In this document: in pieces, positions 1 to 64,000 of the stretch
Numbering within the stretch: position 1 is the stretch's first letter
Layout: every line of letters begins with the position of its first letter
Assembly (NCBI GenBank): GCA_002284895.1
Contig: CP015605.1
Span: 682,001 to 746,000, forward strand
Direction of reading: 5' to 3'
DNA length: 64,000 nt
From: Actinobacteria bacterium IMCC19121
GTDB lineage: Bacteria; Actinomycetota; Actinomycetes; Nanopelagicales; Nanopelagicaceae
Notes under the pieces: generated by a model
Database searches by the model: none
What the model was told of the DNA's origin: nothing
The model's input: the letters and a program-made list of their open reading frames with translations, nothing else
Made by a program: the position numbers and the translations under genes

Positions 1-635
1 ATTTTGATCCAGTTGTTGCAAGAAGTACTGAATTACTAGTTGCTCAGCTAGATCGATTTGAACGGCTTCTTGAAGATTTACTTGAAGTAAGTCGCTTTGA
101 CGCCGAAGTTGCTGTCATTGAAGCCGTTGATTTCGACATTGTTATGTTGGCCAATCGTTGTGCAGAAGATTTGGGATTAGTGGCAAAGGAGAGATCCACA
201 GATCTTCGTATTTATAGCATTGCTGAAAGCATAAACGTTAAGGCAGATATTCGAAGAGTTGAGCGCATCTTGCGTAACTTGTTCTCTAATGCCATTGATC
301 ATGCCGAGGAGAAGCCTGTTTCAATCACCATTGTGGCAAGTGAGCATGATGTGGCAGTCGGTGTAAGAGACCATGGAATTGGTTTGGATGAAAATGCCCT
401 CACCCGAGTATTTGATCGGTTTTGGCGCGCAGATCCTTCACGAGCCAGAACACGTGGAGGCACTGGTTTAGGACTTTCAATCGCACTTGAAGATGCCCGA
501 CTTCATAACGGAGAGCTTGAAGCATGGGGAAGACCGGGCAAGGGAGCTCATTTTGTTTTAACACTCCCTCGACAAACTAGACAAGGAATTGAATCGAGAT
601 TGATTAAATTGATTCCTGATGATGTTCAAGTTTAG
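1..635 (+). CDS. mtrB: Sensor histidine kinase MtrB, C-terminal part (runs off the left edge)
   Basis: The reading frame is open from position 3, so only the end of a membrane histidine kinase is present. The visible part starts in the dimerisation helix after the phospho-accepting His (LLEDLLEVSRFDA) and continues into a full HATPase domain. That domain has an N box (LRNLFSNAIDHA), a G1 box (DHGIGL), an F box (FDRFWRADP) and a G2 box (GGTGLGLSIALEDARLH). The F/G2 stretch and the C-terminal LEAWG segment are typical of MtrB, which phosphorylates MtrA to control cell-wall and division genes. comF and secA downstream fit the actinobacterial mtrAB locus. The usual lpqB gene is absent after it. 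The family call is firm, though the sensor half is not visible. Confidence 0.88.
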   Translation, partial: FDPVVARSTELLVAQLDRFERLLEDLLEVSRFDAEVAVIEAVDFDIVMLANRCAEDLGLVAKERSTDLRIYSIAESINVKADIRRVERILRNLFSNAIDHAEEKPVSITIVASEHDVAVGVRDHGIGLDENALTRVFDRFWRADPSRARTRGGTGLGLSIALEDARLHNGELEAWGRPGKGAHFVLTLPRQTRQGIESRLIKLIPDDVQV

Positions 636-683
636 TTTCCACAAGTAGGTTTTCAGCAATACTTTTCAGTATAACTTGGGAGT

Positions 684-1319
684 GTGCAAGTTATTTCAGA
701 ACTTAGTCAACTGTTATTTCCTACTCGATGCTATGGCTGTAATACGATTGGAATTTCCATATGTTCTAACTGCAGACGAGAATGGCATCCTCATTACTAC
801 CTCACGCACATTGGTGGATTACGAGTTAACTCAGCAGTTTTATACTCACCAACCGCGAGCAAAATTATTTTGGCAGCTAAAGAGCATGGACTAAAAGGTG
901 CAGATGAATTAATTATTGAGGCCATCGTTCATGTTCTCAGCAGAGCAAATTTTGATAAATATAATGTCCGACTAGTTCCGATACCCTCTTCAGCGATTAA
1001 TAGGCGAAGAAGAGGTAGAAGTTTTATTCCCGATATTTGTAATGAAATTTCTGTGAGAACTTCCATCCCTATAATTCCAGCTCTAACTATTCTTAGAAAA
1101 GTCAAAGATCAGAGCACGCTTTCGGCAGCGGCGCGGGCTAAGAATATGCACGGTGCTTTTGGAATTGCTGAGAACATTTATCCTCGAGGTGACTTAATTC
1201 TCATTGATGATGTAGTCACAACTGGTGCCACCGTCTGCGAGGCGGCCAGAGCCCTGAATTCACATGGATTTGCCGTCTTAGGCTCGGTTACCGCTTGCGT
1301 GGCCCAACCTCTAAGATAG
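684..1319 (+). CDS. ComF family protein (phosphoribosyltransferase fold)
   Basis: This 211-residue protein has paired cysteines near the N terminus (CYGC and CSNC), which suggests a zinc ribbon. Near residue 170 it has the PRPP-binding loop LILIDDVVTTGATV, so it belongs to the type I phosphoribosyltransferase fold of the ComF/GntX family. ComF proteins are linked to DNA uptake in naturally competent bacteria, but in actinobacteria the role is unproven. The start is a GTG with a GGGAG stretch just upstream, 48 bases after mtrB. Together with secA downstream this reproduces the mtrB-lpqB-comF-hpf-secA order, with lpqB and hpf missing. Confidence 0.82.
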   Translation: MQVISELSQLLFPTRCYGCNTIGISICSNCRREWHPHYYLTHIGGLRVNSAVLYSPTASKIILAAKEHGLKGADELIIEAIVHVLSRANFDKYNVRLVPIPSSAINRRRRGRSFIPDICNEISVRTSIPIIPALTILRKVKDQSTLSAAARAKNMHGAFGIAENIYPRGDLILIDDVVTTGATVCEAARALNSHGFAVLGSVTACVAQPLR

Positions 1320-1371
1320 GAGACTGGTACGAGAGTTGAGATCAGTTCGTGAGCTTTGAAAGGTTGCATTG

Positions 1372-4044
1372 ATGCCAGCGTTTTTTGACAAGCTTATGCG
1401 TGCAGGCGAGGGTCGCATCCTTCGTGAACTGAGCAAGATTGTTGTTGTCGTTAATGCACATGAACCTCGTATTTCTGCAATGTCTGATTCTGAGCTTCGT
1501 CAACAAACAGAGCTATTTAAGGATCGCTTTTCAAAAGGTGAAACATTAGATGATTTGATGCCGGAGGCTTTCGCTGTTGTGCGCGAAGCTGCAAAGCGAA
1601 CTTTAGGACAGCGTCATTATGACGTTCAGATTATGGGTGGATCGGCTCTACACAAAGGCAACATCGCAGAAATGCGAACTGGTGAAGGAAAGACTTTGGT
1701 TGCAACTTTGCCATCATATTTAAATGCATTGGCTGGCCGTGGAGTTCACGTTGTTACTACAAATGATTATTTAGCAGAGCGCGATAGCGAGTGGATGGGC
1801 CGTATTCATCGCTTCCTTGGTTTAAAGGTTGGCGTGATTTTGGCCAACATGACTCCAGCGGAGCGTCGTGAGGCATATCTTGCCGACATTACATATGGCA
1901 CAAATAATGAGTTTGGTTTTGATTACTTGCGTGACAACATGGCATGGTCACTTGAAGAGTGTGTTCAACGTGATCACTTCTTTGCAGTAGTTGACGAAGT
2001 TGACTCTATTTTAATTGATGAAGCTCGTACTCCATTGATCATTAGCGGACCAGCTGATAAAGCAACCAAGTGGTATGTGGAATTTGCAAACCTTGTAGGT
2101 AAATTACAACGCGACGTTCACTATGAAATTGATGAGAAAAAGCGCACTATTGGAATTCTTGAAGATGGTGTGACCAAGGTTGAAGAGCTGCTACAAATTG
2201 GGAACCTTTATGAGGCTGCAAATACACCAATGATTGGTTATCTCAACAATGCAGTCCGTGCAAAAGAGCTCTTCAAGCGCGACAAAGACTATGTAGTTAT
2301 GAATGGCGAGTTACTCATCGTGGATGAGCACACCGGCCGCATGCTGGCTGGTCGTCGTTATAGCGAAGGCCTGCATCAAGCTCTAGAGGCAAAAGAGCGC
2401 ATAGAAATTAAGGATGAAAACCAAACTCTTGCAACCATTACATTGCAAAACTACTTCCGCTTGTACGAAAAGCTCTCAGGTATGACTGGTACAGCCATGA
2501 CAGAGGCTTCAGAATTTCATCAGATTTATAAGCTAGGAGTTGTTCCAATTCCTACGAATCGTGGAATGGTTCGCATTGATCAGCCCGACCTTGTTTATAA
2601 GTCTGAAGCTGGAAAGTTCATTGCTGTAACTGCAGATATTGCTGAGAAGTACCGCAAGGGTCAGCCAGTTCTAGTGGGCACAGTGAGTGTTGAAAAATCA
2701 GAAGAGCTTTCAGGTTTTCTTCGCAAAGCCGGAGTTCCCCATGAAGTTCTAAACGCCAAGCACCACGAGCGCGAAGCAGCAATCATTGCTCGCGCAGGTG
2801 TTAAAGGCGCAGTAACTGTTGCCACAAACATGGCTGGTCGCGGTACAGACATCATGCTGGGCGGAAACCCTGAGTTCATGGCAGATTTTGAATTACAACG
2901 TCGCGGAATTTCACCAGTAGATGATGCAGAGCAATATGAGAAAGCTTGGCCAGAAGAAATTGCTCGCCAAAAAGCTGCTGTAGCACTTGGTCATGAAGAA
3001 GTAATTGCACTTGGTGGTCTCTATGTATTGGGTACAGAGCGACATGAATCTCGACGTATTGATAATCAGCTGCGTGGTCGTTCTGGTCGTCAAGGCGATC
3101 CTGGAGAATCACGTTTCTATCTTTCACTTCAAGATGAATTAATGCGTCGATTTAACTCAGGAATGGTTGAACGCTTCTTAACAGCTGCAGGCATTCCAGA
3201 AGATGCACCTATTGAATCCAAAATGGTCAGTAATGCAATACGTTCTGCACAAACTCAAGTTGAATCTCAGAACTTTGAAATGCGCAAGAATGTTTTGAAG
3301 TATGACGATGTAATGAATCGCCAGCGCCAAGTCGTTTATGGTGAGCGCCGAATGGTTCTAGAAGGTGCTGATATCAAGGATCAAGTGGCCACTTTTGTTA
3401 GTGACACACTCACTGCCTATGTCAGCATGGCCACTTCTGAAGGTTATTCAGAGGATTGGGATCTAGATACATTATGGAATGCTCTTAAGACGATTTATCC
3501 AATCTCATTTACAATTGATGAACTTGTTGCTCGCGTTGGTTCACGAGCAGGATTAGATGCTGAGTTCTTAACTGCTGCGGTGATTGAGGATTGTAAGTCT
3601 GCTTATGCAAAGCGTGAAGAGTCACTTGGTTCAGAGGCTATGCGCGAGCTTGAGCGCAAAGTTCTGCTCTCAGTTCTAGATCGTAAGTGGCGCGAACATC
3701 TCTATGAGATGGACTATTTACAAGAGGGAATTGGCCTGCGAGCAATGGCCCAGCGTGATCCACTCGTAGAGTATCAACGTGAAGGTTTTGATTTGTTCTC
3801 AGCAATGATGGATGCAATCAAAGAAGAGATTGCTGGATTCTTGTTCAATATCGAGGTAACAGTTGAGGCGTCAGGTAAAGAAGTAAGTGGTGCGGGCCTT
3901 GAAGCTAAACCACTTTCATCCAGTGGTCTTCAATACACGGCTGCAGATGAATCTGGAGTGAAAACTACTGGCGATGTTTCTCGTAATGCACCATGTCCAT
4001 GTGGTTCAGGTAAGAAATATAAGCGTTGTCACGGTGGTGCTTAA
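1372..4044 (+). CDS. secA: Preprotein translocase ATPase SecA
   Basis: This is the motor that drives unfolded preproteins through SecYEG in the inner membrane. The 890-residue product has the Walker A loop (GEGKT) near residue 103, the Walker B/DEAD region ([16 protein letters not shown]) near 208, and motifs [10 protein letters not shown] and [13 protein letters not shown] of the second nucleotide-binding domain. It ends in the zinc-binding SEC-C tail [14 protein letters not shown] chose the ATG at 1372 rather than the TTG three bases earlier because an AAGG ribosome site lies about nine bases upstream. The stop codon interlocks with that of the opposite-strand DUF6459 gene. Length and motifs are those of a complete essential SecA1. 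Confidence 0.98.
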
Positions 4045-4607
4045 AGCAAAGTAAGTGCAGTACATAACCACCGCTTATCAATACCTTCAAATCGGACCAG
4101 CATTGCGCGCAAATGGTTTTCATATCGAATCGTGATTGTTGCTTCGCATATTCCATCCAAGGGCTCTTGAATATGTATTTTTCGAATATGTCCAATTTCC
4201 TTTTGTGAGCCAGACTGTCGAACTAACTCAGAAAAAATTCTGTGATGACACAATGCTTCCACTTGCCGTGGGGATCTGCGCCCAGCCCAAATTTCAACAA
4301 TTGAATGTGCAAATCGCTCTGTCCACCCCTGTAATTCCGGTAAATCCTTGGCAGAAGTTGGTTCTGGCGCAAAATCTGGATCAAACTCATCATCAAATCG
4401 AGATGGAATGAGATAGAGCTTGCTGGGCTTGGGTGATTGAGGCAACCCTTGTGGCCTAAAGATTTCTAATAACGGATGCTGCCAATCTATGTTTGCAGCA
4501 CTTGTTAACTTCTCAATACGAAAACTGCTGATTGATATCTCTTCTGATACTCGGTTAGTGGTCATGAGCACAGACTTCAACCATTTATGGCCATTGTGCT
4601 CAGCCAT
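4041..4607 (-). CDS. Rv3235-like DUF6459 family protein
   Basis: This 188-residue soluble protein has no known biochemical function. The second half carries a [21 protein letters not shown] stretch followed by a beta-rich end. This pattern is characteristic of the actinobacterial DUF6459/Rv3235 family, which is often found next to secA. There is no signal peptide or membrane segment. The first half is low in pattern and rich in Pro, Asp and Glu. An internal ATG (MTTNRVSEE, about 14 codons in) is an alternative start. It converges on secA with a four-base stop overlap. The family call comes from context plus motif memory, and the function is unknown. Confidence 0.72.
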
Positions 4608-4687
4608 TGGAATGGATTCTTCTCATCACAATGGATGAGTGTGGATAAAGCTATGAACCTTGTCTGCCTATGCAATTAGGTGCACTC

Positions 4688-5287
4688 ATGAGAAAACCAC
4701 CGTCAAGTAGTCGATCCAGATTGCCACTCGCAATTTCCCTTATTGCTGCCTCCTTCATTTCAGCTTTCTTTCTTGCAGTTTTTTCCCAGTCAACGACACA
4801 GTATTGGGTTGCAACTATTGATTTGCAGAGTGGACATCAAATCTCAACTGGAGATCTCTCCTTAGTAGATATGGATTTAGCAGCAAGCTCAATGATCTAT
4901 CTACCTAAAGATCTGGAACCTCTGGGACAAGTTGTCATTAAGAACATTGTTGCTGGAGAAGTGATGAGTGTTAATTCCGTGAGTTCTACTGCTAAAACTA
5001 TGGCCAGCAGCGCAGTCCCTTTAAGTATTCGATCTGTTGACCTTGCTGCTGGAATCTATGTGGGTGCCCTAGTGGATATCTACTGGGTGCTAGATAGTCT
5101 CAATGGCGAAGCACCTCAAGAGCCAGTTCTTATTCTGGGAAGTGTTCCAATAATTAGTGCAGATGTTAAGAATAAGAACTTTGGAACAGATGCGGCGATA
5201 ACAGTTTCAGTGGAGCAAACTCAAGTTCTTCGCCTACTGAGTGCCACAACTATGGGTCGCTTGGTGGTGATTAGTTCTAATGTCTAA
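4688..5287 (+). CDS. SAF-domain membrane protein (CpaB/RcpC-like)
   Basis: The 199-residue product has a basic N terminus, one membrane helix (about residues 13-33), then an extracytoplasmic SAF-type domain: VATIDLQSGHQIS, then LVDMDL, then AGEVMSVNSV. SAF domains occur in CpaB, which helps assemble the outer parts of Flp/Tad pili, and in antifreeze-like proteins. I chose the ATG at 4688 because it has a TTAGG site seven bases upstream. An in-frame ATG at 4670 has no such site. The gene overlaps the following CpaE-like gene by eight bases, so the two are probably co-translated. No other Tad pilus genes are in the window. Confidence 0.7.
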   Translation: MRKPPSSSRSRLPLAISLIAASFISAFFLAVFSQSTTQYWVATIDLQSGHQISTGDLSLVDMDLAASSMIYLPKDLEPLGQVVIKNIVAGEVMSVNSVSSTAKTMASSAVPLSIRSVDLAAGIYVGALVDIYWVLDSLNGEAPQEPVLILGSVPIISADVKNKNFGTDAAITVSVEQTQVLRLLSATTMGRLVVISSNV

Positions 5288-6374
5288 TCAAGAATTACCA
5301 GTAGTAATCACAGCTATCTCAGATGCTCAGTTCGAAGGTTTTGTTTCAGGAACGCTATTTGCACAAGGGTGGAGTGTGGTTTTCAGGGCTATTGATACTG
5401 AGGCACTTGAGCGATTTTGTTCAAATAATGTGGAACAAGCTGCTAGCTCTCTCCTTATTTATTCACCAGATTTACCAGGAATAACACTTGATGTGGTGAA
5501 GCAATTGAGCACAAAGGTTAAACAAGTAGTTGGCTTTTCAAATCTGACACAGACTGAGTTTTCGGACTTACATCCCAATCCTGCCTCTGCCACAGATTTG
5601 GTAAGTATTGTTCGTGGTTTTGTGCGTGCCCCAATGGTGCGCCAAGTTAGTCAGAATAATCGAGCCAATCGCAAGGCACATGTATTGGCAATTGGATCTG
5701 CTGGCAGTGACACAGGTTGCACAACAATTGCGCTCAACTTAGCAATGGAATTTAGTGTCTTAGGTAAGTCAACGCTACTTATTGATGCAAACTTTAGAGC
5801 CCCATCTATTGCCGCCCTTATAGCAATTCGCAATGTGCAATCAGAATCTGGGTGGAGAACTATTGCTCCACAACTAGCTATCGCTGAAATTACTCAGCAA
5901 GAAGCTGGAACCATTGATCAGCTAATGGAAAATGCCACGCAGAATTTTGACAACATTGTTATTGATTTAGGATCTATTTCTGGACTCTCAAATCGCCTAA
6001 CCGATAGGCGCTGGACATCAACGATGACTACATGGAGTTGTGACCAAGGTGATGAACTCATGGTTATTGCGCGACCGGATTTACTAGGTATTCACCGGTT
6101 AGAACAAGTCTGTTCTTTGCTTGAAAAAACCTCTATTAGATCCGCACTTAGTTTCACACTTAACATGCGATCTCAAGGCAAGAAAGGCGAGGATGAAGAG
6201 GCCCAGTTCTTGGCAATTACTACGAGATTAAGACCTTTATGCGTTCGAACCATTAACCGTGATCTTCGGGCGGCAACTAAGGCCCTAGAGGAGAAAGCCA
6301 CACTCATAGAGGTCAATATGCGCTCTTCGCTGCGTAAATCAATTGCAACAATGGCCAGTGAGCTCAAGCGCTAA
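5280..6374 (+). CDS. CpaE/MinD-like P-loop ATPase family protein with degenerate Walker A
   Basis: The 364-residue protein has an N-terminal receiver-like half and, from about residue 137, a ParA/MinD-type domain. That domain includes the core strand LLIDANFRAP and a later strand NIVIDLGSIS. The expected phosphate-binding loop KGGxGKT reads GSAGSDTGCTT, so the invariant catalytic lysine is missing, as in several TadZ/CpaE localisation proteins. The role is probably positioning or scaffolding rather than strong ATP hydrolysis; this is inference. It overlaps the SAF-domain gene by eight bases. No cpaF, tadB or tadC is nearby. Confidence 0.68.
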   Translation: MSNQELPVVITAISDAQFEGFVSGTLFAQGWSVVFRAIDTEALERFCSNNVEQAASSLLIYSPDLPGITLDVVKQLSTKVKQVVGFSNLTQTEFSDLHPNPASATDLVSIVRGFVRAPMVRQVSQNNRANRKAHVLAIGSAGSDTGCTTIALNLAMEFSVLGKSTLLIDANFRAPSIAALIAIRNVQSESGWRTIAPQLAIAEITQQEAGTIDQLMENATQNFDNIVIDLGSISGLSNRLTDRRWTSTMTTWSCDQGDELMVIARPDLLGIHRLEQVCSLLEKTSIRSALSFTLNMRSQGKKGEDEEAQFLAITTRLRPLCVRTINRDLRAATKALEEKATLIEVNMRSSLRKSIATMASELKR

Positions 6375-6393
6375 CTTCTAATACTATTAAGGC

Positions 6394-6780
6394 ATGCGAG
6401 CCTATCTTCCAATTTCTCATGATGAGCTTGCTGCCTTCCTAAATTCTGGAAGTAAGGAACTGGAATCAATTTTGGCCCCTACTCCTTTTTATGTCGGGGA
6501 GAATGAAGATTTAGATGAAGAAGAGATTGAATATCTTCTATCTCTAGAGGCTGCGCAATCTGCACTCGAACTTCGATCATCGAATAAGGCACCTGGAATT
6601 GTTCTTGCCATTGAATTAGAGCCTCAGCAGGTCAATACAGTCAACGAGAATTCTGTTACTTTAAACTCAGCAATCACATGGGCTCAAGTGCAATGTGCAC
6701 TGCTTCTCTTTCCTGATGACGAAGAACTCATCTGGTTTGCTACCCAAGAGATTGAAATCAATATGGGGGAATGGAAATAA
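6394..6780 (+). CDS. DUF6912 family protein
   Basis: This is a small acidic soluble protein of 128 residues that begins MRAYLPISHDELAAFL. That beginning, plus position near whiB1 and pdtaS, fits the actinobacterial DUF6912 family, which has no assigned function. A central run of acidic residues (ENEDLDEEEIE) is followed by a strand-rich half. It starts 19 bases after the CpaE-like gene and ends one base before the pdtaS start, so it is probably in the same transcript. I see no catalytic motif. Confidence 0.62.
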   Translation: MRAYLPISHDELAAFLNSGSKELESILAPTPFYVGENEDLDEEEIEYLLSLEAAQSALELRSSNKAPGIVLAIELEPQQVNTVNENSVTLNSAITWAQVQCALLLFPDDEELIWFATQEIEINMGEWK

Positions 6781-6781
6781 C

Positions 6782-8251
6782 ATGCCCCAATTTGAAACTT
6801 TGATCCATAGCCGTAGCTCTGTGACAATCGATCAAGGGCATAAGTTGCGTGAACTAGTTGCTGATTGGCAACTGCTCTCAGATCTTTCTTTTGCCGATCT
6901 CATTCTTTGGGTTCCTATCCGCAAGGATATGAAAATGTGGCCAACTGGTCATGTGGCGGTGGCACATATTCGGCCAACAACTGCAGCAACAGTTTTTACT
7001 AACGATGTTATTGGCGATGAAGTGATGTGGGGAAACCGTCCACGAATTGACTCTGCATTATCTAGCGGTGAAATTGTTCGTGATTCAGAGGCTGAACAAG
7101 TCGGTGAACTAATGATTAAAGAAGAAGCCATCCCTGTCGTTTTTGATGGGCAAGTTATCGCGGTTATAACTCGACACCGCAATGCGGAGTTAATGCGCTC
7201 ACCTAGCCGACTTGAATTAAATTATCGCGAGATTGCACATAGCCTTTATCGGATGGTGGCCCAAGGCTCCTTTCCTTATTCAGATGCCGGTTCGCTTTTT
7301 GAACCAGTGCCACGTGTGGGAGATGGCTTGATACGCCTGGATGTAAATGGTGTTATTTCTTATGCAAGTCCCAATGCTCGATCTGCATTTAGTCGAATGG
7401 GTTGGAAAAGTGAGATTGAAAATAACAAGCTAGGTGAAGTAGCCGAAGCTGTAGCTAAGAATTCTCCCAATCCTCATGAAGAAGGAATTCGCACTCGCCT
7501 TAATGGTAAGACCTTGCGCCGTGTAGATATTGATAACCAAGGCGCAACTATTGACCTACTTGTGCTCCCATTGTTGCAAGGTGAAGATCGAATTGGCGCC
7601 ATTGTTTTGCTTCAAAATGTGACTGAACTTCGCAGGCGCGATAGAGAGCTTGTTACCAAAGATGCAACTATTAGAGAAATCCACCACCGTGTTAAAAACA
7701 ACCTCCAGACTGTTTCAGCACTTCTTCGCTTGCAGGCACGCAGAATTGAAGATCCGAGCGCATCATCAGCCCTTAATGAAGCAGTGCGCAGAATTGCCTC
7801 CATCGCGCTTGTTCATGACACGCTTTCTACAAGCAGTGAGAATGAAGTTGCCTTTGATGAAGTACTCACTAGTTTGATTACTCATGCACTTGAGTTAAGT
7901 CCCCGAATGGGCGAACTGCGAATTGAAAGAAAAGGTGAACTTGGTTCACTTGAATCAAGGCTGGCAACGCCACTCTCACTAGTTGTTACAGAGTTAATGC
8001 ACAACGCCCTAGAGCATGGCTTAGCTGAGCAAGGCTCAGTTCTTACTATTGAACTATCACGCTACAGCAATGAGTGCGTTATCAATATTACTGATGATGG
8101 TGTGGGATTACCTAAAGATTTTGATTTAGCAACATCATCTAATCTAGGACTTCAGATTGTTAGAACCTTGACAGAAAATGAACTCAAGGGTGTTTTAAAA
8201 TTGCAATCAACTGATTCAGGAACTCAAGCTAACTTACGATTCCCGCTTTAG
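6782..8251 (+). CDS. pdtaS: Sensor histidine kinase PdtaS
   Basis: This is a cytosolic HisKA_2/HWE-type kinase of 489 residues. An N-terminal GAF-like sensor (about residues 1-150) and a PAS-like domain (about 180-280) precede the phospho-acceptor helix IREIHHRVKNNLQTVSALL (His near residue 300) and a HATPase domain (ELMHNALEHG, DDGVGLP, LGLQIVRTL). In mycobacteria PdtaS phosphorylates the antiterminator PdtaR, and length and order match that protein. No pdtaR lies in this window. I chose ATG 6782 because GGGGGAA lies about ten bases upstream. It converges on whiB1, as in Mycobacterium, with interlocked stops. Confidence 0.9.
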   Translation: MPQFETLIHSRSSVTIDQGHKLRELVADWQLLSDLSFADLILWVPIRKDMKMWPTGHVAVAHIRPTTAATVFTNDVIGDEVMWGNRPRIDSALSSGEIVRDSEAEQVGELMIKEEAIPVVFDGQVIAVITRHRNAELMRSPSRLELNYREIAHSLYRMVAQGSFPYSDAGSLFEPVPRVGDGLIRLDVNGVISYASPNARSAFSRMGWKSEIENNKLGEVAEAVAKNSPNPHEEGIRTRLNGKTLRRVDIDNQGATIDLLVLPLLQGEDRIGAIVLLQNVTELRRRDRELVTKDATIREIHHRVKNNLQTVSALLRLQARRIEDPSASSALNEAVRRIASIALVHDTLSTSSENEVAFDEVLTSLITHALELSPRMGELRIERKGELGSLESRLATPLSLVVTELMHNALEHGLAEQGSVLTIELSRYSNECVINITDDGVGLPKDFDLATSSNLGLQIVRTLTENELKGVLKLQSTDSGTQANLRFPL

Positions 8252-8517
8252 AACTGGTTCTGTTGCTCCATTAAGCGTGCACGATTACGTGCAGCTCTAC
8301 GCTTAAGTGCACGACGCTCATCTTCTGAAAGTCCGCCCCACACTCCAGCATCTTGCCCGCTCTCTAGCGCCCATGCAAGACATGGTTCTTTGACTATGCA
8401 ACGGTTACAAACCTTTTTAGCTTCTTCAATTTGGGTAATTGCAGGTCCAGTATTTCCAACTGGGAAGAAGAGTTCTGGATCTTCATCGCGGCAAGCTGAT
8501 TGATGTCGCCAATCCAT
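8248..8517 (-). CDS. whiB1: WhiB1-type iron-sulfur transcription factor
   Basis: This 89-residue regulator keeps four cysteines at positions 9, 37, 40 and 46, which hold the NO-sensitive 4Fe-4S cluster of WhiB1. It also has the GVWGG turn and a basic C-terminal tail (KRRAARNRAR) for DNA contact. The sequence from MDWRHQSACRDEDPELFFP is nearly that of mycobacterial WhiB1, so I chose the internal ATG at 8517 rather than the ATG 15 bases upstream. An AGGGG site lies six bases before it. WhiB1 binds the primary sigma factor region 4. The neighbour pdtaS supports the assignment. Confidence 0.95.
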   Translation of the reverse strand: MDWRHQSACRDEDPELFFPVGNTGPAITQIEEAKKVCNRCIVKEPCLAWALESGQDAGVWGGLSEDERRALKRRAARNRARLMEQQNQF

Positions 8518-8688
8518 GAGGACCCCTTTCATAGAAAAGATTTGGGCATACCCAAATCACGTAAATGCTTTCGGTGGATATACGCACATCAATGTTGCGC
8601 AAGAAGGTAATTCTCCCTTGTTATGCAGTGATAAACAAGGATGAATCGAAAAAGATTGTGGAAATTAGGGTGATATGCGTCAAGTAAG

Positions 8689-8760
8689 TGCCCCCGACAG
8701 GAATCGAACCTGTGCACCCGCCTCCGGAGGGCGGTGCTCTATCCCCTGAGCTACGGGGGC
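8689..8760 (-). tRNA. tRNA-Arg (anticodon CCG)
   Basis: The minus strand folds into a full cloverleaf. The seven-base acceptor GCCCCCG pairs with CGGGGGC, and there is a D arm, a T arm with TTCGATT, and an anticodon stem CCGCC/GGCGG enclosing the loop CTCCGGA. The anticodon is CCG (arginine). The discriminator is A at 8689. No CCA follows it, so CCA must be added enzymatically. Confidence 0.95.
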
Positions 8761-8814
8761 TCATGAGCATGAGTAGGTTATCAGCGGGTGCAGTTATTGC
8801 GCCTTACTGTCAGA

Positions 8815-9351
8815 ATGAGCGCTATGAGTTCAATCGCATATTTTGCAACAGGTTGCTTTTGGGGCGCTGAACGCCGCTTTTGGCAGATGGATGGAGTGAA
8901 GCAAACTTCAGTTGGCTACATGGGTGGCACACGTCCAAACCCATCATATGAACAAGTGTGCACAGGAGTTACTGGTCACGCTGAAATGGTTGCAGTCACA
9001 TTTGATGAGTCAAAAGTGAGTTATCAGAGATTGCTGGAAGAGTTTTGGACAATGCACGATCCAACATCTTTAAACCAGCAAGGTGGCGATATTGGAACAC
9101 AATACCGATCTGCGATTTACACAACCACACCTGAGCAGTATGTAACGGCAGTTAATTCACGCAACGTGTATCAAAATGTTTTAACTTCTGCAGGTCTAGA
9201 TGAGATTGTCACTGAGATTAAAAGCGCTGAAGGAGTTCCATATTACTTAGCTGAGGAATATCACCAGAAGTATTTGCAGAAAAACCCAAATGGTTATGAC
9301 TGCCACTCAAGTACAGGAATTGCTTATCCAAGTGCAGGAATTCACGCATGA
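8815..9351 (+). CDS. msrA: Peptide methionine sulfoxide reductase MsrA
   Basis: This enzyme reduces the S-form of methionine sulfoxide in oxidised proteins. The catalytic motif GCFWGAER is near the N terminus, followed by the conserved GYMGG, HAEMV, GGDIGTQYRS and EEYHQKYL segments, for about 178 residues in all. The start is uncertain: ATG 8815 or ATG 8824 both lie just before the conserved region, and longer frames would run into the tRNA. The last four bases overlap msrB (ATGA), which implies translational coupling. Confidence 0.95.
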   Translation: MSAMSSIAYFATGCFWGAERRFWQMDGVKQTSVGYMGGTRPNPSYEQVCTGVTGHAEMVAVTFDESKVSYQRLLEEFWTMHDPTSLNQQGGDIGTQYRSAIYTTTPEQYVTAVNSRNVYQNVLTSAGLDEIVTEIKSAEGVPYYLAEEYHQKYLQKNPNGYDCHSSTGIAYPSAGIHA

Positions 9352-9761
9352 GCGAAAAGAACTATCCAGTCTCAATTGATGAAGCTGCTCTTAAAGCAAA
9401 GCTAGACCCACTCTCATATGACGTGTTGCGAAATGCTGCAACTGAACGACCATTTACCGGTGAATACACCGACACTGACAAAGTCGGTGTCTATAAGTGC
9501 AAAGCATGCAGCGCCGAACTTTTCCGCAGTGAAACTAAGTTTCATTCTGGATGCGGCTGGCCATCTTTCTATGCTCCAACTGCCGATGATGCAGTTGAGC
9601 TCATTGAAGATCGCTCACTATTTCCGCGAGTACGCACTGAAGTGAGATGCGCAGCTTGTGGTTCACACCTAGGCCACATCTTTAAAGGTGAGGGCTATGA
9701 CGTCCCAACCGATGAGCGCTGGTGCATTAACTCAGTCTCATTAATCCTTGAGGATATTTAG
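9348..9761 (+). CDS. msrB: Peptide methionine-(R)-S-oxide reductase MsrB
   Basis: This is the partner of MsrA and acts on the R-form of methionine sulfoxide. In the 137-residue protein two CxxC pairs (CKAC and CAAC) hold the structural zinc. GCGWPSF is the substrate pocket and RWCINSVSL contains the catalytic cysteine. It overlaps msrA by four bases, so both halves of the repair pathway are made together. Its stop interlocks with that of the convergent glycosylase gene. Confidence 0.96.
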   Translation: MSEKNYPVSIDEAALKAKLDPLSYDVLRNAATERPFTGEYTDTDKVGVYKCKACSAELFRSETKFHSGCGWPSFYAPTADDAVELIEDRSLFPRVRTEVRCAACGSHLGHIFKGEGYDVPTDERWCINSVSLILEDI

Positions 9762-10402
9762 TAGTCCAATCCACGGCTTTCATGAACTGCTTGATAGCAA
9801 TACCAGGCAACAACGCTTCGGTATGGATGTAACTTCTCACCCTTTACATCTAATGCCTTGGCCAAAGTTTCTTCCTTGTTCTTATGGATTAAGTCCCAAC
9901 CCCGTCGCACTGCTAAATCTCCAGTGGGCCAAACATCCAAGCGCCCCAGTTGAAACATCATAAACATTTCTACCGTCCAACGGCCTATTCCCCAAAGTGA
10001 AGTTAACTTGTCATAGATCTCTTGATCATCATGGATTTCATCGATGGTATCTATGGGAATTGATTTATCAACAACAGCCCCAGCTAGGCCCTTTAATGTG
10101 CGAGCTTTTGCACCAGAGACACCTATTTCTCGAAGCGCACTGTCCTCAAGTTTGATGAGTTTTTTAGCATTAATCGTTCCCTTACAAAGATCAACCAAGC
10201 GCTCATGAATTGTTTCAGCAGCCTTTACGGCTAATTGTTGGGAGATAACTGAACTAACCAAGGATTCAAAATGGGACTCTGTTGAAGCACTGCGACCAAG
10301 TGTGCAAAGGGGGCGACGAGCAATAAGTGGTGCAAACTTGCGATCCATCTCTGCAACTTCAGCAACGATGCTTCGCATCTTTTGCGCAGAGTGGACCGCC
10401 AT
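9758..10402 (-). CDS. DNA-3-methyladenine glycosylase II family (HhH-GPD)
   Basis: The 214-residue protein carries the helix-hairpin-helix-GPD domain of base-excision repair glycosylases. SSVISQQLAVKAA starts the helical core, LWGIGRWTVEMFMM is the hairpin, and the Asp in PTGDLAVRRG is the likely catalytic residue. There is no C-terminal iron-sulfur cluster, so it resembles AlkA/MAG rather than Nth or MutY. It should excise alkylated purines. The stop interlocks with that of msrB, and the next upstream gene on this strand is the DUF4389 gene. Confidence 0.88.
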   Translation of the reverse strand: MAVHSAQKMRSIVAEVAEMDRKFAPLIARRPLCTLGRSASTESHFESLVSSVISQQLAVKAAETIHERLVDLCKGTINAKKLIKLEDSALREIGVSGAKARTLKGLAGAVVDKSIPIDTIDEIHDDQEIYDKLTSLWGIGRWTVEMFMMFQLGRLDVWPTGDLAVRRGWDLIHKNKEETLAKALDVKGEKLHPYRSVVAWYCYQAVHESRGLDY

Positions 10403-10405
10403 AGA

Positions 10406-10999
10406 TTAAAGGGAGAAAGTTGGGTATTCGTCAGTAACCATAAGTAATGAATAACCGACAATTCGATTCCAATAAGCAATCGTTCCAACTACACCTTCAG
10501 CACACCACTCAGGGTAATTGCCAGTTAGAACAACACTTGCCCAAGCAAAGATTGTAAGGAAGAAGGCATAAATGGCATAAATCAAACCAACTACGTAAAG
10601 AGGAATTGCTAAGAACCACTTCACAAGAGGCAGGTAACGGTTAAGCGCTTTTGGATCTACTTCTGGGAAAGTCACACTCACGACATCATTTTCTTCCAAT
10701 GAAGGATATTCATCTGTAAGTACGAGCAGGTATGCATCAACTCGAGTTGAAAGAGATAGGAAGGCTTCATTGAAAGCTAATAAATACGATGGGTAAGCCT
10801 GGCGAAATACTATGGACAGTGCTACGGGTAGAACAAAAAATCCTGCCACCCATGATGTGTTGTTGGAATCAAATTGCTGTGGCGCAAAAGATAAGACGAA
10901 GATCGCTACTGGTGCGATGAGGATGAGGCGAAAAAACGCAGTTGTGCGATTTCGCTCGGTCAGGGACACATCTATCTGGGTTTCAATTTGATTACTCAT
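10406..10999 (-). CDS. DUF4389 family membrane protein
   Basis: This 197-residue integral membrane protein has an N-terminal stretch ahead of two hydrophobic helices (about residues 24-40 and 50-68) and a further long hydrophobic segment around 122-155. The spaced repeat VLTDEYPSLEEND and MVTDEYPTFSL (DEYP twice) is a hallmark I associate with DUF4389. The function is unknown. I chose ATG 10999 rather than the TTG three codons upstream. It ends three bases before the glycosylase gene, so the two are probably co-transcribed. Confidence 0.72.
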   Translation of the reverse strand: MSNQIETQIDVSLTERNRTTAFFRLILIAPVAIFVLSFAPQQFDSNNTSWVAGFFVLPVALSIVFRQAYPSYLLAFNEAFLSLSTRVDAYLLVLTDEYPSLEENDVVSVTFPEVDPKALNRYLPLVKWFLAIPLYVVGLIYAIYAFFLTIFAWASVVLTGNYPEWCAEGVVGTIAYWNRIVGYSLLMVTDEYPTFSL

Positions 11000-11115
11000 G
11001 GTGGTCAATTTAGTCCTAAATGAGCGCGAGGTATTGCCAATTGCAGTGTTAATGCCCTATTTTGCAGTCTCTTGCGGAGTTTTTTGCAGGTTTTTACAGT
11101 ATGCGGGGGCATGTG

Positions 11116-12129
11116 ATGGCTGGGATTAAGGAAGTTGCAGAGGAAGCCGGGGTCTCCACGGCAACTGTTTCACGTGCGCTTCGAGGCCTGCATCATGTTA
11201 ACGATTCCACTCGCGCAAAAATCATTGCAGCTGCTGAGAAATTAAGTTATCCGCTCACACCCACCAAGGCAAATACTGCTTCTGGACGGACAAATAGCGT
11301 TGGAGTTGTAGCGCCATATATTTCACGTTGGTATTTCTCCCAAGTTATTAGCGGGGCAGAGCAGGCATTGCGCGAAGCTGGCCTAGATCTGCTGCTCTAT
11401 AACTTCAGCCAAATGAAAGGCCGAGAGCGCTTATTTCAACATCAACTACTTAAGGGCCGCGTTGATGCACTTATTGTTATTAGCTTGCCGCCAACAGTGG
11501 AGGAATTTGATTCCATGCTCAGTCTTGGAATTCCCATTGCACTAGTTGGCATGGAGCATGAAAAGTGCGCTTCAGTAAAAATCGATGACATCGCTGGAGC
11601 TCGCTCAGCAACTCAACACTTAGTTAATCAAGGGCATAAGCAAATCGGATTAATGTCTGGGCGCCCTGATGACCCATTTAACTTTAGTGTTCCGCAAGAT
11701 CGTCGCAAAGGATTCATGCAAGTGTTGGCAGAAAATGGCCTTGAATGGCTGCCCCAGCGTGAAGTTCATGGTGATTTCACAATGCATACCGCCGCTCGCG
11801 CCATGGATGATTTATTAGCCCGACCAAATCGACCCACCGCAATTTTTTGTGAATCAGATGAAATGGCTTTAGGTGCAATGCAAGCACTTCGACGACACGG
11901 ACTTAAAGCTCCAGATGATATTTCTATTGTTGGATTTGATGGTCATGAGATGGCAGAGTTTTCAGAGCTGACAACAATTGAGCAACCTGTGCAATTAATG
12001 GGTGAAATGGCAGCGTGGTCGATTATGGAGAGATTGCGCAAACCAAATATTGATCCACCTTCACTCGTACTTCCAACAACATTAGTGGTGCGCAATTCAA
12101 CACGGCGCATAAGCCCGGAAGAAGCCTAG
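11116..12129 (+). CDS. LacI family transcriptional regulator
   Basis: The 337-residue protein begins with a LacI helix-turn-helix (IKEVAEEAGVSTATVSRALR) and hinge. A periplasmic-binding-protein-like ligand domain follows (VGVVAPYISRWYFSQVISGAE, then GRPDDPFN, then IVGFDGHEMAEF). I chose ATG 11116 because GGGGGC lies about eight bases upstream and the HTH starts immediately. Earlier in-frame starts add an unrelated leader. The usual ligands are sugars, but the genes downstream are two PLP enzymes and an FAD oxidoreductase, 47 bases away, so its target may be that cluster. The ligand cannot be read from the sequence. Confidence 0.9.
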   Translation: MAGIKEVAEEAGVSTATVSRALRGLHHVNDSTRAKIIAAAEKLSYPLTPTKANTASGRTNSVGVVAPYISRWYFSQVISGAEQALREAGLDLLLYNFSQMKGRERLFQHQLLKGRVDALIVISLPPTVEEFDSMLSLGIPIALVGMEHEKCASVKIDDIAGARSATQHLVNQGHKQIGLMSGRPDDPFNFSVPQDRRKGFMQVLAENGLEWLPQREVHGDFTMHTAARAMDDLLARPNRPTAIFCESDEMALGAMQALRRHGLKAPDDISIVGFDGHEMAEFSELTTIEQPVQLMGEMAAWSIMERLRKPNIDPPSLVLPTTLVVRNSTRRISPEEA

Positions 12130-12176
12130 ATTTAGCCTCTTTCACTAAATGAGCAGGTCAGGGTAACCTTGCCGCC

Positions 12177-13346
12177 ATGCCTGATCACAATGTTGTTGCG
12201 CCAGCGCTCAGTGAGCTTCTTACCCACAGCTCTGAAAAATGGCGAGGATTTGCAGCAGATGTTCTGCCGCTTCCAGTTATGGAGATGGACTTTCCTATAG
12301 CTCAGCCAATTCGCGATGTGTTAATTGAGATGGTCAATCACTCAGACCTTGGTTACTTAGGGCCAGTGCCCGAGTTAGCCGATGGCTTTGGAGCATTTTG
12401 TGCAAAGCGTTGGAGCTGGGAAATAGATAAGTCGCAGGTAAGAATTGCCGCAGATGTTGGAGTTGGCTGCGTTGAAGTTTTGCGCGTCTTTACCAAACCA
12501 GGTGATCGCATACTCATTAACTCACCGGTCTATCAAAATTTCTATAACTGGATCAATGAAGTCAAGCTAGAAAAAGTTGATGTTCCTTTTGTGAACTCTG
12601 GATCACAGAGTAATGATGTAAATCCATGGACATTAGATTTTGACGAAGTTGAAAAGGCTTACGCCTCAGGAATCAAAGTTCACCTTCTATGTTCTCCCCA
12701 CAATCCATTAGGGCGAATCTATTCTCGCGCCGAACTAACTCGCATTGCAGATATGGCTAAGAAATATGGCATCATTGTCATCAGCGATGAGATTCATTCA
12801 CCACTAGTTTTCAAGTCCCACGAGTTTGTTCCGTTCTTGGCAATTAGTGAAACGGCTCGTGAAGTTGGAGTTACTGTTACTTCAGCCTCCAAGGGTTGGA
12901 ATATTGCAGGACTTAAATCAGCTGTGATTGTTTCTCAAAATGCGGCAATTGATGAAGTTCTAGCCCTAATGCCACCGGCAGTAAAATTTAGATCATCAAT
13001 CCTTGGTGCTTTTGCCTCTGCTGCAGCTTTTAAAGATGGGGGAGTCTGGCTAGATTCTGTGCTCGTTACTTTAGAAGAAAACTCTTTGATGGTTCGAGAT
13101 TTACTCAGTGCAAAACTGCCGTCAGTTAAGACCCATGTGCCACAATCTAGTTACGTTGCCTGGCTGGATTTAACCTCGCTGAATTTAGGTGAGAACCCTG
13201 CACAAACATTATTAGAACGAGGCAAAGTGGCCTTCAATGCTGGACATATGTATGGACCACAAAGTTCTCAGTTCGTGCGTTTGAATTATGCAACGAGCCC
13301 AACAATTCTGACTGAAGCAATTGATCGAATTGTGAAATCTTTGTAG
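12177..13346 (+). CDS. PLP-dependent aminotransferase, PatB/MalY type C-S lyase
   Basis: This is a fold-type I PLP enzyme of 389 residues. PLP contacts include CSPHNPLGR, SDEIHSPLV and the Schiff-base lysine in SASKGWNIAGLK. The DEIH signature, SKGWN motif and N-terminal LPVMEMDFP are typical of PatB/MalY proteins, which cleave cystathionine or cysteine (beta C-S lyase) rather than transaminate. The role is probably sulfur amino acid metabolism. Its stop TAG shares one base with the GTG start of the next gene, indicating an operon. Confidence 0.83.
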   Translation: MPDHNVVAPALSELLTHSSEKWRGFAADVLPLPVMEMDFPIAQPIRDVLIEMVNHSDLGYLGPVPELADGFGAFCAKRWSWEIDKSQVRIAADVGVGCVEVLRVFTKPGDRILINSPVYQNFYNWINEVKLEKVDVPFVNSGSQSNDVNPWTLDFDEVEKAYASGIKVHLLCSPHNPLGRIYSRAELTRIADMAKKYGIIVISDEIHSPLVFKSHEFVPFLAISETAREVGVTVTSASKGWNIAGLKSAVIVSQNAAIDEVLALMPPAVKFRSSILGAFASAAAFKDGGVWLDSVLVTLEENSLMVRDLLSAKLPSVKTHVPQSSYVAWLDLTSLNLGENPAQTLLERGKVAFNAGHMYGPQSSQFVRLNYATSPTILTEAIDRIVKSL

Positions 13347-14860
13347 TGACTCATTATGACGTTGCGATAATTGGTGGTGGCCATAACGGCCTTGTTGCAG
13401 CAACATATTTAGCTAAAGCTGGAAAGTCAGTAGTAATCCTTGAAGCTAACTCAGAAGTTGGCGGAGCAACAACGAGTGTTCGGGCATTTCCCGAATACGA
13501 TGCCATGCTCTCGCGCTATTCCTATCTGATTTCATTATTACCAGATCAGATAGTTAGTAATCTGGGCTTAGATTTTGAGTGCATCTCAAGAACAGTTTCT
13601 AGCTACACGCCTTACTCTCGAAATGGGAAAGACTCTGGGCTCTATGTGGCACGCCAGTGGGACAAAGAAACTGAAGCCTCCTTTATGGAGTTAGATCCAA
13701 GCGGTGCTGAGTGGGCAGCTTGGCAGGATTTTTATAATGAAATTGCAGAGTTTGCCGTCAAAATCGCCCCATCAATGCTGCATCCCTTAAAGAGTAGAAG
13801 TGAGTTAAAGGCAGAAATAAACATGCCAGAAGTCTGGGATTACTTGATGGAGCGCCCAATCGGGGAAGTAATCCAGGCACGCTTTAAAGATGATTTAGTG
13901 CGCGGAGTTATTTTAACTGATGCACTCATAGGCACTTTTTCTTCAGCATTTGAGATGCAAGCAAATATCTGCTTTTTATATCACTTAATCGGAAATGGAA
14001 CTGGTGAGTGGAAGGTTCCACGCGGTGGAATGGGAGCCTTAGTTAAAGAGTTAGTGCGTGTGGCCACTGCCGCTGGTGTTGAGATTAAAGTTAACTCACG
14101 AGTTAAATCGCTTAAGACAGATGCAGATAACGCAACTCTGACACTAGAGGATGCAACCTCTATTACTTCTAGCTTTGTATTAAGCAATGCTGCTCCACAA
14201 GTCTTAGCTCGACTACGAGGAAAGACCCCACCAGCAAGTCTTGAAGGTTCGCAGATGAAGATTAATATCTTGTTGAAATCTCTACCTGATTTGAAATCTG
14301 GAATAGATCCACGGTTAGCTTTTGCAGGAACTTTTCACGCCCAAGAATCTTTCGCAGAATGTGAATCAACTTATCTGCAAGCTAAGGGTGGCGCTGTGCC
14401 AGAGAAGCTTCCAATTGAAATGTATTGCCACACGCTCACTGACCCATCAATTCTTAGCGCTGAGCTGCAGGCACAGGGTTATCAGACTCTTACTCTTTTT
14501 GGTTTACACACTCCTGCTGCCCTCTTTGATGCCGACAATGAAGGCGCTAAAGCTGCTGCACTTAAAGCTGCATTGGCATCGCTTAATCAATACTTAGTGG
14601 AACCAATTGAGAATGTCATCGCGGCACTAGAAGTTAAATCACCATTAGATATTGAGGGCGATGTTGGATTGCCGCGCGGCAACATCTTCCATAAGGATTT
14701 GAGTTTTCCTTTCCGTGAAGACGACCAACAAACACGCTGGGGTGTTGAAACTGATGATCCACGCATCTTTATCTGTGGCGCCGGAGCAATCCGGGGCGGC
14801 GGAGTCAGTGGAATTCCAGGACACAACGCTGCAATGGCAGTGCTGGAAGCATCAGCATAG
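13346..14860 (+). CDS. FAD-dependent phytoene-dehydrogenase-like oxidoreductase
   Basis: The 504-residue flavoprotein has an N-terminal dinucleotide-binding motif (DVAIIGGGHNGLVAATYLA) and the second FAD motif VILEANSEVGG. It ends with the typical C-terminal FAD contact (GGGVSGIPGHNAAMAVL). The overall pattern fits the CrtI/PYROXD2 group. No carotenoid genes are nearby, so a carotenoid role is not supported, and the substrate could be an amine or amino acid derivative. Start is GTG, overlapping the previous stop by one base. The context is between two PLP sulfur-type enzymes. Confidence 0.8.
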   Translation: MTHYDVAIIGGGHNGLVAATYLAKAGKSVVILEANSEVGGATTSVRAFPEYDAMLSRYSYLISLLPDQIVSNLGLDFECISRTVSSYTPYSRNGKDSGLYVARQWDKETEASFMELDPSGAEWAAWQDFYNEIAEFAVKIAPSMLHPLKSRSELKAEINMPEVWDYLMERPIGEVIQARFKDDLVRGVILTDALIGTFSSAFEMQANICFLYHLIGNGTGEWKVPRGGMGALVKELVRVATAAGVEIKVNSRVKSLKTDADNATLTLEDATSITSSFVLSNAAPQVLARLRGKTPPASLEGSQMKINILLKSLPDLKSGIDPRLAFAGTFHAQESFAECESTYLQAKGGAVPEKLPIEMYCHTLTDPSILSAELQAQGYQTLTLFGLHTPAALFDADNEGAKAAALKAALASLNQYLVEPIENVIAALEVKSPLDIEGDVGLPRGNIFHKDLSFPFREDDQQTRWGVETDDPRIFICGAGAIRGGGVSGIPGHNAAMAVLEASA

Positions 14861-14869
14861 GATTAGCAG

Positions 14870-15925
14870 ATGAGCAAAAAGATTGAAACCAGCGCAATTA
14901 CTGCAGGGCGTCCAGCGGTCACACCAGATGCACCTCTTAATCCATCAATTGATTTAACCTCAACTTTTCATTCAGGTGGTCCGATTGGTTATGGGCGTTA
15001 TGGAAACCAAACTTGGACCTCGCTAGAAGCTGCAATCAGCGAGTTAGAGGGTGGACAAACGCTTGCGTTTTCTTCTGGCATGGCGGCAATTAGTGCAGTC
15101 TTTTCAATTCTTCCAATAGGTGCACCCATCGTTGCTTCAAATCAAGGCTATAGCGGTGTAATGAGTTTGCTGAATTCTTTTCACACAAGTGGTCGTTTAG
15201 AAGTCAGATTCGTAGATGTAGTCAACACTCAAGAAGTTATTGATGCAATGAAAGGTGCAGCACTTGTTTGGCTAGAGTCTCCAACAAATCCATGTTTAGA
15301 CGTGGCTGATCTTCCTGCCTTAATCACTGCAGCTAAGAAACTAGGTATTGGTGTTGCAGTTGATAACACCTTCGCAACTCCACTGGTGCAAAATCCTTTG
15401 GCGATGGGTGCTGACATTGTGATGCACTCAGTTACTAAGTTCTTATCTGGCCACAGTGATGTTTTGATGGGCTCGCTCTCAATTAGTGATCCTGCTCTCT
15501 ATAAGCGTTTGCATGATTCACGTAGTTTTAATGGATCTATTCCAGGTCCATTTGAAGCGTGGCTAGCTCTACGTGGCTTGCGCACATTCCCACTGCGATT
15601 TAATAAATCACAAGAAAGCGCCAAGGAGTTAGTAAAAAGACTCACGAGCCATCCAAAAATTACACGTGTCCGTTATCCAGGCTTTGGTGCAATAGTTTCT
15701 TTTGAAGTAGATGGCACCCCAGAGCAAACACAGAAAGTGTGTGACTCATCAACAATGATCGCTCACGCCACCTCACTTGGTGGTGTGGAATCACTCTGGG
15801 AGCGCAGACGCCGTTGGCCCATTGAATCTCCAAGCGTTCCTGAGCAACTTATTCGCTTATCTGTGGGTTGTGAGCATGTCGATGATATTTGGGACGACAT
15901 AACTCGGGCCCTGAACGCTATCTAG
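14870..15925 (+). CDS. Cystathionine gamma-synthase/lyase family PLP enzyme
   Basis: This is a Cys/Met-metabolism PLP enzyme of 351 residues. The sequence shows the PLP phosphate site (YGRYGNQTW), substrate segment [10 protein letters not shown] and the Schiff-base lysine in [11 protein letters not shown]. The C-terminal part [12 protein letters not shown] and [14 protein letters not shown] is typical of MetB/MetC/MGL proteins. Which reaction it performs (gamma-synthase, gamma-lyase or beta-lyase) cannot be decided here. The length is a little short for the family. AGGA lies seven bases before the ATG. It is the last gene of the putative three-gene unit. Confidence 0.85.
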
Positions 15926-15959
15926 CGCATGAATTCGCAATAGAGAGTATTTTTACCTT

Positions 15960-16109
15960 ATGGTCAAAGCCCTTCGACGAGTCATCGCAGCTATTACAGT
16001 TGCTGTGTTGGCCTTTCGTGCCGTGGGTTCCTTTCTTTCATGGGTAGAACACCAAGAAGACACTGCGGCAGATACGTGGGTTGACGAAGATGAATTCGAA
16101 GATGTCTGA
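15960..16109 (+). CDS. Small membrane protein, 49 residues
   Basis: This short frame starts at ATG 15960 and encodes MVKALRRVIAAITVAVLAF followed by a polar, very acidic tail (WVDEDEFEDV). One membrane helix (about residues 8-26) with positive residues before it suggests an N-in, C-out topology. It overlaps the next gene by eight bases, supporting real translation. I recognise no family. It could be a small accessory subunit or a chance frame. Confidence 0.45.
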   Translation: MVKALRRVIAAITVAVLAFRAVGSFLSWVEHQEDTAADTWVDEDEFEDV

Positions 16110-16485
16110 TTCAACATACGTTGCAGGAACATGCAACATTGGGCAAAAAGAGATTCGTAGAAGGCAATTTGTAGCTCTCGTTGGTTTGTTTCTCTCCGTA
16201 TCAACTTTGATTGGAATGATTTCTGTTAGTGCACCAACAGGTGCGCGAGTGGGAATTTTCTTGCCGTTAATGGTTGCAGCAGTTGGCTTTGTTCAATCGC
16301 GCAGTAAGTTTTGTCTAGCTTATGGTTTTGCTGGCACGTTCAATTTCGGCAAGCTTGGAGATCTCTCCCGAGTAAGTGACCCACAAGACAAAGCTGCAGA
16401 TCGCGCCACAGCGCTAAAGATTCTTGGCAAATCATTCCTGCTTGCTTTCGTAGCGACATTGGTGGTTCTAGTACTACCCTTATAA
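16102..16485 (+). CDS. Hypothetical membrane protein (two helices)
   Basis: The 127-residue protein has a polar N terminus (MSDSTYVAGTCNIG), two close hydrophobic helices (about residues 27-45 and 49-67), a soluble loop (FAGTFNFGKLGDLSRVSD) and a last helix at the C terminus (about 108-127). I do not recognise a family. I chose ATG 16102, since a TTG upstream lies inside the preceding small gene. The end is two bases before the hpf start, so the three short genes may form one unit. Confidence 0.6.
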   Translation: MSDSTYVAGTCNIGQKEIRRRQFVALVGLFLSVSTLIGMISVSAPTGARVGIFLPLMVAAVGFVQSRSKFCLAYGFAGTFNFGKLGDLSRVSDPQDKAADRATALKILGKSFLLAFVATLVVLVLPL

Positions 16486-16487
16486 GT

Positions 16488-16826
16488 ATGAAGATACAAA
16501 TTCATGCACGTAATGCCGAACTTGCCGAAGATTTTAGAGAAATTGCAGAAGAAAAATTAAATTCTATGGAGCGATTTGGCGTGGTCATTGACCGCGTTGA
16601 GGTAGAAGTTCTTCATGAATCCAATCCCCGTTTAGGTAAGCACTCACATCGAGTGATTCTGACTTCTCATGGTTCAGGGCCGCTGCTTCGCGCAGAGGCA
16701 AGTGAATTCAATGATCTAGCTGCCTTTGATGCGGCAATGAAGAGTTTTGATATTCAAATACGCAAGATTCATGAAAAAAGTAAAGATTACAATCGAGAAA
16801 CTCTAAGAAACAAAGAGTTTAATTAA
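16488..16826 (+). CDS. hpf: Ribosome hibernation/RaiA-like factor (short form)
   Basis: The 112-residue protein has the S30AE/HPF fold pattern: MKIQIHARNAELAEDFREIA, then a helix, then IDRVEVEVLHESN, then a paired strand and the end helix AAMKSFDIQIRKIHEKSKDY. It should bind the decoding centre of idle ribosomes. It lacks the long C-terminal dimerisation domain found in most actinobacterial HPF. It is also not at the comF-secA position where hpf usually lies. It converges on terC with interlocked stops. Confidence 0.82.
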   Translation: MKIQIHARNAELAEDFREIAEEKLNSMERFGVVIDRVEVEVLHESNPRLGKHSHRVILTSHGSGPLLRAEASEFNDLAAFDAAMKSFDIQIRKIHEKSKDYNRETLRNKEFN

Positions 16827-17728
16827 ACGATTTCACTGCCATCTTTTCTAGTTGCAGTCAGACTGGCAACAGTCGTAATAACTAAGCTTGCGACGATGAC
16901 ACCTAAGCTCACCTCTAGGCCAATCTCTGGAATGTGAACACCAGCAATATCATCAATGCCAATGCCATGAAAAGCTTCCATGATCATTTTTGTGCCTATG
17001 AATCCCAGAATAAATGAGAGTCCTTTTGAGAGAAATACTAAGCGGGTGAGTAAGCCTTCGAGTAAGAAATAGAGCTGGCGCAATCCCATAAGGGCAAAGA
17101 CGTTAGCTGTTGTGACGATGTAAGGGTCCTTGGTTAAGCCAAAAATCGCAGGAATTGAGTCGAGAGAAAAGACTAAGTTTGTAAGTCCGAGTGCAACTAG
17201 TGCAATTGCGAAAGTACTAAACCCACGCTTTTTCAGAAGTGCAACTACTTTGCCTTCTTTCCATTCTTCTTCCTCTGTCTCCTTTGCCAACTGCCATGCG
17301 GTGTAGATAAGGAATATTCCAAATAGGAAGAAGATGCTGGCAAATCGTGAAATCAAAGCTGCGCCGAGTGGAATTAGAAGACCTCGGATTGCAATAGTTA
17401 ACATGATGCCTAGCAAGAGAACTAATTGCTGAGCCTCTTTTTGGACTTTTAGGCTGGCTAAAATAATGATGAATACAAAGATGTTATCGACTGATAATGC
17501 ATATTCAGTTAACCAACCAGCAAAGAACTCTTTCTGTCCCTCATTGCTTGCCCAATGAGGCAACAGTGCACCAAAGACAACAGCAGTTGCAATATAGAAA
17601 ACGGTCCAGAAGGAGGCCTCGAGCATTGATGTGGGTTTATTGCGTCGTATCACCGCAATTCCTAAGTCAAAGAGAATTACTGCAGCTAGTACAGCAATCG
17701 TGATTACCCAGGTAGTGGTTGATTCCAT
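16823..17728 (-). CDS. TerC/Alx family integral membrane protein
   Basis: The 301-residue protein has seven to nine hydrophobic helices and the two TerC acidic signatures, ALSVDNIFVFIIIL and NLVFSLDSIPAIFGLT. TerC/Alx proteins are linked to tellurite resistance, manganese export and metalation of secreted proteins. The exact ion cannot be read here. A charged cytoplasmic loop (AKETEEEEWKEGK) lies mid-protein. It starts 16 bases after the alpha-glucosidase gene on the same strand, so co-transcription is likely though a functional tie is not evident. Confidence 0.92.
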   Translation of the reverse strand: MESTTTWVITIAVLAAVILFDLGIAVIRRNKPTSMLEASFWTVFYIATAVVFGALLPHWASNEGQKEFFAGWLTEYALSVDNIFVFIIILASLKVQKEAQQLVLLLGIMLTIAIRGLLIPLGAALISRFASIFFLFGIFLIYTAWQLAKETEEEEWKEGKVVALLKKRGFSTFAIALVALGLTNLVFSLDSIPAIFGLTKDPYIVTTANVFALMGLRQLYFLLEGLLTRLVFLSKGLSFILGFIGTKMIMEAFHGIGIDDIAGVHIPEIGLEVSLGVIVASLVITTVASLTATRKDGSEIV

Positions 17729-17744
17729 TGGTGCAGTCTGCCAG

Positions 17745-19352
17745 TTATGCCAGGAACCAAGCAGTTGAACGTGCCGGAATCACCTTTTTTCCATCTCGAG
17801 CATCGACTGTGCCCCCGCTTACGATTATTAACTTGCCTGTTACTTCACACTCTTGGGCAGAATCTGAAAGATTCATTACCACCGTGATGGCACCACGTGA
17901 ATAGGAGAGTAATGATTCACCTTTGCCCCCGTGATGTGCGGACTCGAGCCAAGTAATTCCACCCATTCCGACTAAGAATTCTTTGCGAAGTTCTAAGGCG
18001 CTTCTATAGAGATGCAGCGAGCTCTTTGGATCAGCTAACTCATTTTCAATAGTTAGATCTTTCCAACTCTGTGAAATGGGTAGCCATGGCTTTGCGGTGC
18101 TAAATCCAAATGGCGTTGTCTCTCCGCTCCATGGCAGGGGCACACGTGCACCATCTCTACCTTTTATCGCACCATTAGTTCTAAGAAATGTTGGATCTTG
18201 TCTATCTGAATCCTGTAATTGCCCATCTGGCAGACCTAATTCTTGACCAGCAAAAACATAGGTAGATCCAGGTAAAGCAAAAACAAATAGCGCTAGTGCG
18301 CGTGCTTGTTCTTCACCAATACGGCTAGCAACACGTGGAGAGTCATGATTACTCAAAGCCCATGTAGGCAATGCATTTACTGTGGCATTAAGAGAAATAG
18401 ATCGCTCTACGACATCAAATAGAACCTTTGAATCAAACTCAGCTGTGAGTAAATCGAAGTTAAAAACTTGATGAAGCTCATCTGCTCTTACATAGCGCGT
18501 TGCATTAACCGGTGGATGAACCCACGCTTCAGCAACAGCCATGATGTCGCGACCTATATAGGAATCAAAGAGCTTTCGCCATTTCCTATAGATCTCGTGC
18601 ACGCCTTGGCGGTCAAAATATGGAACTGTGAGCAAGAGAGCATTGCGCTTTTCAGAATCCATTGCCACATCAAGGCGCAACGCGTTACTTAACCCCTGGG
18701 GATCAGGGTGATTCTTTAAGACATCTTCTTTGACTAAACCATGTGCCACATCAATTCTGAAACCGTCTACGCCTAGATCAATCCAAAAACGCAAAGTCTT
18801 TTCAAAGTCTTCATTTACCTCAGGATTGTCCCAATTTAAATCAGGCTGGGAAGAATCAAAGAGATGTAAATAGAACTGACCATCTGCTACTTGAGTCCAG
18901 GATGGACCACCAAAGAGTGAGATCCAGTTATTTGGCGGAGTGCCATCTTCATTAGCATCATAAAAATGGAATCGTTCACGCTCTTTTGAACCACGCCCAG
19001 CTGTAAGAGCAGCTTGAAACCATTCATGCTGATCGGAGAAATGATTAGGGACAATGTCGGCAATAACACGCAATTCGCGCTTATGAGCTTGTGAGATTAA
19101 TTCTTTGGCGTCATCAAGATTTCCAAAGCGTGGGTCAACATCGCGGGGGTTAGCAACGTCATATCCGCCGTCTTTATTGGGAGAAGTGTAAAAAGGACTC
19201 AACCAAATTGCATCCACACCAAGGTTTTTCACATAATCGAGTTGGCTAGTAATTCCGGGTAGATCACCTTCACCATCGCCGTTGCTGTCAAAAAAAGAAC
19301 GGGGATAGATCTGATAAATCGTGGCTTCTTTCCACCACGGCGCTGATTTCAT
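17745..19352 (-). CDS. GH13 alpha-glucosidase (oligo-1,6-glucosidase type)
   Basis: This is a 535-residue glycoside hydrolase of family 13. Conserved regions in order are IYQIYPRSFFDSNGDGEGD, then DIVPNHFSDQH, then DGFRIDVAHGL (nucleophile Asp), then VAEAWV (acid/base Glu) and NHDSPR (transition-state Asp). With no signal peptide it acts in the cytosol on imported malto- or isomalto-oligosaccharides or sucrose-like sugars. A second GH13 paralogue of similar design lies at 45499. It is the first gene of a pair with terC. Substrate specificity is not determinable here. Confidence 0.9.
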   Translation of the reverse strand: MKSAPWWKEATIYQIYPRSFFDSNGDGEGDLPGITSQLDYVKNLGVDAIWLSPFYTSPNKDGGYDVANPRDVDPRFGNLDDAKELISQAHKRELRVIADIVPNHFSDQHEWFQAALTAGRGSKERERFHFYDANEDGTPPNNWISLFGGPSWTQVADGQFYLHLFDSSQPDLNWDNPEVNEDFEKTLRFWIDLGVDGFRIDVAHGLVKEDVLKNHPDPQGLSNALRLDVAMDSEKRNALLLTVPYFDRQGVHEIYRKWRKLFDSYIGRDIMAVAEAWVHPPVNATRYVRADELHQVFNFDLLTAEFDSKVLFDVVERSISLNATVNALPTWALSNHDSPRVASRIGEEQARALALFVFALPGSTYVFAGQELGLPDGQLQDSDRQDPTFLRTNGAIKGRDGARVPLPWSGETTPFGFSTAKPWLPISQSWKDLTIENELADPKSSLHLYRSALELRKEFLVGMGGITWLESAHHGGKGESLLSYSRGAITVVMNLSDSAQECEVTGKLIIVSGGTVDARDGKKVIPARSTAWFLA

Positions 19353-19437
19353 GAGGTGAACTTATGCGAAGCCGATGAAGCCAAGCAATGCAAGAAGACT
19401 GAAACTGTGGTCAGCTAGGTCTCGCTTTTATAACGAT

Positions 19438-19815
19438 TTAACCCTTAAGTCGAGCCTCAACATCGTGCATTAATTTATGCATGTCTTTAGACAATTGGTG
19501 AAGTTCTATTACTTCTTTGTGAGCTAATTCTCTAGCCTCTTTAGCTAACTCGAACTCAGCAAGGGATGCGATGTGGGTCTCATTGATGGTTTTTTCAACG
19601 CTTTGCGACTGTACTTTCTGGCCAACCATGATGATAGAGAGCAAAACTAATTGCAGAAATGTTTGTGCCACCCAAGAAACGATGACAATAGAATCACCTG
19701 ATTGAATTGCTTTGGGTAGTGAAATCAGTGCAATACCAGCAAAGAGATATGCACACCACATTGTTGCAACACCAGAAGTTACTTTTTGAGCCAGCCACAG
19801 ATTAAATCTCTTCAT
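19438..19815 (-). CDS. Small membrane protein with C-terminal coiled coil
   Basis: The 125-residue product has two membrane helices (about residues 15-33 and 44-65) and then a charged helical tail (FELAKEARELAHKEVIELHQ) of coiled-coil character. I do not assign a family. It lies alone between the glucosidase and a secreted protein on the same strand, 85 bases from the glucosidase. It could be a small scaffold at the membrane. Confidence 0.6.
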   Translation of the reverse strand: MKRFNLWLAQKVTSGVATMWCAYLFAGIALISLPKAIQSGDSIVIVSWVAQTFLQLVLLSIIMVGQKVQSQSVEKTINETHIASLAEFELAKEARELAHKEVIELHQLSKDMHKLMHDVEARLKG

Positions 19816-19840
19816 GCCTTAACGATAGTCAATAATTTTG

Positions 19841-20290
19841 CTATCTAGTTGGAGATGGCGAAGATTTCTTACTTTTCATTTTATTAAGCGGTTCAATTTC
19901 AACAGGCTTAACTGGCTTCACAGGTGGGGTGGGAAGAGATCCAAGTGCGGCTATAGCGCCATCGCGTGCAACGCTAGCTGCCGTAACTGCGATCTTTTGA
20001 TTGGAGAGAATTTCATTTTTCGCTGCAGCTGTTTTTGCTAATTTCATCGCTGTGCGAGCATCACGGTTGGCGGCTTCAACAGCCATCACGAATGTTCTAT
20101 TAATTTGCGCTCGGGCTTTTTCACGATCTTGTACCAAGGTTCGATATTGACTCACATCTAATTTGTATTGATTCATCAACGTTTGGTAATCAGGTGATGG
20201 TGATGGAGTTGCATCAGCAGATGCGTGAAGGCAGGTTAAAAAAAGCAGGGCCATAACCATGGCTGTTAGTGCTGCCCCTCTAAACCTCAT
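19841..20290 (-). CDS. Secreted alpha-helical protein of unknown function
   Basis: The 149-residue protein starts MRFRGAALTAMVMALLFLTC and carries a signal peptide ending near HASADA. The mature part opens with a Pro/Ser stretch and continues as a long Ala-rich helical region with coiled-coil character, and it ends in a Pro/Lys-rich tail (PTPPVKPVKPVEI). An in-frame ATG 15 bases upstream is an alternative start, but TTTAGG lies just before the chosen one. The function is unknown, and the architecture suggests an envelope-associated protein. Confidence 0.55.
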   Translation of the reverse strand: MRFRGAALTAMVMALLFLTCLHASADATPSPSPDYQTLMNQYKLDVSQYRTLVQDREKARAQINRTFVMAVEAANRDARTAMKLAKTAAAKNEILSNQKIAVTAASVARDGAIAALGSLPTPPVKPVKPVEIEPLNKMKSKKSSPSPTR

Positions 20291-20389
20291 GCCTAAATGA
20301 TGCATCTAAGTGTTGTGATTTTTCTGTGAAATGGCTTCCAAGAGTGAAAATTTATTGGATTTAGGGTCCCACCATGCAAGAGTGGCCCT

Positions 20390-21073
20390 GTGGCAGAGTT
20401 AATTATGATCGTTGATGATGAGCCAGGGGTCCGTGCTCTCCTTAATGACACTTTGCGTATTGCCGGATTTGAGACCGTGGAAGCCACAGATGGAATGTCA
20501 GCTTTAACTTTATTGCGCACCCATAAACCAGATTTGCTGGTCATAGATATCAATATGCCGCTTATGGATGGTTTTGAATTAGTAGAACGATTGCGAAGCT
20601 CTAATGACTTAACACCAGTACTCATGCTCACTGCACGTGAGGACAAAGCAGATATCACGCGAGGACTAAAAATTGGTGCTGATGACTATGTTGTTAAGCC
20701 CTTTGGAATTGAAGAGTTGATTTTGCGCATTAAAGCTATTTTGCGCCGTTCAGCCAAAAATGTTGATACTCCAGCAAAACTCTCTTGCGGTCCAATATCA
20801 ATTGATGACGATCAACACCAAGTTACATTTAATGGTGAAGAAATAGATCTTTCTCCAACTGAGTACCGCTTATTGCAGATTTTGGTGGAGAAGAAGGGCA
20901 GAGTTCTCAGCAAGAATCTTTTGTTGGATGAGGTGTGGGGAATTACATTTGAATCTGAAAGCACTGTTGTAGACACCTACATCTCATATTTGCGCAAGAA
21001 ACTGCATCGCGATGGCTTTGAAGGCATAAAGACAGTTCGAGGCGTGGGATTTCAAATCCAGGAGCCTAAATAA
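20390..21073 (+). CDS. OmpR-family response regulator
   Basis: The 227-residue regulator has a receiver domain (IVDDEP, phospho-acceptor Asp in LLVIDINMPLMDG, Lys in YVVKPFG) followed by an OmpR/PhoB winged helix (LSPTEYRLLQILVEKKGRV, TVRGVGFQI). It starts at GTG 20390 in good agreement with the family N terminus. The partner kinase begins five bases after its stop, so the pair is an operon. The signal and targets are unknown. Confidence 0.93.
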   Translation: MAELIMIVDDEPGVRALLNDTLRIAGFETVEATDGMSALTLLRTHKPDLLVIDINMPLMDGFELVERLRSSNDLTPVLMLTAREDKADITRGLKIGADDYVVKPFGIEELILRIKAILRRSAKNVDTPAKLSCGPISIDDDQHQVTFNGEEIDLSPTEYRLLQILVEKKGRVLSKNLLLDEVWGITFESESTVVDTYISYLRKKLHRDGFEGIKTVRGVGFQIQEPK

Positions 21074-21078
21074 GCCTT

Positions 21079-22227
21079 ATGAAGAATAGAACTCGGCAAC
21101 TGATTTCAACGGCACTAATAACTTCGGTTCTCTCTATTCTCATTGGTGGCTTTGCTGTCGTGAGCACATATCGCAGCGAGATCGCCATTATTGATAAACG
21201 GCTGAATCAAGTCGAAAGTGACATTCGAGTAAACCCAATGGATGCTGTCAGTATTGCTTTGCTTAGTATCGAGCAGAACAACTTTGATTTAACTCTAGGT
21301 TTTGCAACTCCAACAGGAGAAGTAACCGTTTTACGTGAGTCAGTTGGCACACCCTTAGATGGTCCAGATCTTCGAGTTCGCATAATCCCCATTCCTGAAG
21401 GGGATAAGTTAATAGTCGTTGGCTCTTTAGCTGATATCAATAGATCCCTAGACATTAATCTTTGGAAGCTTCTGATTTTCATCATTCTTGCAAACATCCT
21501 GGCATCAATTGCAACATCACTGCTTTCTCGTTCTGGTGCACTTGCTCAAGAACGTGCGCAAAGACAGAAGATGCAGGAGTTCATTGGTGATGCTGCCCAT
21601 GAACTGCGCACACCTATGACTGTGGTTAAGGGATATGCCGAACTTCTCAAAGGTAAGCAGCTAGATCCAGAGCGCGAAAGCGCAGCCTTTGATCGACTAA
21701 ATAGTGAGTTAAAGCGGATGGATTTCCTCATCGGAGACTTGTTGATGTTGGCTCAACTAGGTGAAGAAGGAAATATTGAGTTTGAAAGTATTGATATTGC
21801 CCAATTAGTACGTGAGAACGTCTCTGACTTTAAGGAGATAGCACCTACACATCCTGTAACCACGCAGATTGATCAGAGCGCAGTATTGACTGGTTCCCAA
21901 AAGTATCTACAGCGCTTTATTCAAAACGCACTTACTAATATTCGCTTACACACTCCGGCAAGTACATCAGTGCGAGTCAGTGTTAAAGCTGACAAGCAGA
22001 TCACAATCATTATTGAAGACAGTGGTCCAGGGCTGCCACCTGAATCATATGGAGAGAAAATCCGAGGGTTAAAGCGCTTTGATAGATCTCGCTCCCGAGA
22101 TACAGGCGGCACTGGTCTGGGTATGAGCATCATGAACGCTGTTATTGAAAGACATAAGGGGACATTTACTCTTCGCAAGAGCGAACTTGGCGGCTTGGCA
22201 ATTGAAGTTCACCTGCCTCGCACTTAG
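21079..22227 (+). CDS. Membrane sensor histidine kinase
   Basis: The 382-residue protein has two membrane helices (about residues 10-30 and 130-150) enclosing an extracytoplasmic sensor of roughly 100 residues. HisKA follows (FIGDAAHELRTPMTVVKGYAELL), then HATPase (FIQNALTNIRLH, EDSGPGLP, GGTGLGMSIMNAV). No clear HAMP segment is visible between the second helix and HisKA. It is the kinase for the regulator just upstream. The sensor has no motif that identifies a ligand. Confidence 0.92.
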   Translation: MKNRTRQLISTALITSVLSILIGGFAVVSTYRSEIAIIDKRLNQVESDIRVNPMDAVSIALLSIEQNNFDLTLGFATPTGEVTVLRESVGTPLDGPDLRVRIIPIPEGDKLIVVGSLADINRSLDINLWKLLIFIILANILASIATSLLSRSGALAQERAQRQKMQEFIGDAAHELRTPMTVVKGYAELLKGKQLDPERESAAFDRLNSELKRMDFLIGDLLMLAQLGEEGNIEFESIDIAQLVRENVSDFKEIAPTHPVTTQIDQSAVLTGSQKYLQRFIQNALTNIRLHTPASTSVRVSVKADKQITIIIEDSGPGLPPESYGEKIRGLKRFDRSRSRDTGGTGLGMSIMNAVIERHKGTFTLRKSELGGLAIEVHLPRT

Positions 22228-22236
22228 ACTTAATGG

Positions 22237-22983
22237 GTGAAACTACTAACTTTAGTGTTCTTGCTTGCCATTGGGCTTGGCCTGGCTTATTGCATCCGCT
22301 CATTACGCGCACTGCATAGAAAAGTAAATACAAGAATTGCCCGTGAAATTTCGGCTTCAACAAAAGAATTAAAGGCAGAAGTTTGGCAATCCTTTCGCCA
22401 AAGTGAAGCAATGCAGCAGTTGTTATCGCTTTTAAAATTTAGTGCACCTATTCCACCAACTCGCAGTTGGGCAGCTTCTCCAGATCTTTTATTAACTCTG
22501 ACTCAATTAGTTCGCACACATAATCCTAAATTAGTTGTTGAACTAGGCTCTGGAGTCTCCACATTAGTTGTTGCAAAAGCCGGTGCTAAGAAAGTTATTA
22601 GCATTGATAACTCTGAAGAGTTTGCAGGAAAAACTAAAGAAATGCTCAAAGAGCACAAAGTGCGTGGTGTTGATATTCGTGTGGCCGAACTCAAAGCTCA
22701 CATCTCTGGGGTCGAGTGGTATGACACCGCAGCGATATCGGATTTAAAGCGCATTGATTTATTGATAGTTGATGGTCCACCGGGATCTAAAAATCCAGAG
22801 GCACGTATGCCAGCTCGCGCCGAGTTCATTTCGAAGCTCTCACCTAAAGCAATCATTGTTATCGATGACGTTAATCGTGAGGGTGAGCGCAAATTAGCCG
22901 AGAGCTTTGCTAAGGCTCTACCTAATCACGTTCTCACCATTTACCCACATGAAAAGGGCACAGCGGTAATTTCGCCTAAATAA
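22237..22983 (+). CDS. Membrane-anchored class I SAM-dependent methyltransferase
   Basis: The 248-residue protein has an N-terminal membrane helix (about residues 2-20), a short coiled stretch, then a Rossmann methyltransferase domain. The SAM loop is VVELGSGVSTLVVAKAG, the acidic strand is VISIDNSEE, and a later strand is DLLIVDGPPGSK. This resembles Methyltransf_24-type enzymes that act on surface glycans or small molecules. The start is GTG with a weak ribosome site. It is close behind the two-component system and four bases before another methyltransferase gene. Confidence 0.72.
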   Translation: MKLLTLVFLLAIGLGLAYCIRSLRALHRKVNTRIAREISASTKELKAEVWQSFRQSEAMQQLLSLLKFSAPIPPTRSWAASPDLLLTLTQLVRTHNPKLVVELGSGVSTLVVAKAGAKKVISIDNSEEFAGKTKEMLKEHKVRGVDIRVAELKAHISGVEWYDTAAISDLKRIDLLIVDGPPGSKNPEARMPARAEFISKLSPKAIIVIDDVNREGERKLAESFAKALPNHVLTIYPHEKGTAVISPK

Positions 22984-22986
22984 CCC

Positions 22987-24180
22987 ATGCCCCAATCAAT
23001 AGAACAAACTCTAGAGCAGGCATGCGCCCTCATAGTTGATACCAAAACCTTAGTGCGCGTTGTTCTCTCTGGTCGCAGACGCAATATGCAGGTAGAGCAC
23101 GAGCGAATTGATATACGACCCGTTGAAATTAAAGGCTCCATAGTTTTACAACTCACTTACAACGATGGCAAAGCAACAACCACAAAAAATATTGCTGCTG
23201 ATAAATCTCACGTCCTAGAGCTGCTTTCTAGTGGTTATGCAAATATCACGGTGGATACCGTGGAGGGCTCAACAAGTATTCGAGTTACTAAGAGTGGTCA
23301 GGCTCAGGTTCACTTTGAAAATAAATCCCTTGAGCAGAACCTTTCTCATGATAAGAAGAAAGAACGCCTATTAGATCCAGCGGATCCCTTTCTTCTTGAA
23401 GTGGGAATTGCTGATCACAAGGGCCAAATTAAGCCTTCGAAAAACGATAAATACAAACAAGTAGAAGAGTTCCTTCGCTTACTCGTTCCCACACTTAACT
23501 CAGCCATTGAGGCTGGTCAGATTGTGCAGCCAAGTGAAAACAAACCACTCTCAATCGTTGATTTGGGTTGTGGTCATGCCTATTTAACTTTTGCTGCCCA
23601 CCAGTATTTACGAAGTATCGGAATGTCTGTTCATGTCACTGGAATTGATGTGCGCTCCGCTTCGCGTGATCGAAACAATGAGATTGCTACAAAGCTTGGA
23701 ATTTCCGACACAATTACTTTTAAGGCAGAAGAGATTGCTTCAACAACTGCCAACAGGGCCGATGTTGCAATCGCGCTACATGCCTGTGACACAGCAACAG
23801 ATGATGCAATTGCCTGGGCAGTTAATGGCGGGGCCAAACTACTTTTGATTGCTCCTTGTTGTCATCACGATATTCAAAAACAGATGGAGCAAAGCCCAGA
23901 GCCATGGGGAGCACTTACTAAGTTTGGTGTGATGAAAGAGCGCATGGGCGATCTACTTACAGATGCACTTCGTGCACAGATATTGCGCATCGTTGGTTAT
24001 CGTGTGGAAATAATTGAATTTATCGGGGGAGAACACACACCTCGAAATATCATGATTCGTGCAGTTAAGACTGGGGCGCAACCTGATGCGCTAGATATCG
24101 ATAGATATCGCGAAATCACCGGCCAATGGGGCGTAGTGCCTGCCCTTTCCAAGAAAATTCCTACCTTCACTATCGGTTAG
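22987..24180 (+). CDS. SAM-dependent methyltransferase (Methyltransf_32/METTL25-like)
   Basis: The 397-residue protein has an N-terminal region of about 150 residues with beta-rich character, then a methyltransferase core with SAM motif IVDLGCGHAYLTFAAHQYL and IDVRSASRDRNNEIA. ALHACDTATDDAIAWAV and LLIAPCCHHDIQ follow. The HACD and PCCHH motifs are typical of the Methyltransf_32 family (METTL25/RRNAD1-like), possibly acting on RNA. It sits between a smaller methyltransferase and argG with spacing under ten bases. The substrate is not known. Confidence 0.8.
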   Translation: MPQSIEQTLEQACALIVDTKTLVRVVLSGRRRNMQVEHERIDIRPVEIKGSIVLQLTYNDGKATTTKNIAADKSHVLELLSSGYANITVDTVEGSTSIRVTKSGQAQVHFENKSLEQNLSHDKKKERLLDPADPFLLEVGIADHKGQIKPSKNDKYKQVEEFLRLLVPTLNSAIEAGQIVQPSENKPLSIVDLGCGHAYLTFAAHQYLRSIGMSVHVTGIDVRSASRDRNNEIATKLGISDTITFKAEEIASTTANRADVAIALHACDTATDDAIAWAVNGGAKLLLIAPCCHHDIQKQMEQSPEPWGALTKFGVMKERMGDLLTDALRAQILRIVGYRVEIIEFIGGEHTPRNIMIRAVKTGAQPDALDIDRYREITGQWGVVPALSKKIPTFTIG

Positions 24181-25515
<1,335 letters not shown>

Positions 25516-25524
25516 AGGATAAGA

Positions 25525-26019
25525 ATGCAATCAAAAGTTAGAAACTTAGCTATCGCAACAGTTATCGCACTTGCGATTACATCCCTTTCAGCATGTGGAG
25601 GAAAAGACAAAGTGGCAGAATCTTCATCTAATGGACTACCGGCAGTAACAGCTAATGCAGGTGAAGCCCCAACAATTACAGCGCCAACGGGCACAGCTCC
25701 AACAACTCTTCAAACACAGGACATCATTGTCGGAACAGGCACAGAAGTTCAAGCTTCTTCTACTCTGACCGTTCATTACACACTCATGACTTGGTCAAAT
25801 GGTTCAATCGTTGAGTCTTCATGGTCTGGTGGACAACCAGCAACGTTTCCACTTGCAGGTGTAATCGCTGGATGGCAACAAGGACTACCTGGTGCAAAAG
25901 TTGGTGGACGTCGCTTACTCGTTATCCCAGCAGATCTTGGTTATGGCCCAAATGGTTCAGGCCCAATTGGTCCAAATGAAACGCTCATATTTGTTGTCGA
26001 CATCATTGGAGTCTCATAA
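25525..26019 (+). CDS. FKBP-type peptidyl-prolyl isomerase lipoprotein
   Basis: The 164-residue protein has a lipoprotein signal with lipobox LSAC, lipidated cysteine 24, then a Thr/Ala/Pro-rich linker. An FKBP domain starts near residue 68 (IIVGTGTEVQASSTLTVHYT, later GLPGAKVGGRRLLVIPADLGYG and ETLIFVVDIIGV). It should assist folding of exported proteins at the membrane's outer face. AAGGA lies about five bases before the ATG. The next gene, an aquaporin, begins at the base after its stop. Confidence 0.92.
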   Translation: MQSKVRNLAIATVIALAITSLSACGGKDKVAESSSNGLPAVTANAGEAPTITAPTGTAPTTLQTQDIIVGTGTEVQASSTLTVHYTLMTWSNGSIVESSWSGGQPATFPLAGVIAGWQQGLPGAKVGGRRLLVIPADLGYGPNGSGPIGPNETLIFVVDIIGVS

Positions 26020-26673
26020 ATGAAACTGCGCACATTCTTAGCTGAATTAGTAGGAACGGGGTTTTTAGCTGCCTCAATCGTGGGTGCTGGCGTTATGGCC
26101 ACCAACTTAACTAAAGATGTTGGTCTGCAACTTCTTATCGTGGCAGTTGCCACAGTATTTATGTTGGCCACCATGATTCAGATGCTTGGACCAATAAGTG
26201 GAGCGCATTTCAATCCAGCCGTTACTTTAGTTGATCTGATTAATAAGAAAATTGATCTTAAGACTGCCGTTAACTATGTGCTGACTCAAGTAATTGGAGC
26301 AGTTATCGGTGTAATTACAGCAAATGTCATGTTTGATCTTCCAGCAATTGGATCTTCAACGGCTGCAAAGACCAGCTGGAACCTTCTTTTTAGTGAAGTT
26401 GTTGCAACTGCTGGTTTAATCCTTGTGATTCAAATCGTTGGGGCCCAAGAGAAAGGCCGCTATATCCCACTGGCTGTTGCTGGTTGGATCGGATCTGCCT
26501 ATTTCTTCACCTCATCGACAACTTTTGCTAACCCTGCCGTAACCTTCGCGCGTTCTTTAAGCGATACATTTGCTGGTATCGAGATGACATCGGTTCCAGG
26601 ATTTGTCATTGCCCAGCTCATTGGTGCAATCATCGGACTTGGAATAGCCAAGGGATTAGGTAGTGAGCGCTAA
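26020..26673 (+). CDS. Aquaporin/aquaglyceroporin (possible AqpS-type)
   Basis: This is an MIP-family channel of 217 residues with six membrane helices and both NPA boxes (HFNPAVT near residue 67 and FANPAVTFARS near 170). The arginine of the second box is present. It overlaps an arsenate reductase gene by 11 bases. In some bacteria an MIP channel (AqpS) replaces ArsB/Acr3 and lets arsenite leave the cell, and the pairing suggests the same here. That is inference from context, and it could simply be a water or glycerol channel. Confidence 0.88.
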   Translation: MKLRTFLAELVGTGFLAASIVGAGVMATNLTKDVGLQLLIVAVATVFMLATMIQMLGPISGAHFNPAVTLVDLINKKIDLKTAVNYVLTQVIGAVIGVITANVMFDLPAIGSSTAAKTSWNLLFSEVVATAGLILVIQIVGAQEKGRYIPLAVAGWIGSAYFFTSSTTFANPAVTFARSLSDTFAGIEMTSVPGFVIAQLIGAIIGLGIAKGLGSER

Positions 26674-27064
26674 ACCAACAGTTCTATTTGTTTGTGTTCA
26701 TAACGCTGGCCGTTCTCAAATGGCAGCAGGTTTCATGAAAGCCCTAGGACAAGATCGCATCGAAGTCCTCTCTGCTGGCTCTGCGCCTAAGGATTCAATT
26801 AATCCTGTTGCAATTGAAGCTATGGCTGAACTTGGAATTGATATTGCAAACAATGTTCCAAAGATTCTCACACCAGAGGCAGTTCAAGCATCTGATGCAG
26901 TGATAACAATGGGTTGCGGAGATGCTTGCCCGTTCTATCCAGGCAAACGCTATGAAGATTGGGTCTTACAGGATCCAGCAGGACAGGGCATTGAATCTGT
27001 GCGAGTAATTCGTGATGAAATCAAGAAGCGTGTGGAAACTCTGCTCGCTGAACTACTTGCTTAA
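26663..27064 (+). CDS. arsC: Arsenate reductase (low-molecular-weight phosphatase fold)
   Basis: The 133-residue protein has the phosphate loop CVHNAGRSQMAAGF with the nucleophilic cysteine, then MGCGDACPFYPGKRYEDW, the segment that carries resolving cysteines and the substrate Asp region (QDPAGQ). This is the thiol-linked ArsC type (thioredoxin or mycothiol/mycoredoxin class), reducing arsenate to arsenite. Start GTG 26663 lies inside the end of the aquaporin gene. No arsR or arsB/acr3 is in the window. It converges on the TauE gene with interlocked stops. Confidence 0.88.
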   Translation: MSAKPTVLFVCVHNAGRSQMAAGFMKALGQDRIEVLSAGSAPKDSINPVAIEAMAELGIDIANNVPKILTPEAVQASDAVITMGCGDACPFYPGKRYEDWVLQDPAGQGIESVRVIRDEIKKRVETLLAELLA

Positions 27065-27798
27065 GAAAGTACGAACTTAGCGCCAGCTATTAGTAGGACA
27101 ACGCCTAAAGCCCGCTTCACGCCCACTGATGAGAACCGTTTGATTCCAAAGCGTGTGCCAATAAATGCTCCGAGTAAGACGGCTACTAAAAACACAGGCA
27201 GTTCACTTGGAAGTGATGATGTTGATTGAAAATTACCTAGTAATCCAGCAATTGAGTTAACAAAGATAAAAGCAGCAACAGTTCCGCTAGCTGCCTTAAC
27301 GCTCACCCAGCCTAACCAGATGACGAGGGGGGAGAGGAATATGCCGCCGCCTGTGCCAGTAATTCCAGAGAGCAAACCAACGCAGGCGCCTATAAAGATA
27401 GCCAGAGGCTTATTTACTTCTCTATGAGCCTTATCGCTTTGCATCGCTTGCACTAAAAAACGCAGACCAGATAACAAAAGCAGCACACCAATTACTGGTT
27501 TATACACATCGCCAGGCAGATTGATGCGACCGCCAATAAAAGCAGCTGGCACAGATCCAATAATCAGGAATAGGAAAAGAGTCTTATTAAAGAAATTACT
27601 CTTGATATAGCGAAGAGATGTAAAAGAAGAGACAAAGATGTTAAGGGTAAGCGCAGTTGGTCTTATCACTGCTGGGGGAAGATCAAAAAGAGTCATAACG
27701 GCTATATATGCCGAAGCACCTGCATGGCCTACAGATGTATAGAGAATTGCTCCTAGAAATAAACAGCCAGCAATAAGGAGCGTGTGCGCTTCAAGCAC
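27061..27798 (-). CDS. TauE/SafE family membrane permease
   Basis: The 245-residue protein has about eight hydrophobic helices. Its signature segments VGHAGASAYIAVM and GLLSGITGTGGGIFLSPLV are those of the TauE/SafE (DUF81) family, proposed exporters or importers of sulfite, sulfoacetate or related organosulfur anions. Start GTG shares one base with the TAG stop of the hydrolase gene just upstream, so the two are co-transcribed. Cargo is unknown. Confidence 0.87.
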   Translation of the reverse strand: MLEAHTLLIAGCLFLGAILYTSVGHAGASAYIAVMTLFDLPPAVIRPTALTLNIFVSSFTSLRYIKSNFFNKTLFLFLIIGSVPAAFIGGRINLPGDVYKPVIGVLLLLSGLRFLVQAMQSDKAHREVNKPLAIFIGACVGLLSGITGTGGGIFLSPLVIWLGWVSVKAASGTVAAFIFVNSIAGLLGNFQSTSSLPSELPVFLVAVLLGAFIGTRFGIKRFSSVGVKRALGVVLLIAGAKFVLS

Positions 27799-28724
27799 TA
27801 CTGGACTGCTTTAACTATCTGTTCACTGAGCCATCTACGAAGTTCATAGGCTTCATCAACAATGAATCCATGACCAAAAAATCCATGAATAGTCCCTGGG
27901 TATTCCTTCAAAGTAACTGGAACACCAGCATTTTCTAAGGCAACTGCGTAGTTAGCACCATCATCGCGCAAGACATCATGCTCAGCTAAGCCAATGATGG
28001 CTGGTGCAACGTTTTTGAAAGTAGTTGCCCGAGCAGGAATAGCATATTTATTGTTCATATGCGCTTCTGGAACATAGAGACCCCAATACCATTGCATTCC
28101 AACGCTTTCTAAACCAAAGCCAGTTTCATGGGCCAGATAGGACTTAGATTGAAAATCAGTATCTAGACATGGATAGATAAGCATTTGATAAGCAAGTTTG
28201 ACATCGCCCGTGTCAGCAGCTTTGAGTGCAACTGCTGCAGCTAAATTGCCTCCAGCACTATCTCCTCCCACACCAATCTTTGTTGGATCAATTCCAAAGC
28301 GCGCAGCATTCTTTGCAACCCAGAGCAGACCTGCATAACAATCATCAAAAGGTGTTGGGAATGGATGTTCTGGTGCTTTTTGATAGTTAATTCCAATTAC
28401 TACAAAACCAGTCTCTGCTGCGATGTTAGTCATCTGCGCGGCATAGCGAAGCGTCCAACTAAAGACCCAACCACCACCGTGGAAATAAACAAGGGCTGGA
28501 GCATTTGGTTTAACGTTCTTAGGACGATAAATCACTGCATGCAGATCTGCTGTTGGAGAAGTGAAGTAGGTGTGTTCTGTGTGAACATCATCAGATAGTG
28601 GGCCGGCATACTTTAAGTAATCAGCAGCATCTGCTCGAAGGTCTTCAAGAGTGGGATTTTCAGGCAAGACGTTATTAGTTGCTATGTATTCAAGATAAGC
28701 CTTGGTCTGAGAGGTCATGGTCAT
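27798..28724 (-). CDS. Alpha/beta hydrolase, hormone-sensitive lipase type
   Basis: This is a cytosolic esterase of 308 residues with the oxyanion motif YFHGGGWVFS and nucleophile elbow GVGGDSAGGNLAAA. Later AEHDVLRDDG (Asp) and GTIHGFFGH (His) complete the catalytic triad of the HSL/AlkH family. It should hydrolyse short-chain esters or lactones. It runs in an operon with a TauE permease with a one-base overlap. Two in-frame ATGs sit at the start, and neither has a strong ribosome site. Confidence 0.9.
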   Translation of the reverse strand: MTMTSQTKAYLEYIATNNVLPENPTLEDLRADAADYLKYAGPLSDDVHTEHTYFTSPTADLHAVIYRPKNVKPNAPALVYFHGGGWVFSWTLRYAAQMTNIAAETGFVVIGINYQKAPEHPFPTPFDDCYAGLLWVAKNAARFGIDPTKIGVGGDSAGGNLAAAVALKAADTGDVKLAYQMLIYPCLDTDFQSKSYLAHETGFGLESVGMQWYWGLYVPEAHMNNKYAIPARATTFKNVAPAIIGLAEHDVLRDDGANYAVALENAGVPVTLKEYPGTIHGFFGHGFIVDEAYELRRWLSEQIVKAVQ

Positions 28725-28815
28725 AGGTGACAGGATAATCTAAATCACAGGGGCTATCACTCAATGGTTTGGCAATCGGGCTCATAAAACACCCCCACCC
28801 AAGTATTTTTAAGTT

Positions 28816-29271
28816 ATGAAACTTAAAGCCGCTCTTTTTATACTCATTGCAACATTGATAGTGGGAGTTAACGCACCAGCCTATTCTGAGGAGATTGTCC
28901 CAACTCGAGCCGAAGAAGTTGCAACATTACAAGTTAAGTACAAGGCCAATTTTGATACGCAGTACGCCCGATTTTTAGCCCTCAAGCCTAAGTTAATTAA
29001 TGATGCCGTTTCAAAGGCAATTCTAAAAGCTGCCATTGTTGACTTCTTAGATGTAAGAGCAATGATTGAGAAAAGTTTGCTAGATCCTGCTACTGAGGTT
29101 GCCTCAACAAAGGCATATGCATCTGAAGAGTTCGGTGAATTTGAAGTTACATTAGGCCAACTTGAATACGCAGCGGCTAGGAATAAGACGATAAACTGTG
29201 TTAATGGTAAGACTGTGAAGAAAGTTTCTGCAATTAAGCCCGTCTGCCCCAAGGGCTATACCAAGAAATAG
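28816..29271 (+). CDS. Small secreted protein with C-terminal CxKG-CPxGYK module
   Basis: The 151-residue protein has a signal peptide (MKLKAALFILIATLIVGV, cleavage near AYS-EE), a helical middle of about 100 residues, and a C-terminal two-cysteine basic segment, INCVNGKTVKKVSAIKPV then CPKGYTKK (29191-29268). The same C-terminal module ends four other secreted proteins between 31 and 38 kb. I do not recognise a named family for it. There is no ribosome site before the ATG, so translation may be leaderless. Confidence 0.62.
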   Translation: MKLKAALFILIATLIVGVNAPAYSEEIVPTRAEEVATLQVKYKANFDTQYARFLALKPKLINDAVSKAILKAAIVDFLDVRAMIEKSLLDPATEVASTKAYASEEFGEFEVTLGQLEYAAARNKTINCVNGKTVKKVSAIKPVCPKGYTKK

Positions 29272-29294
29272 ATTGAGGGATTTATACTAAACCC

Positions 29295-29675
29295 ATGTCT
29301 ATCGCCCACCATGTTTACACCGCCGTAGATTGCGCCAACCCCGAACCTCTCGCCCGCTTTTATGCAGAGATAACTGGTTGGGAAGTTGGAGAGCTAGAAG
29401 ACTCTGAAGATAAAGTGGAATGGGTCGATCTATTCCATGACGGTGTGCGCATGATGGCTTTCCAAAAAGTTGCCAATTACATCCCACCCACCTGGCCGGA
29501 AGGGCCCGTTCCACAGCAACTTCACTTTGATTTTCATGTGAAAGATCTAGATATTGGTGAAAGTAAAATATTGGCTATCGGTGCCACCAAGCATGCCGTG
29601 CAACCTGGTACAAATTTCAGAGTTTATTTAGACCCAGAAGGTCATCCATTTTGTTTAGTGAAGAATCCGCAGTAG
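29295..29675 (+). CDS. VOC family (glyoxalase/bleomycin-resistance-like) protein
   Basis: The 126-residue protein shows paired beta-alpha-beta halves of a vicinal-oxygen-chelate fold: HHVYTAVDCANPEPLARFYA, GWEVGEL, then QLHFDFHVKDLDIGE and VYLDPEGHPFCLV. The metal ligands would be a His in each half and a Glu. The actual reaction cannot be told: lyase, dioxygenase and antibiotic-binding forms share this fold. It lies 23 bases after the small secreted protein gene. Confidence 0.82.
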   Translation: MSIAHHVYTAVDCANPEPLARFYAEITGWEVGELEDSEDKVEWVDLFHDGVRMMAFQKVANYIPPTWPEGPVPQQLHFDFHVKDLDIGESKILAIGATKHAVQPGTNFRVYLDPEGHPFCLVKNPQ

Positions 29676-29679
29676 TGAC

Positions 29680-29880
29680 ATGTGGTTAAACAACAAACTC
29701 AAAGGGTTATTTTCAAGAAAGCCACGAAATGATGCATCTGAAAGCCGCCTTGATCCCAACGATAATCAATACCGCAGAATGAAATTTGGGATGAAGGCAG
29801 CTGGTGGTCTCAATGGCCAGCTCATGCGCAGAGCGTCCAATTTCACTGATCCAACGCCGTTAGATGAAGAGGAGTTTTAG
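29680..29880 (+). CDS. Small basic protein, 66 residues, unknown
   Basis: This is a short soluble frame (MWLNNKLKGLFSRKPR, then polar, ending DPTPLDEEEF) with a basic N-terminal half and an acidic end. It has no membrane helix. It begins four bases after the VOC gene stop, which favours a real gene. No family is recognised. Confidence 0.4.
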   Translation: MWLNNKLKGLFSRKPRNDASESRLDPNDNQYRRMKFGMKAAGGLNGQLMRRASNFTDPTPLDEEEF

Positions 29881-29952
29881 ATTCAGGTATATCCCGCCGA
29901 AAAGTGCCCATGATTGAGTGCTAAATCCTTATATTGCTGGCAGAATCTCCCC

Positions 29953-30924
29953 ATGATGAAAGGCCCATCAAAGAAATCTTTATTTTGGATTGTCTCTGGC
30001 GCAATTTTTCTTTCACTTGTTACATTTTTAAATGCACTAGACAGTGGTTCTTACAAATTAGATCCCAAATCAGAGAGCTTGTGGGCGCAGACAAGTGATC
30101 AAGACAAAATTGGAATTTATGTTCAGTTATTAGATTTCAATTCATCTTCACAGACACTCAAAGCACGTATTTGGCTTAGACCGCCCGAAAAATATGCATA
30201 CTCACTAGATAGTAGTGTTCAAGTTATTTATGACACCGCAGTAGATATCTCAGCATCAACAATTAACTACAATAGCGACGGCAACGTTGGTTATTGGCAA
30301 GCCAATCAATATTTACGAGCTATTGATGTGGAGTTAGATGCCGATAACAGCCAGGTTACGTCTCTTTATAATGATAAATGGTTCCCATTTGATAAGTACT
30401 CGGTTGCGCTAACTGGGCAAATACGATTCTTAGTTAAAGGTGGAAATACTGACAGTGTGAAAGATGATGTTTGGGAGTCACTGCCAATTGGAATTCAGCC
30501 CTACACAGCCAGCCTTTCAGGTTGGAGCGCTGAATATAAATTGGATTCTTTTGCTGGTGAGACTGTGGAATCTTCATTCAAAGATGGTCAGTACTTCACT
30601 TCAGACATTATTTTAGAAAGAACGACACTCAATAAAGTTCTTCTGCTCTTGTTAGGGTTAATTTTCCTCAGTGGCGGTTTTAGCATGTTAATGTTATTTC
30701 GCTCTATCTTTTTGGCACACCGCCCGCCTTCACTTTCAGGACTTATTTGGGCTGGAAGCACCGCTTTCACCATGATTTCAACACGAACTATTATTCCTGG
30801 GGATCCAAGAATTGGTGTGAAATTCGATTTGTTTGTCTTTTACCCCTCTTTGGTAATGTGCTTCATATCTGCAGGAGCTATGTTCTATCTCTGGATTTCA
30901 AAGGAGACCTGGACACCCGAATAA
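29953..30924 (+). CDS. DUF4436 family membrane protein
   Basis: The 323-residue protein starts MMKGPSKKSLFWIVSGAIFL with one N-terminal membrane helix. A large extracytoplasmic region (about residues 45-220; e.g. WFPFDKYSVALTGQI) follows, then three C-terminal helices (about 227-250, 261-280 and 291-312). This layout and the FPFDKY signature fit DUF4436, found mainly in mycobacteria and relatives and of unknown function. The in-frame ATG at 29914 has no better ribosome site. It lies just before the paralogous secreted protein genes. Confidence 0.68.
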   Translation: MMKGPSKKSLFWIVSGAIFLSLVTFLNALDSGSYKLDPKSESLWAQTSDQDKIGIYVQLLDFNSSSQTLKARIWLRPPEKYAYSLDSSVQVIYDTAVDISASTINYNSDGNVGYWQANQYLRAIDVELDADNSQVTSLYNDKWFPFDKYSVALTGQIRFLVKGGNTDSVKDDVWESLPIGIQPYTASLSGWSAEYKLDSFAGETVESSFKDGQYFTSDIILERTTLNKVLLLLLGLIFLSGGFSMLMLFRSIFLAHRPPSLSGLIWAGSTAFTMISTRTIIPGDPRIGVKFDLFVFYPSLVMCFISAGAMFYLWISKETWTPE

Positions 30925-31056
30925 AACCTTCTTAAGTGGAGAAAGTGCAGGTCGTTGTGCATAAATTGATGTCTATTTTTCGCATAAATATGGGGCTTTC
31001 ATTCGGTGTGAGGTGCGTAGTAATTTATCCCGAGTCACTGTGAATACGAGGTTATT

Positions 31057-32757
31057 GTGCGCAAGAAACTAGTTGCTCTGCTTTCAGTGCTCGCCCTGCT
31101 CTTAGCCCCCTCCTTGGTCCAAGCCCAGGCAGCTGACTCTGTTATTCCAGACGAGCAACTGATGACACCACGCCCTCCAGAAGAAAACACGGGGGGATAT
31201 TCAGGAGCTTATTTCGATGATCAGAAAACTCTCTTTAGAGCCTTCACTTACGTAGAAGCATGGGCTGGAACTAACTACGCAACCAATGGAGCCATAACTT
31301 GTTTGTCATCCCAGGAAGAGCCATGCAAAAGCAGTAACTACTTATTTTTTGAAACACCACTCTCTCCTTGCTCAGATACTAGAACGCGAGATTGCGTAGC
31401 TAGTCTTTCTGGACGAATCGGAGAGAACGCTCTTGCAAATGCAACACTTGTAGACACTCTCACCTCAACATTTACGCAACTAAGCAATAACTTACTCAAT
31501 AGATATAACACCCCCTTTAAAGGTGACATTGCAAGAGGTGTTCCTGACAGCGGCCAAGTATCTTTGTGGACTATTCCTGGGATGCAGCATCAAGGTGGCA
31601 ACCTATTCCTTTTAATTCCTAAATTGAATGCAGAATTTCAAAATGTTGCAGGAACCAATCCATCCAGTTTAGATGTAGGGCTCTTTGCAGTCTCTAAAAT
31701 TCCAGTTGCAGGCGTGCAGCTCGATACTTGTTTTTTCAGTACAACGACTGATTGCTACAAGCGTTGGCCGTTTCCACAAAACGCAGCATTTAAAGTTTCA
31801 ATTAAAACTGGGGCAAAAATTGTTGGCTGGTTCCATGGGAGATTGAGTGCACCAGAAATAAGTAGTGAGAAGTTAAGTGATGGCCAAACGCTCATTAATA
31901 TTGAGGGCGCAGTGACCACAGTCCCCATTCTTGCCGTTTGGGCGAAAAACACTGACCTGCCAAGTAAGCTCAACACGATGATTCAGGAAGAATTTGTTCA
32001 ACGTGGGAATCAATTTGCTGGGGTTGCTTATTACTTGGGAAATCAATCAGATCGAAGCACACAGGCGGTTATGGATGAACGTAATCCCTCATTTAATGAC
32101 AATTTCTTTGAAAGATACATGCTCTGGGTTGATGTAGCAAAAGATAAGGCCTATGCCTCTGTATCCACCTGGTCCTTTAGAACTATGCAGAATGCGCAGG
32201 GATATGAAAAATGTATTGGTGACTCAGGTGTTGCAGGAATGGTGACCACCAATTCAAATGCATATATTGCTGGCCCACCTAAGTTTGAAGATGGAAATCT
32301 TGCTTATCGAGTTGCATCTCCACATTTTGATTCAAAAGGTCAGGTTCAAGTTGGAACCTATGACCTTGCAATTCGATCAGATGTAGCACGATGCATCTAC
32401 GGTTTCACTAGCGCACCAATTCAAGCAACCCTCAGCGTTATTTATGCTGATGGCGAGTCAAAGAATGCAACAACTCTTGTATCAGAGAAAAATAATTGGC
32501 TACGACTTTCAGCCAAGGGATTCACATATTCTTCTCCAACCATCAAGGTCAAGCTGTCACAGGAAGCGCCAGCACCAACGCCAACTCCAACGCCAACTCC
32601 AACTCCAACTCCGACAGCAACCCCAGTTACTGATCCAGCACCTTCGGCTAAGCCAGTTGTGGCTAAGAAAGTTACAATTACTTGTGTGAAGGGTAAAACA
32701 GTGAAGAAGGTAACTGCAGTTAAACCAGTTTGCCCTGCAGGGTTTAAGAAGAAGTGA
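31057..32757 (+). CDS. Large secreted protein with Pro/Thr linker and C-terminal CxKG-CPxGYK module (paralogue 1)
   Basis: The 566-residue protein has a signal peptide (MRKKLVALLSVLALLLAPSL, cleavage after QAQA), a cysteine-containing core of about 470 residues, and a linker of Pro-Thr dipeptides (32574-32616). It ends in the basic two-cysteine module ITCVKGKTVKKV then PVCPAGFKKK (32671-32754). Core motifs shared with the next gene are ITC near the start, IVGWFHGRL, GMVTTNSNAY and the segment from GTYDLAI to LSAKGFTYSSPTIKVKLSQ. Start is GTG. No enzyme motif is visible. It overlaps paralogue 2 by four bases. Confidence 0.8.
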   Translation: MRKKLVALLSVLALLLAPSLVQAQAADSVIPDEQLMTPRPPEENTGGYSGAYFDDQKTLFRAFTYVEAWAGTNYATNGAITCLSSQEEPCKSSNYLFFETPLSPCSDTRTRDCVASLSGRIGENALANATLVDTLTSTFTQLSNNLLNRYNTPFKGDIARGVPDSGQVSLWTIPGMQHQGGNLFLLIPKLNAEFQNVAGTNPSSLDVGLFAVSKIPVAGVQLDTCFFSTTTDCYKRWPFPQNAAFKVSIKTGAKIVGWFHGRLSAPEISSEKLSDGQTLINIEGAVTTVPILAVWAKNTDLPSKLNTMIQEEFVQRGNQFAGVAYYLGNQSDRSTQAVMDERNPSFNDNFFERYMLWVDVAKDKAYASVSTWSFRTMQNAQGYEKCIGDSGVAGMVTTNSNAYIAGPPKFEDGNLAYRVASPHFDSKGQVQVGTYDLAIRSDVARCIYGFTSAPIQATLSVIYADGESKNATTLVSEKNNWLRLSAKGFTYSSPTIKVKLSQEAPAPTPTPTPTPTPTPTATPVTDPAPSAKPVVAKKVTITCVKGKTVKKVTAVKPVCPAGFKKK

Positions 32758-34529
32758 GAAAACGGTTTGTAAGACTTACGCTCTCTATTTCTCTGATATT
32801 TGCCTTATTTTCACCAGCTTCAATTTCTAGTGCTGCTGATCCAAGGGGATTAGTTCCACAACCAGCAAATACGGCACGTATGATTTTTGCAGATATTCCT
32901 CGAGGCTCGGGAGAGTTTTCTTATGTGTATGGAGTTCTTGGCCAGCACCCCAATACCTCGGTGATTTCCTGCAAAGGAATAAAAGAGAGTGGATGTGAGA
33001 ATGCAAGTTCATTAATGTTGAACTTCATTGTTCCGCCATGTACCGAGAGTTCTAAGCCAACAGATATGTGCATTAAAGAACTTTCATTTGCAAATTCCGC
33101 TGGAAAATTCGAAAAAGCAAAATTAATGTATGAGGTGCCTACAGTAAAAATTTTGGCTAACGAAAGTGCCAAGACCCCAGCTGGTGGTGGCATAAGCGTT
33201 TGGCAAGGCCCTGCAGCCAATAATTCATCTGGAACGGACACCTATGGTGTGCAAATTGGTATTCGCTACAACATTGACTACAACCCACAGACTTTTCAGC
33301 CTGGAGTTGCATACGTGTTTGGATTTGAAGCTGAAGTAATTCCAGTTAGTTTCAAATCTGGAAGCCAATACAAGTTACCTGGAGGCTTTAAAGTCTCTGA
33401 TACCGAGTGTGCTTGGAACGAGGACGGAAAATGTGCCATGAGACAGGAGTTTGGTTCAGCCCTGCCTATCTCACTTTCTTTTCAAATGGACAGTCGAATT
33501 ACTGGGTGGCTCTCCGGTCGCATGAAAGATACGGGAATTGATTTTAGTCAACTCACACCCTCAACAAACTTACTCACTGTTACCGGCACACCTATTGATG
33601 TTCCTATGGGTTATGCCGATCTAACGGAGGCGGACTTGGCAAAAAATCCAGCAGCAAAGGAAACTTTCACACAACCTGGATCACAATGTGTAGCAGGAAA
33701 TACTCCTTGGGCATGCGGACTTGCTTCTATTTGGCGTCCGCAATCAGATCGCTTGAATTGGCAGTGGGGCCCGTATTCCCTAGAAAGATTTAGAGTCATG
33801 AGTGCGACTCCGACTGAGTTCGCCGCTTTTGAAGCAAAATATTTGAATATGGGTTATGCGAAGATTTTTCAGCAGTATCTCAAGACTTTCCCGGTGCGAA
33901 ATTCACAGTGGAAAATTCAAGGTTTGGATCGCTCAGGATTTAGAGAAGGAAATTGGCCAGCTTGTATTACTGATTCGACAAAATTTAATGGAATTGTCAC
34001 AACTAATGCGATGTTAAATGATGTGAGTCCAGCGCGTTTTGAAGATGGCTCTCTGGTCTATGACGTTGCAGGAGCTCACGAAGCTTATGACGGTTCAGTG
34101 TTTAAGGGTACGTATGACCTAGTAATGAGCTCTAGCGTTGCACGATGCCTCTATAACTTCACAAGTGCACCAATTAAGGCAACTATCTCCATTATTGCAA
34201 GTGATGGAACGGTTCAAAGTGTTGCAACTGAAGCGGTGAGTGAGCGAAACGGATGGTTGTCTCTTAGCGCGAAGAACTTCACATTCTCTTCTCCAACAAT
34301 CAAGATTAAGCTTTCTCAAGATGCAACCCCAACACCTGTAGCAACACCAACCCCAACGCCTGTAGCAACCCCAACGCCTGTAGCAACCCCAACACAGAGC
34401 TCAACTCCATCGACATCGATAAAACCAGCTATTGCTAAGAAAATAACAATTACCTGCGTAAAGGGTAAGACGGTAAAGAAGTTCACTGCAGTTAAACCAA
34501 CATGCCCAGTGGGCTATAAAAAGAAATAG
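32754..34529 (+). CDS. Large secreted protein with Pro/Thr linker and C-terminal CxKG-CPxGYK module (paralogue 2)
   Basis: The 591-residue paralogue of the preceding product starts at a GTG overlapping its stop by four bases (GTGA). It has a signal peptide (MRKRFVRLTLSISLIFALF, cleavage near SSA-AD), the motif ISCKGI near the start, TGWLSGRM, GIVTTNAML and the GTYDLVMSSSVARCLYNF to LSAKNFTFSSPTIKIKLSQ segment. A TPVATPTPTPVATPT linker follows, then the module ITCVKGKTVKKF, PTCPVGYKKK (34443-34526). The function is unknown. Coupled translation suggests the two act together. Confidence 0.8.
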   Translation: MRKRFVRLTLSISLIFALFSPASISSAADPRGLVPQPANTARMIFADIPRGSGEFSYVYGVLGQHPNTSVISCKGIKESGCENASSLMLNFIVPPCTESSKPTDMCIKELSFANSAGKFEKAKLMYEVPTVKILANESAKTPAGGGISVWQGPAANNSSGTDTYGVQIGIRYNIDYNPQTFQPGVAYVFGFEAEVIPVSFKSGSQYKLPGGFKVSDTECAWNEDGKCAMRQEFGSALPISLSFQMDSRITGWLSGRMKDTGIDFSQLTPSTNLLTVTGTPIDVPMGYADLTEADLAKNPAAKETFTQPGSQCVAGNTPWACGLASIWRPQSDRLNWQWGPYSLERFRVMSATPTEFAAFEAKYLNMGYAKIFQQYLKTFPVRNSQWKIQGLDRSGFREGNWPACITDSTKFNGIVTTNAMLNDVSPARFEDGSLVYDVAGAHEAYDGSVFKGTYDLVMSSSVARCLYNFTSAPIKATISIIASDGTVQSVATEAVSERNGWLSLSAKNFTFSSPTIKIKLSQDATPTPVATPTPTPVATPTPVATPTQSSTPSTSIKPAIAKKITITCVKGKTVKKFTAVKPTCPVGYKKK

Positions 34530-34557
34530 AAGTTTTAGCTGCTAATTTCTGTAAATC

Positions 34558-35718
34558 TTACGGAATAACTAGGACCTTAGTCTCAACAAAAGTTGTAACA
34601 GTCTTAGAGCTAATCTTCTTATAGCCAGTCGGACAACTCTTTCCAATGACTGTCTTTTTCACCTTGCCCTTTTGACACACCAATTCAGTTGCTTTCACGG
34701 CCTTGTAGAGAGTTGTGTAACTAGGTGTTGGGGTTGGTGTGGCAACCTCTTTAGCAACGGGAGTTTGCGTTGCTTGTGCAGCAGGTTGTGGTCCGCCGGG
34801 AAGTGGTCCGCCGGGAAGTGGTCCGCCGCCAGGTGGAGGGCCGCCCATACCTGGCATTCCACCCATTCCACCTGGTTGCATTCCGCCATCTTTAGAGAGC
34901 GCTGGAGTTCCTGCAAAACAGTTGATTGTGGATCTATTACTTTTTTCTTCAGTTAAAACATAGTGATAGATGCCTGCTGGAAACTCAGGTGTGGGACTTG
35001 TTATTCCATTGCACTCATCTAATTGAGAAGAAGAAACTAGTTTGCCATTGATGTCTTTGTTGCCATAGATAAGAAAGCCATCAAAGGCAATTCCTAAAAT
35101 ATGTGAAGGTCCGCCGGACTTATCAATAACTGAAGTTACGCACGGTGGCATGCCGTGATAGTGATACATCCCGCCCATTCCTGGGTGGCCATTACACACA
35201 TCTAGAAAGCCCCACTTAACACCGCTGGAATCGGTCACATAAACATTTCCTGTAACAGCAACTGTCTTACCGTCACCCTCATAAGGATTAAAAATAACTG
35301 CACCATTTGCAAGAATTCCAATAGGACCTAGTGAAGTTGAAGTAATGGAAGGCGCCTTTTTTGGGCTCAAAGTTATTGTGTAATTTAATTTCTGGGCATA
35401 AACCAAATTACTAGTCAGACCCAGCGACACATCATCAGAGCTTTTGGGCACAACTACCCCTGCATTTGGCTTGGCATATTTCTCTGCCATCCAATTTGGA
35501 AGGCCATCTGAATCGATGACGACGCTATCTCCAGAAAAACTTAACTTCACATTACTAAACCAGGATGCTTTCGAAAGAGCTAGCTCTTGGGGAGTTGCGG
35601 CATGAGTTACTTGGGCAAATGCAATGGCTGCCACCCACGGCAACACCGGTGCCAAGATCAGAGCGATTAACTTCTTTGCACCTGAATGCTTGCGCACGGT
35701 GGTAGTTGGATTTGTCAT
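34558..35718 (-). CDS. Secreted YHYH-domain protein
   Basis: The 386-residue protein has a signal peptide (after a basic SGAKK start, hydrophobic to AQVTHA), and a YHYH domain with CNGHPGMGGMYHYHGMPPC, GIAFDGFLIYG and GIYHYVLTEE. A Met/Gly/Pro-rich linker of MGGMPGMGG and PLPGG units comes next, then a C-terminal module variant (LVCQKGKVKKTVIGKSC, PTGYKK) with an extra Thr/Val tail. YHYH proteins are of uncertain function, and the clustered His and Met suggest metal binding. GGGGAGA lies five bases before the ATG. It converges on paralogue 2 across 28 bases. Confidence 0.78.
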   Translation of the reverse strand: MTNPTTTVRKHSGAKKLIALILAPVLPWVAAIAFAQVTHAATPQELALSKASWFSNVKLSFSGDSVVIDSDGLPNWMAEKYAKPNAGVVVPKSSDDVSLGLTSNLVYAQKLNYTITLSPKKAPSITSTSLGPIGILANGAVIFNPYEGDGKTVAVTGNVYVTDSSGVKWGFLDVCNGHPGMGGMYHYHGMPPCVTSVIDKSGGPSHILGIAFDGFLIYGNKDINGKLVSSSQLDECNGITSPTPEFPAGIYHYVLTEEKSNRSTINCFAGTPALSKDGGMQPGGMGGMPGMGGPPPGGGPLPGGPLPGGPQPAAQATQTPVAKEVATPTPTPSYTTLYKAVKATELVCQKGKVKKTVIGKSCPTGYKKISSKTVTTFVETKVLVIP

Positions 35719-35781
35719 TAATCTCCCCGTATGGCTAATCCTTAGGGTGTTGAGTTTAAGGGCTTTTAGGTAGCACTTGGG

Positions 35782-35824
35782 CTTACTTACCTAAGTTGGG
35801 GGTGCGGGATTCCAACCCCCGACC
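35782..35824. repeat. Degenerate tRNA-Lys 3' end copy (candidate attachment site, copy A)
   Basis: The stretch CTTACTTACCTAAGTTGG, then a T-arm-like GGATTCCAACCCCCGACC, aligns with the 3' end and 3' flank of the tRNA-Lys gene at 39685-39757. The flank ACTTACxTAAGT and the T-loop AACCCCCGACC are kept, with several substitutions elsewhere. The same orientation as the intact tRNA gene suggests a decayed left junction of an element inserted at that gene. Confidence 0.6.
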
Positions 35825-35882
35825 AGGACACTACCCAAAGGCATCTTCACATGTGGGAAATAGCGTTCTAGTATTTTCCCTT

Positions 35883-38081
35883 ATGAAGAGAAGAAAAGTT
35901 CTTGCTTTCACGAGTTTTCTCACTTCATGCCTTCTGGCATTAACACTTCTCCCGACTATAAGTGCAGCCGATACGTTACCGCCACCAACAAATCCCGGTC
36001 CTGCCGGCGCTCCAGGTCCAAGCGTGACTCCACCGGATGATCCTGCAGTCATTAAAGATGCACGTTCGATTTTAAGAGGAACTACACCGACCACTTCAAA
36101 TAATGCCATGGTGTATTTCGATCAAAATCAAGTTAACTTCAAGTCATTCATTTCTGTCGAAGATCACCCCGCCGGCCAAGCAGGTGGGACGCCAATAATC
36201 TGCCTTTCACCAGATGATGCCAAATGCACAACAGCTTTTTCAGATACAAAGTATCAGCAGATCAAATATGACGTTGCCATGGGAAGTTGTGCTGCCAGAG
36301 AAATTGCGGCGTGCATCAACTCATTCTCATTAGTAAAGACTGATGGGAGCAAAGTGAAGGCTGAGGCTATAAAACGTATTTATAGCAAAACCAGTCCTGG
36401 GTGGGCATCCACATTTGATGCAAAGACAAATACCGGGTATCCGGGATCAGATGGCCCATGGATTTGGAAAATAACTGATGGTGGAGTCAGCACCGAATAT
36501 CTGATTCTTGGACTAGTTAGTGCACTTTTTAATCGAATGCCAAGTGGATCTGGTTGGGATGCCTCTGAAAAGAGTTTGAGATTATCTATATATCCTGTTA
36601 AGAAATACGAGAACGCTGCCTATACCGAGGGCGGAAGTGAAACTGCTTGTCTAGCTGTTGATACTGGGGTGTGTTATCAACGCATCGCCTTTGCAAAGGG
36701 CTTGCGATTCTCATTAGATCTTCGCCTACCTAAAGTGATCACGGGGTGGCTCAATGGCCGATTAGATAAGCCATCTGCATACACAGAAAACTACAATGAC
36801 AATTACTCTGAGCTAATCGTTGAAGCTGATCCACTTGAAGAGATCATTACGGGTAAATGGCTTCCCAATACAGGCGCAGTAACTCAATATCTCTCTGATT
36901 CAAAGAAAGGATTGACCGCTGCAGCAAGTGCAACAAATAACCTGGATATTGCAGGCACCGATCCAGATGATCAAAATGCAGTGAAATATTACGCTTCACT
37001 GGCCAAATTATTCGGAGAAGCAGCCCTTACTAATTCACTCACTTGGCGCCTAAACACCACTTCAAGCGGAGCTCAAACTTTTGATCAGAGCTGCCAGAAA
37101 AGCGAAGGCGTGCAGGGCATCGTTACTAGCAATGCTTCTGTCTATGAACCTGGATCACCTCAGTGGGATGGTGATCAGGGCAAATTGGCTTACCGAATTG
37201 CTGCCCCAATATATAAATCTGATGGGAAGACTGAAAATGTTGGGCGGTATGCATTTACCATGCGCGCTGATCTCATTAAATGCGTTTACGGTGTGACAAC
37301 TCTTCCGGCCTATGCGACGGTAGAAGTAAGTTACGGTGATTCTGGTGAAGTAAAAGCTGCAACTACAGCACTCGGAACCAATAAGGAATGGGTTTATCTG
37401 CATGCAAATAACTTTGCATTCACTGGTGCACCACCAACAGTTAGTGTGAAGCTGGAGGGTTGGAAGAAGGCAACCACGCCAACGCAACCAACTCCACCCA
37501 ATGCGCCAACACAACCAACTCCACCCAATGCGCCAACACAACCAACTCCACCCAATGCGCCAACACAACCAACTCCACCCAATGCGCCAAACCAACCAAC
37601 TCCACCCAATGCGCCAAACCAACCAACTCCACCCAATGCGCCAAACCAACCAACTCCACCCAATGCGCCAAACCAACCAACTCCACCCAATGCGCCAACA
37701 CAACCAACTTCACCCACTCCACCGTCTGCAAGTGATGTAAAAGTCACAATCACTTGTATAAAAGGAACGACTAAAAAGACTGTGACTGGGTTGAAGCCAA
37801 CCTGCCCAACAGGTTACAAAATGCAAGCAGCTCAAGTGACAATTACTTGTACAAAGGGGACAGTAAGCAAAAAAGTTACGGGCACCAAACCTCAATGCCC
37901 AACTGGATACAAGATGAGTGTTTCTGCCACAAACCCAACACCACAAATTGGCAACTCAACCCCAGGCAATGGTGAGACAACCATTACTTGTGTAAAGGGC
38001 GGGGATGTAAAGAAAGTAACGGGTAAAATTCCCGTTCAATGCCCCGAGGGTTATCAAATGCAAGCCGCACCCAGCCCTTAG
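35883..38081 (+). CDS. Large secreted protein with 27-base-repeat linker and three C-terminal CxKG-CPxGYK modules (paralogue 3)
   Basis: The 732-residue secreted protein has its signal peptide after MKRRKVLAFTSFLTSCLLAL. Its core shares features with paralogues 1 and 2 (IICLS near the start, ITGWLNGRL, GIVTSNASVY, YAFTMRADLIKCVYG). The linker is eight units of QPTPPNAP(T/N) encoded by a 27-base tandem repeat. The end has three modules, at 37743-37823, 37836-37916 and 37976-38062. The upstream extension of the frame to 35796 is an artefact of the tRNA fragment. I chose ATG 35883. No enzymatic motif is visible. It lies inside the tRNA-Lys-bounded segment. Confidence 0.78.
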   Translation: MKRRKVLAFTSFLTSCLLALTLLPTISAADTLPPPTNPGPAGAPGPSVTPPDDPAVIKDARSILRGTTPTTSNNAMVYFDQNQVNFKSFISVEDHPAGQAGGTPIICLSPDDAKCTTAFSDTKYQQIKYDVAMGSCAAREIAACINSFSLVKTDGSKVKAEAIKRIYSKTSPGWASTFDAKTNTGYPGSDGPWIWKITDGGVSTEYLILGLVSALFNRMPSGSGWDASEKSLRLSIYPVKKYENAAYTEGGSETACLAVDTGVCYQRIAFAKGLRFSLDLRLPKVITGWLNGRLDKPSAYTENYNDNYSELIVEADPLEEIITGKWLPNTGAVTQYLSDSKKGLTAAASATNNLDIAGTDPDDQNAVKYYASLAKLFGEAALTNSLTWRLNTTSSGAQTFDQSCQKSEGVQGIVTSNASVYEPGSPQWDGDQGKLAYRIAAPIYKSDGKTENVGRYAFTMRADLIKCVYGVTTLPAYATVEVSYGDSGEVKAATTALGTNKEWVYLHANNFAFTGAPPTVSVKLEGWKKATTPTQPTPPNAPTQPTPPNAPTQPTPPNAPTQPTPPNAPNQPTPPNAPNQPTPPNAPNQPTPPNAPNQPTPPNAPTQPTSPTPPSASDVKVTITCIKGTTKKTVTGLKPTCPTGYKMQAAQVTITCTKGTVSKKVTGTKPQCPTGYKMSVSATNPTPQIGNSTPGNGETTITCVKGGDVKKVTGKIPVQCPEGYQMQAAPSP
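37485..37700 (+). repeat. 27-base tandem repeat, eight units, in a coding linker
   Basis: Eight back-to-back copies of a 27-base unit encode QPTPPNAPT or QPTPPNAPN. The eight units are nearly identical, with the variation in the last codon (ACA versus AAC). It lies between the core and the C-terminal modules of paralogue 3. Such in-frame repeats can change copy number by slippage and alter linker length. Confidence 0.93.
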
Positions 38082-38107
38082 ATCTAGTTAAGCCATTTTG
38101 GGTTCAG

Positions 38108-38125
38108 GAGCAGAAATCACTGCTC
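38108..38125. other. Short inverted repeat in intergenic stretch
   Basis: GAGCAG and CTGCTC flank six bases between the convergent genes ending at 38081 and 38295. There is no following T run, so I do not call it a terminator. The rest of the 213-base interval shows no gene or RNA I can recognise. Confidence 0.3.
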
Positions 38126-38294
38126 AAAGTCCCACAAGCTTTGATCTGCCCATTACCCTTTCCAAATGCACATCAAGGTGAGTCTTGTCAGGGGATTATT
38201 GATTTCCCGAGGAGCCGATAGGGCATGCAGATTTTGGGAAAATTGGATTTCACTTGGTTTCATTCAAATTTGCCTTTCCTACTTAGAACTTATG

Positions 38295-38780
38295 CTATTT
38301 AACCGGAATCAAAATTCCCATTGAAAAATCATCTGCCATTGGATTGAGCATGGCGTCATATAGCTCTAGGTGTTGGCCTGCACGCATTTCTAATCCAGTT
38401 TGAGGAAGGACAACTCCATAGGCTTGGCCATAGCTTTGTGCCAATGAATCAATTGGTCCTTGATGTGTTACCTCTAGATAATTTCCTGCCGGGATACTTA
38501 CTAATTCAAAACCAGTCGGTGGGTTGTAGTTTGGGGAAACTTCAACGCCAGCGATGTAGTGCAATTGACCTTGAGTACCTTCAATGGGAGTTGAAACACC
38601 CCAGGCTTGGTTATTACTTGGCATATCTGCCTTAGGAAAATCAGCCCAAAATATCTGCCAAGCAGTGGGGATTGCTCTGGGGTCGTAGAGATCAGGGATA
38701 ACAATTGAATAGATGTCGACAGGAACACCGCAGACAATGCGTTGAGGATGGGCAGTGGTTGTGTGTGGACCTAGTGGCAT
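38295..38780 (-). CDS. GyrI-like/AraC effector-binding domain protein
   Basis: The 161-residue soluble protein has a GyrI-like small-molecule-binding fold: GQLHYIAGVEVS, PTGFELVSIPAGNYLEVTHQ and the C-terminal strand set ELYDAMLNPM then SMGILIPVK. There is no DNA-binding domain. Free-standing members of this family bind or break down hydrophobic cationic compounds. The gene starts only 25 bases left of attachment copy B, inside the tRNA-Lys-bounded segment. Confidence 0.75.
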   Translation of the reverse strand: MPLGPHTTTAHPQRIVCGVPVDIYSIVIPDLYDPRAIPTAWQIFWADFPKADMPSNNQAWGVSTPIEGTQGQLHYIAGVEVSPNYNPPTGFELVSIPAGNYLEVTHQGPIDSLAQSYGQAYGVVLPQTGLEMRAGQHLELYDAMLNPMADDFSMGILIPVK

Positions 38781-38805
38781 GGAAGTAACTCTTTCAAGAT
38801 TCTCG

Positions 38806-38840
38806 GGACTTACTTACGTAAGTGGGTGGTGAGGGACTCG
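38806..38840. repeat. tRNA-Lys 3' end copy (candidate attachment site, copy B)
   Basis: The 35 bases match 32 of 35 with 39668-39702, which is the 3' flank (ACTTACATAAGT) plus the first 17 bases of the 3' end of tRNA-Lys. The match is in the same orientation and ends abruptly after GGGACTCG. The core flank ACTTACGTAAGT is a perfect 12-base palindrome here. This looks like an att site left by an element inserted at tRNA-Lys. Confidence 0.75.
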
Positions 38841-38878
38841 TTATCAAACCTTCAAACCATTCCCTTTGACCCACTATG

Positions 38879-38890
38879 CGGATATATCCG
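38879..38890. other. Perfect 12-base palindrome
   Basis: CGGATATATCCG lies between attachment copy B and the isochorismatase-family gene. A related ATATATCC occurs near 39613, to the left of the intact tRNA-Lys. It could be an operator or a recombinase-related site, with no further evidence. Confidence 0.35.
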
Positions 38891-38941
38891 TTCTTGACTC
38901 ATCTCCTACTTTAGGGGATATGGCAGACAAATCCAATAATT

Positions 38942-38956
38942 CCCCACGAGGTGGGG
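38942..38956. promoter_or_regulatory. Hairpin CCCCAC-GAG-GTGGGG before a gene start
   Basis: A six-base-pair GC-rich stem with a three-base loop lies 22 bases before the ATG of the isochorismatase-family gene. No clean T tract follows, so it may act in the leader RNA or be a terminator remnant. Confidence 0.35.
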
Positions 38957-38978
38957 TCTGATTAAGTTACCTTTCACC

Positions 38979-39524
38979 ATGCATAAAAAACCTGTCTTAG
39001 TCGTCATAGATGTACAAAAAGGCTTCTTGGATGAGAAATGGGGTAATTCAAACAATCCTGAATGTGAATCAAATATCAAGAAATTGCTCAACATGTGGCG
39101 AGAAGCAGATCATCCAATTGTTCTAGTTAGACATGACTCTGTTTCTTCTGATTCCCCGCTTCGTCCAGGGCAAGAAGGCAATGATTTTCAGGATGGTGTT
39201 GATGGTAAGCACGATCTTCTTATAACTAAAAGCGTGAATTCTGCATTTTACGGGACACCATCTTTAAACGAGTGGCTAAAACAGAACTCTTATTCAGAGT
39301 TATATATTTGTGGAATTACAACAAATCATTGCTGTGAAACAACAACTCGCATGGCTGGTAATTTGGGTTATGAAGTGAAATTTGTTTTAGATGCAACCAG
39401 AACTTTTGATTTCAAAGATATCTCAGGAAATTTGGTTTATGCCGAAAGCGTCTATCAAATGACTGCAACCAATCTAAATGGGGAATTTGCAGAAATTATG
39501 ATGACCTCAGAAGTGAATTTATAA
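38979..39524 (+). CDS. Cysteine hydrolase, isochorismatase family
   Basis: This is a 181-residue protein with the catalytic set of the isochorismatase/nicotinamidase superfamily: Asp11 in LVVIDVQKGF, the lysine in LLITKSVNSAF and the nucleophilic cysteine in CGITTNHCCETT. It could act on isochorismate, nicotinamide or carbamoyl compounds. It lies alone between attachment copy B and tRNA-Lys, so it is probable island cargo. Its A/T content looks higher than nearby core genes by eye; I did not measure it. Confidence 0.85.
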   Translation: MHKKPVLVVIDVQKGFLDEKWGNSNNPECESNIKKLLNMWREADHPIVLVRHDSVSSDSPLRPGQEGNDFQDGVDGKHDLLITKSVNSAFYGTPSLNEWLKQNSYSELYICGITTNHCCETTTRMAGNLGYEVKFVLDATRTFDFKDISGNLVYAESVYQMTATNLNGEFAEIMMTSEVNL

Positions 39525-39667
39525 CTTCCGTTGCATATTCGCTAACTAACATCATCTTCTCCTTATGAATAAAGGAGTCAAGAGATTAAATACTGGATAT
39601 AAAGGTTTGGCAGATATATCCACTATTCAAGGGTTTGATCTACATCCAAGGTTTGGACATAGAACTC

Positions 39668-39702
39668 GGATTCACTTACATAAGTGGGTGGTGAGGGACT
39701 CG
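39668..39702. repeat. tRNA-Lys 3' end and flank (attachment site, copy C, intact gene)
   Basis: This is the functional copy of the repeated sequence: flank ACTTACATAAGT directly followed by the 3' end of tRNA-Lys. Copies A and B to the left duplicate it. All three share orientation, as expected if elements inserted at the 3' end of this gene. Confidence 0.72.
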
Positions 39703-39757
39703 AACCCCCGACCCGGTGATTAAGAGTCACCTGCTCTACCAACTGAGCTAACCACCC
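39685..39757 (-). tRNA. tRNA-Lys (anticodon CTT)
   Basis: The minus strand gives a full cloverleaf: acceptor GGGTGGT with ACCACCC, D arm GCTCAGTTGGTAGAGC, anticodon stem GGTGA/TCACC around CTCTTAA (anticodon CTT), and T loop TTCGAGT. The discriminator is A. No CCA is encoded. Its 3' end is duplicated at 38806 and, in decayed form, at 35782. Confidence 0.96.
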
Positions 39758-39852
39758 GAAGCATCCAGGCGCCGGAAACGCTTGAATGCAGGTGGAAACC
39801 TATCAGCAAGAGCAGCCTTGCTGCACGTTCCCGACACCGGCAAAATGGTCAT

Positions 39853-42115
<2,263 letters not shown>

Positions 42116-42143
42116 TTAGCTCTCCCTAAGTTTATTTGGTTAG

Positions 42144-42629
42144 TTAATGCGAACCGTTGTAGCGGTTATAAGAATTCTTAATCTCTTCTTCAGCCGCTTC
42201 GTGGCCAACCCACTCACCACCGTGAACCTCTTTGCCAGGCTCTAGAGTTTTATAGACCTCAAAGAAGTGCTTGATTTCATCTAGTTCATAGACTGGCACG
42301 TTATCGATATCTTGCAGATTAGCCTTGCGGATATCACCGGCTGGAACACACAAAAGCTTGTCATCTCCGCCTTTTTCATCCGTCATGCGAAACATGCCAA
42401 TAACACGGCAAGAGACTACGCAGCCAGGAAAAGTTGGTTCATCGAGCATCACAAGGGCATCTAGTGGATCGCCATCTAGGGAGAGAGTGTTTTTCACAAA
42501 ACCGTAATCATGAGGAAAGCGCGTTGCTGTGAAAAGCATGCGATCAAGGCGCACTTCACCAGTTGAATGATTGATCTCGTATTTGTTGCGAGAGCCTGCA
42601 GGGATTTCAACGACAACATCGAAAATCAT
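42144..42629 (-). CDS. ppa: Inorganic pyrophosphatase
   Basis: This family I pyrophosphatase of 161 residues hydrolyses the pyrophosphate from biosynthetic reactions. It shows the signature LDGDPLDALVML, whose Asp residues bind metal, and KYEINHSTGEVRLDR at the N terminus. The length is typical of bacterial hexameric forms. It begins just left of tRNA-His. Confidence 0.97.
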   Translation of the reverse strand: MIFDVVVEIPAGSRNKYEINHSTGEVRLDRMLFTATRFPHDYGFVKNTLSLDGDPLDALVMLDEPTFPGCVVSCRVIGMFRMTDEKGGDDKLLCVPAGDIRKANLQDIDNVPVYELDEIKHFFEVYKTLEPGKEVHGGEWVGHEAAEEEIKNSYNRYNGSH

Positions 42630-42666
42630 TTTCGCCCAGCTCTCTCTTCGATTCAGTTAATAGTGG

Positions 42667-42740
42667 GGTGAGCGACGGGGCTCGAACCCGCGACATCTCG
42701 GACCACAACCGAGTGCTCTACCAGCTGAGCTACGCCCACC
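42667..42740 (-). tRNA. tRNA-His (anticodon GTG)
   Basis: The cloverleaf on the minus strand has the extra G at position -1 paired with C73, acceptor GTGGGCG with CGCTCAC, anticodon stem CTCGG/CCGAG around TTGTGGT (anticodon GTG), and T loop TTCGAGC. CCA is encoded, at 42664-42666. The G-1:C73 pair is the identity element for histidine. Confidence 0.96.
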
Positions 42741-42761
42741 ATGAGTGCCCAAGTCTACCTG

Positions 42762-43322
42762 TTACTGCTCATCACCTGGAACAAATACTGCGCTGCGGTA
42801 ATACGCAAGTTCTGCAATTGAATCTTGAATATCACCCAGAGCCCTGTGATTGCCCGTCTTTGCCGGGGCGTTGAAGTAGGCCTTGGGATACCAGCGCCTA
42901 GCCAACTCTTTAATGGATGAGACATCGATAGTGCGATAGTGCAGGTAGTCATTTAGACGTGGCATATCGCGGGCGATGAAAGAGCGATCAACAGAGACTG
43001 AGTTGCCAGCCAATGGAGATTTTCCAGCAGTAGTGTTTGCACTTTCTAGATATTTAATAATCAAATCTTCGGCCTCTGAAACCGAAACTCCATTGGCAAT
43101 TTCGGTGATTAATCCTGAGGTGGTGTGCATCTGTGTAACGAACTCATTCATACCTGCTAACTGCGCGGCGCTGGCCTTAATCACCACATCCACACCATCA
43201 CCAATGAGGTTTAACTGCGAATCAGTTACAAGGACGGCGATTTCTACGAGGACATCTTTCTCTAGAGAAAGACCCGTCATCTCGCAATCGATCCAGATCA
43301 GGTTGGGTTGTTCGTTAGTCAT
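42762..43322 (-). CDS. orn: Oligoribonuclease
   Basis: This DEDDh exonuclease of 186 residues degrades short RNA pieces (two to five nucleotides) left by other nucleases, including pGpG. The catalytic acids are visible in IWIDCEMTGL, SFIARDMPRL and HRALGDIQDSI. It starts beside tRNA-Arg and ends 22 bases before tRNA-His. The family and length are typical. Confidence 0.97.
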   Translation of the reverse strand: MTNEQPNLIWIDCEMTGLSLEKDVLVEIAVLVTDSQLNLIGDGVDVVIKASAAQLAGMNEFVTQMHTTSGLITEIANGVSVSEAEDLIIKYLESANTTAGKSPLAGNSVSVDRSFIARDMPRLNDYLHYRTIDVSSIKELARRWYPKAYFNAPAKTGNHRALGDIQDSIAELAYYRSAVFVPGDEQ

Positions 43323-43323
43323 G

Positions 43324-43397
43324 CGCGCCTGGCAGGAATCGAACCTGCGACAACCCGCTTAGAAGGCGGGTGCTCTATCCGACTGAGCTACAGGCGC
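43324..43397 (-). tRNA. tRNA-Arg (anticodon TCT)
   Basis: The minus strand has acceptor GCGCCTG with CAGGCGC, D arm, anticodon stem CCCGC/GCGGG around CTTCTAA (anticodon TCT), and T loop TTCGATT. The discriminator is G. No CCA is encoded. Confidence 0.95.
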
Positions 43398-43453
43398 CTG
43401 TAGGGGGTCGTGAATGCTAAGTCTACCGACACATAACGGTAAGGTTTCATCTC

Positions 43454-45121
43454 ATGGCTGAGTTCATTTATACGATGAAGAAGGCGCGTAAAGCGCATGG
43501 TGACAAGGTCATCCTTGATGACGTCACGATTATGTTTTATCCAGGCGCCAAGATCGGCGTGGTCGGACCTAACGGAGCCGGTAAGTCCACAGTCTTACAG
43601 ATCATGGCCGGACTACAGCAACCTTCAAATGGCGAGGCATACATAACTCCCGGTTACACAGTTGGAATCTTGCTTCAAGAACCACAGCTCAATGAATCTA
43701 AAAATGTTATTGATAATGTTAAAGAGGGCGTGGCAGAAACTGTTGCAATGCTTGATCGCTTCAATGCAATTAGCGATGAGATGTCTAGCCCAGATGCTGA
43801 CTACGACAAGTTATTAGCTGAAATGGGTGAGCTACAAGAACAACTCGATCACCGCAATGCCTGGGAGTTAGATTCACAGTTAGAACAAGCTATGGACGCA
43901 CTTCGTTGCCCACCAGCAGATGCTGATGTTTCAGTTCTTTCCGGTGGTGAAAAGCGTCGCGTGGCATTGTGCAAACTACTTTTGCAAGCCCCAGATCTAT
44001 TACTTCTTGATGAGCCAACTAACCACCTTGATGCTGAATCAGTTTTGTGGCTAGAACAACATTTAAATAAATATGCTGGCGCAGTAGTTGCGATCACGCA
44101 CGATAGATATTTCTTGGACAATGTTGCGCAATGGATTCTAGAACTCGATAGAGGTCGTGCTTATCCTTATGAAGGTAACTACACCACCTACCTTGAAACA
44201 AAGTCTGCGCGTCTAAAGATTGAAGGCCAAAAAGATGCCAAGCGCGCAAAGCGTTTAACAGAAGAACTTGAATGGGTGCGCCAGAATGCTAAGGGCCGCC
44301 AAACTAAATCTAAAGCCCGTCTTGCTCGATATGAAGAGATGGCAGCTGAAGCTGACAAGATGCGTAAACTCGACTTTGAAGAAATTCAGATTCCACCTGG
44401 ACCGCGTCTAGGTAACGTAGTTATTGAAGTAGAAAATCTGACTAAGGGCTTTGGTGATCGTGTTCTTATCGATGATCTTTCCTTTACTTTGCCACGCAAT
44501 GGAATTGTTGGAGTAATCGGGCCAAATGGCGCCGGTAAAACAACTCTGTTTAAGACATTGCTGGGTCTTGAAACTCCAGATTCTGGAAGCGTGAAGATTG
44601 GTGAAACCGTAAAGATCTCCTATGTCGATCAGTCCCGTGGTGGATTAGATCCTAAGAAAACTCTCTGGGAAGTTGTCTCTGACGGTCTTGATTTCATTAA
44701 GGTCGGCCAAGTTGAAATGCCTTCACGTGCCTATGTTTCCTGCTTTGGTTTTAAGGGCCCAGATCAACAAAAGCCAACTGGAGTTTTATCGGGCGGTGAG
44801 CGCAACCGTTTGAACTTAGCGCTAACTCTTAAGCAAGGTGGCAATCTATTACTCCTTGATGAGCCAACAAATGATTTAGATGTTGAAACATTGGGCTCAC
44901 TTGAAAATGCTTTACTTGAGTTTCCTGGTTGCGCCGTGGTTATTTCCCACGATCGCTGGTTCCTGGACCGCGTTGCAACACACATCTTGGCCTACGAAGG
45001 AGATTCAAAATGGTTCTGGTTTGAAGGAAACTTCGAATCTTATGAAGCTAACAAGATTCAAAGATTAGGAGCGGATGCGGCGCGTCCACACCGCGTCACA
45101 TATAGAAAGTTGACTCGTTAA
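43454..45121 (+). CDS. ettA: Energy-dependent translational throttle protein EttA (ABC-F)
   Basis: The 555-residue protein has two ABC cassettes without membrane helices. The first has Walker A GPNGAGKSTVL (near residue 39), signature VLSGGEKRRVAL and Walker B LLLLDEPTNHLD. The second has GPNGAGKTTLF, VLSGGERNRLNL and LLLLDEPTNDLD. A linker helix pair between them and the overall sequence match EttA, which binds the ribosomal E site and gates elongation by energy state. The thioesterase gene begins at the base after the stop, so it heads an operon. Confidence 0.96.
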   Translation: MAEFIYTMKKARKAHGDKVILDDVTIMFYPGAKIGVVGPNGAGKSTVLQIMAGLQQPSNGEAYITPGYTVGILLQEPQLNESKNVIDNVKEGVAETVAMLDRFNAISDEMSSPDADYDKLLAEMGELQEQLDHRNAWELDSQLEQAMDALRCPPADADVSVLSGGEKRRVALCKLLLQAPDLLLLDEPTNHLDAESVLWLEQHLNKYAGAVVAITHDRYFLDNVAQWILELDRGRAYPYEGNYTTYLETKSARLKIEGQKDAKRAKRLTEELEWVRQNAKGRQTKSKARLARYEEMAAEADKMRKLDFEEIQIPPGPRLGNVVIEVENLTKGFGDRVLIDDLSFTLPRNGIVGVIGPNGAGKTTLFKTLLGLETPDSGSVKIGETVKISYVDQSRGGLDPKKTLWEVVSDGLDFIKVGQVEMPSRAYVSCFGFKGPDQQKPTGVLSGGERNRLNLALTLKQGGNLLLLDEPTNDLDVETLGSLENALLEFPGCAVVISHDRWFLDRVATHILAYEGDSKWFWFEGNFESYEANKIQRLGADAARPHRVTYRKLTR

Positions 45122-45496
45122 ATGAGATATCAAAGTAAGCAATATGTCCGCTGGGATGATCTAGATGCTTTTGGTCATGTTAATAACGCTGTTTATTTAA
45201 CCTATGCCCAAGAAGCCCGCTTTGCTTGGTCAGGCATTTTAGAGATGGTTGTTGCCCGTGCTGAAGTTGATTTCATCGCACCTATTTATGATGGTGATAC
45301 TTTCTTAGATATCGAGCTCTGGGTGAGCGCAATTGGTAACTCTTCTTTCACAATGACCTATGAGATCAAGTTAAAAGGCGAACTCGTAGCTCGAGTGAAA
45401 ACTGTGCAAGTAACAGTAGATATGAAGACAAAGAAGTCTCACCTAATAGATGATGAACAACGCGCATTTCTCACTAAATACCTTGAGACGGAGTAA
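45122..45496 (+). CDS. Acyl-CoA thioesterase, 4-hydroxybenzoyl-CoA type hot-dog
   Basis: The 124-residue hot-dog-fold protein has the active-site segment RWDDLDAFGHVNNAVYLTYA, whose Asp and helix N terminus are typical of FadM/YbgC-type thioesterases. It should release fatty or aromatic acids from CoA. It directly follows ettA with no gap and precedes the GH13 gene by two bases. Confidence 0.88.
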   Translation: MRYQSKQYVRWDDLDAFGHVNNAVYLTYAQEARFAWSGILEMVVARAEVDFIAPIYDGDTFLDIELWVSAIGNSSFTMTYEIKLKGELVARVKTVQVTVDMKTKKSHLIDDEQRAFLTKYLETE

Positions 45497-45498
45497 AA

Positions 45499-47175
45499 AT
45501 GTCACCATTAAAATCTCGTAAAGAGCGTCCTTGGTGGCGTGATGCCGTTACCTACCAAATTTATCCACGCTCCTATGCTGATTCAAATGGTGATGGCATT
45601 GGTGATGTTGAGGGTATTCGCTCACGTCTTCCATATTTAAAGCAATTAGGTATTGATGCAATTTGGATTTCTCCGTGGTATCCATCACCTCAACACGATC
45701 ATGGCTATGACGTTGCCGACTACATGGATATCGAACCTGATTACGGAACTCTTGCCCAAGCTGAAACATTGATAAAAGAAGCAAGTGATCTTGGAATTAA
45801 GTTAATCGTTGACATTGTTCCTAACCACACTTCAAGTGATCACAAATGGTTTCAAGCAGCTCTAAAGGCAGGACCTGGATCACCTGAGCGCGATCGCTAT
45901 ATGTTCCGCGATGGCAAAGGACCTAACGGAGATTTGCCACCAAATAACTGGGAAGCAGTCTTTGGGGGATGCGCATGGGAGCGCGTCATTGAAGCAGATG
46001 GAAAACCAGGACAGTGGTATTTACACCTCTTTGCTGTTGAACAACCTGACCTTAATTGGGAGAACCCAGAAGTAGTTGCCCACTTAGAAGATGTTTTGAA
46101 GTTCTGGTTAGATCGCGGTGTTGCAGGTTTTCGTATCGATGTTGCCCATGGATTGTTTAAAGAAGCGGGCTTGCCAGATATTAGAAAAGATCCAGCGGCA
46201 TCAATGCTGGGCACAGAACACAAACCTTTCTGGGATCAAGAAGGCGTCCACGATGTTTATCGTGCTTGGCGCAAGATTCTTGATTCATATCCAGGAGATC
46301 GCATGGCAGTTGCTGAAGCCTGGGTTAGTCCATCAGAGCGCATTGCGCGCTATGTGCGATCAGATGAGCTGCAGAACTCTTTTAACTTTGAAATGCTAAC
46401 AACGCTCTGGGATGCCAAAGAGATTAAGACAAAGATTAATAACTCTATTGATGCACTAGAAGAAGTGGGAGCACCAACTTCTTGGGTATTTAACAATCAC
46501 GATGTTGTGCGCTCAGTTGATCGCCTAGATCTAGGACTTACAAATCATGGTGATACAACCCTTTCACGCCAAGGAGATCCTAAAAAACTCAACATTGCGC
46601 GTGGAACTTTGCGTGCTCGCAGTGCTGCGCTCATGACGCTGGCTCTACCTGGTGGAACGTATTTGTATCAAGGTGAAGAGTTAGCAGTTCCTGAAGTTCG
46701 CGATATTCCAGAAGATCGTTTAACTGATCCACGGTGGAAGATGAGTGGTTTTTCAGATCGTGGCCGTGATGGTTGCCGTGTTCCAATGCCATGGACTTCT
46801 AATTCAGCTGGTGCTTTTGGTTTCTCAACGAATGCCTCATTAAAGCCAGAACAAGCTTGGTTGCCACAATCATCGTGGTGGGGAACTTATGCCGTTGACA
46901 CACAAGATGGTGTTGAAGGATCAACCTTGTCTATGTATCGAAAAGCTTTAGCTATTCGCAAAGGCGAAGAAGGCTTAGGCGATGGACCGATGGAGTGGAT
47001 TGAAGCGGGCAAAGATGTTGTTGCATTTGAACGTCCTGGAGATTTTGCTTGTTACATCAACTTTGGTGCACCAATAGAGCTACCTTCTAACTCACAGGTA
47101 TTAGTTTCAAGTGGACCAATAACTGGTCACACATTGCCAACTGATACAGCCGTGTGGGTCAGATTAGTTTCTTAA
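45499..47175 (+). CDS. aglA: GH13 alpha-glucosidase
   Basis: The 558-residue family 13 hydrolase has conserved regions TYQIYPRSYADSNGDGIGD, DIVPNHTSSDHKWFQ, GFRIDVAHGLFKE (nucleophile Asp), VAEAWVS (acid/base Glu) and FNNHDVVRS. No signal peptide is present, so it acts on imported alpha-glucosides. The position next to glbO matches the mycobacterial aglA-glbO order. It has an extra insertion compared with the other GH13 protein at 17745 (ERVIEADGKPG region). One-base overlap with the next gene. Confidence 0.88.
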   Translation: MSPLKSRKERPWWRDAVTYQIYPRSYADSNGDGIGDVEGIRSRLPYLKQLGIDAIWISPWYPSPQHDHGYDVADYMDIEPDYGTLAQAETLIKEASDLGIKLIVDIVPNHTSSDHKWFQAALKAGPGSPERDRYMFRDGKGPNGDLPPNNWEAVFGGCAWERVIEADGKPGQWYLHLFAVEQPDLNWENPEVVAHLEDVLKFWLDRGVAGFRIDVAHGLFKEAGLPDIRKDPAASMLGTEHKPFWDQEGVHDVYRAWRKILDSYPGDRMAVAEAWVSPSERIARYVRSDELQNSFNFEMLTTLWDAKEIKTKINNSIDALEEVGAPTSWVFNNHDVVRSVDRLDLGLTNHGDTTLSRQGDPKKLNIARGTLRARSAALMTLALPGGTYLYQGEELAVPEVRDIPEDRLTDPRWKMSGFSDRGRDGCRVPMPWTSNSAGAFGFSTNASLKPEQAWLPQSSWWGTYAVDTQDGVEGSTLSMYRKALAIRKGEEGLGDGPMEWIEAGKDVVAFERPGDFACYINFGAPIELPSNSQVLVSSGPITGHTLPTDTAVWVRLVS

Positions 47176-48392
47176 TGCCAAATACAGCGCTGCAACAAAA
47201 AGTAGTTAAAACACTTGCTACTGCCCAAGTCTTAAATGGTGTGGGAGTTGCAGGCACTGTTGCTGCAGGTTCATTACTGGTTTCATCTATTACAGATTCT
47301 GAAACTTTGGCAGGCCTTGCACAGACTTTTTCTGTTCTAGGCGCAGCGGCAATGGCTCTGCCACTTGCCCGCTTAACTGCTCGTGGTGGTCGCAGACTTT
47401 CACTCTCTTTTGGTTATGTGGCTGGAGTTGTTGGTTCAGTAAGTGCAATCCTGGGCGGTGCCCATAAGAACATCTTTTTGATGCTTCTTGGAACTTTTCT
47501 CGTTGGCTCAGCATCAGCATCTGGCTATCAAGCCCGCTTTGCCGCAATTGATTTAGCAACAAGTGAAACTCGTGCAAAACAACTCTCATTTGTGGTGTGG
47601 GGATCAACTATTGGCGCTGTTGCTGGGCCGAATTTAATGGATCCAGCAGGCCACTTAGCAGAGCACTTCAACCTGCCAGCACTTGTTGGTCCATACATGA
47701 TCTCTGCTGCAACATTAATTTTTGCAACAGTAGTCATTCAACTCTTCCTTCGCCCTGATCCTTATTTGGTAGCTGAAAAGCAGGCCAAAGTGAAACAACA
47801 TAAAGGTTCAACCAAGGCAGCTCTTACACATATCCGCTCCAACCCAAAGGCACTTTTTGCTATCAGTGCTATCGCAATTGGGCATGTGGCAATGGTTTCA
47901 GTGATGGTGATGACGCCGATTCATATGAAGCATGTTGATGTTTCTCTTCGCATTATCGGTTTTGTTATTAGCGTTCACGTTTTGGGAATGTATGCATTTT
48001 CACCACTGGTTGGATCTTTAAGTGATCGACTTGGTCGCGTGCGCGTCATTCAAATAGGCATAACAATCTTGTTGCTATCAACTCTTGTTTCTGGCACAGC
48101 TGCAGCAGATGATGCGGTCCGCCTTGGAATTGGTCTGTTCTTACTTGGTCTGGGTTGGTCCTGCACACTCATTGCCGGTTCTGCATTTCTTTCTGAATCA
48201 GTCTCAGTTGAAATGCGTCCAGCATCCCAAGGTGCCAGTGATCTAGTAATGAACTTAGCTGGTGCAGGCGGGGGAGCCCTCGCCGGTGTAATCATCGGAA
48301 CGTTGAGTTACGGTTGGTTATGTTTCTTTGCGGCAATTCCAGTACTGGGATTGGCTGTTGGCGCTCGAAGGATAATGAAGATTGAAAACTAA
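47175..48392 (+). CDS. MFS transporter
   Basis: This transporter of 405 residues has twelve predicted membrane helices. The characteristic loop ARLTARGGRRLSL follows helix 2 and SDRLGRVRV lies at the equivalent place in the second half. ATG 47175 shares one base with the stop of the glucosidase gene (TAATG), so they are co-translated. Substrate is not determinable, but a sugar or drug role is possible from context. Confidence 0.85.
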   Translation: MPNTALQQKVVKTLATAQVLNGVGVAGTVAAGSLLVSSITDSETLAGLAQTFSVLGAAAMALPLARLTARGGRRLSLSFGYVAGVVGSVSAILGGAHKNIFLMLLGTFLVGSASASGYQARFAAIDLATSETRAKQLSFVVWGSTIGAVAGPNLMDPAGHLAEHFNLPALVGPYMISAATLIFATVVIQLFLRPDPYLVAEKQAKVKQHKGSTKAALTHIRSNPKALFAISAIAIGHVAMVSVMVMTPIHMKHVDVSLRIIGFVISVHVLGMYAFSPLVGSLSDRLGRVRVIQIGITILLLSTLVSGTAAADDAVRLGIGLFLLGLGWSCTLIAGSAFLSESVSVEMRPASQGASDLVMNLAGAGGGALAGVIIGTLSYGWLCFFAAIPVLGLAVGARRIMKIEN

Positions 48393-49647
48393 TCGCAGAA
48401 TTCACCCAGCATGGATTGCCGCCATTGTTACTTTCTTTACCCTGGTTGCAACTGCAGGTTTTAGATCCGCACCTTCTGTATTAATCATTCCCTTACAAGA
48501 TGCCTTTGGTTGGCACCGTGATCAAATCTCTCTCGCAATTGCAATTAACGTCCTTCTCTATGGCTTAACTGCACCTTTTGCTGCAGCATTGATGGAGCGC
48601 TTTACGGTGAGAAAAGTAGTGATGGGCGCGCTTACAACGGTGAGTACTGGCGCTTTCTTAACTACTTTGATTCATGCTCCGTGGCAGTTAATTGCAACAT
48701 GGGGTGTCATCGTTGGTATTGGCACAGGATCAATGGCACTTGTCTTTGCAGCAACAGTTGCAAACCGCTGGTTTGTTAAGCGCCGCGGCTTAGTCATTGG
48801 TGGACTAACTGCAGCCGCTGCCATGGGACAGTTGATCTTTTTGCCAGGTCTTACGCATCTATCCGGGATGTATGGGTGGAAATCAATTGGTCTAACAATT
48901 GGTGCAGCTGCATTGTTAATGGTTCCTATGATCTTTGTGTTCCTTCGTGAGAGACCAGCAGATTTAGGGTATTTACCATACGGGGCTCCTGATGATTGGA
49001 CTCCACCGCCTCGATCTGAAATGAATGCAGCACGTTTAGCCATTGTTACATTGAAAGAAGCCAGTTCCCATAAAGATTTTTGGTATCTCTTTGGTTCATT
49101 CTTTGTCTGTGGTTTATCAACTAGCGGATTAATTGGAACGCATTTTATTCCAGCAGCCCATGATCATGGAATGGGTCAAGTTGTTGCTGCATCACTTCTG
49201 GCATTAGTTGGTGTCTTTGATGTTATCGGCACTATTTTCTCAGGCTGGCTTACTGATAAATATGATCCACGCAAGCTTCTCTTTTTCTACTACGGACTAC
49301 GTGGCCTTTCACTGTTCTTACTTCCATCCATTCTTTTCTCATCTGTTCATCCATCCACACTCGTCTTTGTTATCTTCTATGGCCTTGACTGGGTAGCAAC
49401 AGTTCCACCAACGGTGATGCTGTGCAGAACGATTTTGGGTCCAGAGCGCGCAACAGTTATCTACGGTTGGGTATTTGCTGCCCATCAAATTGGCGGTGCT
49501 ATTGCAGCATTTGGCGCAGCCGTTGTGCGAGTGCAGTTTGGTGACTATGCAGCCGCGTTTTATATAAGTGGCGGCCTTTGTCTGATCACTACATATTTCG
49601 TTTTGCAGATTGCCAAGGGCAAAGACATGGCTAGCCTTAGATCATGA
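48382..49647 (+). CDS. MFS transporter (monocarboxylate/OFA-like)
   Basis: The 421-residue transporter has twelve helices. N-terminal HPAWIAAIVTFFTLVATAG, the segment FGWHRDQISLAIAINVLLYG and a central charged loop (RERPADLGYLPYG) resemble monocarboxylate or oxalate/formate antiporter-like members. Start is TTG, overlapping the preceding gene by 11 bases. Two MFS genes in tandem interrupt the aglA-glbO order seen in mycobacteria. Substrate unknown. Confidence 0.83.
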   Translation: MKTNRRIHPAWIAAIVTFFTLVATAGFRSAPSVLIIPLQDAFGWHRDQISLAIAINVLLYGLTAPFAAALMERFTVRKVVMGALTTVSTGAFLTTLIHAPWQLIATWGVIVGIGTGSMALVFAATVANRWFVKRRGLVIGGLTAAAAMGQLIFLPGLTHLSGMYGWKSIGLTIGAAALLMVPMIFVFLRERPADLGYLPYGAPDDWTPPPRSEMNAARLAIVTLKEASSHKDFWYLFGSFFVCGLSTSGLIGTHFIPAAHDHGMGQVVAASLLALVGVFDVIGTIFSGWLTDKYDPRKLLFFYYGLRGLSLFLLPSILFSSVHPSTLVFVIFYGLDWVATVPPTVMLCRTILGPERATVIYGWVFAAHQIGGAIAAFGAAVVRVQFGDYAAAFYISGGLCLITTYFVLQIAKGKDMASLRS

Positions 49648-50018
49648 GCAGCTTTTATGAAGAAATTGGCGGGGAAGCATTCTTTGCTGATTTAGTTTCC
49701 CAGTTTTATGCCCAGGTTGCCGTTGATCCTATTTTGCGCCCGATGTATCCAGAATCAGATTTAAAAGCTGCAGCAACGCGCTTGCAATGGTTTCTAGAAC
49801 AGTACTGGGGCGGACCAACTACCTATCAAGAAAACCGTGGACATCCACGCCTTCGCATGCGCCATGCAGAGTTTCATATCAACCTTGCAGCACATGATGC
49901 ATGGGTTAAAGCGATGCGCACGGCAGTTGATGGAATGCAAATGAGGCCAGAACACAAAGAGCAGTTGTGGAGCTATTTAGAGATGGCAGCAGCTGCCATG
50001 ATGAATCAACCAGATTGA
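49644..50018 (+). CDS. glbO: Group II truncated hemoglobin (trHbO)
   Basis: The 124-residue globin is of the 2-on-2 type. FYEEIGGEAFFADLVSQFY begins helix A/B, WFLEQYWGGP is the E helix region, and RLRMRHAEFHIN includes the likely proximal histidine. WVKAMRTAVD supplies the tryptophan of group II. It binds oxygen and may reduce NO or support respiration. It overlaps the MFS gene by four bases and the convergent MscS gene by 13. Confidence 0.93.
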   Translation: MSSFYEEIGGEAFFADLVSQFYAQVAVDPILRPMYPESDLKAAATRLQWFLEQYWGGPTTYQENRGHPRLRMRHAEFHINLAAHDAWVKAMRTAVDGMQMRPEHKEQLWSYLEMAAAAMMNQPD

Positions 50019-50554
50019 GATTGATTTCCAACTTTTAGAATTTCACCATTGCGCAAATACCACAGCGTTCCCTTTTTATCGCGCACACATGTAACGCGCA
50101 AACCAACTTTTTCAACAACACCTTGCACATCTAAAACATCAACTTGGTCACCCACACCGTATTGATCTTCAACCAGCATAAAGATTCCAGAGAGAACATC
50201 TCGCACTAGGGTCTGGGCACCAAGACCAAGTGCCACACCTAAAATTCCTGCTGATGCAATCAGTGGTCCTAAATTAAAACCAAACTCACCTAGGGCCATT
50301 GCTGTTGCAACAACCCAGATAACAGTTTTTAAAGTGCTAGAGAGAACGCCGCCGATTGTGCGAGCGCGCTCTTTTTGACGAGCAACGATGTTGCGTGGAC
50401 CAGGAACTAGATCGGCAGTTGCCAATCGATTCATTGCCCGCTCAATTGCGCGAGTTCCAAAGGCTTGGGCAATCATCGCCGAGATAAGAATGATGGCCAC
50501 CCGAAGGGGGGTGCCGCTTATCCAGTCCAGGGCGCTTTGCAGTGAATCGTTCAT
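50006..50554 (-). CDS. MscS family mechanosensitive channel (short)
   Basis: The 182-residue protein has about three hydrophobic segments, with the MscS pore helix region FNLGPLIASAGILGVALGLGAQTLVRD followed by the beta domain (GVGDQVDVLDVQGVVEKVGL, TLWYLRNGEI). It is shorter than E. coli MscS because the C-terminal domain is trimmed. It should release solutes on hypo-osmotic shock. The 3' end overlaps glbO by 13 bases on the opposite strand. Confidence 0.85.
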   Translation of the reverse strand: MNDSLQSALDWISGTPLRVAIILISAMIAQAFGTRAIERAMNRLATADLVPGPRNIVARQKERARTIGGVLSSTLKTVIWVVATAMALGEFGFNLGPLIASAGILGVALGLGAQTLVRDVLSGIFMLVEDQYGVGDQVDVLDVQGVVEKVGLRVTCVRDKKGTLWYLRNGEILKVGNQSQSG

Positions 50555-50666
50555 AGAAGTCAGACTTTATCCAAATCTTTACCTAAATATCGCTAGTCAA
50601 TACCCACGCGCTCGGGTGTTTTGGTGCAAGATAAACCAATCGCTCATAGCCAAGGAGAGGATCCGG

Positions 50667-51182
50667 ATGTCGCGGACGCTGGTGCTCAATGCCACCTACG
50701 AACCACTAGGTGTCATAACTGAACGCCGTGCGCTCATCCTTGTTCTCAATCACCGAGCAACAATGATTGAAGAGTCTGGCTCAGTCCTTCATTTCTCTGG
50801 CGGAGAAATAGAACTTCCTTCAGTTATTCGCCTTAATAAATTTGTTCGTATTCCCTATCGCCATGCAGTTCCACTTTCTCGCCGTGCAATCTTTGCAAGA
50901 GATGGCGGACGCTGTGTGTATTGCAGTGCACCTGCCACATCCATAGATCACGTGATTCCACGCAGTCGTGGTGGCGGTCACAATTGGGAGAACGTTGTCT
51001 CTGCTTGCCACAAGTGCAATCACTTAAAGGCAGATAAGCAGCTTAAAGAAATTGGCTGGAGATTGCGTCAACTTCCACGTGAGCCAGTTGGCGCTGCATG
51101 GAGAATTCTTGGAACCGGTCAAACTAATGCCAGATGGTTGCAGTATTTAGAGCCATTTGGTGTGGCAGCAGCAACTGCCTAA
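50667..51182 (+). CDS. HNH endonuclease family protein
   Basis: The 171-residue protein has a DUF-type N-terminal half and an HNH domain (FARDGGRCVYCSAPATSIDH, ISRG-like VIPRSRGGGHNWENVV, ACHKCNHLKADK). The two CxxC pairs should hold zinc. A strong ribosome site AGGAGAGG lies seven bases upstream. The position next to glbO and pepN matches Rv2469c. It is a standard actinobacterial protein of unknown cellular role, not obviously part of a defence system. Confidence 0.88.
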   Translation: MSRTLVLNATYEPLGVITERRALILVLNHRATMIEESGSVLHFSGGEIELPSVIRLNKFVRIPYRHAVPLSRRAIFARDGGRCVYCSAPATSIDHVIPRSRGGGHNWENVVSACHKCNHLKADKQLKEIGWRLRQLPREPVGAAWRILGTGQTNARWLQYLEPFGVAAATA

Positions 51183-51200
51183 AGCATTTACACTAATCCC

Positions 51201-51386
51201 ATGCGTTTACTCATGAGCACAGTTGAAGATGGCTTTGTCCCTGGCCCAGGTTTAAGTGTTGCCGAAACTGTTTTTACTTATGTAGTAATCCCAGTAGCAC
51301 TCTTTAGTGTGATTGCACTTGCAGCTTGGTTAACTTCAGCGCCAAAAGAAGAAAAGAAAGAATCTTCAGTTTCTTCCATTAACTAA
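51201..51386 (+). CDS. Small single-helix membrane protein, 61 residues
   Basis: The protein has a short polar N terminus, one hydrophobic helix (about residues 26-45, VFTYVVIPVALFSVIAL) and a Lys/Glu-rich tail (APKEEKKESSV). A second ATG at 51213 is a possible start. Its place between the HNH gene and pepN corresponds to the small gene there in mycobacteria. Stops interlock with pepN. The function is unknown. Confidence 0.6.
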   Translation: MRLLMSTVEDGFVPGPGLSVAETVFTYVVIPVALFSVIALAAWLTSAPKEEKKESSVSSIN

Positions 51387-53920
51387 TTATCCAGAGCCTG
51401 GACTTTCAAAGCTCGGATCACACCATCTTGTGCTTCTTTAACAAGTTTGCGAAGCACAGCAGGTGCATCTTTGCCCACACTTTGTAACCAAGCATCAGTT
51501 TTATCCAAAGTGCTTTGGTTAATAATCCACGTTGGATACAGGCCATTTACGAACTTAGCTGCGCCTTCATAGGATCTAGATTCCCACTCTTTGAGTAGGT
51601 TATCGAAGTAGAGATCAACAAAAGGCGTCAGAAGATGGCGCTGAATAGGGCGCTGGAAACCTGCAACTAAAGCTGAGCGCACTGATGTTTGAGCATCTTG
51701 ATGCATAACGGTATTGAATGCATAAGCCTTTGCTTCGGCATTAGGTGTTGCAGCTTTTGCACTCTGATAGAAAAGGTTTCCAGTTGTTGTGTTATCTGAG
51801 GCCAACTCTGCATCTAACTCAGCTTGAGTAGTTGCCCCACGCTCAGTGAGTGCAATGAGGAAGTCCCAGCGACGATCAGAATCAACGATTAATCCCTTAA
51901 TTTCACCATTTAGAATTCCACGCACATTCTTAATCTGCTCTGGAGTGTGTGCGTTAGCGGCAAACGCGCGTGAATAGAGAAGTTGTAGATCACTTCCAGG
52001 CGCATTTGCTTGCATGAGGTTCCAGAAACCAGCAGCGAGCTTTTCGCGATACTTATCGCGATTAGCATCGGATGCGTAGGCTTCAACGGATGTGCCAAGT
52101 TGACCAATAACAATATTGACGATGGCATCATCACTTTCACCTTCTAAACCAGCAAGTGCTACAGCCATGAAATCTGCCGTTGAGATCTGAGCATCACGGT
52201 GCATATCCCAAACCGAAGCCCACGTTACAGCTCGAGCCAGCGGATCATTTAAGCGGCCAAGGTATTTCTTTAAAGTTGCAATTGAGCGATCATCAAAGCG
52301 CAACTTGGCATAGGAAAGATCGCGATCATTGATAAGCAAAAGATCTGCAACCTTTTGACCAATTAACTCTGTAACTACAGTGCTTGCACCCACAACATCT
52401 AGTTCAACTGATTTACGTAAGTTTAGTGAGTTGCCACTGATGTCATAGAGACCAACAGCTAAGCGGTGAGGGCGAAGCTCTTTTGAACCAGCAGGAACTA
52501 GAGGAACCTCTTGTGAGATGACAACGCTCTTATAGTTTTCGCCATCCATTTCTATCTGCGGACGCAAAGTGTTTACACCTGCAGTTTGTAGCCAAGTGTG
52601 AACCCAGGTCTCTAACTTGCGACCACTGGCAGCTTCTAGTTCTACTAACAAATCATTGAGCGTTGTATTACCCCAAGCATGCTTAGCAAAATACTTTTGC
52701 AATCCTGCAATGAATTGCGGGCGACCAACGTGGGCAACGAGTTGATGCAACACAGAGGCACCCTTTGAATATGTAATGCCATCAAAGTTAGCGTTTACTG
52801 CTTCCATATCCACCATGTCAGCGATGATGGGGTGAGTGGATGAGAGTTGATCTTGGCGATAAGCCCAGTTCTTTCTAGCGCTGTTGAACTCAGTCCAAGC
52901 ACCGGTGAAGCGTGTTGACTCAGAGAGAGCTAAGTAAGAGGCCCACTCAGCAAATGATTCATTGAGCCACAGGTCATCCCACCATGACATTGTGACCATG
53001 TCGCCAAACCACATGTGCGCCATTTCATGCAAGATTGTGTTGGCACGTGAAAGGTATGACTTTTCTGGCATATGTGAGCGGAAAACTAGAACATCTTCAC
53101 GGAATGTGACTGCTCCAGCGTTTTCCATTGCACCGAAGTTGAAATCAACAACTGCGATTTGATCATATTTTTCAAATGGATAAGCCAGACCAAAGACCTT
53201 TTCAAAGTATTCAAAGCCCTGCTTAGTAATAAGGAAGATATCTTCTGGATCTAGATACTGCATCATTGATTTGCGGCAGTAAATTCCAAGCGGAATCTCT
53301 TTCGAGCCTTTATAGACATCATGGACGGATGAGTACGGCCCGGCAATGAGTGCATCTAAGTAGGTTGGAATGCGTGGGGTTGTTGTGAACTTCCATTCAA
53401 CTAAATCACCTTTAGTTGTCTTTGACTCAACTGGGTTATTTGAAACTGCCTGCCAGTGGCCAGGAGTTGTTACGGTGAGAGTGAAAGTTGCTTTAAGAGA
53501 TGGTTGATCAAAGCAAGCAAACATGTTGCGGATATGTGCTGTCTCACCTTGTGAGTATAAATAAACTTCTCCATCGGCTGGATCAACCGAGCGCTGCAAA
53601 CCTTCACCTGATTTTGAATACTCAGCATTCATCTCAATAACTAGGGTGTTATCTGCAGCTAAGTTGTTAAGGAAAATACTTTCGCCATCAAAGTTAGAAA
53701 CATCAACGGCTGCGCCGTTAAGGGTTGCGCTAATAACGCTGCGTCCCACTGCATCAATAAAGGTTGAGTAGCCAGGCTTATTGCACGTAAATGAAACCTC
53801 TGATTTTGAGTAAAAGGTTTCTTCGCCCTTTGTCACATCCAGGGTCACTTCATAGCTGTTTACGTAAAGATGCTCCGCACGATCTCTAGCTTCAATACGG
53901 CTCAAATTCAGACCTGGCAC
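51383..53920 (-). CDS. pepN: Aminopeptidase N (M1 family)
   Basis: The 845-residue metallopeptidase has the substrate-binding GAMENAGAV motif and the zinc site HEMAHMWFGDMVTMSWWDDLW with the distal Glu in LNESFAEW. An ERAP1-like C-terminal helical region follows. It removes N-terminal amino acids from peptides and probably recycles products of ClpP and other proteases. There is no signal peptide, so it is cytosolic. The length is typical of the actinobacterial PepN. Confidence 0.97.
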   Translation of the reverse strand: MPGLNLSRIEARDRAEHLYVNSYEVTLDVTKGEETFYSKSEVSFTCNKPGYSTFIDAVGRSVISATLNGAAVDVSNFDGESIFLNNLAADNTLVIEMNAEYSKSGEGLQRSVDPADGEVYLYSQGETAHIRNMFACFDQPSLKATFTLTVTTPGHWQAVSNNPVESKTTKGDLVEWKFTTTPRIPTYLDALIAGPYSSVHDVYKGSKEIPLGIYCRKSMMQYLDPEDIFLITKQGFEYFEKVFGLAYPFEKYDQIAVVDFNFGAMENAGAVTFREDVLVFRSHMPEKSYLSRANTILHEMAHMWFGDMVTMSWWDDLWLNESFAEWASYLALSESTRFTGAWTEFNSARKNWAYRQDQLSSTHPIIADMVDMEAVNANFDGITYSKGASVLHQLVAHVGRPQFIAGLQKYFAKHAWGNTTLNDLLVELEAASGRKLETWVHTWLQTAGVNTLRPQIEMDGENYKSVVISQEVPLVPAGSKELRPHRLAVGLYDISGNSLNLRKSVELDVVGASTVVTELIGQKVADLLLINDRDLSYAKLRFDDRSIATLKKYLGRLNDPLARAVTWASVWDMHRDAQISTADFMAVALAGLEGESDDAIVNIVIGQLGTSVEAYASDANRDKYREKLAAGFWNLMQANAPGSDLQLLYSRAFAANAHTPEQIKNVRGILNGEIKGLIVDSDRRWDFLIALTERGATTQAELDAELASDNTTTGNLFYQSAKAATPNAEAKAYAFNTVMHQDAQTSVRSALVAGFQRPIQRHLLTPFVDLYFDNLLKEWESRSYEGAAKFVNGLYPTWIINQSTLDKTDAWLQSVGKDAPAVLRKLVKEAQDGVIRALKVQALDN

Positions 53921-53986
53921 TTGTAACTCCTCTTAATGGATGGGGCGCTTTTGTAGGTTCCAATCCAACCATGACAGAGTTAGGAC

Positions 53987-54646
53987 ATGGAACGCCCTTC
54001 GGTACGCAGCTATAGCATCCGGGGCTCTCGTATTACCCAGGCCCAACGTGCAGCAAAAGATGAACTACAGGCTATTTATGGGATTGCCGTTGAGGAAAAG
54101 AAAGTAAATCTAAAAGAAATCTTTCCTACCAGCCAGAAAATCATTATGGAGATTGGTTTTGGCATGGGGGAAGCAACTGCAATCATCGCTAAAAATCACC
54201 CCAATAACGGCTATATCGCAGTCGATGTGCACCCACCAGGCATCGGCAAACTCTTAGGCCGCATTGTGGAAAATGAGCTAAAGAATCTGCGCGTGATTGA
54301 GGATGATGTTCATATCGTTTTGCCTCATATGTTTGAGGATGAATCTTTAGATGCAATCCATCTTTACTTTCCAGATCCATGGCCAAAGAAAAAACACAAT
54401 AAGCGCCGAATCGTAAATGAAGGTTTTCTTTCTCTCATTCACCCAAAGTTAAAAAAGGGTGGCTATATCCACATTGCAACTGACTGGGTTCCTTATGCAA
54501 TCAGCATGCAGGATGTTTTTGCGGCCTCAGCTTTATTTACTGGGGGAGTAATTGAAAAACCAGAATCACGTCCGGTCACACGCTTTGAAGGCCAGGGGAT
54601 CGATAAAGATCACCAAGTTACTGATTTGATGTATTTTCGAAAGTAG
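53987..54646 (+). CDS. trmB: tRNA (guanine-N7-)-methyltransferase
   Basis: The 219-residue enzyme makes m7G46 in tRNA. It carries SAM motif IIMEIGFGMGEATAIIA, VDVHPPGIGKLL, and the catalytic hallmark HLYFPDPWPKKKHNKRR. Its 3' end overlaps the convergent rpiB by 29 bases. It is divergent from pepN with about 66 bases between. Complete and typical. Confidence 0.96.
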   Translation: MERPSVRSYSIRGSRITQAQRAAKDELQAIYGIAVEEKKVNLKEIFPTSQKIIMEIGFGMGEATAIIAKNHPNNGYIAVDVHPPGIGKLLGRIVENELKNLRVIEDDVHIVLPHMFEDESLDAIHLYFPDPWPKKKHNKRRIVNEGFLSLIHPKLKKGGYIHIATDWVPYAISMQDVFAASALFTGGVIEKPESRPVTRFEGQGIDKDHQVTDLMYFRK

Positions 54647-55073
54647 ATATTTTGTTGATGCGTCGCACGTGACGCTCATCATTAGTAAATGGTGTTTCAA
54701 TGAATGCATCAATGATCACTTTGCACTCATCAATTGAATGCATTCGCCCGCCAATACCCACCACATTTGCGTTGTTGTGCTCTTTTGCAAGCTTTGCTGT
54801 TTCAACGCTCCACGCTAATGCAGCTCTCACGCCTTTAACTTTGTTCGCAGCAATTTGCTCACCATTTCCAGAGCCACCCAGAACAATTCCCAATGAACCG
54901 GCATCTTTAACCGTTGCAACCGCTGCTGGAATGCAAAAATCTGGGTAGTCATCTAGTGCGTCATATTCATGTGGACCGTGGTCAGTGACTGTGTGACCCT
55001 GTGACTGAAGGTATTGAACTAGAGCACTCTTTAACTCAAGGCCTGCATGGTCACTTCCGATATGAATCTTCAT
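54618..55073 (-). CDS. rpiB: Ribose-5-phosphate isomerase B
   Basis: The 151-residue LacA/RpiB fold protein interconverts ribose-5-phosphate and ribulose-5-phosphate in the pentose phosphate pathway. It shows GSDHAGLELK and the loop GGSGNGEQIAANKVKG. As in the mycobacterial class, the loop carries Glu rather than the Cys used by E. coli. HNNANVVGIGGRM follows. A bidirectional hairpin terminator lies upstream of its start and downstream of the 55176 gene. Confidence 0.96.
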   Translation of the reverse strand: MKIHIGSDHAGLELKSALVQYLQSQGHTVTDHGPHEYDALDDYPDFCIPAAVATVKDAGSLGIVLGGSGNGEQIAANKVKGVRAALAWSVETAKLAKEHNNANVVGIGGRMHSIDECKVIIDAFIETPFTNDERHVRRINKISTFENTSNQ

Positions 55074-55108
55074 GTGCGCATCTTGCCATTAACAACGTGG
55101 GCATAAAG

Positions 55109-55144
55109 AAAACCCGCCACATTCTCATCGATGTGGCGGGTTTT
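55109..55144. terminator. Intrinsic hairpin terminator (bidirectional)
   Basis: A 14-base-pair perfect stem AAAACCCGCCACAT with its complement ATGTGGCGGGTTTT around an eight-base loop. The A run and T run at the ends make it usable in both directions. It would end transcription of the secreted protein gene at 55176 (minus strand) and insulate rpiB. Confidence 0.9.
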
Positions 55145-55175
55145 CACCCTTAGGAGGTTCTAGCTTTATCAGAAG

Positions 55176-55841
55176 TTAGTGATTGGGACCGTGTCCGCCT
55201 TTTTGGCCGCCCTTACCCATTCCTGGGCCCATTGCTGGACGGACTGCATCAACTTGCGCAGTTACATGCGCAGTTAAATCGGCTTTCATAGTTGTTGCTT
55301 GTGCTGCAGTCAACTTTCCAGCTGTAACAGCTGCATCGATTCTCTTTGTGTGATCAGCAACAAGTGCGGTGATGAGTGCAGATCTCTTATCACCAGCGAT
55401 TGCACCAAGTGATTGACCAGATGCAAGTGCACTTTGAATGTCAGCAACGCTCTTACCGATTGTCGTAGCAATCAGTGTTTGTTCAGCAGCGCGACCTTCA
55501 TCCATTGCTTGGCGATTAGCACCCTCGTTTGCCTCATGTGCTGCACGTGCTGCAAGTAATGCAGCAGTGATCTTGTCAGCTTGAGCTTGGGTAATTGTTG
55601 AGTCCTTAACAAGAGTTGCAAGGACAGTTGCAATCGCTGCACTTGGATCACTCTTTTGACCAATTGCGCCACCAGCCATTGGGTTAGCAACAGCGTTAAC
55701 GGTGGTGCGAGTGGTTGTTTGGCGAACTGATACTGATTTTCCATTTGACTTTGTCTGTGTTGCAGATGCAACACCTACAGTGCCAACTGAAAGTGCAATA
55801 GTTGTTAGAACAACTGCTGCAATCTTTCTATTTGGTGACAT
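55176..55841 (-). CDS. Secreted Ala-rich helical protein, unknown
   Basis: The 221-residue protein has a signal peptide (MSPNRKIAAVVLTTIALSV, cleavage near ASA-TQ). Two or three similar helical hairpin segments (ITQAQADKITAAL and LTAAQATTMKADL, each preceded by a DSTI or AGK turn) occur in the mature part. The end is Gly/His-rich (GPGMGKGGQKGGHGPNH), possibly metal binding. AGAGGAAG lies eight bases before ATG 55841, which favours that start over the ATG two codons upstream. Its role is unknown. Confidence 0.6.
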   Translation of the reverse strand: MSPNRKIAAVVLTTIALSVGTVGVASATQTKSNGKSVSVRQTTTRTTVNAVANPMAGGAIGQKSDPSAAIATVLATLVKDSTITQAQADKITAALLAARAAHEANEGANRQAMDEGRAAEQTLIATTIGKSVADIQSALASGQSLGAIAGDKRSALITALVADHTKRIDAAVTAGKLTAAQATTMKADLTAHVTAQVDAVRPAMGPGMGKGGQKGGHGPNH

Positions 55842-56091
55842 TTGCATGTCTTCCTCTCATCTAGTGGAACCGTCTGTGACCCCTCGTCATCGACTACCCG
55901 TAATCAACTCTCTTATGCTGAATAAAGTAGTAGGCAAGTCTTAGAACACTTTGTGAGTTTTTCATATTTTTATGGGGGCTACCCAATCTCCACGCTCAAC
56001 TCCTGCCGGCGTGCCCCCTATTTAGCCCCTGAGTTACCTGTTTCACACTATCTCTCAGAACATTCCCAGACCTCTAGAAACCAGGATTCTT

Positions 56092-57270
56092 ATGAAAACC
56101 AAAACCACTCTCATTGCTTTTGCGTTGATCACAACATTAATCAGTAGCCCACAAGCATTTCCTGCGGGTAAGACTTCTATTGACATGAAAAAAGCAGGGA
56201 GATCTGCAACAACAATTCCAAACACGATTTTAAGTGGCAATGCAATTCCAACTAAAACAGTGGGCATAGATGGTGATTTCTATATTGATTTAAAGAATGC
56301 AAATCTCTATGGGCCTAAGACAAAGGGTGTTTGGAAGTTAGCAACAACACTACGAGTACCTGAGGCAAAAGATGTTGTTGTACCTGCAGCTGGAATTGAT
56401 GGAGCTAAAGGCAACACAGGCGAACAAGGATTATCCGGTGCTAACGGAACCAACGGAATAGATGGAGCTAAAGGTGCCGATGGGGCTAGAGGTGCTGACG
56501 GTGTGAAAGGTGCAACGGGCTTAACAGGTGCAACAGGATTAACAGGTGCAACAGGATTAACAGGTGCAACGGGATCAGCTGGTTACACCGGTGCCACAGG
56601 ATCAATCGGTGCAACAGGTGCAACAGGCGCAAATGGAGTTACAGGTGCTGCAGGAACAAATGGAACAGCTGGAGCTAAAGGTGACTCTGGCACAGCAGGA
56701 ACAAACGGTGTTGATGGAAGTAAAGGAGATACAGGCTTAGCTGGCGCAAAAGGTGATGCAGGAATCCAAGGAATCAAAGGTGACACAGGATTAACTGGAA
56801 GTTCTGGTGCACCTGGTGGTACAGGAGCAACTGGTGCTGCGGGGATTAGTAATGCGCAGTGGGTTGCTTTAAGTTCAAAATCATTAGCCACAAGTCCGGG
56901 AGGAAGAAATATTGACATTATTTCAACCGCCACATTAAGCGCAGATACTAGTTACATTTTTGAAGTTATGGTCACGGGTCTTGTTCCAGTAGGTAATACA
57001 GAGGCACTATTTATCGGCGCGACTATCTCCGTATGTACGGGCGGGGTTTGCATCTCAATTCCAAATCAATATTGCATTGCCAGTAACTCTGAAAGCTACG
57101 CAAATGGAATTAACTCAAAGCATTTTGGAATTCGAATAATGGGTGCTTATGCGAATATCAGCGGCACACCACAATTTGGAGTCAACATAATTATTCAAAC
57201 TGCTAGCTCTTTAGGTTCAATTTCATTCAGCGGCACCGCCCTCATTACTAAGGTCGGTTCCATCGGATAA
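56092..57270 (+). CDS. Secreted collagen-like protein
   Basis: The 392-residue protein has a signal peptide (MKTKTTLIAFALITTLIS, cleavage near AFP-AG), then about 75 residues of N-terminal domain, 50 uninterrupted Gly-X-Y triplets (residues 101-250; rich in GAT, GLT, GAK and GTN), and a C-terminal globular domain of about 140 residues with two close cysteines. It should form a surface triple helix. CAGGA lies about six bases before the start. The C-terminal domain may trimerise, though I do not see a known C1q or Bcl signature. It lies between rpiB and tRNA-Gly, an unusual location. Confidence 0.85.
   Translation: MKTKTTLIAFALITTLISSPQAFPAGKTSIDMKKAGRSATTIPNTILSGNAIPTKTVGIDGDFYIDLKNANLYGPKTKGVWKLATTLRVPEAKDVVVPAAGIDGAKGNTGEQGLSGANGTNGIDGAKGADGARGADGVKGATGLTGATGLTGATGLTGATGSAGYTGATGSIGATGATGANGVTGAAGTNGTAGAKGDSGTAGTNGVDGSKGDTGLAGAKGDAGIQGIKGDTGLTGSSGAPGGTGATGAAGISNAQWVALSSKSLATSPGGRNIDIISTATLSADTSYIFEVMVTGLVPVGNTEALFIGATISVCTGGVCISIPNQYCIASNSESYANGINSKHFGIRIMGAYANISGTPQFGVNIIIQTASSLGSISFSGTALITKVGSIG
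56509..56580 (+). repeat. 18-base tandem repeat (four units) in the collagen-like region
   Basis: The unit GGTGCAACAGGATTAACA (and close variants) occurs four times and encodes GATGLT. It lies within the Gly-X-Y region, so copy changes keep the frame and change the length of the triple helix. Confidence 0.85.
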
Positions 57271-57278
57271 ATACGTGG

Positions 57279-57349
57279 AGCGGGTGACCGGGATCGAACC
57301 GGCATGGCCAGCTTGGAAGGCTGGGGCTCTACCATTGAGCTACACCCGC
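57279..57349 (-). tRNA. tRNA-Gly (anticodon TCC)
   Basis: The minus strand folds with acceptor GCGGGTG and CACCCGC, anticodon stem CCAGC/GCTGG around CTTCCAA (anticodon TCC), and T loop TTCGATC. The discriminator is T at 57279, and CCA is encoded at 57276-57278. It lies just after the collagen-like gene and divergent to tRNA-Pro. Confidence 0.95.
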
Positions 57350-57425
57350 ATGTGGTGCGTAGGGCTAAAGGTACTGGGTCGGTAAGAGATGAGTGAAATC
57401 TCGTCTAGACTCTCGCTTTGCGCCT

Positions 57426-57501
57426 CGGGGCGTAGCGTAGTGGCTAGCGCGCCTGCTTTGGGAGCAGGAGATCGGGAGTTCGAATCTCCCCGCCCCGACC
57501 A
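57426..57501 (+). tRNA. tRNA-Pro (anticodon TGG)
   Basis: The plus strand has acceptor CGGGGCG with CGCCCCG, D arm, anticodon stem CCTGC/GCAGG around TTTGGGA (anticodon TGG), T loop TTCGAAT and discriminator A. CCA is encoded at the 3' end. It lies 36 bases before the tig start. Confidence 0.96.
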
Positions 57502-57537
57502 GTTCCTTTTAACTAGTTAGCTCACCTAGGAGTAATT

Positions 57538-58833
57538 GTGAAAAGCACTATCGAGACACTTTCCCCAACTCGCGTTCGCCTCGATATTGAAGTTGCTTAT
57601 AGTGAAATGACTTCACATGTTGCAGATGCTTATAAGAAGGTAGCAACTCAAGTAAACATTCCAGGTTTTCGCAAAGGCAAAGTTCCTGCATCAATGATTG
57701 ATCAGCGCGTGGGCCGCGGAACTGTTTTAGATGAGGCAATCAACGCAGCTCTTCCAGATTTCTATGGCCAGGCAGCTCGCGAACACACAGTTGCAGTTAT
57801 TGGTCGTCCAGTTGTTGATGTTAAAGAGTTCGTTGATAACGAGAAGCTTGTATTTACTGTTGAAGTAGATATTCGCCCAGAAGTAACGCTGCCAGATTTT
57901 TCAAAGATTACTGTTGAAGTTGAAGACGTTACAGTCACCGATGCAGATATCGATGAGCAGATTGAATCTCTGCGCACACGCTTTGGAACGCTAACAACAG
58001 TGGAGCGCGCAGTTGCTAACGGTGACTTTGCAACTCTAGATATGAATGCCTTTATTAACGGTGAAAGCGTTGAAGGCGGACAAGCCAATGATCTTTCATA
58101 TGAAGTTGGTTCAGACAAGATGATTGCTGGTCTTGATGAGATTTTGATTGGTATGAATGTTGGCGATACAAAGCGCTTTGAGACCGAGCTTGTTGGTCAA
58201 CAAGAGGGTGAAAAGGGTGAAGTAGAGGCAACAGTTAAGGCAGTCAAAGAGCGCGAGCTCCCACCTGTTGATGATGCTTTTGCAAAGCTAGCTTCTGAGT
58301 TTGATACTTTGGCCGAGCTTCGTGAAGATTTCCGCGAGCGCTTAGGCCGCGTGAAGAAGATGGAACAAGGAACACAGGCACGTGATCGCCTCGTTGAAAA
58401 ACTCTTGGCTGATTTAGATATTCCAGTTCCAGATGCGCTAGTTGAACTAGAAGTTAATGATCACCTTGAAGGTGAAGGCCGCTTAGAAGATGCAGTTCAC
58501 CGCGCTGAAGTTGATGCTGAAGTTCGTGCTTCCCTTAAATCAGATTTCCTACTCGATGCAATTGTTCAAACTGAAGATGTTCAGATCACTGAGATTGAGC
58601 TAACCGAGTACTTGGTTCGCACATCACAGCGCTATGGAATGGCTCCTCAGCAATTTGCTGAAGAACTACAAAAAGCAGGCCAGATTTCACAGTTAGTTGC
58701 AGAAGTGACACGTGCAAAGGCGTTGGCTTCAGTACTTGGTCGCATCACGGTTAAAGATGCATCAGGTGCCGTCATTGATCTTGAAGCGTTGCGTCCACAG
58801 CCATCACCTGCTGATTTAGTCGAAGAGGCTTAA
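57538..58833 (+). CDS. tig: Trigger factor
   Basis: This ribosome-bound chaperone of 431 residues has an N-terminal ribosome-binding domain with NIPGFRKGKVPASMID. The FKBP-like peptidyl-prolyl isomerase domain follows (DFATLDMNAFINGE, KMIAGLDEILIGMNVGDTKR), then the C-terminal chaperone helices. Start GTG 57538 has AGGAG about seven bases upstream. It precedes clpP1 as in other actinobacteria and ends at a hairpin with a T run. Confidence 0.97.
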   Translation: MKSTIETLSPTRVRLDIEVAYSEMTSHVADAYKKVATQVNIPGFRKGKVPASMIDQRVGRGTVLDEAINAALPDFYGQAAREHTVAVIGRPVVDVKEFVDNEKLVFTVEVDIRPEVTLPDFSKITVEVEDVTVTDADIDEQIESLRTRFGTLTTVERAVANGDFATLDMNAFINGESVEGGQANDLSYEVGSDKMIAGLDEILIGMNVGDTKRFETELVGQQEGEKGEVEATVKAVKERELPPVDDAFAKLASEFDTLAELREDFRERLGRVKKMEQGTQARDRLVEKLLADLDIPVPDALVELEVNDHLEGEGRLEDAVHRAEVDAEVRASLKSDFLLDAIVQTEDVQITEIELTEYLVRTSQRYGMAPQQFAEELQKAGQISQLVAEVTRAKALASVLGRITVKDASGAVIDLEALRPQPSPADLVEEA

Positions 58834-58847
58834 AACTCTTTAGCCCT

Positions 58848-58879
58848 GAGCGAACATCGCTAGGTTCACGCTCCTTTTT
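58848..58879 (+). terminator. Probable intrinsic terminator after tig
   Basis: A GAGCG stem with CGCTC complement, with a further AAC/GTT pairing and a small bulge, is followed by a run CCTTTTT. It sits 14 bases after the tig stop, ahead of the clpP1 promoter region, and supports separate transcription of tig and clpP1P2. Confidence 0.55.
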
Positions 58880-58959
58880 GACGATATTGGGAAGCATTTA
58901 GTCCACAACATTGTTAAGGTCACTACAGGTAATAATTTGCAACGAGGAGGAATACCCAC

Positions 58960-59538
58960 GTGGATTTAGACGGCAAAATGAAAGACCAGATTTACAACCG
59001 CTTGCTTGAAGAGCGCATTGTTTTCTTGTCAGGTGAAGTCCGCGATGAGATGGCCAATATGGTCTGTGCTCAACTACTTCTTCTATCCTCTTTGGATCCA
59101 AAGAAAGATATTTTCTTATACATCAACTCACCTGGCGGATCAGTAACTGCGGGTATGGCTATTTTTGACACCATGCAGCTAATTCCAAATGATGTTGCAA
59201 CAGTAACCTTTGGAATGGCTGCTTCGATGGGTCAGTTCCTTCTCACATCAGGAACAAAGGGAAAGCGTTATGCAACTAATAGCTCTCGTATCTTGATGCA
59301 TCAGCCACTGGGTGGAATTGGTGGAACAGCAATTGATATTCGTATTCAGGCAGAACAGATGGCGATTACAAAGCAAACTCTCTCAGAGCTAAACGCTTTG
59401 CACACTGGCCAAAGCCTAGAAAAGATTCTTGCAGACTCAGATCGCGATAATTGGTTCAATGCCAAGGATGCTAAGGATTATGGCTTTGTGGATCATGTAG
59501 TGAGTTCACTGGGACAAATCACAGGAGGGAAAGCGTAA
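58960..59538 (+). CDS. clpP1: ATP-dependent Clp protease proteolytic subunit ClpP1
   Basis: The 192-residue serine peptidase has catalytic Ser in [11 protein letters not shown], His in LMHQPLGG and a later Asp. It starts at GTG with the very strong site GAGGAGG nine bases upstream. Actinobacteria have two ClpP proteins that form one mixed tetradecamer. The next gene is clpP2, overlapping by one base (TAATG). Confidence 0.96.
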
Positions 59539-60161
59539 TGACATTTCAAGAGATTAACTCACGCTACGTTCTTCCAACTGTTGAAGAAAAAACTGCTTAT
59601 GGATACAAGCGTCAAGATCCATACACAAAACTATTTGAAGAGCGCATCATTTTCATGGGTCAGCCAATTGATGACACAGTTGCAAACGATGTTATGGCAC
59701 AGCTATTGACTCTGGAATCTATGGATCCAGATCGCGACATCATGATCTACATCAACTCACCTGGTGGATCTTTCACCGCGCTCACTGCTATTTACGACAC
59801 TATGCAGTTTGTGCGCCCAGACATCAGCACAATTTGCTTAGGCCAAGCTGCATCTGCTGCCGCAGTTATTCTTGCGGGAGGTGCAAAAGGAAAGCGTTAT
59901 GCCCTTGAGCACTCACGTATTTTGATTCACCAACCTTCATCAGAAGGTGGCGGTCAGGCATCTGATATTGAAATTCAAGCACGCGAAATCGATCGAATTA
60001 CTCGCTTGCAAGAAGATCTTCTATCTCGCCACGTCGTGAAATCATCTGAAGAGATTCGCAAAGACATTGAGCGCGACAAGATTCTTACAGCTGCAGAGGC
60101 TGTTGAGTACGGAATCATCGATCAGGTATTGGCATCACGTAAGGCCAAGCCAACTAAGTAA
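59538..60161 (+). CDS. clpP2: ATP-dependent Clp protease proteolytic subunit ClpP2
   Basis: The 207-residue second ClpP has catalytic Ser in [12 protein letters not shown], His in [10 protein letters not shown] and the longer N-terminal segment ([16 protein letters not shown]) typical of ClpP2. It forms the heterocomplex with ClpP1 and works with ClpX, encoded 1.3 kb downstream. Its start shares one base with the clpP1 stop, fixing a one-to-one production ratio. Confidence 0.96.
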
Positions 60162-60168
60162 TCTTTCT

Positions 60169-61407
60169 ATGAAACTATTTGAGGCGGGTTCCCTTTTCTC
60201 TTACAAGGGATACCGTCTCTTTTGGTTTTCAAATGCAATTTTTGTTTTGGGTGCATCTGCATTTCCTATTGCATTAGCGGTAACTGTTCTTGATGCTGGC
60301 GGAACAGCAACTTCTCTAGGACTAATCCTTGGTGCACGTGTTTTATCTGGCGTTGTGTTTGCACCATTTGCTGGTGTGTGGGCAGATAGGTTACCGCGCA
60401 GAAATGTAATGATTGGTGCAGATCTTTTCAGAGCAGCTGTCGTAATCTCAATGGTTTTTGTCTCAGCACCATCAATGCCGCATTTCTTACTAGGCCTTGC
60501 AGTTTTCTTGATCGGTGTTGGTGATGCTTTTGGCGCAGCAGCAGCCGGTGCGATTATTCCAAGTCTTGTTCCAGATGAAAAACTACCTGCTGCAAATGTT
60601 GCACGAAACATCATGACAAAGGGTGCAACTATCGTTGGTCCAGGTATTGGCGGCGCATCTGTTTTTTTGATTGGTGGCAGATTTACTTTCCTCATTACCG
60701 CAATATCTTTTATTGTAGGTACTTACTTCCTTTTTAAGATTCAAGAAGACATCAACAGCGACAAGCGTGAGCAAGAACCCTTCTTTGTTGAACTTCGAGA
60801 AGGCCTGCGCACGGTGCGAGATATTCCTTGGATTGGGGCCTTCATTCTCATGGTCTCAGTTCAATTGATGGTTGTGCTTGCGGCAGAAACTGTTTTGTTA
60901 CCAGTCATTAGCCGGCGAGAATTTGATTCAAATACCCCATTTGCATTGGCAGCTTCTTCTTTTGCAATCGGAAGCATCATTTCAGCACTGCTATGTGTGA
61001 AGATAAAAGTTAAACATGAAGGCTATGTTTCAATCTTTGTCTGGATGTTTATCATCATCGCACCTTTGGCTTTAGCATTTCCTGTTTCAGGAACATTCAT
61101 AGTTATCGCATATTTGTTTGCTGGATTTTCAGTTGGGCCGTGGGAGGCATGGTGGTCATCTGCTGTGCAGCGAGAAGTGCCAGCACATCTGCAAGGTCGC
61201 GTGTTCTCAATAGATCACATGGGATCAATTGGATTGATGCCCATCGGGATGGCATTAATTGGTCCCGCCGTGGCACTCTTTGGTGAAAAAGAACTACTCA
61301 TCGGCGCATCAATTTTTCATGTGTTGATTAGCTTTGCCATTCTTCGAGTACCTGGGGTGAAAGAGATGAAGATGCCCGCTAATTATTCTCACGGCGAACA
61401 GAGATAA
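60169..61407 (+). CDS. MFS exporter (MFS_3/enterobactin-exporter-like)
   Basis: The 412-residue protein has twelve helices, beginning FSYKGYRLFWFSNAIFVLGA. The loop AGVWADRLPRRNVM follows helix 2. This is typical of the EntS/MefA-like subfamily, which exports siderophores, macrolides or peptides. I chose ATG 60169 because upstream frame overlaps clpP2. It sits between clpP2 and clpX, an insertion in an otherwise conserved cluster. Substrate unknown. Confidence 0.85.
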   Translation: MKLFEAGSLFSYKGYRLFWFSNAIFVLGASAFPIALAVTVLDAGGTATSLGLILGARVLSGVVFAPFAGVWADRLPRRNVMIGADLFRAAVVISMVFVSAPSMPHFLLGLAVFLIGVGDAFGAAAAGAIIPSLVPDEKLPAANVARNIMTKGATIVGPGIGGASVFLIGGRFTFLITAISFIVGTYFLFKIQEDINSDKREQEPFFVELREGLRTVRDIPWIGAFILMVSVQLMVVLAAETVLLPVISRREFDSNTPFALAASSFAIGSIISALLCVKIKVKHEGYVSIFVWMFIIIAPLALAFPVSGTFIVIAYLFAGFSVGPWEAWWSSAVQREVPAHLQGRVFSIDHMGSIGLMPIGMALIGPAVALFGEKELLIGASIFHVLISFAILRVPGVKEMKMPANYSHGEQR

Positions 61408-61454
61408 GCGTAAAAACCCGCACATAAAACCGCTAAAGAATCTAAAATTTACCC

Positions 61455-62741
61455 ATGACCAGAATCGGTGAAACAAGCGACTTGCTCAAGTGTTCCTTCT
61501 GCGGAAAAACTCAGAAGCAAGTTAAGAAACTCATTGCCGGACCTGGCGTCTATATCTGCGATGAATGTATTGAACTCTGTAATGAGATCATCGTTGAGGA
61601 GCTCTCTGAAGCATCCTCCCTTGGGCTTGCAGAACTTCCTAAGCCACAAGAAATCTTTGAATTCCTAGATCAATATGTCATCGGACAAAACCGCGCAAAG
61701 AAGTCTCTCTCAGTTGCCGTTTATAACCACTACAAGCGTGTGCAAAGTGGCAACCGTGAAGATCAAATCGAATTAGCTAAATCAAATATCTTGCTACTTG
61801 GCCCAACAGGGTGCGGTAAGACACTGATGGCCCAAACCCTTGCACGTATGCTCAACGTTCCTTTTGCTATCGCTGATGCAACAGCGCTCACAGAGGCTGG
61901 CTATGTGGGTGAAGATGTTGAAAACATTTTGCTTAAGCTATTGCAAGCTGCTGATTACGATGTTAAAAAGGCAGAAACAGGAATTATCTACATCGATGAA
62001 ATCGATAAGGTTGCTCGTAAATCTGAGAACCCATCAATTACACGCGATGTTTCAGGTGAGGGAGTTCAGCAAGCGCTATTGAAAATTCTTGAGGGAACTG
62101 TTGCATCTGTTCCACCACAAGGTGGTCGTAAGCACCCACACCAAGAGTTCATTCAAATCGACACAACAAACGTTCTATTTATTGTTGGTGGCGCATTCGC
62201 CGGTCTTGAGAAGATTATTGAAAGCCGTGTTGGACGATCAGGAGTTGGCTTCAATGCTACTTTGCAAGATGCTGCCGATAAGAACCGCAAAGATATCTTT
62301 GCCGATGTAATGCCTGAGGATCTTTTGAAGTTTGGAATGATTCCTGAATTCATTGGCCGCTTGCCAGTTTTAACAAGTGTTGAAAACTTAGATAAAGAAG
62401 CACTGATGCAGATTTTGACTGAGCCAAAGAACGCACTTGTGAAGCAGTATCAACGCCTCTTTGATCTAGATAATGTGGAGTTAGAGTTTGATGCCCCAGC
62501 ACTTGATGCCATCGCAGATCTTGCCTTGGATCGTGGAACGGGTGCTCGTGGCCTTCGCGCAATCATGGAATCAACGCTTTTGAGTGTGATGTATGACGTT
62601 CCTAGCCGTGGCGATGTAGCAAAAGTCATTGTGAACAAAGATTGCATCGAAAATGGGGCGCAACCGCAATTTATTAAAAGAACAGGTGATATTCCAAAGC
62701 GCTCACGCGCAGCAAAGGGTCAAGAGGAGAAGAGCGCATAA
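61455..62741 (+). CDS. clpX: ATP-dependent Clp protease ATP-binding subunit ClpX
   Basis: The 428-residue AAA+ unfoldase begins with a C4 zinc finger (CSFCGKTQ and CDECIELC), then Walker [13 protein letters not shown], Walker [10 protein letters not shown] and the pore-loop region. IGF-like ClpP docking is within the variable loop near [13 protein letters not shown]. It selects and unfolds substrates for the ClpP1P2 chamber encoded just upstream. Confidence 0.97.
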
Positions 62742-62756
62742 TCTAGACTGCTCCTT

Positions 62757-64000
62757 ATGTCCGGCGACCTAGCTTCCAGTTTTTCACCAGCTGATATCGA
62801 AGCACCCCTGTATCAAAAGTGGGTCAACGCTGGCTACTTCACAGCGGATGCATCATCTAGCAAACCTGCCTTCTCAATTGTTTTGCCACCACCGAATGTG
62901 ACAGGTGTTTTGCACATTGGTCACGCACTTGATCAAACTCTGCAAGATTGTTTATCACGTATGAAGCGCATGAAAGGCTTTGAAGTTCTATGGCTTCCTG
63001 GAATGGACCATGCAGGCATTGCAACACAAAACGTTGTTGAAAAGCAGTTAGCAACAGATGGTAAGTCTCGCCATGATTTAGGACGCGAAGAGTTTGTTAA
63101 CAAAGTGTGGGAGTGGAAGGCTGAATCTGGCGGTGCAATTCTTGAACAGATGAAGCGCCTTGGTTCATCAGTTGATTGGTCACGTGAGCGCTTCACAATG
63201 GATGAAGCGATGTCTAACTCTGTAGTTACTTTATTTAAGAAGATGCATGATGCGGGATTGATTTATCGTGCAGAGCGGATCATTAACTGGTGTACTCGTT
63301 GCTTAACCGCACTCTCTGATATTGAAGTTGAGCACCAAGATGACTCTGGTGAGTTTGTTTCAGTTCGCTATGGTGAAGGCGAACAAAGCATCACCGTTGC
63401 AACAACACGACCAGAGACAATGATGGGCGATGGCGCAGTTGCAGTTCACCCTGATGACCCACGCTATAAGCACATGGTTGGAACTTCTGTATTGCTTCCA
63501 CTGGTTAACCGCATGATTCCAATCATTGCTGATGAATTAGTAGATCCTGATTTTGGAACAGGTGCTGTGAAAGTAACTGCAGCCCATGATCCCAATGACT
63601 TTGAAATGGCCGTTCGCCACAACGTTCCATTTGTTGTGATTATGAACGAGCACGGTGTCATGGATGGCACTGGAACCGAGTTTGATGGCATGGATCGCTT
63701 TGAAGCACGCGTGGCAGTAGTTGAGAAACTACGCTCACTTGGTCGCATAGTTGCTGAAAAGCGTCCATATATTCACGCAGTGGGTCACTGTTCACGCTGT
63801 GACACAACAGTTGAACCACGTTTATCTAAGCAGTGGTTCGTAAAGGTTGCACCACTTGCTAAAGCATCAGCTGATGCTGTGCGAAATGGCTCAGTAACAA
63901 TTGAACCTAAAGAGTTAGAACCTCGTTATTTTGATTGGGTAGATAACATGCACGATTGGTGTATTTCTCGCCAGTTATGGTGGGGTCACCGCATTCCAGT
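62757..64000 (+). CDS. valS: Valyl-tRNA synthetase, N-terminal part (runs off the right edge)
   Basis: The first 414 residues are visible and open to the edge. The class I HIGH motif lies in [17 protein letters not shown] near residue 50, and the CP1 editing domain has [11 protein letters not shown] and [18 protein letters not shown] zinc-like CTRC pair occurs before the editing domain and CSRC after it. The stretch [20 protein letters not shown] ends the window. The ATG at 62757 was chosen because the next codons read directly into the family N terminus. Gene order after clpX is the actinobacterial one. Confidence 0.96.

Follow-up and report, generated by a model that had tools for sequence, protein, structure and literature searches.

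A lysine-rich, two-cysteine module at the ends of exported proteins in freshwater actinobacteria and their probable phages: a candidate surface-retention tag

Introduction

What is a short, lysine-rich segment with two cysteines doing at the ends of exported proteins whose bodies differ, and could it keep them on the cell? The question arises in a 64,000-nucleotide stretch of DNA (the window) from a 'Ca. Planktophila' relative, in which five exported proteins carry seven copies of a module of about 30 residues. In the literature excerpts available to us, no account was found of how exported proteins remain on these very small cells. Proteins are named here by the first coordinate of their genes, as follows.

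28816..29271, + strand: small exported protein of 151 aa, whose residues 123-151 form the module, without a Pro linker; body cluster 3 (9 members)
29182..29268, + strand: module copy 1 (G000:C1:711182-711268), profile E 1.7e-14
30982..31007, + strand: promoter-like site GCATAA-N16-CGGT, ending 49 bp upstream of the 31057 start codon
31057..32757, + strand: exported protein, 566 aa, Pro/Thr linker and C-terminal module, from the largest body family; the next gene overlaps
32665..32754, + strand: module copy 2, profile E 3.4e-15
32754..34529, + strand: paralogue of the 31057 gene, 591 aa, with C-terminal module; AlphaFold model
34437..34526, + strand: module copy 3, profile match, predicted hairpin 564-570 / 573-579
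34558..35718, - strand: YHYH-domain exported protein (PF14240, 97.6 bits against a cut-off of 25); body cluster 10; divergent module near the C-terminus
34612..34695, - strand: module copy 4, the divergent one, E 1.8e-8 against a profile including this copy; 13 residues between Cys
35883..38081, + strand: protein with three modules and a PTPPNA-type repeat linker, belonging to the largest body family
37740..37826, + strand: module copy 5, profile match
37833..37916, + strand: module copy 6, profile match
37974..38063, + strand: module copy 7, profile match, 16 residues between Cys

Results

The module and its chemistry

The shared module is real. All five reading frames of the original prediction lie at their predicted positions, the three copies assigned to the 35883 protein are copies 5-7, and the signal peptides in all five proteins and Pro-rich linkers in four are visible by eye; for the 35883 gene, the ATG at 35883 suits the signal peptide better than an upstream TTG. 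The bodies of the 31057, 32754 and 35883 proteins are alike, and those of 28816 and 34558 are each different. The claim that the proteins end in the motif describes three of them well, with 3 residues beyond the final Tyr/Phe, and fits the 35883 and 34558 proteins less closely, with 8 and 20 residues beyond it. The seven copies match a profile at E 3e-15 to 2e-8, values that are partly circular as the profile includes them, and the most divergent is that of 34558 (36 bits vs 53.5-57.6 for the others). The same genome holds 12 further copies, one of them broken; when this genome was queried with a single window copy, E was <= 6e-4 for 18 of its 19 matches and just 0.63 for the 19th, the 34558 copy.

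Copies rich in Cys and Lys went into the profile, which makes the counts of cysteines and charge lean high; read in that light, both cysteines are present in 213 of 213 copies, and the mean net charge is +9.0 per module vs -0.36 for body 30-mers, with charges of at least +6 in 94% and 0.3% respectively. Acidic residues are nearly missing and there is no hydrophobic segment. The predicted spacing of 16 residues from first to second Cys is correct as an offset (15 residues between, 205 of 213 copies), with exceptions in the 34558 protein (13) and the third copy of the 35883 protein (16). The pair presumably forms a disulfide; a search of 17 complete genomes for VKOR, one of the enzymes by which disulfide formation can be catalysed, found it in none. 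Structure prediction, which had been proposed as a check, gives a confident hairpin for the module of the 32754 protein (AlphaFold, residues 564-570 and 573-579, pLDDT 88-92). A profile comparison with an N-terminal two-Cys motif gave no similarity.

To gauge constraint we compared codons in 16 of the 19 own-genome matches, leaving out the divergent, longer and broken copies. Codons are shared at identical residues at a frequency of 0.434 vs 0.393 expected at saturation, so synonymous codons are nearly randomised and selection evidently keeps the peptide: judged from sequence, the module is under purifying selection.

Comparison with known families

No curated family covers the module above its own cut-off, in agreement with the original prediction, which named no family. 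Pfam gave none over the module in the five window proteins (below cut-off, for example, PF12662 at E 0.11), nor in 30 proteins drawn from 29 of the 35 clusters (clusters 20, 21, 24 and 25 lay outside the scan), where overlaps below cut-off include PF25443 and PF07382. NCBIfam models placed nothing over the module in the five window proteins, and a PDB sequence-profile search returned one match, at E 0.075 over 14 residues, which we take as chance. By direct inspection, the five window proteins do not have the C-terminal arrangement of LPXTG, hydrophobic stretch and basic end, and sortase (PF04203) was found in 0 of 17 complete genomes, the same search being positive in 3 of 14 control genomes.

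Position, export and variety of the tagged proteins

The loci studied are the best-scoring ones, and 267 module frames were reduced to 203 distinct frames by identical module ends. The module lies within 5 residues of the stop in 192 of the 202 frames with a visible C-end, and a simple rule detects a signal peptide in 152 of the 162 with a visible N-end. Modules in the middle of proteins, which the original prediction had named as evidence against itself, occur for part of a second lineage: tandem internal copies in five of 25 frames, and a module following the signal peptide in four, all of these also looking exported by eye. Many module copies in this lineage have Arg in place of Lys.

The bodies fall into 35 clusters among the 196 that were clustered, short or low-complexity ones being excluded; we term these BLAST-distinct, not unrelated, since two clusters are both trypsin-like. 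Pfam body types include Trypsin, Laminin_G_3, Peripla_BP_6, DUF1501, Phytase-like, Acyl_transf_3+SGNH, RCC1 and Neocarzinostatin, and a lipoprotein-like body and a multi-TM acyltransferase also bear the module. Against the Trypsin gathering score (PF00089, 20.6 bits), the proteins at loci L179 and L206 score 41.4 and 17.7 bits; among 21 trypsin-like members, GDSG is present in 12, GTSGS in 3 and neither in 6, so that protease activity is not assured. For the fold of the largest body family, the best E that Foldseek gave against the PDB was 1.6e-3, short of the limit of 0.001, and query TM was 0.05-0.14 among the best 50 matches. Most linkers (106 of 167) are neither Pro-rich nor AKEQL-rich. 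An extra TM-like segment is present in 7 of 169 tagged signal-peptide proteins vs 50 of 128 untagged neighbours; the latter include ordinary membrane proteins, which confound this comparison. Depletion of the lipobox among tagged proteins is not significant (p 0.06).

Distribution among genomes

Of 151 genomes from the order Nanopelagicales, 114 contain the module, vs 3 of 396 over the whole phylum, so that it is not a chance pattern; a second actinobacterial family has it in 32 of 150 genomes. The 17 complete genomes comprise six that are tag-rich (16-23 copies) and eleven that are tag-poor (0-2), from which it follows that the tag is dispensable; 'Ca. P. lacus' is an example of a tag-rich isolate. 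In a scan of a genome collection, among 80 of 134 confirmed stretches a few titles, taken as titles alone, name Chloroflexi, Microbacteriaceae, Streptomycetaceae or groundwater Actinomycetota.

A sigma factor and a promoter-like site

Neighbours were surveyed at 79 loci plus stretches of the own genome, clustering whole proteins, module included, and reading the 32 commonest clusters by eye. The commonest untagged neighbours are a protein with one transmembrane segment (9 loci), an ABC-transporter-like ATPase (9) and a sigma factor (7); the sigma factor and one-TM protein are the tightest, and the order sigma - membrane protein - module gene recurs at 7 loci, the sigma gene overlapping the one-TM protein gene. 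The sigma gene of the window's own genome lies at G000:C1:462870-463472. No transpeptidase was recognised by eye in these 32 clusters, of which the sigma, one-TM and two others were also family-scanned. The sigma protein of locus L020 matches PF04542, PF08281 and TIGR02937 above their cut-offs (38.9 vs 24, 37.7 vs 25.7 and 65.2 vs 42.9), placing it among ECF sigma factors; the best family match, SigE-family TIGR02983, stays below its cut-off of 141.55 (114.7 and 103.2 bits for two proteins). No Pfam or NCBIfam model matches the membrane protein at E <= 0.01.

Both the sigma operon and the GCATAA-N16-CGGT site accompany the main body family. The match at 30982..31007 is the single one in the window, where 0.09 are expected, and each of the 20 promoter-like sites lies ahead of either a module gene or a truncated member of the family. 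On body-only clusters, one family has the motif upstream of 19 of its 81 genes, with 2 of these sites directly adjoining the start codon that was chosen, and the 50 other genes have none. Allowing one mismatch gains no module gene and raises the controls from 1 to 5 of 476. The viral loci yielded no such site. ECF sigma regulons with a membrane anti-sigma factor are a known arrangement, and the overlapping gene pair resembles it, with candidate targets both adjoining and elsewhere; it differs in having a membrane protein without such family matches and candidate targets that bear the tag. The pair probably switches on part of the largest tagged family through this site.

Phage copies

Thirty-seven viral contigs encode the module, in every case at the C-terminus (0-3 aa from the stop, 37/37), and all 23 distinct viral tagged proteins have a signal peptide. 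Among 16 of the 37 viral loci scanned, 11 records have WhiB over cut-off, a WhiB-like gene marking an actinophage, and the module-bearing viruses probably infect these lake bacteria. The tagged phage proteins include secreted trypsin-like ones and a surface-layer-like protein, and in one phage protein the module lies beyond the point at which two bacterial homologues terminate. The surface-layer-like protein matched 16 of 101 genomes, many through the tagged end alone; just 4 of the 151 genomes carry a surface-layer homologue, too small a number to compare with tag number. In an AlphaFold model of a phage protein the module hairpin has pLDDT 79-84 and the body is poorly modelled (pLDDT 59.5, pTM 0.32). 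With PHROGs, two of three tagged viral proteins gave no match and the third hit, at E 0.0056, a family without an assigned function. By tblastn, neither a 26-residue query against cultured phages and plasmids, a weak test for so short a query, nor a 562-aa phage protein against cultured phages gave a match.

Discussion

The reading we prefer, regulation included, is that the module is a non-covalent surface-retention tag on exported proteins that phages also use, to which we give a probability of roughly 0.6. The module would be a self-folding, disulfide-closed, polycationic beta-hairpin at an end, mostly the C-terminus, of signal-peptide proteins, and would probably hold them on the cell surface by binding non-covalently to a polyanionic component of the envelope, in a Gram-positive lineage in whose complete genomes sortase was not found. 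Flexible spacers, where present, may keep the body off the surface. A dedicated ECF sigma/membrane-protein pair would activate part of the largest tagged family, and phages would tag their trypsin-like and surface-layer-like proteins probably to site them on the infected cell. Counted against this explanation are the failure to find VKOR (0/17), the scarcity of the CDP-glycerol teichoic-acid enzyme (1 of 17 complete genomes), the dispensability of the tag and the many linkers neither Pro- nor AKEQL-rich, together with the internal and N-terminal modules of the second lineage (9/25) and the confinement of the motif to 19 of 81 genes of one family.

The original prediction had joined retention with sorting. 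Its retention half agrees with a mostly terminal module, nearly always behind a signal peptide and on many bodies; its sorter, a single genome-wide partner, was not recognised by eye among the commonest neighbours. A processed signal, read by a dedicated enzyme that attaches the protein covalently as sortases, exosortases and the T9SS do, would suit the C-terminal position, the near-fixed Cys spacing and the division into tag-rich and tag-poor genomes, which could mirror the presence of a partner. We consider it unlikely, as the module lacks a hydrophobic segment, occurs three times in tandem in one protein and as tandem internal pairs, follows the signal peptide in one family, and has a sigma factor and a one-TM protein as its tightest neighbours, in a lineage where sortase was not found in 17 complete genomes. 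A little less likely again is a module that targets outside matter (dissolved humic matter, algal or prey surfaces, other bacteria) in the manner of an exoenzyme carbohydrate-binding module; this would account for a polycation on trypsin-like and other enzyme-like bodies, but makes less sense on a lipoprotein-like body, a multi-TM acyltransferase or a surface-layer-like phage protein.

That the disulfide-closed end has no binding role, and shields secreted proteins from carboxypeptidases or aids folding, would fit its terminal position, its conserved Cys pair and its frequent place after low-complexity linkers. Such a cap leaves unexplained the +9 charge with its Lys/Arg exchange, the tandem copies and the narrow phyletic range, and we regard it as improbable. 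Least credible by far is a functionless, recently spread duplicate or mobile DNA segment: copy number varies and one copy is decayed, but synonymous sites are nearly saturated while the peptide is conserved, and 35 body clusters and a second family carry it.

Lineage-restricted C-terminal tags on many different exported proteins are familiar from the T9SS C-terminal domain and PEP-CTERM/exosortase. The module is like them in this, but is without their ~80-residue sandwich or TM helix, belongs to a Gram-positive host and has no partner that we found. With LPXTG/sortase signals it shares a C-terminal place on exported Gram-positive proteins, a spacer ahead and a positive end; unlike them it lacks LPXTG and the hydrophobic stretch, has a Cys pair and tandem copies, and comes without a sortase match in the 17 complete genomes. 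The non-covalent wall-binding domains LysM, WxL, SH3/GW, SLH and CWB2 (PMC5817068, table 1) are portable, repeatable and set behind linkers, and retain proteins non-covalently as we propose for the module; the module differs in its ~30 residues, single Cys pair and near absence of acidic residues.

Tentatively, and at slightly under even odds, we suggest that abundant, genome-reduced freshwater actinobacteria in which no sortase was detected have a surface-display system that forms a kind by itself, in which a polycationic hairpin docks many exported proteins on the envelope, an ECF sigma regulon serves part of the major cargo family, one other actinobacterial lineage shares the tag, and phages, by putting it on surface-layer-like and protease-like proteins, remodel the host surface during infection. 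If retention of this kind is correct, one short peptide would list by sequence the proteins that these cells display, a simple binding assay would be on offer, and the module would single out phage genes whose products act at the host surface during infection.

Module copies in the window genome

The five open reading frames (28816, 31057, 32754, 34558 on the minus strand, and 35883) and the seven module copies originally predicted in the window were all recovered, with small corrections needed. The window's own genome is a single contig of 1,506,415 bases (the window being G000:C1:682001-746000), and a profile search gave 19 module matches in it, seven inside the window and 12 elsewhere; with one window copy as query, E values are at or below 6e-4 for 18 of these, and 0.63 for the divergent copy at 34558. 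One of the 12 outside copies is decayed, with a TAG stop and one Cys changed to Tyr (L020:9308-9397, in a locus of the module search), and sits between two intact tagged genes. Among 16 own-genome copies of equal length, the same codon is used at 43.4% of positions with identical residues, versus 39.3% expected under synonymous saturation, a closeness which argues that selection, and not recent duplication, maintains the peptide.

Long antisense open reading frames (window 37155-37753, minus strand) cross the PTPPNA repeat linker and are probably repeat artefacts, not genes. Downstream, at 39853-40500, lies a GmrSD_C/HNH-type protein (PF07510, 71.6 bits against a cut-off of 23) with a likely signal peptide and no module.

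Anatomy and predicted structure

We retained 203 distinct module-bearing frames for counting. The C-terminal end is visible in 202, and in 192 of these no more than 5 residues separate the module from the stop; the distance is 6-30 residues in six and greater in four, counts that lean towards canonical copies because the loci are the best-scoring ones. The last four form a single family in which the module directly follows the signal peptide. By a simple rule, a signal peptide is present in 152 of the 162 frames with a visible N-terminal end, and several of the other 10 are truncated or decayed. In a second lineage, another actinobacterial family, the module is C-terminal in 16 of 25 frames, follows the signal peptide in four and forms tandem internal pairs in five.

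The proteins stripped of their modules (196 bodies) fall into 35 BLAST clusters, 17 of them single proteins; some clusters are distantly related and two are trypsin-like. Pfam matches above cut-off, in a scan of thirty proteins drawn from 29 clusters, include Trypsin, Trypsin_2, Laminin_G_3, Peripla_BP_6, BIg21, Neocarzinostatin, fn3, DUF1501, RCC1, Phytase-like, DUF3472 and Acyl_transf_3+SGNH. All 213 module copies have exactly two cysteines, separated by 15 residues in 205, and carry a mean net charge of +9.0 with 0.1 acidic residues per copy, compared with -0.36 for body 30-mers, in a set for which the search profile itself favours basic two-cysteine copies. Arginine replaces many of the lysines in the second lineage (for example in L247 and L253), so what is conserved appears to be the charge and not the lysine itself. 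In 44% of proteins, the 40 residues upstream of the module are less complex than 95% of body segments. The Pro-rich linker of the original prediction characterises the window and does not extend to tagged proteins at large: 33 of 167 linkers are Pro-rich, 28 rich in A/K/E/Q/L, and 106 neither.

AlphaFold modelled the 32754 protein with a mean pLDDT of 79.3 (42 rows) and predicts the module as a two-stranded hairpin (pLDDT 88-92) after a low-confidence linker; a phage-encoded tagged protein gives the same hairpin (pLDDT 79-84) behind a 26-residue helix, with a poorly predicted body. Foldseek returned no PDB match at E <= 0.001 for the body of the largest family, which includes 31057, 32754 and 35883, and the module had no convincing sequence match in PDB. 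No description of the module was found among titles and abstract openings, subscription papers and preprints lying outside this scope, nor is it mentioned in the accessible portions of PMC11039613, PMC10202952, PMC6802176 and PMC5817068.

A mirror-image module, GxxC-(15)-C-x-K-x-G-x-K (mostly KSGKKLVWNKG), lies directly after the signal peptide in eight loci (L047, L079, L115, L135, L157, L158, L171 and L176), with a Pro-rich linker next in several. These are eight of 11 pattern matches, three being discarded as chance frames. It has no Pfam match above cut-off in three proteins tested and does not resemble the C-terminal module in a profile comparison; it is possibly a second terminal tag.

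Distribution

Module matches (E <= 1e-4) are present in 114 of 151 genomes of the window genome's order, including 81 of the 104 of good quality, and in 13 of 15 genera. A phylum-wide draw of 396 genomes gave three, the window's own genome and two from a single further family. This second family is probably freshwater Acidimicrobiia, judging from the record titles of L105 and L143; 32 of 150 of its genomes match, confined to two of 21 genera. When one genome per species was scanned by pattern across all phyla, 134 stretches were confirmed; 80 were kept, almost all of them actinobacterial by record title and one Chloroflexi by title alone. Copy number is uneven within the window's family: of 17 single-contig genomes, six carry 16-23 copies and eleven 0-2. 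One copy (L136) is on NZ_CP016769.1, 'Candidatus Planktophila lacus'. The records of L118, L130, L134, L152 and L177 are metagenome-derived and bear the titles 'Bifidobacterium breve' or 'Streptomyces griseus'; their tagged genes resemble Nanopelagicaceae ones, and the titles look wrong.

ECF sigma genes and a promoter-like motif

In seven loci, L020 among them, an ECF sigma gene, a gene for a protein with one transmembrane segment (one-TM) and a module gene stand in that order; two of these loci come from one genome. The one-TM gene precedes a module gene in 9/9 loci, in a set of loci selected because they hold a module.

L020:10871-12170 (G000:C1:462870-464169), ECF sigma gene overlapping the one-TM protein gene
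Window 30982-31007, GCATAA-N16-CGGT, the only site in the window, upstream of the 31057/32754 pair

The sigma gene scores above the ECF cut-offs and below that of the SigE subfamily. The outer domain of the one-TM protein has two cysteines, WQWNW near its end and no family match, and the L020 protein is a possible new type of anti-sigma factor. Nine loci have an ABC-transporter-like ATPase in the vicinity of tagged genes (for example L134:9100-10077).

A spaced-motif search found GCATAA-N16-CGGT upstream of 19 of 131 module genes versus one of 476 neighbouring genes, counts that are descriptive because discovery and counting used the same set. The sole control gene is, by eye, a largest-family member cut by a contig end, and all 20 sites in 775 kb precede module genes or this truncated relative; 599 scrambled versions gave a mean of 1.3 sites and a maximum of 9 in the same 775 kb. 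The distance from site to chosen start codon is 22-57 bp in 17 of 19 cases, and the other two sites abut the codon. Allowing one mismatch adds no module genes and raises the controls to 5/476. Grouped by body-only cluster, the sites belong to 19 of 81 largest-family genes and 0 of 50 others, and none is found in viral loci. From the gene order, we infer that the ECF sigma factor reads this motif.

Phage-encoded tagged proteins

A scan of viral contigs gave 37 module loci, in all of which the module ends 0-3 residues before the stop, and all 23 distinct frames have a signal peptide. They form two body clusters, 10 frames being trypsin-like and 13 (566-574 residues, no Pfam match) surface-layer-like, a label assigned by eye. 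The trypsin-like cluster has 21 members including the 10 viral ones, with chromosomal members such as L164, and contains GDSG in 12, GTSGS in three and neither in six. Phage hallmark neighbours include a terminase and an endolysin in L190, an endolysin in L185 and a tail-fibre-like gene in L189. Of 16 viral records tested, 11 have a WhiB-like gene scoring above the Pfam cut-off; PMC10202952 gives WhiB as a key indicator of actinophages. HslV-like peptidase genes lie near phage tagged genes at L184:1320-1844, L185:3107-3628 and L190:9152-9676, assigned by a PHROG match for L185 and by resemblance for L184 and L190.

L190:3396-5084, surface-layer-like phage protein, just after the terminase gene
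L216:355-2052, bacterial homologue without module
L217:1510-3369, bacterial homologue without module

The surface-layer-like protein has a homologue in only four of 151 genomes of the order. The L216 and L217 proteins (35% identity) end at LQKALLKK and LQKLILKR, where in alignment the phage protein continues into the module, a boundary which argues that the tag was gained, or lost, as one unit.

Anchoring and interpretation

No sortase was detected in 17 complete genomes by a search that was positive in 3 of 14 control genomes, and VKOR was likewise found in 0/17. A further TM-like segment is present in 7 of 169 tagged signal-peptide proteins versus 50 of 128 untagged neighbours, a comparison group that probably includes many ordinary membrane proteins; a lipobox is present in 3/169 and 8/128 respectively, a difference that is not significant (p 0.06). 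The module could be a sorting signal that is processed, although this is less likely because tandem, N-terminal and internal copies exist. It is best explained as a non-covalent surface-retention tag, because a portable basic hairpin ends exported proteins that mostly have no other visible anchor, sortase is undetected, and the module is shared with viruses.

The hairpin would hold exported proteins on the cell surface non-covalently through a polyanionic ligand, which is unlikely to be classic glycerol-phosphate teichoic acid since the CDP-glycerol polymerase family is present in only one of the 17 complete genomes. For the phages, our guess is that the tag most simply attaches protease-like or coat-like proteins to the infected cell, where they would perhaps block superinfection or free progeny.
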